From: a virus
Virus record (IMG/VR): IMGVR_UViG_3300044630_000566
Span: 1 to 35,952 of that record
DNA: 35,952 bases
Strand: one strand, 5' to 3'
Under the pieces are notes generated by a model. The model saw only the letters and a list, made by a program, of their open reading frames with translations, ran no database searches and was not told the DNA's origin. The translations under genes were made by a program, and so were the position numbers. Positions 1 to 35,952 of this stretch are shown here, piece by piece. How positions within the stretch are numbered: position 1 is the stretch's first letter; every line of letters starts with the position of its first letter.

Positions 1-145
1 TGTTCAAAGACAAGGTAAGTCATTATCTGAGATTGCGTATTCTGATACACAACTTACTTATGTTACATCAAAAATATCTCTATTATCTGGACATTTATTA
101 AAAACACCTAAACGCATGTCATTAAGGCGTGCAGTAGATACAGAT
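1..145. repeat. Left copy of the terminal redundancy (contig closure)
   Basis: These bases match 35808-35952 except at 127 (G here, A at 35934) and 136 (A here, G at 35943). Both differences are at third codon positions and are silent (Arg AGG/AGA, Val GTA/GTG). The same reading frame crosses both copies. The simplest reading is a circular or circularly permuted genome sequenced slightly past its starting point, with two variant molecules joined. A true 145-bp packaged terminal repeat is less likely because it would fall inside a tail gene. Confidence 0.95.
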
Positions 146-862
146 GAAAATGATTTGCTTCTTATTGTAAATGGTGATGATGGAACATTAGCATCATATT
201 CATTAATGAGATCACAGAATGTTATAGCGCCATCAGAGCTTGTAACGGCCCAAGGATCATTTATTGACGTTGGTGTAGATATTACAACAATTTATACAGT
301 TGTTAAAAGAACTATATCTGGAGTAGATCAATACTATGTAGAAAAAGTAGAGCATGGTTTATTGACAGATAGTGCTAAAACAGGCGGTGCAGCAGCGTCA
401 GTATCTATGAGCCATTTAGTTGGCAAAGAAGTTAATATTATATTAGATGGTATTGTGCAAGCTAACCAAACAGTAGCGGGTGGAGGCACAGTAACATTCC
501 CTAGATCCTCTACAACTTCTTACGAAGTAGGATTGCCAATTACAGTGCAAGCTACTACAATGCCTATAGATTTAAAAGTTCAGTCTGGCACAAGACTTGG
601 TTTTAAAAAACGTATTGTTGAGGTTAATGCGTTAGTATTAGAAACACAGAATTTAGTAATTAATGGTATTGAAGTCCCATTTAGATTATTTGATACGCCA
701 TCCACATTAGATGCTGACGTGCCAGAATTTACAGGGACTAAAGTATTAAACGGAATTCTAGGGTATAGTAATGAAGCTAAGATTACTATCACTCAGAGCG
801 CACCATTAAAGTTTACCTTATTAGGTATGGAATATAAAGTAGCAGTTCACCAGGGGACATAG
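2..862 (+). CDS. Tail tubular protein B-like, C-terminal part (continues from 35952)
   Basis: This is the 3' part of the gene that starts at 34441 and runs off the right end. The frame is open from base 2 to the TAG at 860-862. Joining 34441-35952 to 146-862 gives 743 codons with the stop, a 742-residue protein, close to T7 gp12 (about 790 residues). By analogy with gp12 it would form the distal nozzle of the short tail, below the TTPA ring. This half is rich in beta-type, Val/Thr/Gly segments and has no catalytic motif that I recognise. The ATG at 116 is internal, not a start. The next gene begins 1 base after the stop. Confidence 0.85.
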   Translation, partial: VQRQGKSLSEIAYSDTQLTYVTSKISLLSGHLLKTPKRMSLRRAVDTDENDLLLIVNGDDGTLASYSLMRSQNVIAPSELVTAQGSFIDVGVDITTIYTVVKRTISGVDQYYVEKVEHGLLTDSAKTGGAAASVSMSHLVGKEVNIILDGIVQANQTVAGGGTVTFPRSSTTSYEVGLPITVQATTMPIDLKVQSGTRLGFKKRIVEVNALVLETQNLVINGIEVPFRLFDTPSTLDADVPEFTGTKVLNGILGYSNEAKITITQSAPLKFTLLGMEYKVAVHQGT

Positions 863-863
863 T

Positions 864-1514
864 ATGAGTTTCTTATTACCAGCAGCACCAGCCATAGCCG
901 GATCAACGGCAGCAGCAGCAACGACAGCGTTTGGCTCTACAGCTTTTTGGGCTGGGACAGCAGCGGCTGCTCCTATAGTATCGTCTACTGTTGTGCCATC
1001 AATATTGCTGTCATCAACACCATCATTCTTTGGTAGCCTTAGTAGTGCCTTTAGTGCTATTAAGCCATTTATGGAAGTTATTTCTCCCATAACAACAGCA
1101 CTACAAGGTGTTAATGCTATACAAACTGGTCAAACACAAGCTAGTATGTATAAACTACAGCAACTACAATTAAGAGCAAAGATAGATAATGATAGACTTA
1201 ATCTTACAAGACAAAGCAATGACGTATTAAGAAGATTAATGCAGTCTAATGCATCAGCGGCAGCACGTGGTTATGCTGGCGGAGTTAAAAGCTTTGAGGG
1301 ATCAAGCGCATTACTTATGGATGTTAATGCAAAATATGCTGGAAACGATATGGAAACTATTCAACAAAACATTGCAACATCCGGCACGTATGGACAAATA
1401 CAAGACAGCATGTTGGCAACAGCGTCAGACAAAGCAGTAACAGGATCTTATTATGATGCATTTGCAAGTGTTGGCAAAGCAGCTTATTTATATAGCACAT
1501 TGAAAACAGCTTAA
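864..1514 (+). CDS. Internal virion protein, T7 gp14-like
   Basis: 216 residues. The first about 55 residues are a very Ala/Ser/Thr-rich stretch of low complexity, then comes a hydrophobic segment, and residues about 90-150 form a Gln/Arg-rich helix with coiled-coil character. T7 gp14 (196 residues) has the same size, the same place directly after tail tubular protein B, and an Ala-rich membrane-active character. It is ejected into the host outer membrane during infection. The start ATG is preceded by AGGGGA at 852-857. Assignment rests on size, composition and order rather than on a diagnostic motif. Confidence 0.6.
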   Translation: MSFLLPAAPAIAGSTAAAATTAFGSTAFWAGTAAAAPIVSSTVVPSILLSSTPSFFGSLSSAFSAIKPFMEVISPITTALQGVNAIQTGQTQASMYKLQQLQLRAKIDNDRLNLTRQSNDVLRRLMQSNASAAARGYAGGVKSFEGSSALLMDVNAKYAGNDMETIQQNIATSGTYGQIQDSMLATASDKAVTGSYYDAFASVGKAAYLYSTLKTA

Positions 1515-1523
1515 GGAAAAGTT

Positions 1524-3734
1524 ATGGCAGATAGTCCACGTTATCAAAGAGCAAATCTAGTTTATGCTGATATGCCTAATATTCAGCCAGTAGATCTGCA
1601 AGAGCAACTTAATGCAAATAAACGCATTGGCGCTGCATTAGATCAAATGACTAGCATTACTACTGACATTGGCAAGAAATATGCAATAGAAGCAGCTGCT
1701 AAGTATAGCCTTGATAACCCTGTTACTCAAGAACAACTTATTGACGCCCAAAAGAATAATAGCAATCCAATTGCCAAGGATTTAAAAGGCGGCACAATAT
1801 TTAATGATACGCTTAAAAAAGTTTATGCTCAACAAGCATCAGCAGAGTTTACTAACATTGCCTATACTCACTTTGAAGATGTAGATAAAAGAGTTAAAGA
1901 TGGTGAATTAACAAATCCAGATGATATTAAGCAAGCGCTTAACTCAGTTATTGAGCCACAAAAAAATGTATTAAGTCAAATAGATGTAGAAACAGGATTG
2001 TCTTATGACGCTAAATTAAAGTCATATGCTAACACATACTATAAAGGTGCTTTAAACGAGCTTGATAAACAAGCTAGACAACGTATAGATTTAATGGCTG
2101 TTGATACAATGAATGTTCAAACTAAGATGTTTGAAAAGGATATTGTTAATCAATACGATCCTATTGTGTTAAAAGGATTGCTTGACTCAAGACTTCAAGA
2201 TGGTGATCTTACATTTAAACAAGGATCTCATAGAGAAGCTTATAACAATCAATTACGCAAACAATTAGACTATGCAATCAATAATAAGTTTGCAGAAGAT
2301 ATGGCTAATACTTTTGGTAGCGAAGGCGCTGCTATGCAATCATTGGAAAAAGGTAAGGCTGGTAAATGGACAGCATTTTGGAATGACAAAACACCAGATG
2401 AAAAAGATGACCTTAGACAATTTGTATTAAAAGAATTGCGCATTAAGAATTCTGGAGCAGAAGAATTTGATCGTCAATATGCATCTAAACTTAGCGCTGC
2501 AAATGATATGCTTACAAATGGATATCAGCCAGATGCAAAGTTATCTCAATGGCTTATTAATAATAGTGGATCATTAAAACCAGACAGTGCTACAAAAGCA
2601 TCAGCTACTGCATTTAACATGAAGCTAGATCAATTTAACAAACTTAATGGCATGAGCATGCAAGATAGGCAAGTCTATGAAGATTCTATGCTTGCTAAGA
2701 TTGGCCCTAATATGACTGCTGAAAATTGGCAAGTATATTCATTTATTAAGAAGTCTAATGAAAACTTTAACTCAAATATTAAAAAAGACTTTGTAGCTAC
2801 AATGAAAACTCAAAGTGCATTTAGAGCTACATCTTTAAACTTTGCAGCACCAGACGATGTATTTCAAACGGAAGTAGATAATAGAGTTAAGCTTGCAAAC
2901 CAATTTGGAACAATGAATGGGATTAAGCCAAAATATTTAGATGAAGGCGAAGTGCAATCATTACAAATGCAATTAGATGCAGCCAAACCAGATGAAAAGG
3001 TAGCTATGCTTGGACGTATTGCTAAATCATTTGGCGGCGGTTCATCAGAAGTATTTAAACAACTATCCCCTAAAGATCCAGTATCTGCTCACATGGGTGT
3101 TCTTTATGCAAATAAATCTAATGACTTTATTATTCGTAACGCTGCTAAAGGCCAAGAGATTCTTAAATCTGGATATAAGCCTGTAGAAGAAGCAACACAA
3201 AAACAAATTGCTATTAAGGATAATATTGGAAGTGCATTTTATGCTGCACCAGAAAGTTATAATGATGTTGTTAAAACAGCAGATGCATTATATGCTGAGT
3301 ATGCTATGCGCAATAATCTTTCTGCATTTAATGCCACAGTTTATGGGGAAAAACTACAAGAAGCTTCTGGACGAACATCTGGGGCAGATGGTAAATACTA
3401 TGGTGGCGTTGTTAAATATAACAAAGAAAAAGTTATTATACCAAACTCAGTTCCGCAAGACGATTTTGAAGATTTAATGGATAAAGCTACTATTGCAGAC
3501 TTAAGGTATTCATCTGACAATTTTGCGAACCGCGCAAATACTAACGGACTTTTTGCGCAAAACGGAAAAGAATATACATCTGATAAGATTAAAGATGCTA
3601 AATTAGTTCCAGCTGGCAAAGACAATTACATGCTTACTATTGATGATAGTCCATTTATTCTTAAAGGCGGATCACCTTTATATATTAACATAGATGTTTT
3701 ATACAAGAAGCTTAAAAGCGAGAAACGTATTTAA
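1524..3734 (+). CDS. Internal virion (core) protein, T7 gp15-like position
   Basis: 736 residues, close to the 747 of T7 gp15, and in the same position between the gp14-like and gp16-like genes. The sequence is mostly charged, helical and rich in Lys, Asp, Asn and Gln, without transmembrane segments or an obvious enzymatic motif. In T7 the gp15 protein lines the ejected channel in the periplasm. An AAGGAAAAG ribosome site precedes the ATG. The last base of the stop codon is the first base of the next ATG (TAATG at 3732-3736), suggesting translational coupling. The function is inferred from gene order and size. Confidence 0.6.
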   Translation: MADSPRYQRANLVYADMPNIQPVDLQEQLNANKRIGAALDQMTSITTDIGKKYAIEAAAKYSLDNPVTQEQLIDAQKNNSNPIAKDLKGGTIFNDTLKKVYAQQASAEFTNIAYTHFEDVDKRVKDGELTNPDDIKQALNSVIEPQKNVLSQIDVETGLSYDAKLKSYANTYYKGALNELDKQARQRIDLMAVDTMNVQTKMFEKDIVNQYDPIVLKGLLDSRLQDGDLTFKQGSHREAYNNQLRKQLDYAINNKFAEDMANTFGSEGAAMQSLEKGKAGKWTAFWNDKTPDEKDDLRQFVLKELRIKNSGAEEFDRQYASKLSAANDMLTNGYQPDAKLSQWLINNSGSLKPDSATKASATAFNMKLDQFNKLNGMSMQDRQVYEDSMLAKIGPNMTAENWQVYSFIKKSNENFNSNIKKDFVATMKTQSAFRATSLNFAAPDDVFQTEVDNRVKLANQFGTMNGIKPKYLDEGEVQSLQMQLDAAKPDEKVAMLGRIAKSFGGGSSEVFKQLSPKDPVSAHMGVLYANKSNDFIIRNAAKGQEILKSGYKPVEEATQKQIAIKDNIGSAFYAAPESYNDVVKTADALYAEYAMRNNLSAFNATVYGEKLQEASGRTSGADGKYYGGVVKYNKEKVIIPNSVPQDDFEDLMDKATIADLRYSSDNFANRANTNGLFAQNGKEYTSDKIKDAKLVPAGKDNYMLTIDDSPFILKGGSPLYINIDVLYKKLKSEKRI

Positions 3735-6205
3735 TGGGCATTATTAATAGAGATATAAATATACAGCCATACCTATCCAACCAGTCTGTTTTAGGTGGAG
3801 AAAGCACTGGGCCATTTGAAAATATGAGAGCTGCTTATGACGCTGCATCATCATATGTATTGGGTAGCGAATCAAGAACAATAGCGCTTGATGAAGTGTT
3901 TGCGCCATTAAGACAAAAGGTTATTGACAGATCTAAAGTGTCAGATTTAGACAGGGTAAATATGTTTGGTGCTGACTCTAGAAATCAATATGCATGGGCA
4001 GATAGAGATTATCCAAAGTATATTAATAACACTCTTGATTATATTAAGCAAAATCCAGATCTATTTCCAGAGCCAGAGTTTCAAGGATTAACTTATGACA
4101 TGCTAGAAGAAAAGGCAATTTTAAGCTCAAGAAAAAAAATAGAAGAACAAGAGGAAATTGCATCAAGAAAAACTTTTTGGGGTGGTGTAGGGGAATTTGT
4201 TGGCGGCGTAGCTGGCAATTGGTCTACACTAGATTCATTATCATTGGCTGTCAATCCAGAATTAATTGTTATTAAGCCAACATGGCCTATAGTAAACAGA
4301 ATGTTTAACAATGTTATTGTTAATACAGGAGTTGAAGCTGCTAAGTATCCAGATATTAAGTCATGGCAAGAAAAAGTTACTGGCAAGGAGTATGGGTTTA
4401 AAGAGTTTTTACAACATGAAAAAGAAGTAGCTATAGGAACTATTGCATTAACTGGCGCTTTTGAAGGTATTGCTAGAGTCCCATATAAAAAAGGATATCG
4501 CTGGACTAAAGATACAATGCTTGAGGGAGTTGAGAAGCTTCAAGATGTATATACAAGAAAATATTTAGATAATGCTGATATTTACATTACAGATACAGCA
4601 ACTGGTAAAAAATGGAATGTGTCTGTTGGTGGAAAACAAACGCAAGAAGAAATTAAACAAGAATTAATGAAAGATATTAATGCTATTAAAGCTCAAGATA
4701 GCATTGATAATTTTATTAGTGAAACTAACCCTATAGCAGATGATGCTGGAGATATTGAACATATAAAGCGTCTTAACCAAGTTAATGAAGCAATGAGAAC
4801 TGGAAACTTTGATAAACTTCCTAAAGACACTCCAACAACTAATACGATTACAGACATAAATCATTTTGATCGTGCTAACCCAAATGTTAAATTCTATAAT
4901 CCTAAAGACATTAAAGTAGATGCAGAAACATTTCAATTTAAAGCTGGTGGCGATGTAGAAGGTGTTACTGAAAGGCTACAGGGCGTCACTCAATGGGATC
5001 CTATTAGCGCTAATACGGCCATAGTTTATGAAAAAGCTAATGGTGAAACATTTATTGTGGATGGGCATCAAAGATTAGCATTGGCTAAACGTATTACTGC
5101 TACAGATCCAGCACAGAAAATTGAGTTTATTGCATTTCCATTAAAAGAAGTAGATGGCGTATCAGTAGAAGAAGCAAGAGTTATTGCTGCTATGAAAAAC
5201 ATTAGAGAAGGAACAGGCACAGCTATTGATGCTGCTAAAGTGCTTAAGATAGATCCATCTTTAATTGAAACATTACCACCTACATCTGCATTGGTAAAGC
5301 AAGCTAATGGTCTTATTAGATTATCTGATGATGCATTTAGATTAATTACTAATCAAGTTATACCAGAAAACTATGGCGCTATTGTAGGTAATATAATGAC
5401 AGATCCTACAGAGCAGATTGCTGCTATTGAAATGCTTAAGCGATTAGATCCGTCAAACATAAGACAAGCAGAGCAAATTATTCGTCAAATGAAAGATACG
5501 GGATTTGTCAAATCAACACAGGAAAGTTTGTTTGGAGATGAAGTTATATCAGAAAGTTTATTGCTAGAGCGAGCAAAGATATTAGATGCTGGCACTGCAA
5601 TGTTTAAAACAGACAAGCTAGTATTCAAGAATCTTATGGACAATGCTAATAAGATTGAGGAATCTGGTAATATCTTAAACAGAAACAACAACGCAACTAA
5701 TGAGGAAATATATGCCAAAGCAATCGAAATCACAAGGGCAAATGCCAATATCAAAGGATCCATATCAGAATCCCTCACTCGCCTCGCAAGAGAATTTAAA
5801 GAAGGCGGAAGCAAAGGTTTACAAGGATACGCCCGCCAGTTCGCAGATGATGTCAAACGATCAATTGAAGATGGCAGTTACGAGAGGGTTCCAAATGGCG
5901 GACTTGGCAGCTATGGCGCAATTGAGAAGGAAGCAGTTACGCTCAGTCCAGAAGCAAAACAAGACCTAAGTTTATTTGATGAGGGCATTGGATCTAAAGG
6001 TGAAGTAGAGCAGATTAAAGTTTTAGATGCTGCAACAAAAGAAGAATTGCAAATGGCCCCAGAGATGAATGATGCTGTTATTCATGTAGATGATATTGAT
6101 CCAAATACAGGGATGCCATTTTCTAAAACACTTACCATGAAAGAAATCATGGATGATCTTGCTCAAGACGAAAAAGCAATTAATAGATTGAAAGGTTGTA
6201 TTTAA
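3734..6205 (+). CDS. Internal virion protein with ParB/Srx-like domain
   Basis: 823 residues in the slot where T7 encodes the large core protein gp16. Residues 443-447 read DGHQR followed by LALAKR, embedded in a segment of about residues 380-490 that looks like the ParB N-terminal/sulfiredoxin fold (signature G-H-x-R in a strand-turn-helix). Such domains occur in phage polyvalent proteins that are injected with DNA. The N-terminal about 300 residues contain Gly-rich and hydrophobic stretches (about 149-185). I see no lytic transglycosylase motif. Start and stop overlap both neighbours by 1 base. It may bind or nick DNA or use CTP as ParB does. That is inference. Confidence 0.6.
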   Translation: MGIINRDINIQPYLSNQSVLGGESTGPFENMRAAYDAASSYVLGSESRTIALDEVFAPLRQKVIDRSKVSDLDRVNMFGADSRNQYAWADRDYPKYINNTLDYIKQNPDLFPEPEFQGLTYDMLEEKAILSSRKKIEEQEEIASRKTFWGGVGEFVGGVAGNWSTLDSLSLAVNPELIVIKPTWPIVNRMFNNVIVNTGVEAAKYPDIKSWQEKVTGKEYGFKEFLQHEKEVAIGTIALTGAFEGIARVPYKKGYRWTKDTMLEGVEKLQDVYTRKYLDNADIYITDTATGKKWNVSVGGKQTQEEIKQELMKDINAIKAQDSIDNFISETNPIADDAGDIEHIKRLNQVNEAMRTGNFDKLPKDTPTTNTITDINHFDRANPNVKFYNPKDIKVDAETFQFKAGGDVEGVTERLQGVTQWDPISANTAIVYEKANGETFIVDGHQRLALAKRITATDPAQKIEFIAFPLKEVDGVSVEEARVIAAMKNIREGTGTAIDAAKVLKIDPSLIETLPPTSALVKQANGLIRLSDDAFRLITNQVIPENYGAIVGNIMTDPTEQIAAIEMLKRLDPSNIRQAEQIIRQMKDTGFVKSTQESLFGDEVISESLLLERAKILDAGTAMFKTDKLVFKNLMDNANKIEESGNILNRNNNATNEEIYAKAIEITRANANIKGSISESLTRLAREFKEGGSKGLQGYARQFADDVKRSIEDGSYERVPNGGLGSYGAIEKEAVTLSPEAKQDLSLFDEGIGSKGEVEQIKVLDAATKEELQMAPEMNDAVIHVDDIDPNTGMPFSKTLTMKEIMDDLAQDEKAINRLKGCI

Positions 6206-8736
6206 TGGCATTTAAAGACTGTATTGTTAATGGCCTAAAAGATGGCGATTTAACTCCAGAACAAGCTAAAGCTGCTCAAGATGTATTTGAGCAACGTGAA
6301 GCTATGCATAAGAATACTATGGGCGATAGTGCTGCATCAGCTAAGGCAGCTCAAGAAACTATTGAAATTCTTGACTTTGATAGATTGCACAAGAAACGCG
6401 TATTGCTATTGCAAAAAGAAAAACAACAAGACATATCTAAGAAGCTATTTGGCCAAGAAGGTTATCGTGGTGGCAGAGATCCTGGCATGGGGGCTAAAGC
6501 TTTAATAGCTAAGGGTGATCCATTCTCTACATACAGCAATGTAGAAGCTAGACAAGCATCTATATTTGGTCAATTCCAATCTCAAATATCAGATATATTA
6601 GCTACATTTAGAGCAAGAGGACCATTAGGTTTACACTCTAATGTAAATACACTGCATGATGTAGTTCGTGAATTATGGGGAACTAATACTGGCAATGCTT
6701 CCGCTAGAGAAATGGCAGAGGCATGGTCCAAAGTAGGTGAGATGGCTCGTCAAATGTATAACGAAGCTGGTGGGGCTATTCCAAAATTAGATACATGGAG
6801 ATTGCCGCAATCTCATAACATGATGGCTGTAATGAAAGCTGGTCAAGAAACATGGGTTAAGTTTGTAACTCCATTGTTAGATAACACAAAGATGATTAAT
6901 GAACGCACAGGAAAATCATTTACTCCACAAGAGTTAGACTTGGCTTTAAATGAAGTGTTTAGAACTATTGGCGAAGATGGCTTTAATAAGTTAAAACCAA
7001 CTGGTGCTTTATATACAGGCCATAGATCATTAGCTAAACGCTATATGGATCACAGATTCTTGCAATTTAAAACGGCTGATGATTGGATGAAGTATCAAGA
7101 ATCATTTGGCAATCCAGATACATTTGCATCTATGAATCAATACTTACATAGAATGTCGCATGACATAGCTATGATGCAAGTGCTTGGCCCAAACCCTCAT
7201 GCCACTATGAACTTTATTAGACAAAGCGTTATGAAAGATGCGCAAGAGCTAAAGGTTAAATTACAAGATCAAAATATTGCAGCAAAAGCAGAAAAAAATC
7301 TTGACGAAATGGATGAGTTATTCCAGTTATATAATGGATCAGCTTATGCATCAGCAGATAGTGCTACATTTAAAATACTTGGTTTTAATGTCAATGTTCC
7401 AAGAACTTTGCAAGGCACAAGAAATATTATTAATTCTGCATTTTTAGGTAGCACAGCTATTACGTCTTTATCAGACTTGGGATTCCAAAAACATACAGCT
7501 ACACAATTAGGTATAGCATTTGGACCATTATTTAAACGTGTATTTAAAAACCTTAATCCATTAAATGTTGAGGAGCGTGGAAAGATTGCATTGAGAGCCG
7601 GACTTATTGCAGACTCATGGATTGGGCTAGCTCAAACACAAGCGCGTTTTGCTGGAGAAATGACTGGACCACAAATTACGCAAAGATTTTCTGACGTTAT
7701 TATGAGAGCTTCTGGATTAACTGCATGGACACAAGCTGGCCGTCATGCATTTGGTATGGAGCTTATGGGAAACTTAAGCGATCTAGTTGGCAAATCATTT
7801 GACAACCTTGATCCTAAAATGCAAAAAGCATTAACAAGATATGGATTTGATAATACATCGTGGGATCTTATACGTCAGTCAGAATTATATAATCATCAAG
7901 GCGCTACATTCCTAAGGCCAGAAGAAATACGTTTAGCTACTCATATGCCTAAAGATCAAGCACAAGAGTTAGCATTGCGATTCTTGGATATGGTTAATAC
8001 AGAAATAGACTATGCAGTTCCTACTGTTGGGTTACGTGCCAAAGCTACATTGACTGGAGGCACAAAGCCAGGAACAGTGCCGGGAGAAATTGTTCGTAGT
8101 TTCTCTATGTTTAAAAACTTCTCTGTTCAAGTTCTTTATACACATTTATGGAAATTAATGTCAGAAGCGACAGCATTTAAAAAGGCTGGATCATTTGCTG
8201 ATCTAGTTATTGCTACAACTGCTATGGCAGCACTATCAATGCAACTTAAAGAAATGGCTAATGGTAGAGATCCAAGAGCGATAGATACTCCAGAGTTTTG
8301 GGGAGCTGCATTCTTGCAAGGTGGTGGAATGGGTATCTGGGGTGACTTCCTATTTAGTAATGTTAATCGTTTTGGTGGTGGATTGGAAGATACTATTGCT
8401 GGCCCAGTTATTAATATGGCTAACTCAGTTAAGAATCTTACCTATGGCAATGTTAAACAATTAATACAAGGCGAAGAAACTAACTTTGCTGGAGAAAGCA
8501 TAAGGATGTTAGAAACATATATGCCAGGCAAAACATTATGGTATGGAAAGCTTTTATTCCAGCATGGATTATTTGAAAGATTACATCTATATGCTGATCC
8601 TAAATATCAACAAAGACTCAATAGAATGCAAACTAAATACCTTAAAGAAACAGGCCAGCATTATTGGTGGCGTCCAGGCGAAGAAAAGCCAGATAGATTG
8701 CCAGAGATATCTAGTGAAACTTTATTGACACAATAG
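6205..8736 (+). CDS. Large internal virion/core protein
   Basis: 843 residues from the ATG at 6205, which shares a base with the upstream stop and has AAAGG at 6191-6195. A TTG three codons earlier (6196) is open but lies inside the ribosome site. The protein is mostly helical, with long amphipathic stretches and a Gly/Phe/Trp-rich zone around residues 690-735. It is the last of four consecutive large or Ala-rich genes between tail tubular protein B and the fibre, so it is probably part of the ejectosome together with its neighbours, perhaps sharing the role of T7 gp16. I recognise no motif. It ends 56 bases before the tail fibre. Confidence 0.6.
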   Translation: MAFKDCIVNGLKDGDLTPEQAKAAQDVFEQREAMHKNTMGDSAASAKAAQETIEILDFDRLHKKRVLLLQKEKQQDISKKLFGQEGYRGGRDPGMGAKALIAKGDPFSTYSNVEARQASIFGQFQSQISDILATFRARGPLGLHSNVNTLHDVVRELWGTNTGNASAREMAEAWSKVGEMARQMYNEAGGAIPKLDTWRLPQSHNMMAVMKAGQETWVKFVTPLLDNTKMINERTGKSFTPQELDLALNEVFRTIGEDGFNKLKPTGALYTGHRSLAKRYMDHRFLQFKTADDWMKYQESFGNPDTFASMNQYLHRMSHDIAMMQVLGPNPHATMNFIRQSVMKDAQELKVKLQDQNIAAKAEKNLDEMDELFQLYNGSAYASADSATFKILGFNVNVPRTLQGTRNIINSAFLGSTAITSLSDLGFQKHTATQLGIAFGPLFKRVFKNLNPLNVEERGKIALRAGLIADSWIGLAQTQARFAGEMTGPQITQRFSDVIMRASGLTAWTQAGRHAFGMELMGNLSDLVGKSFDNLDPKMQKALTRYGFDNTSWDLIRQSELYNHQGATFLRPEEIRLATHMPKDQAQELALRFLDMVNTEIDYAVPTVGLRAKATLTGGTKPGTVPGEIVRSFSMFKNFSVQVLYTHLWKLMSEATAFKKAGSFADLVIATTAMAALSMQLKEMANGRDPRAIDTPEFWGAAFLQGGGMGIWGDFLFSNVNRFGGGLEDTIAGPVINMANSVKNLTYGNVKQLIQGEETNFAGESIRMLETYMPGKTLWYGKLLFQHGLFERLHLYADPKYQQRLNRMQTKYLKETGQHYWWRPGEEKPDRLPEISSETLLTQ

Positions 8737-8792
8737 CAAAAATGGTATAGACAAAAACAAGAATATAGTTAAAATAAGGCAAAGGAAAAATC

Positions 8793-11700
8793 ATGGCTGA
8801 TTATGCAATAACCAACGTAGCAAGACGAGTAGTATACACTGGATCTGCGGGTGTAGGGCCTTATGCCTTTACATTCCCTGTATTAATAAATACAGATATC
8901 GCAGTATACAAGAATACAACACTTCTTACTTTAACGACAGACTACACTGTAACCATTAGTGGAACTACTGGTCAAGGATCGATCACATTAGTATCCGCTG
9001 CTACAGGCGCTGATCGTATTACTATCGTAGGTGCTAGATCTATTGAGCGTTCAACAGACTTTGTAACTGGTGGCGACTTCTTTGCTAACACACTTAATAC
9101 AGAATTAGATTCAGAAGTAATCTTTGTTCAGCAAATTGCTGAAACAGCAGAGCGTTCTATTAAAGCGCCTGTTACAGATCCTACATCTATTGACATGACA
9201 TTGCCAGTTAATACAACTCGTGCTAATAAGTTCTTATCATTTAACTCTACTGGCAATCCACAAACATTAGATGCTATTGGAACATACAAAGGTAATTGGG
9301 CTGCAAGCGTAGCTTATGTATTACAAGATATCGTTAAGGATACATCTAATAACAATATCTATATTTGTATTACTGCACATACCTCTACAGGCTCACAACC
9401 AATTTCAAGCAATGCTGACGTAGCTAAATGGTCTTTAGTTGTAGACTCTGAATCTGCTTCAACTAGTGCTACTAACGCTGCTTCTAGTGCTAGTGCTGCA
9501 TCTACATCAGCTACTAACGCTGCTGCTTCTGCTTCTACTGCATCTACTCAAGCAAGCAATGCTTCTACGTCCGCATCTAATGCTTCAACATCTGCTACCA
9601 ATGCAGCCTCATCTGCAAGTGCTGCTTCTACATCTGCTACCAATGCTGCTTCTAGCTATGATGCTTTTGATGACAGATATCTTGGTGCTAAAGCATCTGC
9701 TCCAAGTGTAGACAATGATGGTAATGCTTTATTAACTGGCGCTTTATATTGGGATACAGTAGCAACTCAGTTATATGTATGGACTGGATCTGCATGGAAT
9801 GCGGCTGCATTTAATGCATCAGGTGCAGTAACTTCATTTCAAACATCATTAAGTGGATTAACACCAAGCACATCATCAACAGGAGCTATTACACTAGGGG
9901 GAACATTAGGAACTGCCAATGGTGGCACGGGTTCAACGTCTACAACTTATGTTAATTTAGCAAGCAATGTAACAGGAACTTTACCAGTAGCCAATGGTGG
10001 AACAGGCGCTTCTACACTTACTGCTAATAACGTATTATTAGGCAATGGAACTTCATCTCCTACTTTTGTAGCTCCTGGCACAAATGGTAATGTTTTACAA
10101 TCTAATGGTACAACATGGACTAGTGCTACTATAGCCACTCCTAGTACTGCTGGTGGGACTACAACACAATCAGGTTCATTTACACTAACTTCAGCAAGTA
10201 CTACTGTACATTACGTTACACCTACCACAACAGGCCAAATTTGTACTTTACCAGATGCTACAACTATAGCTTCAGCTGGCACAAGTATCTTTAAGATTTA
10301 CAATAATAGCCAATATTATTTTAAGATTAATGACAGCACAGGCACTACAGTTTCATATGTAGCTCCTTTTACCAATGTCGCTTGTAATTTAATTTCCAAA
10401 GCTACAGCCGCTGGTACATGGACATTTGATGATGGTTTATTTGTAGGAGTTGAAGCAATTAAATTCTTTAATTTTCCAGATGCAGCTGCAGGCATTAGTG
10501 GTCAATTTCAAATATGCACATTAACTTCTACTAAAGAACTTATTATTATACCTACCACTACTAAAGTGTATGGTATTGTTTATGATTCTAGCACCCAAAC
10601 TTATGGAACAACTGCAACTATTAGAACCACAGCACCAGCAACTGGATGGACTTACAATGTAAGGGGTTTTCCAATATCAGATACTTCTGCTCTAGTAGTT
10701 TCTTGTAGTGCAACAACTGCTTTTGAAGCAACTGCAATATCTATATCAGGCACTACTATTACAGTAGGTACACCAGCAACAGCAACATTAGGTGCAACTT
10801 TTAATGGTTTTCTAGCTAATATTTTTGTATCTAATACATCTAGTTATATTGTTTGTTATGATAAATCATCAGGCGGCACAGCATTTAGAGCAATTACAGT
10901 ATCAGGACTTGTACCTACTATTGGGTCTGAGGTAACCGATACTGCTACATTAGCGTATTCAGTAATTGATTTAGGTGGTAGTGCTTTTTTAAGTATAGGA
11001 ACAAATGGTACTACATCATTATATAATAAACCTTATTCTGTATCAGGTACAACGATTACAGGCGGTACACAAACCACAACAACTATAGTAAGTGCTGAGT
11101 ACCCAAGAAGTACATATTTATTTAGTTCTGGAAGGGTAGGTATACTATATAAATCATCAGCTACAGTTTGGTCTGGAGGTGTGGTTTCTGTTGCTTCTAA
11201 CGTAGCTACTCTATCATCTGTAACTTTAACAAACTCTACTACATACCCACAAGCTATTGGATATGGGGCTGGAGGAAATAATCTTATATGTGCTTTTTAT
11301 AATCTATCTACTGCTGCAATGGTTTATAACGTTTTAACTGATAGTTCAGGAACTGCTGCAGCTGGAACTGCTGTATCTGATAGTGCTATTAGTACTAGTG
11401 GACAATCCATAATAAAAGTTGCTAATATTAACAATACAACTAATGAAATAACTTTTGCAAATGCAGAGAGTTATGCTTATAATAATTCAACTGTACTTTT
11501 TACAAAAGTTGGAGTAAGTTCTGGAAATCCTGTAGTAAATAGTAAAAGTGTTAGTGCAAATGCGGGTGGCATAAATAGTTATTTTCTCATTAATCAAAAC
11601 TTTTCTCCAATAACTCCTTTATATCAAAATGGATCTGTGGGTGGGTTTTTAAATCTTACAAAAGGAAGTGTAATTCCTTTAGCCACTTCTACACCATCGT

Positions 11701-11912
11701 ATGATTTTTCAGGGAGTAGTCAAAATAGGGCGCCTATGCTACAAGGAGATCAAGTATTTTATATTGATTTTCCAGCACAAGCTACAGCATACATAAATCC
11801 ACCTATATCTTCTACTAATACTATAGACCTTTCATCAGGTTGGACTGCATATTCTGGTTATTATGGTTCACATACAAATTGTGTATTATATAAATATAAA
11901 TCACTTTATTAG
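8793..11912 (+). CDS. Tail fibre protein
   Basis: 1039 residues. Residues 1-150 resemble the N-terminal tail-attachment domain of T7 gp17 (aromatic and Thr-rich, with the segment DRITIVGARSIERSTDF). Residues about 165-215 look like a CBM5/12-type module (GNW...Y...DIV...IYIC...W). Five 14-residue Ala/Ser/Thr repeats follow (222-291), probably a trimeric coiled-coil shaft, then two NGGTG turns typical of phage fibres. The C-terminal about 600 residues are Thr/Ser/Gly-rich beta sequence and should hold the receptor-binding tip. The ATG is preceded by AAAGGAAAA. The 56-base gap before it has a TTGACA at 8725 but only a 15-base spacer to TATAGA, so any promoter is doubtful. Confidence 0.85.
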   Translation: MADYAITNVARRVVYTGSAGVGPYAFTFPVLINTDIAVYKNTTLLTLTTDYTVTISGTTGQGSITLVSAATGADRITIVGARSIERSTDFVTGGDFFANTLNTELDSEVIFVQQIAETAERSIKAPVTDPTSIDMTLPVNTTRANKFLSFNSTGNPQTLDAIGTYKGNWAASVAYVLQDIVKDTSNNNIYICITAHTSTGSQPISSNADVAKWSLVVDSESASTSATNAASSASAASTSATNAAASASTASTQASNASTSASNASTSATNAASSASAASTSATNAASSYDAFDDRYLGAKASAPSVDNDGNALLTGALYWDTVATQLYVWTGSAWNAAAFNASGAVTSFQTSLSGLTPSTSSTGAITLGGTLGTANGGTGSTSTTYVNLASNVTGTLPVANGGTGASTLTANNVLLGNGTSSPTFVAPGTNGNVLQSNGTTWTSATIATPSTAGGTTTQSGSFTLTSASTTVHYVTPTTTGQICTLPDATTIASAGTSIFKIYNNSQYYFKINDSTGTTVSYVAPFTNVACNLISKATAAGTWTFDDGLFVGVEAIKFFNFPDAAAGISGQFQICTLTSTKELIIIPTTTKVYGIVYDSSTQTYGTTATIRTTAPATGWTYNVRGFPISDTSALVVSCSATTAFEATAISISGTTITVGTPATATLGATFNGFLANIFVSNTSSYIVCYDKSSGGTAFRAITVSGLVPTIGSEVTDTATLAYSVIDLGGSAFLSIGTNGTTSLYNKPYSVSGTTITGGTQTTTTIVSAEYPRSTYLFSSGRVGILYKSSATVWSGGVVSVASNVATLSSVTLTNSTTYPQAIGYGAGGNNLICAFYNLSTAAMVYNVLTDSSGTAAAGTAVSDSAISTSGQSIIKVANINNTTNEITFANAESYAYNNSTVLFTKVGVSSGNPVVNSKSVSANAGGINSYFLINQNFSPITPLYQNGSVGGFLNLTKGSVIPLATSTPSYDFSGSSQNRAPMLQGDQVFYIDFPAQATAYINPPISSTNTIDLSSGWTAYSGYYGSHTNCVLYKYKSLY
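9456..9665 (+). repeat. Five tandem 42-bp units encoding 14-residue fibre repeats
   Basis: The five units follow the pattern ASTSATNAASSASA (units 1 and 4 identical in protein, the others at few differences). At DNA level units 1 and 4 differ at many third positions, so the repeat is old and kept by protein selection rather than by recent slippage. 14 residues equals two heptads, fitting a coiled-coil shaft. Confidence 0.85.
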
Positions 11913-11921
11913 GATAAAATT

Positions 11922-12092
11922 ATGAACTACCCAATAGATAACAGTTTAGCAAAAGCTCAAAGATTAGCAGCTTATCGATATGAGTCTGATCCTATTTTCT
12001 TTGAATGGCAACGTGGTACAAAAACAGAACAAGAATGGTTGGATAAAATAGCAGAAATTAAAGCAAGATACCCATATAAAGATGTAGCATAA
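11922..12092 (+). CDS. Small protein after tail fibre
   Basis: 56 residues, charged, no membrane segment. The ATG follows the fibre stop by 9 bases with an AGGATAAAA ribosome site. Its TAA shares a base with the next ATG (TAATG), so it is coupled to the following gene. The N-terminus is rich in Ala and Tyr, and the middle carries FFEWQRGTKTEQEWLDK. It sits where many phages carry a fibre chaperone or assembly protein, but no family is recognised and that role is only a guess from position. Confidence 0.75.
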   Translation: MNYPIDNSLAKAQRLAAYRYESDPIFFEWQRGTKTEQEWLDKIAEIKARYPYKDVA

Positions 12093-12664
12093 TGTCTAAA
12101 CCTACCCAAGCTGAATTAGAATCAAGACTAAGCACACACGAAGAAGTATGTTCTATTCGATATGAGCAAATCAATGCTAGACTTAAACGCTTAGAACAGA
12201 TCCTTCTTGCTACAGCTGGCTTCGTTATTGTATTCTTGCTAACTCAGAGTTATGCTCATGCTGATACTACAATCAATAACAAAGGGATGCCAGTGCCTAG
12301 TGCTATGGCCCCATCCATGTCTGGCTTTTCTAATGACATGTGTAAGTCTGGTGTATCTGGTGGTGCTAACACAGGCATGTTCTCTATCAGTGGCGGTGCT
12401 ACTATCACAGATGAAAACTGTGAGCGTATTAAACTAGCTAAGACACTTAACGATTTAGGTTTAAAGGTAGCAGCAGTATCAGTATTGTGTCAAGACAATC
12501 GTGTTTGGGAAGCTATGGAAATGTCTGGCTCACCTTGCCCTATTGGTGGTTCATTAGGTTACACAGCTAAACGTGCATGGCATGAGAGAGATCCAAAACG
12601 ATTTGAGAAACTATATGGTTCTACCTATACGCTCCCTCTTATTCCTAATACTCCTGTGGAGTAA
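12092..12664 (+). CDS. Membrane-anchored periplasmic protein of unknown function
   Basis: 190 residues. Residues 1-36 are charged with a short coiled coil, residues about 38-53 form one transmembrane segment (LLATAGFVIVFLLTQ), and the rest is predicted to lie in the periplasm. The outer part has four Cys (in NDMCKS, DENCER, VLCQDN and GSPCPI) that could form disulfides. It opens the lysis/export block upstream of holin and lysozyme, so a role in envelope disruption or in superinfection exclusion is possible. Its 3' end overlaps the next signal-peptide gene by 50 bases. Family unknown. Confidence 0.75.
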   Translation: MSKPTQAELESRLSTHEEVCSIRYEQINARLKRLEQILLATAGFVIVFLLTQSYAHADTTINNKGMPVPSAMAPSMSGFSNDMCKSGVSGGANTGMFSISGGATITDENCERIKLAKTLNDLGLKVAAVSVLCQDNRVWEAMEMSGSPCPIGGSLGYTAKRAWHERDPKRFEKLYGSTYTLPLIPNTPVE

Positions 12665-13643
12665 CCCAATCTATGCATGGTATTGCACATATGTTCCAAC
12701 AGCTCAAGGCTGGGTTAGTAACTTACAGTGCTATGGCATTGACGATGCTACAGCGCTTACTACAGCATGGTGTCCGTATAGGCCAGATGATCCTATCTGC
12801 GCTCCATACATTCAGCCAGTCTGCACCGATACAGTGGAGTATCAATCGCTTAGTTGCCCTCTACCACACTATAGTGGCGTGGTTAATCAGAGTCGTTCCT
12901 ATGCTTGTAGCTCAAGCACTTGGACTTCTTGGACAACTACGTCAGATAATTGCACACAAGATCCGCCAACTTGTTTTGAAACTACAGAACAAAGGACACT
13001 AGCATGCGAAGCTGGATACACTGGATCAATACTAGAACAAAGGCAGTCAAGTTGCTCGACTCCATACTCGACACCAGCGTGGGGTTCTTGGATTCAAGTT
13101 ACCAACAGTTGTGTCAAGTCGATGGACAATCCAACGAATCCAATCAGTCCGACAAGTCCACTCAGTGTGACAAGTCCATTGAATCCCATCAATGCACCAG
13201 TCATACCAATAGAACCTGTAATTGTGCCGATGGACAATGTGCAGACTCAGAATCAGCAAGCACCTACTTCGGGCAAGGAAGAAGTAAAAGCAGAAGTGAG
13301 GACAGAAAGCAGACAAGAATCACAGCCCGCATCGAGAACAACCGCAAATACAGAAGCGAAGCTAGACCCAAAACAAGAGCTTCCGAAATCAAAGGAACTC
13401 GTGCCTGGGTTTGGGATTGTTATGAGTATGCAAATGCTAACACAAGCATACACGATACAGAATCAACAGATCATAGAAGCAATCAACATGGAGCAAGAGA
13501 ATGGCTACGCAAGAGAACAAGAAGTATACTTTAAACTTATCCTCGCAGATGATATTGGGGATAATCTTATCGGTGCTAGTTCCTACCAGTGGAGCAGTCT
13601 ACTACGGGATAACCCTATTCAACGATTTGACTTCGACAATTGA
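12615..13643 (+). CDS. Secreted Cys-rich protein with thrombospondin-like repeats
   Basis: 342 residues from the ATG at 12615, chosen because it gives a clean signal peptide (MVLPIRSLLFLILLWSNPIYA, cleavage after Ala21). An ATG at 12573 is also in frame. The mature part has two modules of about 45 residues with spaced Cys and W-x-x-W or WGSW patterns, reminiscent of thrombospondin type 1 repeats. A Pro/Ser/Gln/Lys-rich linker of about 110 residues follows, then a helical C-terminus. It overlaps the previous gene by 50 and the next by 143 bases in different frames. Its target, possibly host surface or envelope, is unknown. Confidence 0.7.
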   Translation: MVLPIRSLLFLILLWSNPIYAWYCTYVPTAQGWVSNLQCYGIDDATALTTAWCPYRPDDPICAPYIQPVCTDTVEYQSLSCPLPHYSGVVNQSRSYACSSSTWTSWTTTSDNCTQDPPTCFETTEQRTLACEAGYTGSILEQRQSSCSTPYSTPAWGSWIQVTNSCVKSMDNPTNPISPTSPLSVTSPLNPINAPVIPIEPVIVPMDNVQTQNQQAPTSGKEEVKAEVRTESRQESQPASRTTANTEAKLDPKQELPKSKELVPGFGIVMSMQMLTQAYTIQNQQIIEAINMEQENGYAREQEVYFKLILADDIGDNLIGASSYQWSSLLRDNPIQRFDFDN

Positions 13644-13902
13644 AGAAGTAAAGAAAATGAGTAATGTTGAAACACGCATTACATTAGTAGAAGATAGAGT
13701 TAAAGCTGCTGACAATCGCATGATTGAATTAGCTATGTCTAACAACAGAGCTTATGAGAAAGCATCAGAAGCATTTGCTACATCTAAAGAAACAGCAGCT
13801 ATCATTAAAGGATCACAAAGAGAAATTGATGTATCTCTTAGCGCAGTGCGTGAGGAGATGAAAGCATTACGCAAATCAACGATCAATCCATTGGCCAAGT
13901 AA
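13501..13902 (+). CDS. Small membrane protein with coiled coil
   Basis: 133 residues. Residues about 17-40 form a transmembrane helix and residues about 43-125 a long charged coiled coil, probably on one side of the membrane. The ATG lies 143 bases before the end of the upstream gene, in another frame, and the whole transmembrane helix is encoded in that overlap. The stop shares a base with the next ATG. Size and topology would fit an inner-membrane spanin or an accessory holin, but no Rz signature is recognised. Confidence 0.75.
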   Translation: MATQENKKYTLNLSSQMILGIILSVLVPTSGAVYYGITLFNDLTSTIEEVKKMSNVETRITLVEDRVKAADNRMIELAMSNNRAYEKASEAFATSKETAAIIKGSQREIDVSLSAVREEMKALRKSTINPLAK

Positions 13903-14243
13903 TGAAGCTATTAACCAAACAAAACTTGCGTAAGATGTATGCTTGTTTTGTTGGGCTACCTCCGTTCAATGGCTACAAGATGCCAGCACCGCACAAGGTT
14001 AATTTTAGTATCATCAATACTAAAGGTGAAGTGCTTGGATACTTTCTTACAGAGCCTACTAGAATACAAATAGATATCTCTAATGATACATACCTAAAGA
14101 TATCTGAAACACTTATGCATGAGATGATTCATTGTATGCTTTGGTATCATGGACACAATGACTTTGATGCACACGAAAAGAAGTTTAACAAATATGTTAA
14201 TATCATCTGTGACCTATACGGATTTAACAAAGAGGAGTTTTAA
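13902..14243 (+). CDS. SprT-like zinc metalloprotease
   Basis: 113 residues. H73-E74-M-I-H77 is the HExxH zinc site, within the helix LMHEMIHCMLW, and H91 in AHEKKF is a good third ligand, the pattern of the SprT/Spartan protease domain. The usual C-terminal zinc ribbon is absent, so only the minimal catalytic domain is present. Cellular SprT proteins cut DNA-protein crosslinks. In this position, directly before holin and lysozyme, it could instead act on an envelope or virion protein. Starts at the base shared with the previous stop. Family call is firm, substrate unknown. Confidence 0.8.
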   Translation: MKLLTKQNLRKMYACFVGLPPFNGYKMPAPHKVNFSIINTKGEVLGYFLTEPTRIQIDISNDTYLKISETLMHEMIHCMLWYHGHNDFDAHEKKFNKYVNIICDLYGFNKEEF

Positions 14244-14744
14244 ATGTTTAGTATTATCAGTGGTATATTAGGGTTTGCTACAAGCGGGCTACCAAGTCTG
14301 CTCGGATTTTTTCAGCAAAAAGGTGACCAAGCACATGAACGTGAGATGGCTAAGTTACAGAACGAACAAGCTATGCGTATGGCAGAGAAAGGTTTTGTAT
14401 CTCAAGAGAAGATTGCAGCTATTGAATTAGAAGGAACATACGCAGAAACATACGCACAAGAACGTGAAGCATTATATGCACATGACACTAAGCTAGTAGA
14501 AGGTGCATCACAGTGGGTCAAGACTCTTAATGCCTGTGTCAGACCATTCGTTGCATTTACTTTTGTAGGCTTACTTGTATTCGTTGATGTAGCTGGCTTC
14601 ATATGGGCAGTTAAATCTACTGGTGGATTCACACCAGAATCTATGGATGCTATATTCTCTAGCGATGAGATGAGCATTGTAGCCTCTATCATTGGATTCT
14701 ACTTTGGCTCTCGCACATGGGAAAAGAAACGTGAAAGTATCTAA
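14244..14744 (+). CDS. Holin, 3-TM (gene-transfer-agent type)
   Basis: 166 residues with three hydrophobic segments: about 1-23, 98-122 (RPFVAFTFVGLLVFVDVAGF) and 145-160 (IVASIIGFYFG). The central region is a charged helix. The C-terminal half, with an Arg-Pro before the second segment and FYFGSRTWEK at the end, is the pattern of the 3-TM holin family first named from gene transfer agents. It would make the inner-membrane hole that lets the following lysozyme reach the wall. Begins on the base after the previous stop and overlaps the lysozyme start by 14 bases. Confidence 0.85.
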   Translation: MFSIISGILGFATSGLPSLLGFFQQKGDQAHEREMAKLQNEQAMRMAEKGFVSQEKIAAIELEGTYAETYAQEREALYAHDTKLVEGASQWVKTLNACVRPFVAFTFVGLLVFVDVAGFIWAVKSTGGFTPESMDAIFSSDEMSIVASIIGFYFGSRTWEKKRESI

Positions 14745-15183
14745 GCGTGGTATCGAACTTATTAAACATTTTGAAGGTGTGCGTAGTCGGCCCTATCGTT
14801 GTGCTGCAAACCTGTATACTGTGGGTGTTGGTCACCTTATCGGCGATGGCAAACATTTGCCTGATTCTTGGAACAGAACTTTTACGCAAGAAGAAATAGA
14901 TGGACTTCTTAAATCAGACCTCAATCGTTTCGAGTTGGGAGTATCTAAGATGCTACCTAACGTGCGCCTTAGACAATGTGAATTCGATTGCTTGGTTTCT
15001 TTTGCCTTCAATCTTGGCTTGGGGACATTTCAAAGATCAACACTCCGTCAAGCGTTGCTTCGTGGCGATAAAGAAGCGGCTATGGAATCGCTCTTAAAGT
15101 ATTGTCGTGCTGGTGGACGTATACTTAAAGGACTTCAACTAAGACGTGAAGCAGAAGCCAAGATGTTTGTTGCAAACTATTGA
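14731..15183 (+). CDS. Endolysin, GH24 lysozyme
   Basis: 150 residues from GTG at 14731. A TTG at 14692 lies deep inside the holin gene and is less likely. The catalytic signature is E15, eight residues, C24, five residues, T30, then VGVGHLI, the E-8-C/D-5-T spacing of phage muramidases with Cys in place of Asp, as in some R-type lysozymes. It hydrolyses peptidoglycan. No signal peptide or SAR segment, so it relies on the holin. The start lies within the holin 3' end, as usual for a coupled lysis pair. Confidence 0.9.
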   Translation: MKVSKRGIELIKHFEGVRSRPYRCAANLYTVGVGHLIGDGKHLPDSWNRTFTQEEIDGLLKSDLNRFELGVSKMLPNVRLRQCEFDCLVSFAFNLGLGTFQRSTLRQALLRGDKEAAMESLLKYCRAGGRILKGLQLRREAEAKMFVANY

Positions 15184-15225
15184 TTAGTATGATATCTTAA
15201 CGATACCTAACTACATGGGATCGTT

Positions 15226-15939
15226 ATGGCTACTAAATCATACAAATCCGTATTAGTAATATCAGACTTACATATACCATATCACCATCCAGATGCATTC
15301 AACTTTCTTAAAGCGCTCAAGACAAAATACAAACCCGATCTTGTTATTAATATTGGTGACGAGCTTGATATGCATGCGATGTCTATGCATGATAGTGATC
15401 CAGATCTATTCTCTGCTGGCCATGAGTTGGCAGCATCTATTGCATATATTCAAACGCTAGAAAAGATATTCCCTAAGATGCAGATTGTGCATAGCAATCA
15501 TTCATCTATGCTATACAGACGTGCATTAAAGCATGGCGTTCCTAAAGGTTACCTTAAACATTACAATGATTTCTTAGGTGTTGGCAAAGGCTGGCAATGG
15601 GAAGAAGATATTACTGTCACCCTATCAGATGGATCACGATGTTTCTTTACACATGGACTATCTGCTGACGTATTAAAAGTAGCTATGCAGTATGGTATGA
15701 ACACAGTCCAAGGTCACTACCATACTAAGTTTAGTATTGGTTACTATTCAAATCCAGATGCGCTAGTTTGGGGCATGCAAGTCGGTTCACTTATCAATCA
15801 AAAGTCAATGGCATTTAACTATGCTAAAAACTTTAAGACAAGATTCATCGTTGGCTGTGGAATGATCCTTGATGGCCAACCAAAATTAATGCCAATGGTT
15901 CTTAATACAAATGGTAAATGGAATGGTAAAATTGTGTAG
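15226..15939 (+). CDS. Calcineurin-like metallophosphoesterase
   Basis: 237 residues with the complete metal-binding set: D14-x-H16 in SDLHIP, G44-D45, N91-H92, H143-G144 and G163-H164-Y-H166. It should hydrolyse phosphodiesters or phosphomonoesters with two metal ions. Substrates in phages vary (nucleic acid ends, cyclic nucleotides, phosphoproteins) and the sequence does not tell. Located after the lysis genes and close to the convergent minus-strand block. The 42-base gap before it contains GATATC at 15191, as do several promoter-like sites in this genome. Confidence 0.85.
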   Translation: MATKSYKSVLVISDLHIPYHHPDAFNFLKALKTKYKPDLVINIGDELDMHAMSMHDSDPDLFSAGHELAASIAYIQTLEKIFPKMQIVHSNHSSMLYRRALKHGVPKGYLKHYNDFLGVGKGWQWEEDITVTLSDGSRCFFTHGLSADVLKVAMQYGMNTVQGHYHTKFSIGYYSNPDALVWGMQVGSLINQKSMAFNYAKNFKTRFIVGCGMILDGQPKLMPMVLNTNGKWNGKIV

Positions 15940-16139
15940 TGGAAAACCCTACATCAGAACAGTTACATGCTTTAGATAAACTCATAGGACGTAAGATATG
16001 GGATATCGAAATCATTGAGGAAGATAACGAAACTATCGTTAGAATTTTTTTCAGTGAAAATGAAGATGATTTTATACTTATCTATGCTCAATATATGGAA
16101 ATGTCCATAGTCACACCAAAACCAACGCAATTACACTAA
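15939..16139 (+). CDS. Small acidic protein
   Basis: 66 residues starting at GTG 15939, whose G is the last base of the previous TAG stop. Very acidic (runs such as IEEDNET and SENEDD) with alternating hydrophobic strands, so a small beta-rich fold is likely. It closes the long plus-strand unit. No family recognised. Confidence 0.65.
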   Translation: MENPTSEQLHALDKLIGRKIWDIEIIEEDNETIVRIFFSENEDDFILIYAQYMEMSIVTPKPTQLH

Positions 16140-16141
16140 AA

Positions 16142-16170
16142 CTAGGTAGGCTAGGGTATTACCCACCTAG
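16142..16170. terminator. Hairpin between convergent gene blocks
   Basis: CTAGGT (16142-16147) pairs with ACCTAG (16165-16170), and GGGT (16154-16157) with ACCC (16161-16164), leaving a 6-base bulge on one side. It lies between the last plus-strand gene (stop 16139) and the last minus-strand gene (stop 16222), where a bidirectional terminator is expected. There is no T-run on either side, so a canonical intrinsic terminator is not shown. Confidence 0.4.
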
Positions 16171-16180
16171 AGATCGTGCG
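16165..16180 (+). repeat. Left copy of intergenic 16-bp direct repeat
   Basis: ACCTAGAGATCGTGCG matches 23355-23370 (ACCTAAAGATCGTGCG) at 15 of 16 bases. A nearby TAGGTTCTA (16197-16205) appears inverted beside the other copy (TAGAACCTA, 23375-23383). Both copies are intergenic and they bracket the minus-strand block. Possible recombination or regulatory sites. Confidence 0.55.
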
Positions 16181-16221
16181 TTATAGAGCGATTGTGTAGG
16201 TTCTATATACCAATCAATAGC

Positions 16222-17577
16222 TTACAACTGACTTATACGCTTACCTATCCATCTCATCACAGGAACTGCCATAGAATTACCTAATGCTTTATATCGAGTA
16301 GTATCGCTTGATGTTGGAGTGTTAGTATAGCCATCCGGAAAGCCTTGTAACCTTTCACATTCCATTGGAGTTAGTCTACGCACTCTCATTTGCTGCATAA
16401 CCTTTGGACCGCTATGAGTAGAGCTTCCCCCAGCTGCGGTCATTGTTGCGGTTACATCTCCCTGTATAGTTCCATTGTATGTATCTACGGCAACTCCAGG
16501 TCTTTGACATGCAGTTAAAGTTCCAGACAGTTCTCTTTCAAATTTCATTTCATCTGGTCTAGCATTAACATGAAATCCATGAGCAACTGCTACCTGGTTA
16601 TCACCCATAACTGCTCTTAATGTAGGAGATAGTTCTTCTGAAAACCTAGATGGATTGCCTTCACGTTTAGCAATGCCTGGTTCAAAGCCATAAGCTATTC
16701 CATGCACTCCTGTTGCATTTAATGTATACATTACTTCTTCTGAGTATCCATTACCATTGCCACCATTATGAGCTTGTCTACCAATAATGTTTTCTGCTAT
16801 AGCATATGACTTAGGTTCTAATACTAAAGGTTTAATATCTAAATCTGCACCGCCTGTTCCATAACTAGCAGTTAATGTTTTAGATACATCCTTGAGATCA
16901 ATAGCACTTACTCCGTTAGATACTAAGACTGCATTGCCTTCTGATCTTGCTGGATTGTAACTGCTGTAGCTTGAAGGGCTTGCCTTAATGCAGTTGGCAA
17001 TTTCTTTTCCCTCTTGTCTGCTCGGTGTAATATCCCTAGACAAGCTTTCGGACTCAAATAATACTTTGGTAGCACTTCTCCAGTCTCCAAAACATCCGAC
17101 AACGAACACACGTCTGCGTCTTTGTGGCACTCCGAAGTATTGAGCGTCAAGAACTCTGTAGGCGAACCCATACCCGAGTTCAGCCATCCCTTTAAGGAGA
17201 CAGGCAAAGTCCTCTCCTCCGTTACTAGAGAGAACACCTGGGACATTTTCCCATAGTAACCATTTTGGTTTAAACTTTTCTGCAATTCCAAGATAGGTAA
17301 GCATAAGATTTCCTCTTGGATCTTCAAGTCCTTTTCTAAGTCCAGCGACTGAGAATGATTGACATGGTGTTCCTCCGACCAAAAGTCCGATTGATTCATT
17401 TAGATTCCATTCTTTATAGTTAGTCATGTCCCCGTAATTGGTTACATGAGGGTAGTGATGATTTAATAATTGACTTGGAAATTTCTCAATCTCTGAGAAT
17501 CCAACTGGCTTCCAACCTAGTTCATGCCATGCTACTGTTGCTGCTTCTATACCGCTACATACTGATAAATAGTTCAT
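16222..17577 (-). CDS. DNA (cytosine-5) methyltransferase
   Basis: 451 residues with the ordered C5-methylase motifs: SAM-binding VCSGIEA near the start, catalytic GGTPCQSF (Cys72), ENV at 110-112, QRRRR at 152-156, and the C-terminal RRLTPMECERLQGFPDGY and RYKALGNSMAVPV. It transfers a methyl group from SAM to cytosine, probably to protect phage DNA from host restriction or to mark it. The target-recognition region (about 170-390) is large and contains five T-L/M-x-A modules, as seen in other phage C5 enzymes. No partner endonuclease is present. The minus-strand ATG is preceded by AAAAGGAAA. Last gene of the minus-strand block. Confidence 0.93.
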   Translation of the reverse strand: MNYLSVCSGIEAATVAWHELGWKPVGFSEIEKFPSQLLNHHYPHVTNYGDMTNYKEWNLNESIGLLVGGTPCQSFSVAGLRKGLEDPRGNLMLTYLGIAEKFKPKWLLWENVPGVLSSNGGEDFACLLKGMAELGYGFAYRVLDAQYFGVPQRRRRVFVVGCFGDWRSATKVLFESESLSRDITPSRQEGKEIANCIKASPSSYSSYNPARSEGNAVLVSNGVSAIDLKDVSKTLTASYGTGGADLDIKPLVLEPKSYAIAENIIGRQAHNGGNGNGYSEEVMYTLNATGVHGIAYGFEPGIAKREGNPSRFSEELSPTLRAVMGDNQVAVAHGFHVNARPDEMKFERELSGTLTACQRPGVAVDTYNGTIQGDVTATMTAAGGSSTHSGPKVMQQMRVRRLTPMECERLQGFPDGYTNTPTSSDTTRYKALGNSMAVPVMRWIGKRISQL

Positions 17578-17613
17578 TAAAATTTCCTTTTCATAAGATA
17601 ACTTTAATACATG

Positions 17614-17961
17614 TTAATAAAATATATGATTGTTAATTACTACTTTTATAGGCTTGCCCCACTGGTTAGGTAAAGCTACGCTATGAAAATGTGTGCTGCC
17701 CTTACTTGTATCTTTAATCTTTTTGTTTAGAATTTTTTCAGCTAAATCTAGATATGGTCGCAACTTCTGCATGTCATAATCTTTTGGCTTAGTAGTCCAT
17801 TCAAATTGGTATGGCCTATAAACTTCAAGACATACTTTGTTGCGGTCATAGTTAGCTCTGCGATACAAAACATAACCCACTGCTACTTGCCCACTAACTG
17901 GCTCTGCACCAGCTTCGTGAGCAATAGTTAATGCCATACACATCATTGCTGCACTTATCAT
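17614..17961 (-). CDS. SleB-like cell wall hydrolase
   Basis: 115 residues covering the core of the Hydrolase_2/SleB family: N-terminal AHEAGAEPVSGQVAVGYVLYRR, central PYQFEWT, then STHFHS and the C-terminal VINNHIFY. The Glu residues near the start of the family motif supply the catalytic acid, and related enzymes are peptidoglycan lytic transglycosylases. The N-terminus is hydrophobic enough to be a weak signal or anchor. It is encoded with recombination genes, apart from the lysis cassette on the other strand, so it may serve entry, exclusion or another stage. Overlaps the upstream gene by 4 bases (ATGA). Confidence 0.8.
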   Translation of the reverse strand: MISAAMMCMALTIAHEAGAEPVSGQVAVGYVLYRRANYDRNKVCLEVYRPYQFEWTTKPKDYDMQKLRPYLDLAEKILNKKIKDTSKGSTHFHSVALPNQWGKPIKVVINNHIFY

Positions 17962-18248
17962 TTTATCTTGCCCTGTAAAGTGAAAAACTCTTTAACTCCA
18001 AGACTTTGCATCAACTTCTTCTTTACATAGTCTTTATGATAGCCAGCAATGGATAAACATATATCTCGTAAATCCTGTGGCTCTCTAGTTAAAAAACTAA
18101 TTGCATTGCATCTCTCTAGTAACGTGCATTTATTATTTATTGCGTCATGCATGGCACTTGAGAATAATGCTATAAATAACTTACCTTCCGGAGTGAACCG
18201 ATATAAGTCTGTTGTGTCTAATACCGCTTGATCTTCTGCATCTAACAT
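17958..18248 (-). CDS. Conserved phage-type small protein
   Basis: 96 residues, helical, with CNAISFLTREPQDLRDICLSI followed by YVKKKL. Small phage proteins with a residue-rich -W/L...D...IC...L...YV+++L pattern are common in early regions of proteobacterial phages, and their role is unknown to me. Ribosome site AAAGGAAAT lies before the minus-strand ATG. Its stop overlaps the hydrolase start. The 113 bases upstream, to 18361, hold only the control region of the divergent pqqA-like gene. Confidence 0.65.
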   Translation of the reverse strand: MLDAEDQAVLDTTDLYRFTPEGKLFIALFSSAMHDAINNKCTLLERCNAISFLTREPQDLRDICLSIAGYHKDYVKKKLMQSLGVKEFFTLQGKIK

Positions 18249-18306
18249 AAATTTCCTTTCATTAGGTATGTTTAATGTTTTTGCTTATATACTTTGTATC
18301 GCAAAA

Positions 18307-18323
18307 TACGCATAATTTGCGTA
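18307..18323. promoter_or_regulatory. Dyad upstream of pqqA-like gene
   Basis: TACGCA, TAATT, TGCGTA is a perfect 6-bp inverted repeat 39 bases before the pqqA-like ATG. It overlaps a possible -10 (CATAAT at 18311-18316), for which no good -35 is visible. A second small hairpin, CAAG-TAAT-CTTG, lies at 18325-18336. Together they look like an operator or a 5' leader structure. Confidence 0.45.
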
Positions 18324-18361
18324 ACAAGTAATCTTGCTTGTCATAAATAAGGACTAACACC

Positions 18362-18433
18362 ATGTGGACAACTCCAGCAGCTACTGAAATGCGCTTTGGC
18401 TTCGAAGTTACAATGTATGTAATGAATAAGTAA
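18362..18433 (+). CDS. pqqA: PqqA-like PQQ precursor peptide
   Basis: 23 residues on the plus strand, inside a minus-strand block. It begins MWTTPA, has Arg11 and Gly13, and contains FGFEVTMYV, with Glu15-Val-Thr-x-Tyr19. In PqqA the Glu and Tyr of E-x-x-x-Y are cross-linked by the radical-SAM enzyme PqqE (with the chaperone PqqD), cut out and oxidised to pyrroloquinoline quinone. Length and residue numbering agree with the Klebsiella-type PqqA (23 residues, Glu15 and Tyr19). AAGGAC lies 7 bases before the ATG. No pqqB-E is present, so it would work only with host enzymes, raising PQQ for periplasmic dehydrogenases such as methanol dehydrogenase. It overlaps the minus-strand gene 18408-18608 by 26 bases, tail to tail. 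Chance is unlikely given the start, stop, ribosome site and motif together. Confidence 0.85.
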   Translation: MWTTPAATEMRFGFEVTMYVMNK

Positions 18434-18608
18434 TCCAAGCCATAAGGCTAAGGGCAATGCCTACGGAGATCTTTGTTGCTCTCCATACGCGTTGCCTTTT
18501 TTCTTTAGGCGACTCTAAATTCACTTCGTATTCATATCCATTAATTTCTTTAAACGAGCGTGGAAAACGCCATTCAAAAGCATTGAAGTCTGTCTTAACT
18601 GGTTTCAT
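18408..18608 (-). CDS. Small single-pass membrane protein
   Basis: 66 residues. A charged N-terminal about 45 residues is followed by one transmembrane helix (ISVGIALSLMAWITYSL, about 47-63) and a very short tail, so it is tail-anchored. AAAGGA precedes the minus-strand ATG. Three bases separate it from the upstream ERF gene. The final 26 bases are antisense to the pqqA-like gene. No family recognised. Confidence 0.7.
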   Translation of the reverse strand: MKPVKTDFNAFEWRFPRSFKEINGYEYEVNLESPKEKRQRVWRATKISVGIALSLMAWITYSLHTL

Positions 18609-18610
18609 TA

Positions 18611-19261
18611 TTATCCTTTCGTTCTGTTGATCCTAGTGGCTTGTCTGCCTATGTATAGGACCTTCTTATCTACGGGTAAGCGGTCTAATGTCGGTAAGTT
18701 TACGTCTATTAGTGCCTTGAGTTTTGCTACTTTATCCTCTGTTGGAAGGCTAGAATTAACTAGCTGTTCTGACATTGCATCAAAATTCTTCTCCCATGTC
18801 AATAGATCTGGGCAACTAATTGCATCTTTGCCTGGAATAAAGAAGGATAAAACGTTAGTTTGTGGCTTTTTTACCACACTGCCAGCTCTTTCTGTTGCTA
18901 AATTGCCATCATCATCCTCTGGGGCTATGCCACAAGTGGCCATAAGGCTATATCTACGGGCATATGTCAATGCACTACCATACCCTTGAGGATCTTGCTT
19001 AGGTGCTGGCACATGTAAGATGCCACCACTTAACTGCTCACCAGACTCATGCAATAGGATCGTTTCAATGCGAATACCACTCTCACAGTCGTGAGTTTGT
19101 TGAATCAATGCTATGCCATTGTTGTTTAACGCATCAAGCACGGCCTCAATACAGCCATCTAAGGCTACATACTTAGATCTAAAGTGTGGGTTTGTTGCTG
19201 TCTTTAATGCTGGTGCAAACTCTTTTTGTGCCTTTACAAAGGCTGCTGCTATAACTTTCAT
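18611..19261 (-). CDS. erf: ERF-family single-strand annealing protein
   Basis: 216 residues. The ERF hallmark is clear: HFRSKYVALDGCIEAV near the N-terminus, and then DPQGYGSALTYARRYSL with MATCGIAPEDDDGN. ERF proteins bind single-stranded DNA and anneal complementary strands, and in P22 this circularises the genome and builds concatemers. The C-terminal about 80 residues are variable. A matching exonuclease (YqaJ type) lies one gene upstream, forming a Red-like pair. AAAAGGA precedes the minus-strand ATG. Confidence 0.9.
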   Translation of the reverse strand: MKVIAAAFVKAQKEFAPALKTATNPHFRSKYVALDGCIEAVLDALNNNGIALIQQTHDCESGIRIETILLHESGEQLSGGILHVPAPKQDPQGYGSALTYARRYSLMATCGIAPEDDDGNLATERAGSVVKKPQTNVLSFFIPGKDAISCPDLLTWEKNFDAMSEQLVNSSLPTEDKVAKLKALIDVNLPTLDRLPVDKKVLYIGRQATRINRTKG

Positions 19262-19263
19262 GT

Positions 19264-19398
19264 TTATTTATCCTTTTCAAAATATGATTCATTCTTCTTG
19301 AGATTAATCTCTGCCCATACTACTGCTACTATTACCATTAACAATAGGAGTCCACCACAAATACCTAACCCCCATAATGCACAAATCAAATCTTTCAT
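19264..19398 (-). CDS. Tiny membrane protein between exonuclease and ERF
   Basis: 44 residues: a hydrophobic helix (about 4-28, LICALWGLGICGGLLLLMV) and then a charged tail ending EKDK. The ATG overlaps the exonuclease stop by 4 bases (ATGA), with AAGGGA upstream, so it is translationally coupled. Two bases separate it from the ERF start. Not recognised. It resembles small phage membrane proteins involved in exclusion or lysis control only in size and topology. Confidence 0.7.
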   Translation of the reverse strand: MKDLICALWGLGICGGLLLLMVIVAVVWAEINLKKNESYFEKDK

Positions 19399-20345
19399 AT
19401 ACGATCCCTTATAGATAGTTTAGATTGACGAATAACATAACCTTCTTTTGCTGGCACAGTTTTTGCTGGCTGTGCTTTATACTGACGCATAGGCCATGAG
19501 ATCTTGTAACGACCAGCATGACATATCTCTTTATCGCGCATCTGATCCATAATGTTGCGCTGTAATCTATCAATAGCTTCTTCTGCTTCTGCAATAGCTT
19601 CTCTTAAAGTAATGATCTTCTCAGCTTGTATTTCAATCTCTGGAATCTCAATAACTTCTTTTTCTGCATGGTCAAAGATCCTTGTTGCTTCTGCACTTGT
19701 TGCTAATGGATACCAATCAATCTCAGAATCACGTTTATACTTTTCTATCTTCTCATTGAACTCCATAGCTGCTTGCCTTACCATATTGACTTGATCTTCA
19801 TTGTATTCATACACAAAGATTCTTAATGTAGTGCCTTTGTATAAGACACAAAGAGCGCCCCATGAGGCTTCCATGATGTCCATCTGACCTTGTAATTGAA
19901 TGACACCACGATAAACTGCTGGTGTATTTTCAACTTCTTGACCGGTAAGCTTGGCTTCAAGTATGCCTGTGCCACTTAACTTGATAGAGTCTTTATTCAT
20001 TACATAAATACCCTTATCAATATCTGTATATATGACACTATCGTTGCCTACCACTGTGCCATCAAGACTGCAAGCTAATGGAATATCCTTGTGAAAGTAT
20101 GCTTTATCGTGTTCTAAATCATACGATTCAAGTCCGAGTCTTGTTGCTGACTCCTCTAGAATTGTTTTCTCTAGTTTGTTTCCCCAATCCATAGCTTCAT
20201 TACTATTAAATTCTGGTTCTTTGCCATGCAATGAATCTATTGAAATCTTAAGTTCATCATTTGCCGTGCGATATTTGCTAAAGCCCAACACTGCCGGGAG
20301 TCTACTGCATGACAAAATGTCATTAGGTGTTAATTTGCCTACCAT
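19395..20345 (-). CDS. YqaJ-type recombination exonuclease
   Basis: 316 residues. The N-terminus has LSCSRLPAVLGFSKY and MDWGNKLEKTI (Glu59). The PD-(D/E)xK centre is D95 in ACSLDGT and E130-A-K132 in GILEAKLTG, followed by VIQLQGQM, as in YqaJ/lambda exonuclease-type nucleases. It would resect double-strand ends to give 3' tails for the ERF protein. The C-terminal about 100 residues carry a coiled coil (AEKIITLREAIAEAEEAIDRL). Overlaps the recombinase stop by 7 bases. Ribosome site AAGGATAT. Confidence 0.85.
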   Translation of the reverse strand: MVGKLTPNDILSCSRLPAVLGFSKYRTANDELKISIDSLHGKEPEFNSNEAMDWGNKLEKTILEESATRLGLESYDLEHDKAYFHKDIPLACSLDGTVVGNDSVIYTDIDKGIYVMNKDSIKLSGTGILEAKLTGQEVENTPAVYRGVIQLQGQMDIMEASWGALCVLYKGTTLRIFVYEYNEDQVNMVRQAAMEFNEKIEKYKRDSEIDWYPLATSAEATRIFDHAEKEVIEIPEIEIQAEKIITLREAIAEAEEAIDRLQRNIMDQMRDKEICHAGRYKISWPMRQYKAQPAKTVPAKEGYVIRQSKLSIRDRI

Positions 20346-21034
20346 AGATTGATATCCTTATTTAATTTATGAATGTTATTCATCAAACGATACACACTTC
20401 CTTGAGTCCACTTCTTACGCCTATAAGTTAATATGCCTAGTGCATTGAGATCTTCTGCATACTTTTGGGCATCAAAACATTGATTTCTACCTTTAACTAT
20501 TTGTATGACATCAATCATACCAAGTGAAAACTCTGCAGCCTTGCGCCTTGTTGCATCGCCTCCAGCCTGGGAAATTCTTTTAATGTCTTTTGGTGGCGCA
20601 CCTAACTTGATGCCACGAGCTTTTGCTGCCTGGAGTGCATTCTTTGTATTGATTGAAATTTGTCGTCTTGTTTCTTCATTTAATACTGCTCTAATATGAA
20701 GTTCAAAGATAGATGCTTGAGGGCTTTCAGCTACAACGATGCTATTAGGTGGTAATTCTTCCAATAGTTTTGACATTAATGCAACTGACCTGGTAAGGCG
20801 ACACTGTTTAGCTACTAATAACTTACAACTTCGATCATGCTTTAACATGTCCAAAGCTACAATTAAATTAACTCTATCATTGTGACTTCCAGATTCTACA
20901 TCGGTGAGTTCTGTAACGATCTCAACGCCTTGTTGCTGTGCATATGAAAAGCAGATTTGTTTTTGGGCTTCTAAACCTAAACCGCTCTGCCCTTGTTTGT
21001 CTGTTGATACTCTATAATAAGCTATAAATTTCAT
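20339..21034 (-). CDS. Small serine recombinase (resolvase/invertase class)
   Basis: 231 residues from the ATG at 21034. A GTG at 21052 is in frame but lacks a ribosome site, whereas AAAGGAC precedes the ATG. The catalytic N-terminus reads FIAYYRVSTDKQGQSGLGLEAQ (Ser10, Arg8), with the usual resolvase core and long helix, then a short C-terminal helix-turn-helix (about 190-225). At this length it is a resolvase/invertase rather than a large serine integrase. It could resolve multimers, invert or excise a segment, or integrate. See the 16-bp direct repeats for a possible substrate. It follows a promoter at 21080-21109. Confidence 0.88.
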   Translation of the reverse strand: MKFIAYYRVSTDKQGQSGLGLEAQKQICFSYAQQQGVEIVTELTDVESGSHNDRVNLIVALDMLKHDRSCKLLVAKQCRLTRSVALMSKLLEELPPNSIVVAESPQASIFELHIRAVLNEETRRQISINTKNALQAAKARGIKLGAPPKDIKRISQAGGDATRRKAAEFSLGMIDVIQIVKGRNQCFDAQKYAEDLNALGILTYRRKKWTQGSVYRLMNNIHKLNKDINLW

Positions 21035-21079
21035 GCTCTTATGTCCTTTCACGGATTAAAAAAAAGATAACGAATTATG

Positions 21080-21109
21080 ATTTTAACATGATCCGATATC
21101 TTTTGTAAA
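21080..21109 (-). promoter_or_regulatory. Promoter for serine recombinase
   Basis: On the minus strand TTTACA (21104-21109) is followed by an 18-base spacer and TAAAAT (21080-21085). The spacer contains GATATC. The predicted start, near 21073, lies about 40 bases before the recombinase ATG. Confidence 0.5.
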
Positions 21110-21111
21110 AC

Positions 21112-21189
21112 TTAAAATACTATTAATTTAATGATGAGATAGATTGAAATAAAACAATAAAAATAGACAAAACCCTTAACATATATCAT
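21112..21189 (-). CDS. Very small membrane peptide
   Basis: 25 residues, almost entirely hydrophobic and aromatic (MIYVKGFVYFYCFISIYLII...), one transmembrane helix. GAGAGGA stands 7 bases before the minus-strand ATG. Follows another tiny membrane gene by 18 bases. Real expression is suggested only by the ribosome site and by the neighbours of the same kind. Confidence 0.5.
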   Translation of the reverse strand: MIYVKGFVYFYCFISIYLIIKLIVF

Positions 21190-21207
21190 CTTTATTCCTC
21201 TCGCAGC

Positions 21208-21303
21208 TTAAAAAGTGAATAAAAAGAGAATCCAAACATACATTGAAAACAATCCGAGGAAAGCATAGAGAACTAACTGTAAAAAACTAGGTTCATTTCG
21301 CAT
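21208..21303 (-). CDS. Very small membrane peptide
   Basis: 31 residues: six polar residues (MRNEPS) and then a continuous hydrophobic stretch with Phe, Leu and Trp, giving one transmembrane helix. AAGGAGC is 6 bases before the minus-strand ATG, a strong ribosome site. Unknown function. Size and strand suggest an early-expressed inner-membrane peptide. Confidence 0.6.
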   Translation of the reverse strand: MRNEPSFLQLVLYAFLGLFSMYVWILFLFTF

Positions 21304-21349
21304 TTTAATGCTCCTTAAATGATTTAAAAATGGTTACTAATGGCAACCC

Positions 21350-21376
21350 CTAAGCACCCTTAAAAAAGATGCTTAG
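21350..21376 (-). terminator. Hairpin downstream of a small minus-strand gene
   Basis: CTAAGCA (21350-21356) pairs with TGCTTAG (21370-21376) around a 13-base A/T-rich loop. It lies 13 bases past the end of the 52-residue gene. The T-run of the minus transcript is in the loop rather than after the stem, so it is an attenuator or processing site candidate rather than a classical terminator. Confidence 0.4.
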
Positions 21377-21388
21377 AATTGGCACTTT

Positions 21389-21547
21389 CTAGCTAGGATC
21401 AGAAGAAAAAATTACCCCTTGCACATCCTCAATTTGTTTGATGATTTTAAAATAGTCTTTTTTTGATATTTCTTGAGGTAAACAAAGAGTTGCACCTTTT
21501 TCCAATTCTTGCACTATTTCCAAAATTTCCTTTTTAGATAGTTTCAT
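21389..21547 (-). CDS. Small helical protein
   Basis: 52 residues, charged (MKLSKKEILEIVQELEKGAT...), no membrane segment. A perfect AGGAGG stands about 10 bases before the minus-strand ATG. One base separates it from the 134-residue gene upstream, so the two are co-transcribed. Pattern of short helices with a hydrophobic strand near the C-terminus. Not recognised. Confidence 0.7.
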   Translation of the reverse strand: MKLSKKEILEIVQELEKGATLCLPQEISKKDYFKIIKQIEDVQGVIFSSDPS

Positions 21548-21548
21548 G

Positions 21549-21953
21549 TTATCTAATCCTCCTCATGGTGAAATTATCAAAGGTAAATGATTCATGTGTT
21601 TGCCATGTAAAATTGACATAAGACAAAGCTTCCATCCATTCAAGAACACCAACCGCAAGTGTGTTGCCTTCAAGATCTTGCTTTTCTTCATCCTCATCAA
21701 AGAGATTCGTGTCTTTGTATTGTTCATAAAGACTCTCTTTGGTGTGAAGTTGTATTATTTCGCCATCATTCCACTGACAAAGAAAAAGCGGTGCATTGGA
21801 ATCAAAGCTATGATTTAAAAATTCAGAACAACACATGCGAGCAAGTGAATAAGCTTGTTGAGCGTTCATTTTGCCCTCATCGTGTTGAAAATGAATGTCA
21901 TTGATTGATTCAAAAAGATCTGTTAATGAGTAAACTTGTTGAGTTATTGCCAT
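21549..21953 (-). CDS. Hypothetical early protein
   Basis: 134 residues from the ATG at 21953, chosen for its AAAGGAGAA ribosome site. An upstream start at 21989 is in frame but would run into the preceding gene. Acidic, rich in Phe, Tyr and Trp, with FLCQWNDGEIIQL in the middle and LFDEDEEKQDL later. No family recognised. Part of the minus-strand early transcript from the promoter at 22333-22361. Confidence 0.7.
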   Translation of the reverse strand: MAITQQVYSLTDLFESINDIHFQHDEGKMNAQQAYSLARMCCSEFLNHSFDSNAPLFLCQWNDGEIIQLHTKESLYEQYKDTNLFDEDEEKQDLEGNTLAVGVLEWMEALSYVNFTWQTHESFTFDNFTMRRIR

Positions 21954-21979
21954 GATTAATTCTCCTTTAATGGATTGAT

Positions 21980-22288
21980 TTACAACCAACGATGATTTAA
22001 TTTAATTCCGAGAGTTCTGCCTAATACATCTACAAGGTGAAATCCCATATCCATACCGCAACCGCCAACACCTACTGCATGGGTTTTCTCTTTGTAAGAA
22101 TATCCAAGGGCTTTTGCAACGCTCCAGGTAAGATAGATTGGTTCATTATTAGCAATAATGAATGGTTGAATGTGTCTATACATACCGCTTGAAGATACAT
22201 GCTTTAATACTGTGTAGACTGTTTCACCATTGCCTAAGTATTCTTTTAACTTTGCGATTGCTTCCTGGGTTTCTGTTTTCTTGCTCAT
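21980..22288 (-). CDS. Conserved phage/plasmid hypothetical protein
   Basis: 102 residues. It carries ETVYTVLKHVSSSGMYRHI, WSVAKALGY and VGGCGMDMGFHLVDVLGR, the pattern of a widespread small protein in proteobacterial phages and plasmids whose function is not known to me. AAGGAGC precedes the minus-strand ATG. First gene of the minus-strand early unit, directly behind a promoter. Confidence 0.75.
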   Translation of the reverse strand: MSKKTETQEAIAKLKEYLGNGETVYTVLKHVSSSGMYRHIQPFIIANNEPIYLTWSVAKALGYSYKEKTHAVGVGGCGMDMGFHLVDVLGRTLGIKLNHRWL

Positions 22289-22332
22289 AATAATGCTCCT
22301 TTTTTGGATTGATTAAATGTGTTACAAGTGAC

Positions 22333-22361
22333 AATTTAGAGATATCTTTTTAAGTTGTCAA
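22333..22361 (-). promoter_or_regulatory. Early promoter for minus-strand block
   Basis: On the minus strand TTGACA (22356-22361), a 17-base spacer and TAAATT (22333-22338) make a good sigma-70 site, about 45 bases before the ATG at 22288. The spacer holds the palindrome AGATATCT (22340-22347). A wider dyad, TGACAA (22329-22334) and TTGTCA (22355-22360), frames it and may be an operator. Confidence 0.65.
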
Positions 22362-22384
22362 TAGTTAAATGCAAATAAATCTGA

Positions 22385-22390
22385 TAAAAT
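22385..22390 (+). promoter_or_regulatory. Possible -10 for winged-helix gene, leaderless
   Basis: TAAAAT ends 6 bases before the ATG at 22397, the same distance as at 23685-23697. No Shine-Dalgarno sequence lies before this ATG and no good -35 is seen, so an activator or a weak promoter is possible. Confidence 0.35.
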
Positions 22391-22396
22391 ACATAA

Positions 22397-23026
22397 ATGC
22401 TTGAATCGAAATACATTTTGCCCGAGGCGATAAAGCTTAAAACTACTAAAAACGAGGACTTGAGGAAGTTCTGTGTGATGCCTTTAAGGGCATTCTTAAA
22501 CCCTAAAATCTCACCTTATGCATTAAGAGTTCTTGGAGTATTGGCGAGTTATTGCAATCGTGGTGGTTTCTCTTTTGTATCTCTAAAAACAATTGGCAAA
22601 GATCTAAGTTGCACTCCACAAAATGTGGGTAAACATCTAAAGAAATTAGAAGCTTTCGGAATAGTTGAGAGCTATAAAAACTACTTTCCAATGTTAAAAG
22701 GCAATACCAGGCGGATCATATTTGACGAAAATATTAAGAGAAATGACTTAAAAGAACACGACTTGCACAACTCAGAAATAACAGAGATTTTGAATAACAC
22801 TAAGTTACAAAACAAAGTAAGTGGAGAAGATGAGAAAGTGCAAGAGGTTTCTCAATCAGTAGAACCTGGAATAGATCCTATACTAGCTATTTTTAAATGT
22901 CTGACATCTGAGGGTGATATGTTAGCGGTTGAGAGATCAATTGAGAGCGGATCAGATCCTATTATGATACTTAGAGGACTAGAACGAGGCTTGAGCGTAT
23001 CAGATGCAATCAATTACATAGGCTAA
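22397..23026 (+). CDS. Winged-helix protein, candidate replication initiator or regulator
   Basis: 209 residues. Residues about 28-110 form a winged helix-turn-helix: MPLRAFLNPKISPYALRVLG, then SLKTIGKDLSCTPQNVGKHL as the recognition helix region, and a wing at RRIIFDE. This is the layout of phage/plasmid replication proteins of the lambda O-like and RepA N-terminal type and also of transcription regulators. The middle is acidic and low in order, and the C-terminal about 50 residues repeat a S-x-SDPI-like motif (PGIDPILAIF, ESGSDPIMIL). It is the first plus-strand gene after a divergent control region and precedes about 670 bases of structured non-coding DNA, which favours an initiator bound next to its origin. 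Confidence 0.65.
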   Translation: MLESKYILPEAIKLKTTKNEDLRKFCVMPLRAFLNPKISPYALRVLGVLASYCNRGGFSFVSLKTIGKDLSCTPQNVGKHLKKLEAFGIVESYKNYFPMLKGNTRRIIFDENIKRNDLKEHDLHNSEITEILNNTKLQNKVSGEDEKVQEVSQSVEPGIDPILAIFKCLTSEGDMLAVERSIESGSDPIMILRGLERGLSVSDAINYIG

Positions 23027-23089
23027 ATGTTCGTTTAGCTGTCAGAAAAGAATCAATAGTAATTCATTAACACTCTGAAACATGCATGG

Positions 23090-23210
23090 CTCTAGTGAGT
23101 TATCAGAAAGACGACCCTTTGCCCCCCACCCCGTCCGCTTATAGTGAGGGTATCTCACACAATTTTTCGCTAGAAATTTGAAAACTCCAGCACTCTAGAC
23201 ACACTATAGG
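23090..23210. repeat. Three CACTA-core elements (possible iterons)
   Basis: Minus strand CTCACTAGAG (23090-23099), minus strand CTCACTATAAG (23138-23148) and plus strand CACACTATAGG (23200-23210) share C-A/T-CACTA-G/T-A. Spacing is irregular and orientation mixed. They may be binding sites of the adjacent winged-helix protein. Confidence 0.4.
23144..23158. terminator. Small hairpin, possible terminator
   Basis: GTGAG (23144-23148), loop GGTAT, CTCAC (23154-23158), followed 5 bases later by a T-run (23163-23167). It could end the transcript of the winged-helix gene, or serve as part of the CACTA elements. Confidence 0.35.
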
Positions 23211-23218
23211 TGTAGAGT
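23192..23218. other. Imperfect hairpin in the intergenic region
   Basis: ACTCTA-GA-CAC (23192-23202) pairs with GTG-TAGAGT (23210-23218), nine base pairs with a 2-base bulge and a 7-base loop. The third CACTA element forms most of the loop, so the hairpin may present it to a protein. Confidence 0.4.
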
Positions 23219-23354
23219 AGATAGAGTATGTTGTCATTCTTTAAAGACTATATTTAAATTTGAATGAAAACGATTGATGTTTGGTAGATGGTATGTCTTA
23301 GCAAAAGCAAACCTTTCCTACTGACTGCTTTTTATTAATACATAATGATTTAAA

Positions 23355-23370
23355 ACCTAAAGATCGTGCG
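23355..23370 (+). repeat. Right copy of intergenic 16-bp direct repeat
   Basis: ACCTAAAGATCGTGCG, one mismatch to 16165-16180, same orientation. The inverted 9-mer TAGAACCTA follows 4 bases later. The two copies lie 7.19 kb apart and enclose the methyltransferase, recombination genes, serine recombinase and winged-helix gene. Confidence 0.55.
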
Positions 23371-23410
23371 ACAATAGAACCTAACCCGATAATAAACAGT
23401 ATTGTTTAAA

Positions 23411-23626
23411 TTATCTTACTAACCTTTTAGGGTTGTAGCTTCTCGTTTATCTAGTTTAGATGTAATGCACTACTTCACATCCCCAGTGGTCAGATCCCCG
23501 ATACTGTTGTTTGATCCCATCCGGGAACAACACTTAAGGAGAATCCACCGATTCAACACGTTTATCCCTATCTGTCAGCTACTACATTTAGGAGGGCTGG
23601 GTAATGGCCCCGTGTTAGTAATATAA
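23411..23626. ncRNA. Candidate structured RNA (strand undecided)
   Basis: GATGT (23459-23463) pairs with ACATC (23477-23481) and CACT (23468-23471) with AGTG (23485-23488) in interleaved order, the layout of an H-type pseudoknot. A second stem is GTTGTT/AACAAC (23506-23511 with 23526-23531) enclosing CCC/GGG. GC content appears higher than around it. Read on the minus strand the stretch ends CGAGAAGC followed by an AACC/GGTT hairpin, faintly like the 3' end of IS605-type guide RNAs, but no tnpB is present. Expression is not shown. Confidence 0.35.
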
Positions 23627-23661
23627 GCGATAAATAATTTTAAGTCAATCTATAAATACTA

Positions 23662-23690
23662 TTGACATAGATATCTTAGTGATATATATT
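23662..23690 (+). promoter_or_regulatory. Strong early plus-strand promoter
   Basis: TTGACA (23662-23667), a 17-base spacer and TATATT (23685-23690), close to the sigma-70 consensus. The spacer includes AGATATCT (23669-23676). The expected start falls at about 23697, the A of the next ATG. Confidence 0.75.
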
Positions 23691-23696
23691 GCGTAT

Positions 23697-23888
23697 ATGA
23701 GCAAAGGATCAACACCAAGACCATTTACAGACAGAGAAATCTTTGAAGCTAACTTCGATAAAATCTTTGGTAAGAAGAAACCATCTCCTAAAATCAAAGT
23801 TGCACATCCAGACAGTATTAAAGAATATGAATACGAACTCAACAAATCCACAGGCGAAGTAGAAAAGGTATTTAAAGATGGACGCTAA
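23697..23888 (+). CDS. Small early protein, probably leaderless
   Basis: 63 residues from ATG 23697. An upstream in-frame start at 23679 lies inside the promoter -10. The N-terminus MSKGSTPRPFTDREIFEANFDKIFG belongs to a type of small protein common in phages (Ser-Thr-Pro-Arg-Pro followed by F-x-x-N-x-D-x-IF), function unknown. There is no ribosome site and the promoter places the transcript start at or next to the ATG, so translation is probably leaderless. Overlaps the next gene by 11 bases. Confidence 0.7.
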   Translation: MSKGSTPRPFTDREIFEANFDKIFGKKKPSPKIKVAHPDSIKEYEYELNKSTGEVEKVFKDGR

Positions 23889-24126
23889 AGAGTGGATGCA
23901 ATCTATGGCTAAAGCTTTTGGTAAGTATGAATACAAAGTTAAGTATAAAGCTGATGCTGGTGAAGTAGAATTAAAAAGTCCTAATTGGCGAGAAGATCCA
24001 CCTAATCTAAAAGCATATAAAGCTATTGATTGTATCTTGCCAGTATTTTTAAGGAATGCTAAACCACAGGCAAAAGATAAAAAGAAGTTAGTTAAACAAA
24101 TAACCAAGTATAAGGAGAATGTATGA
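23878..24126 (+). CDS. Small basic early protein
   Basis: 82 residues, Lys-rich, no membrane segment. Contains YKVKYKADAGEVELKSPNW and a basic C-terminal tail (KDKKKLVKQITKYKE), so nucleic acid contact is possible. The start lies within the preceding gene and the stop overlaps the next ATG by 4 bases. No family recognised. Confidence 0.65.
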   Translation: MDAKEWMQSMAKAFGKYEYKVKYKADAGEVELKSPNWREDPPNLKAYKAIDCILPVFLRNAKPQAKDKKKLVKQITKYKENV

Positions 24127-24302
24127 GTAGCGAATTAAAACCATTTCTAGTAAGGCTTACACCAGAGAGTGTAGAGTTATTAGATAAAGCAGCAAAGCAA
24201 CTCAAAAGACACAAGGCAGTTATTATTAACCAACTTATTAATCAATACTTATCTGATAGCTTAAATGATATCAATGAGCGATTAAATAAGTTAAACGCAT
24301 GA
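24123..24302 (+). CDS. Ribbon-helix-helix regulator
   Basis: 59 residues. A short strand, PFLVRLTPESVELLDKAA, followed by a second helix, KAVIINQLINQYL, gives the Arc/CopG ribbon-helix-helix pattern (dimeric beta-ribbon that binds DNA). AAGGAGAATGT precedes the ATG and both ends overlap neighbours by 4 bases. A candidate early repressor that could bind the GATATC dyads, although this is only inference. Confidence 0.75.
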   Translation: MSSELKPFLVRLTPESVELLDKAAKQLKRHKAVIINQLINQYLSDSLNDINERLNKLNA

Positions 24303-24643
24303 TATTAGAATTACCATACCCACCATCAGTAAATACTTATTGGAGAGCCAATGGCAAAAGAAGATTCATTTCTAAAGAAGGCACTCTCTTTAAGCTGGCT
24401 GTCCAAGCTTACTGTTTCAGAGAGAAAGTTAAATCTTTTGGTGATAAGCGTCTTAATGTGTATATTAATATTCATCCACGTAGCAAACGAAGATTTGATT
24501 TGGACAATTGTTTAAAGGCTATTTTAGATGCTATGATGGCAGCCGGTGTATATGACGATGACTCACAGATAGATCAGTTATCTATTAACAGAGTTGAGCC
24601 ATGTGTAGGCGGTAAAACAATGGTGGTGATTAGTGAAATCTAA
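24299..24643 (+). CDS. rusA: RusA-like Holliday junction resolvase
   Basis: 114 residues. LPYPPSVNTYWR at the N-terminus, then RRFDLDNCLKAILDAM with Asp67 and Asp69 and VYDDDSQID (Asp86-88) supply the metal-binding acids of RusA. It cuts four-way junctions, complementing the exonuclease/annealing pair on the other strand and clearing branches before packaging. Starts in the previous stop (ATGA) and overlaps the next gene by 11 bases. Confidence 0.9.
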   Translation: MILELPYPPSVNTYWRANGKRRFISKEGTLFKLAVQAYCFREKVKSFGDKRLNVYINIHPRSKRRFDLDNCLKAILDAMMAAGVYDDDSQIDQLSINRVEPCVGGKTMVVISEI

Positions 24644-24824
24644 ACCAGAAGTTACTTTTGAAGAAGCACCCGTTGGTCAGTTTGGCCACAGATTTTGTTC
24701 TACATGTTATGCCCATGTTAAAAGTGATGGTGGCATGTGGAAGGTATCACCGAAGAAAACAAATAGACGCTGGATCTGCGCTAGGTGTCTAGAGAAAAGA
24801 GTTAAAGGCGCACCCGTTAAATAG
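24633..24824 (+). CDS. Small zinc-ribbon protein
   Basis: 63 residues from GTG 24633. FCSTCYAH (C-x-x-C) and WICARCLEKR (C-x-x-C), 27 residues apart, form a two-knuckle zinc site in a basic protein. Probably binds DNA, RNA or a protein partner. The GTG start lies 11 bases inside the rusA gene. Confidence 0.65.
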   Translation: MKSKPEVTFEEAPVGQFGHRFCSTCYAHVKSDGGMWKVSPKKTNRRWICARCLEKRVKGAPVK

Positions 24825-24833
24825 GAGAATAGC

Positions 24834-25100
24834 ATGGCGGAAGATAAAAAACCACGTAAACCAGGAACAGGCGTAGCATTTGTAAACGAAAATAAAAAAG
24901 AAGATTGGCATCCAGAGTGGACTGGCGAGTTTGCAGATCTTGATGGCAATTTATATTATCTTAATATTAAAGAAGCAGTAGGCCAACATCTTGGAACACC
25001 ATATCGTCAAGTAAGTATTAAACCAAAAGTAGCAAAAGCTGCGCCAGCTAATGCTGCGCCAGCGTCTTTTGATGACTTGCCAGACGACTTGCCATTCTAA
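24834..25100 (+). CDS. Small protein with SSB-like acidic tail
   Basis: 88 residues. N-terminal KKPRKPGTGVAFVNENKKEDWHPEWTGEF and YYLNIKEAVG resemble small phage proteins often found beside recombination genes. The C-terminus ends FDDLPDDLPF, which closely mimics the acidic D-D-x-P-F tip by which single-strand binding proteins recruit host RecG, PriA or polymerase subunits. A Lys/Ala/Pro linker joins the two parts. TAGGAGAATAGC precedes the ATG. Its stop shares a base with the terminase small subunit start. Confidence 0.65.
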   Translation: MAEDKKPRKPGTGVAFVNENKKEDWHPEWTGEFADLDGNLYYLNIKEAVGQHLGTPYRQVSIKPKVAKAAPANAAPASFDDLPDDLPF

Positions 25101-25570
25101 TGACAGATGAAGTCAAAACCAAAAAGCCCATTCCTTCACTTGCTGGCTATGGTGGTGTCCGTAGCCTTCAAAAGAAGCTTGAGCGTTCGACTACGTTGCA
25201 GCAGAATCGTGAAGCTGTCAGCTATTCTCTTTTATGTTTGGCGAATACAAAGCTTACTGATGTTATGGAGTGGGACGAGCAAGGCAATATTAAAGTTAAA
25301 CCGAGCAAGGATATACCAGAACACGCCTTGCAAGCTATCAAAAGCATTAAGTCAAATACTAAGACAGATAAAGAAGGCAATAGCTATACAACTCTTGACA
25401 TAGAACTGTGGGATAAAGTTGGTGTATTACGTATACTTGCTAAAGCTTCTGGTTTGTTAGATAATCCGGAAGAATCAGATAAACCAAGCGTATTAGGTAT
25501 TAACATACGCGCACCAGAGATCATAGACAATGACGAAACCACAAGACCCGATAACAAAGATACTGAATGA
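25100..25570 (+). CDS. terS: Terminase small subunit
   Basis: 156 residues directly upstream of the terminase block. The helical middle (SLLCLANTKLTDVMEWD, HALQAIKSIKSNT) and the conserved DKVGVLRILAKASGLLD segment fit small terminase subunits of the type found in P22- and podovirus-like phages. It would recognise the pac site on the concatemer. Starts on the shared base of the preceding stop; the 3' end is overlapped 41 bases by the next gene. Position supports the call as strongly as sequence. Confidence 0.7.
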   Translation: MTDEVKTKKPIPSLAGYGGVRSLQKKLERSTTLQQNREAVSYSLLCLANTKLTDVMEWDEQGNIKVKPSKDIPEHALQAIKSIKSNTKTDKEGNSYTTLDIELWDKVGVLRILAKASGLLDNPEESDKPSVLGINIRAPEIIDNDETTRPDNKDTE

Positions 25571-25832
25571 TCGTCAAGTAACGCATGGTGGTTATTTGCC
25601 TAAATGTGTTTTCATTCAAATGGTCAAAGAGCAGATGCGCGATGAAAACGGAAATTGGTATAGATTAGATTCAGACATGCAAGAATCATTAGATATGGTG
25701 ATACATAAGATTAGTCGTATTCTTTATGGAGATCCATATCATACTGATAACTGGCTAGACATAGCTGGTTATATTATGTTAGTTGGAAATCGTTTACAAA
25801 TTGAGGAGGAATTTAATGAGCGCACCAAATGA
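25530..25832 (+). CDS. DUF6378-like phage protein
   Basis: 100 residues. ITKILNDRQVTHGGYLP, then SLDMVIHKISRILYGDPYHTDNWLDIAGYIMLV, is the pattern of the DUF6378 family, whose members sit near terminase or nucleotide-metabolism genes and share a fold similar to MazG-like helical proteins. Function unknown. The start is 41 bases inside the terminase small subunit and the stop 17 bases inside the next gene. Confidence 0.75.
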   Translation: MTKPQDPITKILNDRQVTHGGYLPKCVFIQMVKEQMRDENGNWYRLDSDMQESLDMVIHKISRILYGDPYHTDNWLDIAGYIMLVGNRLQIEEEFNERTK

Positions 25833-25983
25833 TTTAGAATCGCGTATTCAAAAGTTAAGAGATGCATATGCATTAAATAACATATATCAAACCGAAGCGT
25901 TACAAATTATTGATGCATTGCAAGCGCAACTCGCAGTGCTTAATCAATTACTAATGCTCGAAATTAAAGATATAGATGGCTAA
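25816..25983 (+). CDS. Small coiled-coil protein before terminase
   Basis: 55 residues from ATG 25816, preceded by GAGGAGGA. Helical throughout with heptad-like Leu/Ile (ESRIQKLRDAYALNN, IIDALQAQLAVLNQLL). No family recognised. Ends 8 bases inside the large terminase gene. It may join the packaging machinery, by position only. Confidence 0.65.
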   Translation: MSAPNDLESRIQKLRDAYALNNIYQTEALQIIDALQAQLAVLNQLLMLEIKDIDG

Positions 25984-27529
25984 AACAAAAGAAACATCTC
26001 AGAAAGCCATTCATGGCCCTGGGATTGATTTAGATTTTAGCACCGCTCCAACAACATGGAACTTTCTACAGTCAGACGCATTCGTGCGTGGACTGATGGG
26101 GCCTGTTGGCTCTGGTAAATCCTATGCATGTGCCGCAGAGATTATGATGCGAGCAGTCAGACAAAAGCCATCTCCAGTGGATGGTATTCGTTATACACGA
26201 TTTGTCATTGTCCGTAACTCATATCCAGAATTAAAAACAACAACGATTAAAACATGGCAAGATTTATTTCCAGAGAACACCTTTGGTCCAATGTTATACA
26301 CTCCCCCTATTACTCATCATATTCGTTTGCCATCTCGTGGTGAAGCAGCGGGTATTGATTGCGAAGTTATCTTTTTAGCATTAGATCAACCTAAAGACGT
26401 AAGAAAACTTTTATCACTTGAATTGACTGGAGCGTGGGTAAATGAAGCTCGTGAACTTCCTAAAGCAGTTATTGACGGACTTACTCATCGTGTGGGTCGA
26501 TATCCGACACAACGTGATGGTGGACCTACCTGGCATGGTGTGTGGATGGATACTAATCCAATGGATGATGACCACTGGTGGTATCGACTAGCAGAGAAGG
26601 ATAAGCTTAATGGCAAGTATGCATGGCAATTCTTTAAACAACCTGGCGGTGTTACAGAAGTAGATCCTGGAAACTTGCCAGACAATCCAGAAGCTAACGA
26701 CCATATCTTTTCTGGTGGACGTTGGTGGAAGATAAATCCTAAAGCTGAAAACGTAGGCAATCTACCAGCGGGTTATTACATGCAGATGTTAGGCGGTAAG
26801 AACTTAGACTGGATTAAGTGTTATGCCGAAGGTAAGTATACATACGTTCAAGAAGGCAGACCCGTATGGCCAGAGTATGATGACAGCTCTATGAGTGGCG
26901 AAGTAGATTACGATCCAGAGCTACCATTACAAGTTGGCCTTGACTTTGGTTTGACTCCAGCCGCAGTAGTTGGGCAAAGATTAAACAATGGACGATGGAT
27001 TATATTAGATGAGATAGTTACATTTGATATGGGACTAGAAAGATTTGGTCAGCAGTTATTAGCAGAACTTAATGCTAGATACCCTAAAGCACAAATGTTA
27101 ATGTGGGGCGATCCAGCGGGTATGCAACGAGATGCTATTTACGAAGTTACTGCATTTGACTACTTACGCACATTAGGATTACGCGCACAGCCAACACCAT
27201 CTAATGACTTTAAAGTTAGACGTGAAGCAGCAGCAGCTCCTATGCAAAGACTTATTATGGGTAAGCCTGGACTTATGATTGCAACTAAATGCAAGATGAT
27301 ACGTAAGTCTTTAGCTGGCGGTTACCATTTTAAACGTGTAGCTGTCGGTGCTGGACAAGAACGATTTAAAGATGCGCCAAACAAAAACGAACACTCTCAC
27401 GTAGGCGATGCTTTTGGATACTTACTTCTTGGTGGAGGGGAACATAAAAGATTAACTAAGAGTCCATTGTCAGCATCAACTGTAATTGCACAAACTGTAG
27501 CGAGTAATGACTTCAACATATTCGATTAG
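25976..27529 (+). CDS. terL: Terminase large subunit
   Basis: 517 residues. The ATPase half has Walker A GPVGSGKS (42-49) and Walker B with catalytic Glu in AWVNEARE (Asn156-Glu157). The nuclease half has GLDFG (321-325, Asp323), MWGDPAG and a late HVGDAFGYL, the RNase H-like acid set. It translocates DNA into the procapsid and cuts the concatemer. The gene starts 8 bases inside the coiled-coil gene and overlaps the next by 23 bases. Confidence 0.93.
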   Translation: MAKTKETSQKAIHGPGIDLDFSTAPTTWNFLQSDAFVRGLMGPVGSGKSYACAAEIMMRAVRQKPSPVDGIRYTRFVIVRNSYPELKTTTIKTWQDLFPENTFGPMLYTPPITHHIRLPSRGEAAGIDCEVIFLALDQPKDVRKLLSLELTGAWVNEARELPKAVIDGLTHRVGRYPTQRDGGPTWHGVWMDTNPMDDDHWWYRLAEKDKLNGKYAWQFFKQPGGVTEVDPGNLPDNPEANDHIFSGGRWWKINPKAENVGNLPAGYYMQMLGGKNLDWIKCYAEGKYTYVQEGRPVWPEYDDSSMSGEVDYDPELPLQVGLDFGLTPAAVVGQRLNNGRWIILDEIVTFDMGLERFGQQLLAELNARYPKAQMLMWGDPAGMQRDAIYEVTAFDYLRTLGLRAQPTPSNDFKVRREAAAAPMQRLIMGKPGLMIATKCKMIRKSLAGGYHFKRVAVGAGQERFKDAPNKNEHSHVGDAFGYLLLGGGEHKRLTKSPLSASTVIAQTVASNDFNIFD

Positions 27530-28001
27530 TCCAGAAGCGTTAGAAAACTTCCCGCATGTTAATGGAAGTTATTATTTGCCATTTCATGTAAACCATTTAG
27601 ATGATCTAGATGGCATTGAGGGATATATTCAAATGTTAGGGTTAGAAGGGTTTAAGACACAAATTGCTGGTCAAGCAACACGTGGGCCAGTTGTAACAGC
27701 CTTTCTTCATGGACAACCAGTGGCTGTATTTGGGTGCGGATTGCTATGGAATGGTGTGGCAGAAGTGTGGTCACTACTGTCGCCGACATCCAAGCGATAT
27801 CCAATAGCCATGATTCGCGCGTCAAAAGCCTTTTTAGATATCTGTTGGATAACATTTAACTTGCACAGATTGCAAATATCTGTTAAAACATCTGATAATG
27901 TTGCTATGCGCTTTGCTCTAGCGTTAAAGTTTGAGCCAGAGGGTATTATGGCTAAATATAGTCCAGCACAGGAAGATTTTACTTTATTAAGGAGATTGTA
28001 A
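27507..28001 (+). CDS. GNAT-like internal virion protein, T7 gp13 type
   Basis: 164 residues. FLHGQPVAVFGCGLLWNGVAEVWSLLS and the following helix SKAFLDICWITFNLHRLQISVKTSDN are the strand-loop-helix of the acetyltransferase fold used by T7 gp13 (DUF2833). The acetyl-CoA loop is not well conserved, so it is probably structural. Here it lies next to the terminase instead of next to gp14, an unusual location. Starts 23 bases inside terL and its stop shares a base with the next ATG. Confidence 0.7.
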   Translation: MTSTYSISPEALENFPHVNGSYYLPFHVNHLDDLDGIEGYIQMLGLEGFKTQIAGQATRGPVVTAFLHGQPVAVFGCGLLWNGVAEVWSLLSPTSKRYPIAMIRASKAFLDICWITFNLHRLQISVKTSDNVAMRFALALKFEPEGIMAKYSPAQEDFTLLRRL

Positions 28002-28252
28002 TGGGTGGATTATTTGGCGGAGCGCCAGACACTTCTGCTGCCGAAGAAAGTTTAGCTATGCAACGCAAGCAAATGGCAGACGCAGAAGCAAAGGCATTAG
28101 AAGATAAACGTAATTTAGAAGAACAAATGGCTGGCAGACGTAGATCAAGAGCAGTAAATGGATCACGTGCGCTACTTTCAGAAGAAAGACTTAATCCAGA
28201 AACTGGCGTAGAAACGCTAGGAACTGAAACCCCACCAACAGGAGGATATTAA
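28001..28252 (+). CDS. Small charged protein with Gly-rich start
   Basis: 83 residues. MGGLFGGAPDTS, then a Lys/Glu/Arg-rich helix (LAMQRKQMADAEAKALEDKRN), then Arg-rich GRRRSRAVNGSRALL. Such short Gly-start proteins with basic helices occur beside portal genes of podoviruses and may be minor virion components. Function unknown. Confidence 0.65.
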   Translation: MGGLFGGAPDTSAAEESLAMQRKQMADAEAKALEDKRNLEEQMAGRRRSRAVNGSRALLSEERLNPETGVETLGTETPPTGGY

Positions 28253-28254
28253 TT

Positions 28255-28446
28255 ATGGGTAGCAAATCAGCGCCACCAGCACCACCACCACCACCACCAA
28301 AGGATTTAGCACCAGAACGTAATATGGCATCAGAATCAGCAGCGGCTAAACGTGCGCGTCAAAGACGATCATCATTGATTTCATCTGTAGCTACACCAGA
28401 TGCATTAGGATCTGGCGCAACTTTAGGCACTGGAGAAAAAATATAA
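28255..28446 (+). CDS. Small Pro-rich protein
   Basis: 63 residues, with a Pro-rich run (APPAPPPPPPKD) near the N-terminus and a basic RARQRRSSL later. It resembles the C-terminal tail style of the preceding gene (both have Arg-Arg-Ser and a Gly/Thr-rich end), so the two may be a diverged pair. AGGAGGATATTAATT precedes the ATG. Confidence 0.65.
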   Translation: MGSKSAPPAPPPPPPKDLAPERNMASESAAAKRARQRRSSLISSVATPDALGSGATLGTGEKI

Positions 28447-28601
28447 TGAAACAAGACAAAATGCAAGCTAAAGTTAAAAAGGTTATGCGTGAGTATAAAT
28501 CTGGAACTTTGCATTCTGGTAAAGGTGGCCCAGTAGTTAAATCACAAAAGCAAGCCGTAGCAATTGCTATGAGTGAAGCTGGAATGGCTAAAAAGAAATG
28601 A
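28446..28601 (+). CDS. DUF6496-like small protein
   Basis: 51 residues: KVKKVMREYKSGTLHSGKGG, then VKSQKQAVAIAMSEAGMAKKK. This is the DUF6496 pattern (V-M-x-E-F/Y-K-x-G-x-L-x-S-G, later K-Q-A-I-A-I-x-x-S-E-A), basic and probably DNA-binding or virion-associated. Its start shares a base with the previous stop and its stop overlaps the next ATG by 4 bases. Confidence 0.8.
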   Translation: MKQDKMQAKVKKVMREYKSGTLHSGKGGPVVKSQKQAVAIAMSEAGMAKKK

Positions 28602-28750
28602 AAGAAGTTTGGGATAAAGAAAGACCAAAAAGCTTAGGTAAGTCTAAAAAACTTACACCTATGCAAAAAGCAGCAGCTAAACAAATGGCTAAAAAAGCTG
28701 GTAGGCCATATCCCAATCTTGTGGACAACATGAGGGCATCTAATAAATGA
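28598..28750 (+). CDS. Small basic phage protein
   Basis: 50 residues, very Lys-rich: WDKERPKSLGKSKKLTPMQ, then AGRPYPNLVDNMRASNK. Short proteins with the K-R-P-K-S-L-G-K start and G-R-P-Y-P-N-L-V-D-N end recur in podovirus structural regions. Overlaps both neighbours by 4 bases, so it is clearly part of the operon. Function unknown; a DNA-condensing or packaging accessory role would suit its charge. Confidence 0.7.
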   Translation: MKEVWDKERPKSLGKSKKLTPMQKAAAKQMAKKAGRPYPNLVDNMRASNK

Positions 28751-28905
28751 AAGCAGAATTATCAGTTGAGTTAGATGACGAAGATATTAAGTCTAGTGCT
28801 AAATTTATTCAACAAGCTGTAAAACTTATGGTTCAACAGACAAAGAATAAAAAGCCAGAGCTAATGGATTCAGAAGAAGATAAGATGGAAGATAATGGCG
28901 ATTAA
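28747..28905 (+). CDS. Small acidic protein
   Basis: 52 residues, acidic at both ends, helical in the middle (IKSSAKFIQQAVKLMVQQTK). ATG overlaps the previous stop by 4 bases and the stop lies 11 bases inside the next gene. No family recognised. Confidence 0.65.
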   Translation: MKAELSVELDDEDIKSSAKFIQQAVKLMVQQTKNKKPELMDSEEDKMEDNGD

Positions 28906-29479
28906 TATATTGCGTGAGTCGGATACGACTAAATCACGTCATGTTAATCCAGCTTATGTAGATAAAGATGGCAATAGTTATATTGCTAGTTCTGATAGGC
29001 CATTTCCTATTGTAGATGTAAATCATTTACGTTTACATGAAGGTAAGGCTTTTAAGGCATACAGAATATATCCAAGCGCAACAAAACTAGCAGATGGAGC
29101 AAGTTGTAATATAGCAATTGCATGGGCTAGTGGTGTATATCCACATATATTAATGGATGCAAGTTGCGGTGGCAATGCTGAACTGTATATGTATGAAGGT
29201 GCAACTGTATCTGGTGGCACATCGTTTACAGCAGTTAAAAGAAATAGAACGAGTGCAACAACAAGTCAATCAGCAATATTAATTAATCCAACTGTAACAG
29301 TAACTGGAACTGAAATTGATGCAGAGCTTGTTGCTGGTGGCTCTGGTAAAAAATCTGGCGGTGGTGGATCTAGCTCTTTAGAGATAGTATTAAATCCATT
29401 AACAACATATTTATTTAGATTAACTAATGTTAGTGGCTCTGCTCACATGGCTGAATTATTTTTAGAGTGGTATGAATAA
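28895..29479 (+). CDS. Probable structural protein, beta-rich
   Basis: 194 residues with alternating hydrophobic strands and a Gly/Ser loop (GGSGKKSGGGGSSS, about 147-160) between sheet segments. Composition and place among portal-proximal genes suggest a minor head or decoration protein. No homologue recognised. Start lies 11 bases inside the previous gene and the stop shares a base with the next ATG. Confidence 0.6.
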   Translation: MAINILRESDTTKSRHVNPAYVDKDGNSYIASSDRPFPIVDVNHLRLHEGKAFKAYRIYPSATKLADGASCNIAIAWASGVYPHILMDASCGGNAELYMYEGATVSGGTSFTAVKRNRTSATTSQSAILINPTVTVTGTEIDAELVAGGSGKKSGGGGSSSLEIVLNPLTTYLFRLTNVSGSAHMAELFLEWYE

Positions 29480-29751
29480 TGCCATTAAAGAAATATCAGA
29501 ATCCTAAAGGTGGTTTGAATGAAGCTGGTCGTAAATACTTTAAACGAACAGAAGGCTCAAACTTAAAAGCACCAGTTAAGGCTGGCACTAACCCAAGACG
29601 AGTGTCATTTGCTGCTCGATTTGGTGGAATGGCTGGCCCATTAACAGATGAAAAAGGTAGACCAACAAGACTAAAGTTAGCACTAAAAGCATGGGGATTT
29701 GGTAGTAAAGAAGCAGCACGTAACTTCGCAAATAGAAATAAAAAGGATTGA
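29479..29751 (+). CDS. DUF6321-like small protein
   Basis: 90 residues. KGGLNEAGRKYFKRTEGSNL, then PRRVSFAARFGGM, GRPTRLKLALKAWGF and a basic C-terminus. This is the DUF6321 family pattern, found in many podovirus-type structural operons. Very basic with about a quarter Lys and Arg. Role unknown, possibly virion DNA contact. One base before the portal start. Confidence 0.8.
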   Translation: MPLKKYQNPKGGLNEAGRKYFKRTEGSNLKAPVKAGTNPRRVSFAARFGGMAGPLTDEKGRPTRLKLALKAWGFGSKEAARNFANRNKKD

Positions 29752-29752
29752 T

Positions 29753-31339
29753 ATGGCAGAGATGATGAGATTATCCGCTGATGATGTTTTAAAAAGACAT
29801 GATAAAGCGCTAACAAAAAAAGAGGACTTTAGATCTTTATACGAAGAATGTTATGAGTTTGCGTTACCACAACGTAATCTTTATGACGGCTATTACGATG
29901 GTAAGACATCTGGCCAAAAGAAAATGAATCGTGTATTTGATGCTACTGCCATTAATTCCACACAACGATTTGCTAATCGTATGCAATCTGGCATATTCCC
30001 ACCACAACGTAAGTGGTGCAGACTAGAGCCAGGCACAGATATTCCACAAGAGCGTAAAGCACAAGCTCAAGCTTCATTAGATATATACTCAGATAAAATG
30101 TTTGCTGCATTAAAGCAATCAAACTTTGATATTGCTATTGGTGAGTTCTTATTAGATCTATCCGTAGGCACTGCTGTAATGATGGTGCAACCTGGTGATG
30201 ACATTAATCCAATTAACTTTATTCCTGTGCCACAATTCTTAGTATCGTTTGAAGAAGGTGCTAATGGCCAAGTAGATAATGTATATAGACGTATGCGTAT
30301 TAAAGGCGAGTCTATTATGCGTCAATGGTCAGATGCAAATATTCCAGAAGATCTACAAAAGAAAATAGATCAAAAGCCAACAGATGATTTAGACTTTATT
30401 GAAGCTACTATATTAGATCAAAAGCGTGGTGATTTTTGTTACCATGTAATTCATAGAGAATCTAAAACTGAAATAGTTTATAGACGTATGACTAGAAGCC
30501 CATGGATTGTATCTCGTTACGCTAAAGTAGCTGGTGAGATCTATGGTCGTGGTCCATTAATCACTGCATTGCCAGATATTAAAACACTTAACAAGACATT
30601 AGAGTTAGTATTAAAGAATGCTTCATTAGCTATTGCTGGTGTTTATACCGCAGCAGATGATGGTGTATTGAATCCTAATACAGTTAAGATTATTCCTGGA
30701 GCTATTATTCCTGTAGCACGTAATGGTGGCCCACAAGGTGAATCATTAAAACCATTGCCACGCGCTGGTGACTTTAATGTATCTCAAATCATTATGAATG
30801 ACTTGCGTATGAGCATTAAACGTATATTACTTGATGAGTCATTACCACCAGATAATATGTCAGCACGTTCAGCAACAGAAGTTGTAGAGCGTATGAAAGA
30901 ATTATCACAAAACTTAGGATCAGCATTTGGTCGTTTAATTAATGAAACAATGATTCCATTAGTTACCAAAATATTAGGTGTTATGGACGATCGTGGCATG
31001 ATTAACTTACCACTTAAAGTCAATGGTCTTGAAATTAAAGTATCAGCAGTAGCTCCGTTAGCACAAGCTCAAGCTATGGAAGAAGTGCAGAATGTATTGC
31101 AATATGCACAAATAGTTCAAGGGGCTGGTCCACAGGCTCAATCAATTATTAAAATTGATGCTATGATGGAGTTTATAGCAGATAAGCTTGGAGTGCCACA
31201 ACGTATTCTAAATACAGCAGAAGAACGCATGATGATCCAACAACAACAAATGCAGATGGCCGCTATGGCAGCTCAAGCAGCACCAGAAGCTGTGCCAGAG
31301 ATGGTTAAAGGCGCTATGAAACAGCAAGGTGGTATGTAA
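29753..31339 (+). CDS. Portal (head-tail connector) protein
   Basis: 528 residues from ATG 29753, with AAAAGGA before it. A TTG at 29699 is in frame but lies inside the previous gene. The pattern of Bacteriophage head-to-tail connecting proteins is clear: YEECYEFALPQRN, DATAINSTQRFANRMQSGIFPP, then VYRRMRIKGES and ARSATEVVERMKELSQNLG. It forms the dodecameric portal through which DNA passes. The C-terminal about 50 residues are Gln/Ala/Met-rich. Its stop shares a base with the next ATG. Confidence 0.93.
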   Translation: MAEMMRLSADDVLKRHDKALTKKEDFRSLYEECYEFALPQRNLYDGYYDGKTSGQKKMNRVFDATAINSTQRFANRMQSGIFPPQRKWCRLEPGTDIPQERKAQAQASLDIYSDKMFAALKQSNFDIAIGEFLLDLSVGTAVMMVQPGDDINPINFIPVPQFLVSFEEGANGQVDNVYRRMRIKGESIMRQWSDANIPEDLQKKIDQKPTDDLDFIEATILDQKRGDFCYHVIHRESKTEIVYRRMTRSPWIVSRYAKVAGEIYGRGPLITALPDIKTLNKTLELVLKNASLAIAGVYTAADDGVLNPNTVKIIPGAIIPVARNGGPQGESLKPLPRAGDFNVSQIIMNDLRMSIKRILLDESLPPDNMSARSATEVVERMKELSQNLGSAFGRLINETMIPLVTKILGVMDDRGMINLPLKVNGLEIKVSAVAPLAQAQAMEEVQNVLQYAQIVQGAGPQAQSIIKIDAMMEFIADKLGVPQRILNTAEERMMIQQQQMQMAAMAAQAAPEAVPEMVKGAMKQQGGM

Positions 31340-31605
31340 TGGCTGGATGGGAAGATTTAGAACAAGGACTGCCACTTGATATTAGAGATGTTAGTCAAGC
31401 TAGAGAAGATCTAGATAGATTAGCATTACGTGTATTAGGTGATGAAGATGGACAAAAATTGATGGATTGGTTACGCCAATCTGTTTTAGAGCAACCAGTT
31501 GCCTTGCCTGGTAGCGATTCTAGTTATGCTTACTACCGAGAAGGTCAGAATAGCATGGTCAGAGATTTGGAAGCAAGGTTAATTCGCGCAAGGAAAATAA
31601 AATGA
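31339..31605 (+). CDS. Bbp19-like phage protein
   Basis: 88 residues. LALRVLGDEDGQKLMDWLRQS followed by YAYYREGQNSMVRDLEARL is the Bbp19-like pattern (F/L-x-x-D-x-G-x-x-L then Y-x-x-x-x-x-R-E-G-x-x-S-x-V), a small protein found between portal and scaffold genes. Role unknown. Overlaps the next gene by 4 bases. Confidence 0.75.
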   Translation: MAGWEDLEQGLPLDIRDVSQAREDLDRLALRVLGDEDGQKLMDWLRQSVLEQPVALPGSDSSYAYYREGQNSMVRDLEARLIRARKIK

Positions 31606-32387
31606 CAGACGACGTAATCGAGCCTAGTAGCTCTGAGGAATCTTCTCAAGACACTGGCCTACTCGATAATGTAAATGTAGAACCAGCGGCACAAGAAGCA
31701 GATCCAAATAAAACAGCAATATCACATCTTGATACACCAGAAGATGATGGCCCATTAGAAAGACCAGATTGGTGGCCAGAGAATTTCTGGAAAAAAGATG
31801 ATTCAGAACCAGATCTAGAAGCGATTGCAAAATCATGGACAGATCTTCGTAAGCAAATCTCACAAGGCAAACATAAAGCACCAGCAGATGGTAATTATGA
31901 CTTAGGTGCATTTGGATCAGTTCCAGATACAGATCCAGTCAAAAGCCATGTAGTCACATGGGCTAAAGAATATGGTGTAAGCCAAGTAGCTTTAGATGCC
32001 TTAGTTTCAAAAGTAGTTGAAATGAATGCTAACGTAGCTCAAACCACAACAGTAAACTTAGAACAAGAACGTAAGTCGTTAGGCCCTAATGCAGACGCAC
32101 GTATTAAAAGCGTTGTGCAATGGGGAACAAGTCTTGTTCATAAAGGCGTATGGGGTAAAGATGACTTTGAGGAATTTAAAGTTATGGGTGGCACAGCTAA
32201 AGGCATTGCTGCTTTAGAAAAGATTAGAGCTGCATACGAAGGTAGAGTTCCAACAGATAGCGCTCCAGTAGGTAATGCACCATCTAAAACAGAGCTATAT
32301 GCTATGGTTGGAGATCCAAAATACAATACTGATCCAGCATATAGGGAAAAAGTAGAGAAAATGTTTCAAGCATCATTTGGAGGGTAA
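31602..32387 (+). CDS. Scaffolding protein
   Basis: 261 residues, very acidic N-terminus (Ser/Glu/Asp-rich), WPENFWKKD, then a helical C-terminal half. Size, charge and place between the portal and the major capsid protein fit a capsid scaffold, which would bind the capsid protein and be removed before packaging. The terminator at 32405-32430 lies 18 bases after its stop. Confidence 0.8.
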   Translation: MTDDVIEPSSSEESSQDTGLLDNVNVEPAAQEADPNKTAISHLDTPEDDGPLERPDWWPENFWKKDDSEPDLEAIAKSWTDLRKQISQGKHKAPADGNYDLGAFGSVPDTDPVKSHVVTWAKEYGVSQVALDALVSKVVEMNANVAQTTTVNLEQERKSLGPNADARIKSVVQWGTSLVHKGVWGKDDFEEFKVMGGTAKGIAALEKIRAAYEGRVPTDSAPVGNAPSKTELYAMVGDPKYNTDPAYREKVEKMFQASFGG

Positions 32388-32404
32388 TCTCCGTAGTAAA
32401 TTAG

Positions 32405-32430
32405 GCCCACTTAATTGTGGGCTTTTTTTT
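32405..32430 (+). terminator. Intrinsic terminator after scaffold gene
   Basis: GCCCAC (32405-32410), loop TTAATT, GTGGGC (32417-32422), then eight T (32423-32430). A textbook rho-independent terminator. It separates packaging/scaffold genes from capsid genes and can set the capsid protein level. The 180 bases that follow contain only the leader of the capsid gene (TAGGAGAATAAC before ATG), plus two GTCTGGCTA copies at 32520 and 32559. Confidence 0.92.
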
Positions 32431-32610
32431 GCATAAAACACTTGCCAAACTCTTAAAAATCTGTTAAAAACTGCTCAAGGCTCATTGCATTCGCAACCCT
32501 TCACACAAGTCGTCTTGTCGTCTGGCTATCGTAAATAGCAAGCAACGGCCCAGAACGTCTGGCTAACCAAAGCGATAAACTTTATTTTTTATCAATTCTA
32601 GGAGAATAAC

Positions 32611-33453
32611 ATGGCTATTGGATTATCTAATGCTTTTGTAACCCTCTTTGATGCCGAAGTTAAACAGGCTTACCAAGGTAAGGCTAAATTAGTTGGTGCA
32701 GTTCGCCAAAGACGCGGTGTTGAAGGATCAGTAGTAAAATTTCCTAAAGTAGGCAAAGGCGTTGCTACTTTAAGAATCCCACAAACAGATGTATCACCAT
32801 TGAATGCTGGCTTTAGCCAAGTAACTGCTACTTTAGCAGACTGGAATGCAGCAGAATATTCTGACATCTTTATGCAACAAAAAGTAAATTTTGACGAAAG
32901 ACAAGAGTTAGTGCAATTAGTATCTAACGCTATCGGTCGTAGACAAGATCAAATGATTATTGATGCGCTTGTAAACTCATCAACATCATTAACAGTGTCT
33001 AACGATATCGGTGGTTCAGACACTAACTTAAGCGTAGCAAAACTACGTGACGCTAAACGTCTATTAGACAAAAACAACGTTCCACCAGAAGGTCGTCACA
33101 TTGTTCTTCATGGCAACAACTTAGCTTCATTACTTTCAGAAACAGCAGTAACTTCTTCTGACTTTAATACAGTTAAAGCTTTAGTAGCTGGTGAACTAAA
33201 TACTTTCTTAGGCTTTACATTCCATTTATTGGGTGATCGCTCAGAAGGTGGTTTACCAATTGATGGTTCTTTAGATCGCAAAGTTTTTGCATTCCATAAA
33301 GACTCTGTTGGCTACGCAGAAGGTATCGCTCCTCGCACAGAAATCAATTACATTCCAGAAAAAACTTCATTCCTTGTGAATGCTGTATTCTCTGCGACTG
33401 CAACTGCTATCGATGCTGAGGGTATTGTTCAACTCACATGCCGTGAATCTTAA
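32611..33453 (+). CDS. Major capsid protein
   Basis: 280 residues. DAEVKQAYQGKAKL, AVRQRRGVEGSVVKFPKVG, IFMQQKVNFDERQELVQLVSNAIGRRQDQM and AKRLLDKNNVPPEGRHIVLH fit the phage capsid family seen in podoviruses with T7-like tails (HK97 fold). Strong ribosome site and its own leader after a terminator suggest high expression. Carboxyl end is strand-rich. Followed by a probable decoration protein. Confidence 0.88.
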   Translation: MAIGLSNAFVTLFDAEVKQAYQGKAKLVGAVRQRRGVEGSVVKFPKVGKGVATLRIPQTDVSPLNAGFSQVTATLADWNAAEYSDIFMQQKVNFDERQELVQLVSNAIGRRQDQMIIDALVNSSTSLTVSNDIGGSDTNLSVAKLRDAKRLLDKNNVPPEGRHIVLHGNNLASLLSETAVTSSDFNTVKALVAGELNTFLGFTFHLLGDRSEGGLPIDGSLDRKVFAFHKDSVGYAEGIAPRTEINYIPEKTSFLVNAVFSATATAIDAEGIVQLTCRES

Positions 33454-33469
33454 TTTAAGGAGATACTAA

Positions 33470-33748
33470 ATGGCTTATTCATCAACTGGTTTAAACGCTG
33501 CTGGTGGTCAATCAAAAGCTGGTAATGCTCCACAAATTTGGACATATACTAGTGCTGACGCAATCGCTACAGTAAACACAAGTGGTTACTTTGATGGTGC
33601 TTCTTCACTTTTAAAAGTGGGCGACATCATTTTTGTTTACGATTCAGCAACTCCTACAATGAGCATTGTATTTGTATTATCAAATTCATCTGCTGGTGTT
33701 GTAGACGTATCTGATGGTTTAACAGTAACAGCAACAGATACAGATTAA
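33470..33748 (+). CDS. Probable head decoration or head-tail protein
   Basis: 92 residues, Gly/Ser/Thr-rich beta protein: AGNAPQIWTYTSADAIATV, then VGDIIFVYDS and VDVSDGLTVTATDTD. AAGGAGATACTAA precedes the ATG. Immediately after the capsid gene, a place where decoration or stabilising proteins are common. No enzymatic motif. Confidence 0.7.
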   Translation: MAYSSTGLNAAGGQSKAGNAPQIWTYTSADAIATVNTSGYFDGASSLLKVGDIIFVYDSATPTMSIVFVLSNSSAGVVDVSDGLTVTATDTD

Positions 33749-33776
33749 TACTCTGTATTGCAGTAAGTAACTTGGG

Positions 33777-33804
33777 TAAGGTGGGCGTTTATGCGCTCAC
33801 CTTA
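33777..33804 (+). terminator. Hairpin between capsid and tail genes
   Basis: TAAGGTG (33777-33783) pairs with CACCTTA (33798-33804), with G-T and GCG/CGC continuing to a 6-base loop (33788-33793), 11 pairs in all. A partial T-run follows (TTATTCT). Likely an attenuator that lets some transcripts read into tail genes. Confidence 0.65.
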
Positions 33805-33826
33805 TTCTCACATCTGGAGATAGAGT

Positions 33827-34441
33827 ATGGCAGCTGGAGATTCAGCATTATCAGTTTGTTCTGATGCACTAATATTATTAGGCGCAAAGCCTATTTCTTC
33901 ATTCACAGAAGGCACTGATGAGTCATCTACATGCGATCGTCTTTATTTTGATATAAGAGATCAAGCGTTAATGATTTATCCATGGTCATTCTCATTTAAA
34001 AAAACTCAATGTGCTAGACTGGTCACTACACCGGCTACTGAATACAAATACGAATACCAATTACCATCAGATAGATTAGGATCACCAAGAGCTGTCTATG
34101 ATGCTAACGAAGTAGGCTCGCCTGTTAGAAATGACTATAGAATCATGGGCGATAAGGTTTTAACTAATTACGAAGAAGTATGGGTAGATTATCAATACTC
34201 AGTGACAGAGCCAAATATGCCTGTCTATTTTATTCAATTACTTAAATATATGATGGCATGGCATTTATGTGTGCCTATTACAGATCAAGTAGATAAAGCT
34301 CAGTATTGGCAAGCCGTAGCTACAGGATCACCGGGCGAAAATGGTCGTGGTGGCTATATGCGTCAAGCTATGAATATTGATGGTCAAGGACAACCAGTAA
34401 ACGCTATACAAGACTTCTCATTGATTAATGTGAGGTATTAA
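33827..34441 (+). CDS. Tail tubular protein A
   Basis: 204 residues, close to T7 gp11 (196). Begins with SALSVCSDALILLGAKPISSF and has YPWSFSFKKTQCARL and YKYEYQLPSDRLGSPRAVYD, the gp11-like pattern. It forms the ring (adaptor) under the portal that holds the nozzle. The ATG follows a CTGGAGATAGAGT ribosome site and its stop shares a base with the tail tubular protein B start. Confidence 0.85.
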   Translation: MAAGDSALSVCSDALILLGAKPISSFTEGTDESSTCDRLYFDIRDQALMIYPWSFSFKKTQCARLVTTPATEYKYEYQLPSDRLGSPRAVYDANEVGSPVRNDYRIMGDKVLTNYEEVWVDYQYSVTEPNMPVYFIQLLKYMMAWHLCVPITDQVDKAQYWQAVATGSPGENGRGGYMRQAMNIDGQGQPVNAIQDFSLINVRY

Positions 34442-35952
34442 TGGCTCGCTTTGTCACAGTCCAAACCAACTTCACTACAGGCGAATTAGATCCACTATTA
34501 AGAGCGCGTATTGATTTAAAGTCATACGAGAATGCATTAGAAACAGCTCAAAATGTATTCTGTCAGCCACAAGGTGGCATTACTCGCAGATCTGGCACAA
34601 GGTATATAAACTCATTACCTTCAATATCTGACACGTTTGCAACAGGAACAGCACAGGCTGGCGCATCAAGCACAATTACATTGGCATCTGGCGCAAGCGC
34701 ATCTGATAGTTTTTATAGCTATATGTATGTCGCAATAACTAGTGGCACTGGCTCTGGACAAACAAGACAAATAACATCATATATTGGATCTACTAAGGTA
34801 GCTACTGTATCTACTGCATGGACAACAACTCCAGATGCTACATCTGTATATAGAATATATAATTCAGCAGATCTTGGTGTTAGACTTGTTCCATTTGAAT
34901 TTTCAACATCTGATAGTTACATGTTGTGTTTAATTAATAACCAAGCGTATATTTACAAAAATGGTGCATTAATTACAAACATTAATAGCACTGGCCTTAA
35001 TTACTTAGATACATCTAGTGTTGGGTTATTTGGCCCAAGATTAAATGAAATATCATGGACTCAATCTGCCGACACATTAATTCTCACGCATGAAGATATG
35101 AATCCAGTAAAGATTGTTCGTGGAGCATCTGATTCATCATGGACGGCATCAGCATTAACTTTTGATAGTATTCCTAAATATTCATTTGCATTGTCATATA
35201 CTAATCCAGCTGGAACAATTACTCCGTCAGCTATATCTGGCAAAGTTAAAATTACTGCATCATCTGGTGTTTTTTCTGCTGGAAACGTTGGTCAATATAT
35301 TAATGCTAGTCCGCAAGGCCGTGCAAAAATAGTTCAGTATTTAACTTCGACAACAGTTAATGTAGTTACAGAATTTCCATTTTTTGATCTTACAGCAATT
35401 GCTAATGGCAATTGGGATATTGAGTCTGGCTATGAAGATGTATGGTCATCAACAAAAGGTTGGCCAAGAACAGTAACATTCCATCAAGGTCGTTTATATT
35501 TTGGCGGATCTAAGTCAAGGCCATCTACTATTTGGGGATCTGTCGTAGGATTGTTTTTTGATTTTGAGCCAACAGAAGGTTTAGATGATGACGCACTAGA
35601 AGCTACATTAGATACTAATACATTTAACGCTATTACAGACATTATCTCTGGTCGAGATCTTACTATATTTACAACGGGTGGTGAGTTTTATGTGCCACAA
35701 TCTGGTCTAGAGCCTATTACACCTTTATCATTCTTTGTGCAGTCTACTAGCCGTAATGGAAGTAAGCCTGGCATACGAGTTCAGCAATTAGAAGGTGGTG
35801 TTATATTTGTTCAAAGACAAGGTAAGTCATTATCTGAGATTGCGTATTCTGATACACAACTTACTTATGTTACATCAAAAATATCTCTATTATCTGGACA
35901 TTTATTAAAAACACCTAAACGCATGTCATTAAGACGTGCAGTGGATACAGAT
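34441..35952 (+). CDS. Tail tubular protein B-like, N-terminal part (continues at 146)
   Basis: The first 504 codons of the gene, cut by the window edge. MARFVTVQTNFTTGELDPLL, ENALETAQNVFCQPQGGITR and RSGTRYINSLP are the N-terminal pattern of the gp12-like nozzle proteins of podoviruses. It continues in the same frame at base 146 and ends at 862. Starts on the shared base of the previous stop. Confidence 0.9.
   Translation, partial: MARFVTVQTNFTTGELDPLLRARIDLKSYENALETAQNVFCQPQGGITRRSGTRYINSLPSISDTFATGTAQAGASSTITLASGASASDSFYSYMYVAITSGTGSGQTRQITSYIGSTKVATVSTAWTTTPDATSVYRIYNSADLGVRLVPFEFSTSDSYMLCLINNQAYIYKNGALITNINSTGLNYLDTSSVGLFGPRLNEISWTQSADTLILTHEDMNPVKIVRGASDSSWTASALTFDSIPKYSFALSYTNPAGTITPSAISGKVKITASSGVFSAGNVGQYINASPQGRAKIVQYLTSTTVNVVTEFPFFDLTAIANGNWDIESGYEDVWSSTKGWPRTVTFHQGRLYFGGSKSRPSTIWGSVVGLFFDFEPTEGLDDDALEATLDTNTFNAITDIISGRDLTIFTTGGEFYVPQSGLEPITPLSFFVQSTSRNGSKPGIRVQQLEGGVIFVQRQGKSLSEIAYSDTQLTYVTSKISLLSGHLLKTPKRMSLRRAVDTD
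35808..35952. repeat. Right copy of the terminal redundancy
   Basis: Repeats 1-145 with two silent changes at 35934 and 35943. Unique genome length is therefore 35807 bases. Confidence 0.95.

Follow-up and report, generated by a model that had tools for sequence, protein, structure and literature searches.

A ParB-type nucleotide and helix-turn-helix module in a predicted ejection protein of a T7-style phage

In the ParBs and in VirB, the C-motif, the GxRR motif and the P-loop bind the base, the triphosphate and the gamma-phosphate, and exchange of the GxRR arginines drastically lowered CTP binding in VirB (PMC10770331). Sulfiredoxins and free-serine kinases are ATP-binding ParB/Srx-like proteins (PMC10770331), and the Q52A variant of M. 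xanthus ParB is hydrolysis-deficient (PMC12462528). ParB-superfamily domains are already known from injected phage proteins: DdrB-like ParB domains occur in injected polyvalent proteins, for which NTP-regulated DNase activity or NTP sensing has been suggested (Iyer et al., 2017, PMC5512222), and a processed form of P1 DdrB is incorporated into the head (PMC5512222). How the ejection proteins of podophages grip or transport the leading stretch of DNA once it is in the cytoplasm is an open question, for which a clamp role of T7 gp16-C is under discussion; a review calls cytoplasmic DNA binding by gp16-C universally conserved, and it is proposed that gp16-C acts as a clamp on the genome around 850 bp (PMC8954989). 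What appears to be new in the protein described here is a ParB nucleotide plus helix-turn-helix (HTH) module that forms the constant part of an ejection-block protein whose slot is exchangeable and, in the window, empty.

The window, by which we mean the whole stretch of DNA analysed, is a virus contig of 35,952 bases, and the gene under study is an 823-aa frame within it (Table 1). The order in the window is gp14-like gene, gp15-position gene, module gene, phrog_684 gene and tail fibre, to be compared with genes 14, 15, 16 and 17 of T7. The gp16 position assigned to the protein in a preliminary description of this DNA is right by gene order, with two genes here where T7 has gene 16. The ends of the module gene overlap those of both neighbours. 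The start of the phrog_684 gene is taken as the ATG at 6205; the ORF list has a TTG at 6196. The same contig also encodes a terminase, a head-tail adaptor, a major head protein and a T7-type capsid assembly protein, and the module gene has the late-gene location beside virion genes that is a feature of phage polyvalent proteins. The arrangement is conserved: among distinct ejection-type relatives whose IMG/VR loci have flanks longer than 1.5 kb, a gp15-like gene lies upstream in 88 of 92 and a phrog_684-like gene downstream in 75 of 76, the sole exception downstream being L090, in which an LPD38 domain lies within the same frame.

The gp15-position protein matched no PHROG family and had no profile match to T7 gp15, and all its Pfam matches were below cut-off; Pfam hits of the gp14-, gp15- and phrog_684-type neighbours also lay only below the curated cut-offs. 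A comparison covering the neighbouring proteins found no profile similarity to T7 gp15 or gp16. Comparison of the phrog_684 family with C-terminal stretches of the proteins from 45A6, P-SCSP1f and L090, and with the next gene of L004, likewise gave nothing significant, and a split polyvalent protein was therefore abandoned as an explanation. A Pfam scan of 16 window ORFs (one 30-aa stretch was left out of the count) gave matches to peptidoglycan enzymes for two of them, neither lying in the ejection block. At 16222-17577 the window encodes a C-5 cytosine DNA methylase (E 1.1e-58).

Table 1. Coordinates of the ejection block, of the parts of the 823-aa protein and of the peptidoglycan enzymes in the window.
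Feature	Position	Strand	Basis
gp14-like internal virion protein	864..1514	+	phrog_418, E 1.6e-4
gp15-position protein, 736 aa	1524..3734	+	size and order only
Ejection-block protein with ParB-like module, 823 aa	3734..6205	+	frame and synteny
N-terminal region, residues 1-380, helical; hydrophobic stretch at about 231-250	3734..4873	+	model, hydropathy
ParB/sulfiredoxin-like nucleotide domain (predicted), residues 381-490	4874..5203	+	model, Foldseek/VIA, profiles
DGHQRLALAKR, residues 443-453; aligned to ParB GERRxRA segment	5060..5092	+	
ParB-type helix-turn-helix domain, residues 491-590	5204..5503	+	VIA and HTH-HTH profile
Module C-terminal third, residues 591-709: beta-hairpin with QESLFG turn, long helices	5504..5860	+	model; G601 in 86/86
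QESLFG, residues 596-601, at hairpin turn	5519..5536	+	model
Linker, residues 710-798; cassette site in relatives, empty here	5861..6127	+	
Conserved C-terminal tail, residues 799-823	6128..6202	+	comparison of relatives
phrog_684 virion structural protein	6205..8736	+	570 bits, E 1.9e-170
Phage lysozyme	14692-15183		Pfam match, outside ejection block
Hydrolase_2 protein	17614-17961	-	Pfam match, outside ejection block

The motif DGHQRLALAKR lies exactly where the preliminary description had placed it (Table 1). So short a motif would by itself mean little. The ParB/Srx identity that had been read from it was borne out and enlarged, since structure and profiles find a nucleotide domain plus an HTH domain beyond the motif, in a module of about 300 aa (residues about 381-709). 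The structure prediction proposed as a check was run with 47 modules as AlphaFold2 input (pLDDT 85.8, pTM 0.65), and the resulting model resembles ParB. Foldseek returned 11 PDB matches at E ≤ 0.001, all of them ParB or Noc and the best being Noc 7nfu_A (E 1.8e-5), and the first 30 rows were ParB, Noc, Spo0J or KorB without exception. In VIA-align, 7bnr_A scored Z 9.9 over 162 aligned residues at an rmsd of 11.6, a high value that we read as two domains set at a different angle in the model, while 7nfu_A scored Z 9.1 over 190 residues at an rmsd of 4.3. The Noc DNA-binding domain (6y93_A) aligned to model residues 114-212 with Z 8.5, and sulfiredoxins aligned to about residues 3-103 with Z 6.0-7.0. 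Unrelated VIA rows reached Z 7.2 and the margin on Z alone is modest; the fold call carries weight because the best matches all come from a single family and span the two domains in the right sequence. Among predicted viral structures, the best ten were unnamed, uncharacterised or "large polyvalent protein associated domain" proteins, followed by phage ParB/Spo0J-type proteins. The N-terminal region (model of residues 1-391, pLDDT 65.4) matched nothing in the PDB at E ≤ 0.001, and its VIA Z values did not exceed 4.1.

Standard sequence models did not recover this relationship. The window protein had no match to Pfam ParB_N (PF02195) at E ≤ 10, and for the 47 modules no ParB model was among the best 25 of 39 Pfam families, whose top match was DUF1015 (E 0.002, in 9 of 47). 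Some other matches were set aside. NCBIfam, in the best 25 of 31 families for the 47 modules, gave a lipase chaperone (E 1.1e-5, 7 members), which we took as helical similarity, and a PDB hmmsearch with profile A3 gave four rows, led by a lipase chaperone that aligned to the helical portion (E 0.008). A PDB phmmer search with the whole protein gave one irrelevant row; with a 165-residue core it gave ubiquitin repeats with E down to 4.7e-9, an artefact of repeat summing, with less than 4 bits per domain in the alignments shown.

Profiles were judged on direct comparison with bacterial ParBs drawn from module-bearing genomes, 13 of 14 of which matched TIGR00180. By motif, a protein was obtained from 12 of the 17 loci L253-L269, and their profile widened the ParB set to 30 segments. 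When narrow alignments were compared first, the result fell short of significance (Prob 1.1, E 0.046). With wide profiles, 86 modules against 30 ParB segments gave Prob 96.2, E 2.4e-9 and a score of 68.1 over 152 collinear columns, which pairs GHxR with GERR, KNI with ENI and the second helix segment of the HTH with its ParB counterpart. Because the signal was strong only after both alignments had been widened, shuffles and half-domain controls were run. The best score with 60 column-shuffled ParB alignments was 19.4. The nucleotide halves alone gave Prob 80.3, E 1.4e-5 and score 32.0 (best of 100 shuffles 18.3), the HTH halves alone Prob 93.5, E 2.2e-7 and score 41.8 (best of 100 shuffles 13.5), and the halves crossed as a control gave a Prob of at most 4.2, over one column. 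The wide profiles, the shuffles and the half-domain scores therefore show that the module is homologous to bacterial ParB across the nucleotide and HTH domains. Two domains typical of ParB and Noc are found in it, a ParB/Srx-fold nucleotide domain and a ParB-type HTH directly after.

The predicted pocket departs from that of ParB at two places. The segment aligned with GxRR reads GHQR in the window, with a single arginine, and the first arginine is replaced in all 86 modules (Q in 56, N in 25, H in 4, T in 1). The glutamate of the ENxQR segment, which is catalytic in ParB, is a lysine in the window; across the 86 modules this position holds K in 48, Q in 21, T in 6, R in 5, S in 2 and N, V and I in 1 each, one module not being listed. 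With both residues replaced, CTP use cannot be assumed, and since ATP-binding ParB/Srx-like proteins exist, the nucleotide of the module could be CTP, ATP or none. Motifs resembling GxHR or DGHxR are found in the nucleotide pockets of sulfiredoxin and of SerK-type (DUF1015) proteins. The invariant Gln401 may match Q52 of M. xanthus ParB, judging from the model range; the profile alignment begins after Gln401. The segment of the HTH domain aligned to the ParB recognition helix is PPTSALVKQANGLIRL. The net charge of the HTH domain is -2 in the window and on average -1.9 over the 86 modules, against -0.3 over 28 bacterial ParBs, with overlapping ranges. DNA binding may thus have been lost from an HTH without basic charge, though the charge ranges overlap with those of bacterial ParBs. 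The module derives from ParB and may work like ParB, but we do not count it among the CTPase clamps.

The module family is common in viral metagenomes: at least 546 of the 599 IMG/VR candidates encode a relative, as do 32 of 318 candidates from the genomes of 84,980 prokaryote species. A tblastn search of 50,697 phage records (E ≤ 1e-3) matched 21 records, namely Dunaliella viridis virus SI2 (2), Ruegeria phage 45A6, an uncultured Nohivirus and 17 Prochlorococcus phages of the P-SCSP1 group. In none of the 21 was 80% or more of the protein covered by one place; the part common to them is the module or its start, and in SI2 the match runs through the module to the C-terminus (389-823). With residues 392-694, PHROG returned phrog_10691 (E 1.4e-60, unknown function) and phrog_21 (E 8.4e-21, named portal protein). 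The homologue in Ruegeria phage 45A6 is a 3912-aa protein (46.6% identity in the match), which also bears LPD38, methyltransferase, helicase and GNAT domains. Clustering 188 distinct modules (at least 230 model positions covered) at 75% identity left the 86 used above. Gln401, Gly444, His445, Arg447, Asn489 and Gly601 are invariant in all 86, and Lys403 and Asp499 are kept in 85. This common module had no significant Pfam match here and is labelled unknown, portal or hypothetical.

Behind the module, the relatives vary. The slot survey started from 128 frames that were complete (not open-ended) and distinct, and covered the 79 ejection-type relatives among them with a module score of at least 340 bits, setting aside the 49 that scored lower. 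The stretch after the module measured 98-182 aa in 13 and 391-1040 aa in 66. Although the relatives differ greatly in length, the module keeps its place behind the N-terminal region and ahead of slot and tail. An extra cassette fills the slot in most relatives examined: among 33 representative long slots, matches at E ≤ 0.01 were to Zeta_toxin (11), RelA_SpoT (2), ParB_N (1) and LPD38 (1). Twenty slots scanned singly gave Zeta_toxin in 6, RelA_SpoT in 1 (L128), LPD38 in 1 (L090) and ParB_N in 1 (L078, below cut-off), the remaining 11 having no match or matches below cut-off only. L082 and L085 share 97.9% identity across 768 aa and 90% across the final 69 aa, and L085 alone has about 230 extra residues between these stretches. 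If the proteins are injected, a slot that is empty in one phage and occupied in a near-identical one has the look of a natural cargo system. The slot of the window protein is empty, and its nearest relatives with a readable end (L007/L008, L009, L016, L017) are also of the short kind. The C-terminal tail of the window protein ends QDEKAINRLKGCI, and 77 of the 79 relatives have a cysteine within the last 7 residues.

The protein is under purifying selection. Against L007, dN/dS was 0.079 for the nucleotide domain, 0.074 for the HTH and 0.042 for the rest of the module, compared with 0.139 for the N-terminal region and 0.256 for linker plus tail; the last 25 residues alone gave 0.065. Against L016 the values are rough, since dS exceeded 1 in four of the six parts: 0.097, 0.167 and 0.137 for the three parts of the module, 0.358 for the N-terminal region, 0.477 for linker plus tail and 0.154 for the last 25 residues. 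That module and short tail are best kept in a cassette-free lineage suggests that the module has a job of its own.

Gene context and analogy point to delivery with the genome, and the module protein is probably carried in the capsid and injected with the DNA. In P-SCSP1a, the authors "speculate" from gene size and position that g20 and g21 encode internal virion proteins (PMC9860041). In the open-licence literature we found no report of a module-family protein in a virion, no paper joining ParB with internal virion protein ejection or an ejectosome, and none joining zeta toxin with polyvalent virion proteins of phages; for ParB, CTP and injected phage virion proteins together, titles and abstract starts yielded nothing related. 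No passage on internal core proteins was found in the P-SCSP1u cryo-EM paper, and the phiGT1 paper had passages on internal virion proteins and none on ParB.

We tentatively favour, at somewhat less than even confidence, the reading that this is an ejection protein of a T7-style short-tailed phage with a two-domain ParB core, injected, nucleotide-switched and binding the entering phage DNA. The protein would travel in the capsid and leave it together with the DNA; once it met the nucleotide of the cytoplasm, the module would switch to a form that binds or encloses the phage's own entering genome, which it would hold and shield in the first minutes. Many relatives have a separate cassette (a zeta-toxin kinase or others) added to this scaffold in the slot, the window phage being cassette-free. 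Guarding or holding the incoming DNA is the role we prefer among those first proposed, and circularisation found no support. The main competitor, which we consider rather unlikely, holds that the ParB fold is a structural part that ties ejection proteins to packaged DNA or to each other in the capsid, or couples the delivery scaffold to its cargo, with no nucleotide switch in the host. The place of the module in relatives of such different length is in line with it, as are the replaced GxRR and ENxQR residues and an HTH that is not basic (within ranges overlapping bacterial ParBs); a pure scaffold, however, would need neither the invariant G-H-x-R and N in the segments aligned with GERR and ENxQR nor the invariant Q and near-invariant K ahead of the aligned range. 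It is also conceivable, if unlikely, that the injected protein guards DNA against restriction or defence in the manner of P1 Dar/Ddr, its target being a host defence enzyme. This proposal overlaps with the favoured reading. P1 DdrB has a ParB-superfamily domain (PF18763) and a processed head form (PMC5512222), and the cytosine methylase of the window would fit restriction evasion; yet the module had no PF18763 match (0 families at E ≤ 10, HMMER filters apply), where P1 DdrB as positive control matched at residues 36-167 with E 2.1e-39, and the module profile against the single sequence of P1 DdrB 1-430 reached Prob 0.3.

A more specific and quite unlikely picture is a ParB-type nucleotide-gated clamp in the ejection machinery of many short-tailed phages. 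In a capsid without NTP the clamp would stay open, NTP binding in the cytoplasm would signal arrival, and closure on the entering genome would retain, shield or ratchet it. The QxxLF hairpin, which we take to resemble the beta-clamp binding pentapeptide, may contact the host replication clamp; Qxx[LMI][FL]G is present in 49 of the 86 modules. An NTP-regulated, sequence-nonspecific DNase or nickase against host DNA or rival elements, following the suggestion of Iyer et al. on DdrB-like ParB domains, draws on activities known for other ParB-like domains (PMC5512222); we regard it as improbable given the conservation of the whole HTH domain, and no mark of a nuclease site was noticed in the sequences. 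The ParB homology itself would speak for a conventional ParB of the host cytoplasm, serving partition or regulation in infection or lysogeny and not injected, but the fixed place inside the ejection block, the gene ends overlapping those of the neighbours, the N-terminal region of about 350 aa ahead of the module and the lack of a parA neighbour noticed by eye among the listed window ORFs make it very improbable. A ParB homologue with a conserved predicted pocket in the ejection block offers an assayable candidate for a protein that handles the first DNA in the cytoplasm, with Q401, H445, R447 and N489 as the residues.

How does the module compare with the described systems? Like T7 gp16, its gene follows those of gp14 and gp15 type and precedes that of the fibre; the differences are that two genes stand here instead of one and that no transglycosylase was found, the 823-aa protein being without a Pfam hit at E ≤ 1, in agreement with the preliminary description, which had seen none. 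Its direct homologues are phrog_10691, phrog_21 and the 45A6 protein, labelled unknown function, portal protein or hypothetical; the ParB-like module is the sole domain recognised in the window protein (Pfam, PHROG), whereas the 45A6 protein and many other relatives have more. Sulfiredoxins and DUF1015 proteins, the latter including SerK kinases, come near it in the VIA scores and the weak Pfam match given above, and no sulfiredoxin or SerK-type protein is known to have a ParB HTH domain. With P1 DdrB and the polyvalent proteins it shares the ParB/Srx superfamily and a place in phage late genes beside virion genes, and its relatives share with the polyvalent proteins a multi-domain setting with effectors. 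Unlike the PF18763 domain, it lacks a PF18763 match and significant profile similarity to P1 DdrB, and has a ParB-type HTH; it appears to belong to another ParB branch than the DdrB-like one, with the HTH kept. The CTP-gated DNA clamps ParB, Noc and KorB (PDB 7nfu, 7bnk, 6t1f, 8qa9) have the same domain order, an Srx-like nucleotide domain and then an HTH. Where ParB has GxRR, the module as a rule has GH[Q/N]R, with lysine for the ENxQR glutamate in the window, and unlike these clamps it carries a further hairpin-and-helix part behind and is fused into a phage ejection-block protein.

The region behind the ParB module is a modular slot in the relatives of the window protein. Among 33 representative slots, zeta-toxin-like cassettes were found in 11 and RelA/SpoT cassettes in two, and the near-identical phages L082 and L085 differ in the slot by a cassette of about 230 residues, which is present in L085 and absent from L082. 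The C-terminal tail that follows is retained by the relatives regardless of slot content, with a cysteine among its last seven residues in 77 of 79, and it is possible that this tail serves as a packaging or interaction tag.

The slot of one further relative (L078:8931-11003) contains a second ParB_N-like stretch, matched at an E-value of 0.0014, which falls short of the cut-off for a significant match. In the window, the gene for the SprT-like protein lies close to the lysozyme gene.

Coordinates of the features discussed and of other window genes
Feature	Position	Strand	E-value	Remark
Conserved C-terminal tail	window 6128-6202			also at C-termini of relatives
QESLFG	window 5519-5536			at turn of predicted beta-hairpin
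L082	6936-9422			relative compared for cassette presence
L085	6936-10124			relative compared for cassette presence
C-5 cytosine DNA methylase gene	window 16222-17577	-	1.1e-58	
Serine-recombinase gene (Resolvase)	window 20339-21052	-	2.2e-20	
Hydrolase_2	window 17614-17961	-	6.7e-13	second peptidoglycan enzyme candidate
Lysozyme	window 14692-15183			other peptidoglycan enzyme
SprT-like small protein	window 13902-14243	+	2.3e-6	zinc metalloprotease type

Within the module itself, the glycine of QESLFG is present in all 86 modules of the non-redundant set, and the pattern Qxx[LMI][FL]G is found in 49 of them. The motif may resemble the bacterial beta-clamp binding pentapeptide.
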